From Armatimonadota bacterium (lineage in GTDB: Bacteria > Armatimonadota > Zipacnadia > Zipacnadales > UBA11051), in contig DPJP01000064.1 in NCBI GenBank assembly GCA_003542955.1, positions 4,746-12,169 of the forward strand: 7,424 bases of DNA, given 5' to 3'. The position numbers were made by a program, and so were the translations under genes. Positions within the stretch are counted from its first letter, which is position 1, and each line of letters starts with the position of its first letter. This document shows, one piece after another, positions 1-7,424 of the stretch. The notes under the pieces are model-generated. The model saw only the letters and a list, made by a program, of their open reading frames with translations, was not told the origin of the DNA and searched no databases.

Positions 1-376
1 TAGAGACCATCAGCATGAGTGAATCGTGCTTGCCCGAGGCCACCCGCATCGCCTCGGTCCCGATCTCATCGGTGGCAGCGTGGGTGCGGATCCAGTACCG
101 ACCTGGCTCTGCCACTTGTACACTGAACACAAGGTCAGGCGCGCTGTCGGGTTCGCCCACGTTACTGGCTACTCCCGCCTTGAGCGAGACGCCCTGCTTG
201 CTCGCGAAGGTGTCCTGTTCGACCACTTCCGCGCGCTCCGCGCTGACCTGCGCACTCTCGGCTTCGAGCCTGATTGGATCGGGCGCGGCCTCGGCGTCCT
301 GCCCCCATCCCGCCAGTGCGGTCATCAGGATAAGGCATACGACCCCCACCATCAGTCTCTCGATCATCGTGATCAT
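1..376 (-). CDS. Secreted protein with carbohydrate-binding-like N-terminal domain (N-terminal 125 aa only)
   Basis: The frame is open from an ATG at 376 to the window edge, giving 125 codons with no stop; the C-terminal part lies outside. An AAGGAG Shine-Dalgarno sequence (complement of 380-385) sits 3 nt before the ATG. A second in-frame ATG at 367 would have a longer, 12-nt gap, so either start is possible. Residues 1-30 form a Sec signal peptide: a charged MITMIERL start, a hydrophobic core, then A-x-A sites near residues 21-31. The mature part opens with IRLEAESA, has a SKQGVSLKAG segment near residues 59-68, and continues with PDLVFSVQV and GRYWIRTHAATD near residues 79-101. This LEAE / GRYxLRxxAxTD pattern is typical of galactose-binding-like beta-sandwich modules at the N-terminus of secreted polysaccharide-active or heparinase II/III-type proteins. 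The identity of the downstream domain is unknown. The gene is divergent from the lyase-like gene at 1273. Family assignment is inferred; that the frame is coding is well supported. Confidence 0.82.
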   Translation of the reverse strand, partial: MITMIERLMVGVVCLILMTALAGWGQDAEAAPDPIRLEAESAQVSAERAEVVEQDTFASKQGVSLKAGVASNVGEPDSAPDLVFSVQVAEPGRYWIRTHAATDEIGTEAMRVASGKHDSLMLMVS

Positions 377-755
377 CGTCTCCTTCTTCTGGATGCCCAA
401 TTCCCCGCAGGACATTATCTGGCGACCGGACTGCCCCGTATCTACAACGGCAGGTTCCGCGCGTAAGTTCGCCCGTTCGGCGAGTTCCTCGATCGCGGGC
501 ACTCACATCACTCGACGAGAAGCACCTCGCGAAGCTGGCCGTGGCTGCGGACCGGCGCGAAGCCAAGGCAACGTCTGCCCATTTCGCCGCCACGCGCGGC
601 CCAACCTTGCAGTGACTGCTGTCAACGCGCGCCGACTTGGTGCCTCACAGCCGCAAACACGGAGGCTTGCGGGGATGTCTGAACGAGCTGTAGTCCATGT
701 GGTTGCGCGCCGTGCCCGCTTCGCCGCGGCCTCGTCAGCCGTCTGAGCGTGAGGA
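377..755. other. 379-nt region without a convincing gene
   Basis: Several frames stay open here only because the DNA is GC-rich; none has a start codon with a ribosome binding site and a protein-like composition. One stretch, 511-615 on the plus strand, reads as an Ala/Lys/Arg-rich, helix-like peptide (LDEKHLAKLAVAADRREAKA, then 14 more residues, then TGA). It has no upstream start codon, so it is either a gene remnant or chance. A weak inverted repeat, CCGCAA at 651-656 with TTGCGG at 667-672, was seen. The part nearest 377-430 is the promoter and leader of the divergent minus-strand gene. No tRNA-like structure was found. Confidence 0.5.
380..419 (-). promoter_or_regulatory. Candidate -10 box and ribosome binding site of the leftmost minus-strand gene
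   Basis: Read on the minus strand, GATAAT (complement of 414-419) matches the sigma-70 -10 consensus at five of six positions. The AAGGAG ribosome binding site follows at 385-380, just before the ATG at 376. Transcription would start about 30 nt before the start codon. No good -35 hexamer stands at 16-18 nt, so the promoter call is tentative; the ribosome binding site is much firmer. Confidence 0.4.
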
Positions 756-1001
756 GTGAGCCCAATCACGCGATATCTGATCGCACTGATACTGCTGTCC
801 GCCGTCACCGTCGCCGCCCAGAACACATCCTCTTATGATCTCGAGCAGTCAGAGGGGTTCGCTCACTATGAGGGACTGCATAGCGGCGACGCGGTCGCCG
901 AGAGCGCGGGCTACTGCTCCGTCCACGCCTTCACGCATGCGTTCCGGCGGGTCTTCGGCGTGCCTCCCGCGCAGTTCCGCGGCCTGCAGGGGCGGTACTG
1001 A
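756..1001 (+). pseudogene. Chimeric remnant: signal-peptide-like N-terminus joined to the C-terminal HTH of an AraC-family regulator
   Basis: An 81-codon frame from a GTG at 756 to TGA at 999-1001. Residues about 41-78, with AVAESAGYCSVHAFTHAF and RRVFGVPPAQFR, match the second helix-turn-helix of AraC/XylS regulators, whose pattern is roughly V-x-x-IA-x-x-x-GY-x-S-x-x-x-F-x-R-x-FR-x-x-FGV-x-P-x-x-[FY]-R. Intact family members run to about 250-300 residues with two such helix pairs; here the sensor domain and first HTH are absent in every frame upstream. Residues 1-22 (MSPITRYLIALILLSAVTVAAQ) instead look like a secretion signal ending in an A-x-A type site, which makes no sense on a DNA-binding domain. 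The join lies near 870-885. A GAGGAG sequence overlaps the GTG and is too close to serve it well. I read this as rearrangement debris. Less likely, it is a tiny expressed fusion, or the signal-like part is chance. Confidence 0.7.
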
Positions 1002-1030
1002 CGCCACGCCGTCTGCGAAACCAGGGACCG

Positions 1031-1127
1031 GGCCGGGGTCAGGTCTTCACAAATCACGTTTGCCGTAATGTGACAGGAAGGCCCTGAGAGTTGGGCAAAC
1101 CTGAGTTCTGAAGACCTGCCCCCGGCC
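1031..1127. repeat. 97-nt long inverted repeat (REP/MITE-like element)
   Basis: The left arm, 1031-1064, and the reverse complement of the right arm, 1094-1127, are both 34 nt and match at 30 positions; the outer 19 nt match at 18. The arms begin GGCCGGGGTCAGGTCTTCA and enclose a 29-nt loop. The GGGGTCAGGTCTT / AAGACCTG-CCCC termini recall the ends of small non-autonomous or REP-like elements mobilised by IS200-type (Y1) tyrosine transposases, but that resemblance is from memory. No target duplication is obvious and no transposase lies in the window. The element sits between the broken AraC fragment and the lyase-like gene. It could also fold in RNA as a long hairpin 145 nt ahead of that gene. 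It is not a standard intrinsic terminator: the stem is too long and no U-tract follows. Confidence 0.75.
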
Positions 1128-1190
1128 ATCGGATGCCGACAAGGGCTCTCGATGGCAGGGAAATGCTACTAGGACAGCGAACTGCTCCAC

Positions 1191-1221
1191 CTGACAGGCT
1201 CTGCGGGCAGCTCCCTATTCT
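1191..1221 (+). promoter_or_regulatory. Weak candidate promoter for the lyase-like gene
   Basis: CTGACA at 1191-1196 matches the -35 consensus TTGACA at five of six positions. TATTCT at 1216-1221 matches the -10 at four of six. The spacer of 19 nt is longer than the ideal 17. Transcription would begin near 1229, so the hairpin at 1231-1251 would form the very 5' end of the message. This rests on hexamer matching only. Confidence 0.25.
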
Positions 1222-1230
1222 CCACGCGAC

Positions 1231-1251
1231 CTCCGGCGCCCCACGCCGGAG
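1231..1251 (+). promoter_or_regulatory. Perfect 8-bp GC hairpin in the leader of the lyase-like gene
   Basis: CTCCGGCG (1231-1238) and CGCCGGAG (1244-1251) pair perfectly around a 5-nt CCCCA loop. The stem ends 11 nt before the GAGG ribosome binding site at 1263-1266. No T-run follows, so it does not look like an intrinsic terminator. It may stabilise the 5' end of the mRNA, or the palindrome may be a protein-binding site. Its function is inferred from position only. Confidence 0.5.
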
Positions 1252-1272
1252 CGCTTCCCTGCGAGGTGCGCC

Positions 1273-4200
1273 ATGCGCTCTGATATCATTCTCGCGACTG
1301 CTGTGCTGCTGCTTCTCGTCTGCCGAGCCGCCACCGCACAGCCGCAGGAGCGCGTCAGCCTGACGCCCACGCCTCCGCTGCAACTGCCGCTGGACGGCCC
1401 CGGCACGGTCATTGTCGCCCCGGAGACTGGCGACTACCAGGCCATCGCCACGCGGCTGGCAGAGGGCCTGGGGGCACTGACGAAGCGCACGCCGAGGATC
1501 GTCCCCGACACCGCCGACCCGGCCTCGCTGGGCCCCGGCCCGGTGCTGGTGCTGGGCAACCTGATGGACAGCCACCTCGCCCGCAATCTCTACCTGCATG
1601 CCTACGACTTCACCGATTACTCCTGGCCGAGCCCCGGCGGGCACGTCGTGCGCACCATCCGCGACCCGCTCGGCACCGGCGCGCATGTGCTGATGCTCGG
1701 CGGCAGCGACACGTTGGGCGTGAGCGCCGCGGTCGACGCGCTGCTGGCCTATGTGGGCGAGCACGGGTCGACGCTGGGCTATGTCAACATCGTCAAGCTC
1801 GGAGAGTGGGAGGCCGACATCGTCGCCTTTACCGAGCGCTACCTCGGCGATGACCCGAAGACGTGGACGCGCGTCGGCGGCGCGGGAAGCTGGAACTACC
1901 AGACGGAGATCGGCCGCGCCGGAGTCGGCTATCTGCGCACCGGTGATGAGCGCTACCTGCCCGTGTTCACGCGCGAGCTGCGCTCATTCTTCGACAACTA
2001 CGTGCTGAACCTGCGCACCGACGCCCCGCCCCAGAGCCACGGCTTTCTGCACATGATGCTGAAGGTCTGGGACCTGCTCCGCGATCACCCCTCGATCAGC
2101 GAGGAAGAGCGGTTGCGCTTTGATGAGGACTTCCTCTACGTCTACCACTCCGGCGAGGGCCCGCTCAGGATCAGGAACGAGAGCCAGAAGACCATCATCC
2201 GCGGCAACCACGGCACCCGCACCGGCATCGACGGCATCTACGGCGGGCGGTTCTTCCTCCGGCGCTTCGGCCGAAGCGACCCCGAGATCGCCGCACACGC
2301 ACAGGAGTGGCTGGCCGTCGCGGATGCCTACTTCTCGCTGTCGATGGGCTCTCAGAAGCCGATCGAGGATAACTGGGGCCACCAGTGGGCGGCGTCGCTG
2401 TTTGATACACTCCTGTATGCGATGATGGCGGACCGCACGGAGTACTTCACCTCGCCGGCGCTTCGCGGATGCGCGGACCGGGCACTGATCGCCTATGCGC
2501 GAGGCGGCCCCCCGCGCGCCTACATGTCCGCGCTGGCGGTCACCACCGGCGACACCGGCTACCTGAGCGGGTTCGAGGGCGGAGAGGCCTACGGGAAGCG
2601 CTGCGCGGGCATGAACGGAAACTGCAATGAGCTGCTGCGCGGCTTCTGCACCCCCGACCCGGTCCGCCCGCGGGCGAACCTGCTTGACGTGGCCGTCGCG
2701 CCGCTGGATCAGCTCTGGTATGACACCATCGACGCGGCCGGGATGAACCCGGGCGGCCTGTTCGCGGTGACCGTCCCGCGCGAGGAGGGCTTCGACAAGC
2801 TCTCGATCCGCGAGGGCTGGCGCACGGAGGACTTCTACCTGCTGCTCGACGGCATCTCCGGCGGCCTGCACGCCTACGAGGACGCCAACTGCATCCCGAT
2901 CATGCAGGAGCGCGGTGCGACGTGGACTATGCGCACCGGCCGCGATGGCGACGAGTCCGGCACCGTCAAGTCCAGCAACGGCGTTGCCGTCTCGCTCGAT
3001 GGCGCGGGGCCGGGGCGGCTGCACCGCTATGCGCGGCTCCTCTACAGGGGGCGCCACGCCGACCACACGGCCGTCGGCACTGCCCTCGAGGGAGTTGGCG
3101 ATGCCGACTGGGAGCGGCACATCATCCGCAAACAGCAGCAGTGGACGCTGGTGGTGGATCGAGTGAGTGCGCGGCGCGAGGGCGAGGCCCTCGCGGAGCG
3201 CCACTGGCATCTGCGCGGAGAGGTCACCGCCGTCGATGACGGCCTCAGGGCCGTGCAGCCCGTCGGCGCAGTTCGCCGCTATCTCCACCTGCAGAGCGCG
3301 GGTGTACTGCCCGAGGGCATGAGCGGGACAACCAACCGCGCCGAGAGCGTGCGGGCGCTCGTGGGGCCCGAGCGGCCGCTCGAGTTCGCGACGCTGCTGC
3401 ATGTGCCGCCGGACACTCCCCTGCCGCCGGGGGCAGCCCACTTCCGCGCACTGGACGCGGCCTGCACGGGTGAGCCGGCTCCCCCCGCCGGGATCGGCAG
3501 GCTCCCCGACCTCGGAATCGTCGTCCTCCGGGCCACACAGCCGGGCAACTGGATGCAGATGCCCTTCCACCTCGACATCGAGATATCGGGCGAGGTCACC
3601 GTGGACCTGCTGGGCTACTCCGACCGCGGCGCGGTGCGCATGCTGCTCGACGGCGAGCAGGTACTCGAGCGCTACGAGCATCGGGCGGCGACCACCGTCC
3701 CGCAGCGGGTGTCGCTGGGGAACCGGCAGCTGGCCGCCGGGGATCACATCCTGCGGCTCGAGGTCGTCGGCGACGTGCCCGCGGACGGCAAGTGCTACAT
3801 CGGCCTGAGCGGGCTGCTCATCACCCCTCCCGGCATACCGGCAGGGCCCGCGCCCGGCGAGCGCATCTTCACCCTCACCCGCACCGCCGCCGGGTGGCGC
3901 ATCGACGGCCCTGATGGCCCCGAGGTCGTCACCGTGGATGAGACCGGCGCCGCGGGTTCGCCGGGCTGGAGGGTCGGGAAACCCCGGCAGCTCCCACCGG
4001 CGGACTCGGTCCATGCGGAGGCGCTGCAATTCGACGGGCTGCTGCCACTTCGCCCGCAGGCGCCCGCCCTGCCGTCACCGTGGCGCAGTGTGACCTCCGG
4101 GGAGCCGGCCGTGACGGCCGTCGCCCGCGCGGCGGATGGACGCATCGCGGCCGGTGACAGGAGCGGCGCGGTGGCGCTGTTCGCCGCCGACGGCACTCGA

Positions 4201-5136
4201 CAGGCCTCCGCGCGGATGGAGAGCCCGGTGCTGGCGCTGCACTTTCTCGGTGATGATCTGCTCGTCGGCGAGGACCGCGGCGCCCTGACGTGGATAGGAC
4301 CCGATGGCACGACACGCCGGCAGGTGGTCATCCCCTACGAGCCGATGCCGTGGGACTACTGGAGCGAGTACCGCAGCCGCGTGCGGGAGATCACCTCGGC
4401 CGACCTTGACGGCGACGGGAAGCCCGAGATACTGCTCTCCAACTCCGACCGCCGCATCCACGCCTTCACCGCGGATGGTCAACAACTGTGGAAGGCTCCG
4501 GTCGAGTGGGGGATCTTCACTGCCATGACGCCGGGCACGTTCCGCGGCGCTTTCGGCCTGTTCGGCGGCACCTCGAAGCCCTCGATCCACGGCCGCTGCC
4601 TGATCTTCCCCGCCGACGGCGGCAAGCCCGGCAACCTGACCCGCCCCGACCTGGTCTCCTGGTCGGTACCCTCGCAGTTCCGCGACATGCGCCTGGCAGA
4701 CCTGACCGGTGACGGGGTGAATGAGATCATCACCGCCGTGGACACCAACTGCCGCCAGCTTGTGGCGTATCGCGAGGACGGTACGGTGCTGTGGGATGCC
4801 GACATGGCGGGCTCGGCGGAGGCGCTCGCGCTCGCCGGGAGTACGGTCTACTGCGGGGGCTCGGGCGGCTACGTGGCCGCCTTCGTCGGCCCGACGGGAG
4901 AGAGAGCCTGGGCCTGCTACGTCGGGGAGCCGGTGGTGCTGCTGGCATTGACGCCCGAGCAGCGCGTGGCGGCCGTCACACGCGGCGGGAGGGTCTTTGT
5001 CATCGACGCCGGGGGCCACCTGGAGGGCTGCGTGGAGCTTGACGGCGCCGTCACCGCCGTCATGCGCTCGGGCGATCACCGCCTCGGGGACGCGCTACTG
5101 CTCGGCACGCAAGACGGCCGCGTGATTGCGCAGTAG
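1273..5136 (+). CDS. Secreted heparinase II/III-like (polysaccharide lyase-type) protein with C-terminal FG-GAP beta-propeller
   Basis: 1287 residues. The ATG at 1273 is preceded by GAGG at 1263-1266 with 6 nt spacing. Residues 1-22 are a signal peptide ending ATA-QPQ; the LLVC cysteine does not make a good lipobox. Residues ~45-160 form an alpha/beta domain like the N-domain of GH67/GH20 enzymes (GPVLVLGNLMDS, HVLMLGGSDTLGVSAAVDAL). Residues ~185-495 look like an alpha/alpha toroid with RGNHGTRTG (N312, H313), reminiscent of the catalytic Asn-His of PL15/PL17-type lyases, and DNWGHQW (H370). Residues ~505-680 resemble the heparinase II/III beta-sandwich, with DKLSIREGW and GLHAYEDAN (H533, D537), comparable to the family's HxHxDxN site. 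Residues ~750-850 look like a sugar-binding beta-sandwich. Residues ~930-1287 form propeller-like blades with calcium loops DLDGDGKPEI (D1044-I1053) and DLTGDGVNEI (D1143-I1152). It probably cleaves or processes an acidic polysaccharide outside the cytoplasm; the substrate cannot be read from sequence. Confidence 0.85.
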   Translation: MRSDIILATAVLLLLVCRAATAQPQERVSLTPTPPLQLPLDGPGTVIVAPETGDYQAIATRLAEGLGALTKRTPRIVPDTADPASLGPGPVLVLGNLMDSHLARNLYLHAYDFTDYSWPSPGGHVVRTIRDPLGTGAHVLMLGGSDTLGVSAAVDALLAYVGEHGSTLGYVNIVKLGEWEADIVAFTERYLGDDPKTWTRVGGAGSWNYQTEIGRAGVGYLRTGDERYLPVFTRELRSFFDNYVLNLRTDAPPQSHGFLHMMLKVWDLLRDHPSISEEERLRFDEDFLYVYHSGEGPLRIRNESQKTIIRGNHGTRTGIDGIYGGRFFLRRFGRSDPEIAAHAQEWLAVADAYFSLSMGSQKPIEDNWGHQWAASLFDTLLYAMMADRTEYFTSPALRGCADRALIAYARGGPPRAYMSALAVTTGDTGYLSGFEGGEAYGKRCAGMNGNCNELLRGFCTPDPVRPRANLLDVAVAPLDQLWYDTIDAAGMNPGGLFAVTVPREEGFDKLSIREGWRTEDFYLLLDGISGGLHAYEDANCIPIMQERGATWTMRTGRDGDESGTVKSSNGVAVSLDGAGPGRLHRYARLLYRGRHADHTAVGTALEGVGDADWERHIIRKQQQWTLVVDRVSARREGEALAERHWHLRGEVTAVDDGLRAVQPVGAVRRYLHLQSAGVLPEGMSGTTNRAESVRALVGPERPLEFATLLHVPPDTPLPPGAAHFRALDAACTGEPAPPAGIGRLPDLGIVVLRATQPGNWMQMPFHLDIEISGEVTVDLLGYSDRGAVRMLLDGEQVLERYEHRAATTVPQRVSLGNRQLAAGDHILRLEVVGDVPADGKCYIGLSGLLITPPGIPAGPAPGERIFTLTRTAAGWRIDGPDGPEVVTVDETGAAGSPGWRVGKPRQLPPADSVHAEALQFDGLLPLRPQAPALPSPWRSVTSGEPAVTAVARAADGRIAAGDRSGAVALFAADGTRQASARMESPVLALHFLGDDLLVGEDRGALTWIGPDGTTRRQVVIPYEPMPWDYWSEYRSRVREITSADLDGDGKPEILLSNSDRRIHAFTADGQQLWKAPVEWGIFTAMTPGTFRGAFGLFGGTSKPSIHGRCLIFPADGGKPGNLTRPDLVSWSVPSQFRDMRLADLTGDGVNEIITAVDTNCRQLVAYREDGTVLWDADMAGSAEALALAGSTVYCGGSGGYVAAFVGPTGERAWACYVGEPVVLLALTPEQRVAAVTRGGRVFVIDAGGHLEGCVELDGAVTAVMRSGDHRLGDALLLGTQDGRVIAQ

Positions 5137-5154
5137 GGGGAGATCAGGGCGGCA

Positions 5155-6171
5155 TCAGAGCAGCAGCACCGCCGCCACCGTGCCCACCAGGAGAAGCGTT
5201 GCCACCGCCAGGCAACCAGAGGGCATCGCCCAGCTTCGGCCCAGGCTCAGGTTCGTGAAGCTGCGGGGGCGCCCGCTCGATGGCTCAGTCAGGCACACAA
5301 ACACATCACCCGTGGCGGCGACGATGTCCACCGATCCCTTGAAATCCAGCAGCCGCACGTCATCGTCATCAAGCGTCTGGTAGCGTATCTGCCACTTCTT
5401 CTGGTCTGTCGGCCCGCGCGATGTGCGACCGTCGTCGTCACGTGCGGTCTCCCAGATGACATAGCCGTCAACCGAGCATGCCCTGCCGATGGCGCAGCCG
5501 TAGCTGCTCGCGCAGTCGAGACACCACACATTCGCCGTAGCGGCATCAATCGGCACGACGACGAGGCCCTTGCAGCCCGGCCTCGGGCACACAATCTGCC
5601 CAAACTGCGCCACCCGCGGAGTGTCGGCCCGCCGCAGGCTTCCCATCGAGCGCAGGTCGGTGCCGCAGTAGCAGCATGGTCTGCTCGTGTCACGCACGAG
5701 CGCGCCACAGCCGGGGCAGCGCGCCTGCTCGGGCGTATCACGTTGAGTGTCCCAGGGGCGATCCAGCGCGAGAGCATCAAAGACGGGGACCGTCCGGGCT
5801 CCATCGGTGGCGCTCCAGTCGGCCCGGAGTCGGCCCTCGAGCAGGTACCACAGAAGCCACGCAGGCCCGTATGGTCCCCAGCGATGCCCCGAGGCATCAC
5901 GCACTACCCAGCCGAAGTCGCCGGCTGCCTGCGCCCCCGGAGACGCTACGCCGACGCCGAGCATGGCCTCCCGAATGGCCTCCCGCACCGCGGCGAAGCG
6001 TGCGCCGTCAGATGCGCGCCAGTCGGGGTGGAGTCGGCGGGTGATGACATAGCTCAGCAGCATCGAGGGCGAGTAGGGCCCCCAGACAGTGCCGTTGTGG
6101 TCGCGAACCGTCCACTCGCTCCGACCACGGCTCTGCGCGACAGGCTGGACCCGGTTACCGGTGTGTACCAT
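5155..6171 (-). CDS. Tail-anchored membrane protein with two GYF_2-like repeats and two zinc-ribbon motifs (paralogue 2 of 2)
   Basis: 338 residues. The ATG at 6171 follows GGGGGTGAG with a 4-nt gap, and the gene starts 20 nt after the stop of its upstream paralogue. Two repeats, residues ~20-66 and ~88-134, share the pattern W-x-V-R-D-x-x-G-x-x-WGPY-x-P-x-x-L, then RL-x-x-DW-x-A-x-DGAR. This is the signature of GYF_2-like domains, usually adaptor modules in bacterial membrane proteins. A CPGC/CCYC set (C152, C155, C166, C169) forms a zinc ribbon. A second set, CPRPGC and CLDC (C195, C200, C217, C220), is ribbon-like with a wider first knuckle. Residues ~258-315 (KKWQIRYQ, RLLDFKGSVDI, NLSLGRSW) make a small beta-rich module shared with the paralogue. 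Residues 319-338 are a C-terminal hydrophobic helix; with no signal peptide, the body should face the cytoplasm. No enzymatic motif is seen and the function is unknown. The gene converges on the lyase-like gene with an 18-nt gap. Confidence 0.87.
   Translation of the reverse strand: MVHTGNRVQPVAQSRGRSEWTVRDHNGTVWGPYSPSMLLSYVITRRLHPDWRASDGARFAAVREAIREAMLGVGVASPGAQAAGDFGWVVRDASGHRWGPYGPAWLLWYLLEGRLRADWSATDGARTVPVFDALALDRPWDTQRDTPEQARCPGCGALVRDTSRPCCYCGTDLRSMGSLRRADTPRVAQFGQIVCPRPGCKGLVVVPIDAATANVWCLDCASSYGCAIGRACSVDGYVIWETARDDDGRTSRGPTDQKKWQIRYQTLDDDDVRLLDFKGSVDIVAATGDVFVCLTEPSSGRPRSFTNLSLGRSWAMPSGCLAVATLLLVGTVAAVLLL
5161..5217 (-). repeat. Direct repeat, copy 1 (3' end of the 338-aa gene)
   Basis: Bases 5161-5217 and 6201-6257 differ at only 4 of 57 positions. 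They encode the membrane helix of the two paralogues (ATLLLVGTVAAVLLL in both) plus a few residues before it. The match covers third codon positions, whereas the adjoining stretch is clearly diverged. Confidence 0.85.
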
Positions 6172-6191
6172 TCATCTCACCCCCGACATCC

Positions 6192-7247
6192 TCAGAGCAG
6201 CAGCAGCACCGCGGCCACCGTGCCCACCAGGAGCAGCGTTGCCCCGGCCAGGCAACCCGCGCTCGACCGCGGAAAGCGCCAGTTGCGGCCGAGGGTCGCG
6301 TTGCCGAGGCCCAGAATGCGCCGGGTCGTCGGCTCCAGCAAGCAGGCGAAGTAGTCATCAGTCGCGATTGCCATGTCCACGGGTCCACGGAACTCCAGCA
6401 GCGCCATCCTGTCTTTCGTGTTGACACCGTCGTAGCGGACCTGCCAGTCCTTCGACGATGTCGGCCTCGACGTCTTCTCCCAGAAGTCCTGTCCCCACAC
6501 GACCTGCCCATCGACGAAGCGCACCCGCCCCACGATGCACTCGTAGCTCGCACCGCAGTCGATGCACCACACCGGCCGTGTGGCCGGGTCAACGGGGACT
6601 GCGATCGCTCCGCGGCAGCCACGCGACGGGCAGGCGAGGAAGGCAAACTGCGGCGACGGCTCCGGTTGCGGTCCGGGGACCATCGGGAGCACGCGGATGT
6701 CGGTGCCGCAGTAGAGACACACGGCGCCGGGCCCCGCCGCCGGCGCACCGCAGGCAGGGCACCGGCCCTGTCGCGGCGGGATGACATGGTCGGTCCAGTG
6801 CGCCCGCCGGGTGAGTGCCTCGAAGACCGTGCATGCCTGCACGCCGTCGGAGGCCGGCCAGCCCGGCCTCAGCCGGCCCTCGAGCATGTACCACAGCAGC
6901 CACGCCGGCCCGTACGGCCCCCACCGGTCGCCGTTGTCATCCCAGACGAGCCAGCGCGGCCCCGGGCCCGATTCCACACCGGGGGTGCCGGCGACGACCG
7001 CCTCGATGGCGCCGCGAATCGCCCGGCGAGCCGAGACGGTGTGCGTGCCGCTGGATGCGCGCCAGCCGGGATGGAGACGTCCCTCGATGACACCCTTCTG
7101 CAGGATGGATGGGGTGTACGGCCCCCCCGTGCGCCCGTCGGCTGTCTTCACCGTCCATGACGGGCAGCGCCGCCTCCCCCACTGGTCGACCCGCTGCTCG
7201 AGAGCATCAACGCGCGAAGGTCCCTGCTGGTCGGTGTCTGATGACAT
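6192..7247 (-). CDS. Tail-anchored membrane protein with two GYF_2-like repeats and two zinc-ribbon motifs (paralogue 1 of 2)
   Basis: 351 residues, first gene of the presumed operon. The ATG at 7247 has GGTGAG 5 nt upstream, the same ribosome-binding core as its partner. Order of parts: a hydrophilic N-terminus of about 28 residues; GYF_2-like repeat 1 (~30-77), which is degenerate (GGPY instead of WGPY); repeat 2 (~98-145), containing RWGPYGPAWLLWY, identical to the partner; zinc ribbon CPAC/CLYC (C163, C166, C177, C180); a Pro-rich linker; a second Cys set, CPSRGC and CIDC (C206, C211, C228, C231); a beta-rich module (~266-325, KDWQVRYDG, ALLEFRGPVDM, NATLGRNW); and a terminal membrane helix, 332-351, ending VGTVAAVLLLL. 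Every part lines up with the 338-residue neighbour, so this is a tandem duplication. GYF_2-like domains usually bind peptides or other proteins, so a scaffold role at the inner membrane face is plausible; that is inference. No catalytic residues are recognised. Confidence 0.87.
   Translation of the reverse strand: MSSDTDQQGPSRVDALEQRVDQWGRRRCPSWTVKTADGRTGGPYTPSILQKGVIEGRLHPGWRASSGTHTVSARRAIRGAIEAVVAGTPGVESGPGPRWLVWDDNGDRWGPYGPAWLLWYMLEGRLRPGWPASDGVQACTVFEALTRRAHWTDHVIPPRQGRCPACGAPAAGPGAVCLYCGTDIRVLPMVPGPQPEPSPQFAFLACPSRGCRGAIAVPVDPATRPVWCIDCGASYECIVGRVRFVDGQVVWGQDFWEKTSRPTSSKDWQVRYDGVNTKDRMALLEFRGPVDMAIATDDYFACLLEPTTRRILGLGNATLGRNWRFPRSSAGCLAGATLLLVGTVAAVLLLL
6201..6257 (-). repeat. Direct repeat, copy 2 (3' end of the 351-aa gene)
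   Basis: Partner of 5161-5217, at an offset of 1040 nt. A second conserved block, 6874-6926 against 5831-5883 (47 of 53 identical), covers the GPYGPAWLLWY part of the second GYF_2-like repeat. Confidence 0.85.
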
Positions 7248-7345
7248 TGTCTCTCACCCGTCGGCAAGCGCTACACTGTCCCTGGAGTATTCGTGACCGT
7301 CGCGCTCGTCTCCTTGCCATACTCGGAATATGCCTCGCCTGATCA
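7248..7345 (-). promoter_or_regulatory. Upstream region of the paralogue operon
   Basis: This stretch carries the leader of the 351-aa gene, with its GGTGAG ribosome binding site at 7253-7258. I found no -35/-10 pair with acceptable spacing, so the promoter is not placed. A short minus-strand frame (GEAYSEYGKETSATVTNT, ending at a TAG about 25 nt before the ATG) has no start codon and an upstream stop; it is noted only because its composition is protein-like. Confidence 0.35.
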
Positions 7346-7424
7346 GGGAGGAGCCTCGTCCCGGAGCCCCTGCCCGGGAAGGAGCATCATCCCGCAGCCG
7401 CTGCCCGGGGAGGGGCCTCACGAG
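7346..7424. repeat. Imperfect GC-rich tandem repeat, 30-31-nt period, open at the right edge
   Basis: Unit 1 (7346-7375) and unit 2 (7376-7406) share a GGGA-GGAGC-TC-TCCCG-AGCC-CTGCCC framework. Unit 3 starts at 7407 with GGGGAGGGGCCTCACGAG and is cut by the window end. Units of 30 and 31 nt shift the frame between copies, which argues against a coding repeat. On the minus strand the units read in part as LPGQ-LRD-AP, but no frame carries a supported start. It lies about 100 nt upstream of the 351-aa gene and could belong to a dispersed intergenic family. Confidence 0.6.

Follow-up and report, generated by a model that had tools for sequence, protein, structure and literature searches.

The window, i.e., the whole 7,424-nucleotide stretch of DNA that was analyzed, comes from one end of contig G000:C511, which is 12.2 kb long and belongs to a genome assembled in 512 contigs (G000). 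On its reverse strand lie two co-directional genes in tandem, 20 bp apart, with both open reading frames (ORFs) and their strand as given in an earlier sequence-only reading of this DNA. The five-part architecture which that reading had assigned to the two proteins was also found in each of them, including the CxxC...CxxC and Cx4C...CxxC cysteine sets, the NxxLGRxW end, and the hydrophobic C terminus. The features are listed below in the order of transcription.

6192..7247, minus strand: gene 2 (first in order), 351 aa; GYF-like repeat 1, GYF-like repeat 2, zinc ribbon 1, zinc ribbon 2, predicted OB-like beta module, predicted C-terminal membrane helix
6987..7160, minus strand: gene 2 GYF-like repeat 1, which reads GGPY and is degenerate, with Gly in a groove position
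6783..6956, minus strand: gene 2 GYF-like repeat 2, WGPY, the best conserved
6708..6761, minus strand: gene 2 zinc ribbon 1 (Cys163, 166, 177, 180)
6645..6677, minus strand: gene 2 inter-ribbon linker PGPQPEPSPQF, missing from gene 1; database relative P0001 has TGPQPEPSPQF
6555..6632, minus strand: gene 2 zinc ribbon 2 (Cys206, 211, 228, 231)
6199..6257, minus strand: gene 2 tail-anchor DNA, the copy matching that of gene 1
5155..6171, minus strand: gene 1 (second in order), 338 aa; architecture as gene 2
5944..6117, minus strand: gene 1 GYF-like repeat 1
5740..5913, minus strand: gene 1 GYF-like repeat 2
5665..5718, minus strand: gene 1 zinc ribbon 1 (Cys152, 155, 166, 169)
5512..5589, minus strand: gene 1 zinc ribbon 2 (Cys195, 200, 217, 220)
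5227..5505, minus strand: gene 1 OB-like beta module with six strands in the prediction, flanked by ribbon 2 and the membrane helix; limits approximate, from the model
5159..5217, minus strand: gene 1 tail-anchor DNA, sharing 93% identity with 6199-6257; gene conversion is likely

The two genes encode paralogous sister proteins (48% identity over 324 aa, E = 4e-99), with repeat 1 of gene 1 also resembling repeat 2 of gene 2 (46% over 57 aa, E = 2e-11). A GGTGAG-type sequence can be read 5′ of the ATG in both. For gene 1, a codon-usage caller trained on these same genes chose a later start (303 aa), and it also missed the homologous genes of two related genomes, G003 and G001. The longer start is favored by the upstream sequence and by the database relative P0002, which begins at the same place. 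A promoter scan found none, and terminator-like sites fall inside gene 1; the short intergenic gap is the one indication that the pair may be cotranscribed. Upstream of gene 2, 177 bp of contig remain; on the other side, 18 bp separate the end of gene 1 from that of a convergent ORF of 1287 aa, whose C terminus is beta-propeller-like (PQQ_2, FG-GAP).

The suggestion that the N-terminal repeats are GYF-like was borne out by structure comparison, in which the leading Foldseek and VIA matches included GIGYF1/2, Smy2, and CD2BP2 with modest scores; a GYF-like fold is accordingly what the models predict. At the sequence level, continuity with the bacterial GYF_2 family (PF14237) is provided by profile A8, which matches L076 (6.7e-8) and L077 (2.3e-7), two hits that score 30.6 and 25.9 bits against the GYF_2 model and hence are at or over its cut-off of 25.8. 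The GYF_2 model itself gave no row at E ≤ 1 for either window protein and 0 matches in the G000 genome, where the controls were silent too. Searched by sequence against solved structures, A8 retrieved nothing convincing (steroid monooxygenase best at E = 0.011; Smy2, 0.12; GIGYF1, 0.57). In repeat 2, the Tyr, Tyr, and Trp residues at three groove positions (Tyr112, Tyr120, and Trp130 in gene 2) are invariant in 10 of 10 proteins; the GYF tripeptide is replaced by G, then R/Q, then I/L/V, and two of the six groove positions are changed. Repeat 2 therefore lies outside the classical definition of a GYF domain (GYF tripeptide plus full aromatic groove). The replacement of WGPY by GGPY in repeat 1 of gene 2, pointed out previously, was confirmed in the sequence and places a Gly at the position expected for a groove aromatic.

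Behind a Cys4 ribbon, the beta-rich module is predicted from modeling to be OB-like, its best VIA matches being mostly SSB, PriB, and other nucleic-acid-binding OB-folds. Profile A5 found nothing convincing among solved structures by sequence (best E = 0.046), the viral structure library gave no match at E ≤ 0.001, and the LITAF-like model PF10601 had no row for either window protein. More generally, no Pfam model reached its cut-off for either protein, and there was no NCBIfam match at cut-off, no Rfam match at gathering score, and no family (0 at E ≤ 0.1) among the PADLOC anti-phage defense models; PHROG returned just two matches, at E 0.03 to 0.07, both to families of unknown function.

The hydrophobic stretch of each protein (best 19-residue hydropathy, 2.70 and 2.53) ends at the very last residue and is predicted to form a helical membrane anchor. 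At the membrane border, where the helix starts, a Cys is invariant across the 19 rows of A5, whether or not the protein has GYF-like domains. The DNA of the two tails is 93% identical over 59 nt, compared to 58% (542/939) upstream of residue 317, and the similarity between the genes ends at their stop codons. Over the final 15 codons the encoded residues are all the same, as are 13 of the 15 third positions. The gene 1 tail is like the gene 2 tail in 19 of 20 residues and like that of its orthologue P0002 in 9 of 21; once the tails are left out, gene 1 resembles P0002 at 78% and gene 2 at 45%. The simplest reading is a likely conversion of a gene 2-type tail into gene 1, an event that may have been neutral.

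Full-length relatives among the candidates listed from database searches comprised P0001, P0002, P0009 to P0013, P0014 (the frameshifted G001 reading), and the protein of G003, from which P0009 hardly differs. P0003 represents gene 1 itself, read with a shortened N terminus. Across 291 genomes of the phylum, full-length genes were detected in three, G000, G001 (frameshifted), and G003, all from one genus (Candidatus Zipacnadia; G000 is placed by a kinship label), and G000 alone has two of them. The G001 copy is split into L033 1566-2708 and 1661-1903, for which a true break and an assembly error are both possible. One further genome (G025) carries the C-terminal module alone, and no full-length gene was found in G002 and G004 of the same genus. 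These searches scored the best 13 candidates per genome in the phylum scan and the best 7 in a later scan. Six of the 10 genomes of the later scan were dropped, their matches lying mainly over ribbon 1, as were G089 and G289 (E = 1.8e-4 and 7.7e-4), where the matches overlap ORFs resembling what we take to be PHP-type phosphatases. In a scan of named genomes, profile A1 found no relative and A7 found two, JAUVVY010000018.1 and, labeled Candidatus Zipacnadia, JALGTY010000562.1; these appear to correspond to the G003 and G001 contigs. The Candidatus Zipacnadia class belongs to the Armatimonadota and is described from marine sediment in one account (PMC10290634).

In the phylogenetic tree, gene 1 grouped with P0002 and gene 2 with P0001, each with 100/100 support, implying that the duplication is older than the divergence from the P0001 and P0002 sources. 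The G003 protein, P0009 to P0012, and P0014 formed one clade, with P0013 beside it. The duplication is unrooted in this tree, the fork staying open with an outgroup. With a dN/dS of ∼0.32 (G003 versus codons 1 to 283 of G001), against 0.08 in the neighboring sulfatase, the single-copy gene is, as judged from these sequences, under mild purifying selection.

No constant neighbor was seen across G000, G001, and G003. The single gene of G003 and G001 faces a sulfatase, 95% identical between the two genomes and named by its 81% identity to a copy in G000 (part of 347 aa) that the Pfam Sulfatase model recognizes. In G003, the long gene is followed ∼98 bp further downstream by a short ZnR-GYF-like gene that weakly matches DUF4190. 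The G000 counterpart of this short gene (56% identical) lies together with the sulfatase on a different contig, where no long gene intervenes, and in G001 the short ZnR-GYF gene is not adjacent to the long gene. Near the window pair is a 1168-aa protein (L035 1615-5121) with heparinase II C-terminal and F5/8 type C domains, and the heparinase-type neighbor and the sulfatase raise the possibility of a link to polysaccharide breakdown. An 81-aa ORF at 756-1001, with an AraC-type HTH match below cut-off, ends in 31 residues nearly those of the L035 58-504 ORF at the start of the same contig, where they stand behind a signal-like N terminus; a partial duplication, a pseudogene, or an assembly chimera is possible.

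GYF-like domains are present at E ≤ 1e-4 in 11 of the 46 genomes of the class, some of them partial and weak. With helices read from the sequence, they occur as ZnR-GYF with weak DUF4190, GYF plus LITAF-like ribbon, GYF-membrane helix, TPR-GYF-membrane helix, and ZnR-GYF-linker-membrane helix-DUF1559. L075, L077, and L079 combine a zinc ribbon, a GYF-like domain, a linker (proline-rich in L075), a membrane helix, and an outer domain, which is DUF1559 in L075 and L077. From these arrangements we infer that the GYF-like domain may serve generally in this class as a modular docking unit mounted on membrane anchors. Its occurrence beside zinc ribbons and membrane parts across the class is what leads us to read the pair as putative inner-membrane adaptors.

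Of the original proposal, the GYF-like repeats, the ribbons, the membrane tail, the lack of a curated family match, and a membrane-tethered, adaptor-like design are supported. Our preferred reading, which we advance tentatively and at somewhat less than even chances, is that the pair are inner-membrane docking adaptors. They most likely originated when a gene that is single in relatives was duplicated in tandem, and gene conversion probably carried the tail anchor from one gene to the other. The C-terminal helix would anchor each protein in the inner membrane, and the zinc ribbons together with the OB-like module would make up a rigid stalk at its cytoplasmic face, an orientation suggested by the Cys4 ribbons and the lack of an N-terminal hydrophobic segment. 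Repeat 2, the second GYF-like domain, would hold a client protein by a proline-rich peptide.

That the GYF-like domains instead serve structural or other protein contacts, e.g., assembly with the short ZnR-GYF protein of G003, and do not bind proline peptides is in our judgment doubtful. It would fit with the replaced GYF tripeptide and two replaced groove aromatics, with the closeness of the short gene to the long one in G003, and with a report in which the CD2BP2 GYF domain also binds a partner outside the proline site (PMC11412891). However, the Tyr, Tyr, Trp set of the repeat 2 groove is invariant, and the short gene is on another contig in G000 and away from the long gene in G001. Somewhat less probable still, and in our view unlikely, is an obligate heteromeric sensor or adaptor complex with specialized subunits, which had been deduced from the two copies and the degenerate repeat. 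Each paralogue does have its own database orthologue (P0002 and P0001), the tail anchors are nearly identical in the window, and of the two genes only gene 2 has the PGPQPEPSP linker and the more degenerate repeat 1. The degeneracy stands, but the deduction is weakened because G003 and G001 carry one gene each and repeat 1 is degenerate in these single-copy proteins and their clade relatives as well (SGPF, QGLF, WGPL). Furthermore, no second paralogue was recognized among the candidates listed for members of the G003/G001 clade, including P0009 to P0012, although P0013, outside the clade, could come from a genome of that clade. P0001 and P0002 are listed on different contigs (5342 and 4129 bp), so no second side-by-side pair is on record. 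The heteromer reading has in consequence lost its main support.

Two further scenarios appear improbable. The pair might be a self-docking receptor-ligand complex, in which gene 1 would supply the working grooves, and gene 2, its repeat-1 groove lost, would offer the PGPQPEPSP linker as ligand, conversion keeping the tails identical for the same membrane site; this we consider quite improbable. Slightly more remote is that ribbon 2 and the OB-like module serve to bind nucleic acid at the membrane, the GYF-like repeats being accessories, which the SSB- and PriB-type VIA matches would favor.

In this uncultured bacterial class, GYF-like domains are combined with zinc ribbons and several membrane anchors. 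The literature on GYF domains, GYF_2, and GltJ showed no matching layout among the titles listed. Bacterial GYF_2 proteins are similar in their GYF-like domain, which in the class is often on membrane proteins with zinc ribbons, and in the shared hits L076 and L077, but the window chains have two repeats plus a ribbon-OB-like-tail module that no Pfam model matches and that also occurs without GYF domains. The LITAF-like zinc-ribbon proteins L034 and L039 of the same class (L039 over the PF10601 cut-off, L034 just under) likewise carry a GYF-like domain beside a zinc-ribbon module; they differ in having a single GYF-like domain and no OB-like module. DUF2500 resembles the window module as a small beta domain (Foldseek probability, 0.77 for 3q6c and 0.51 to 0.69 for 3rd4, presumably of the same family), but these matches are at E 0.4 to 0.5 and without a sequence link. 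DUF2500 proteins are membrane anchored, and we know of no ribbons or GYF domains in them. GltJ of Myxococcus xanthus (PDB 7z3c is its GYF domain) has one GYF domain versus two in the window proteins, and we know of neither a tail anchor nor an OB-like module in it. Most known cases of GYF-type peptide docking are eukaryotic. GltJ is given as 674 aa in one source (PMC3169522). The eukaryotic adaptors GIGYF1/2, Smy2, and CD2BP2 have the GYF fold in common with the predicted window repeats, which keep only in part the classical signature, written in one source as GPF-X4-[M/V/I]-X2-W-X3-GYF (PMC12249416). Should repeat 2 indeed bind peptides, the pair would represent a bacterial membrane counterpart of these eukaryotic GYF adaptors.
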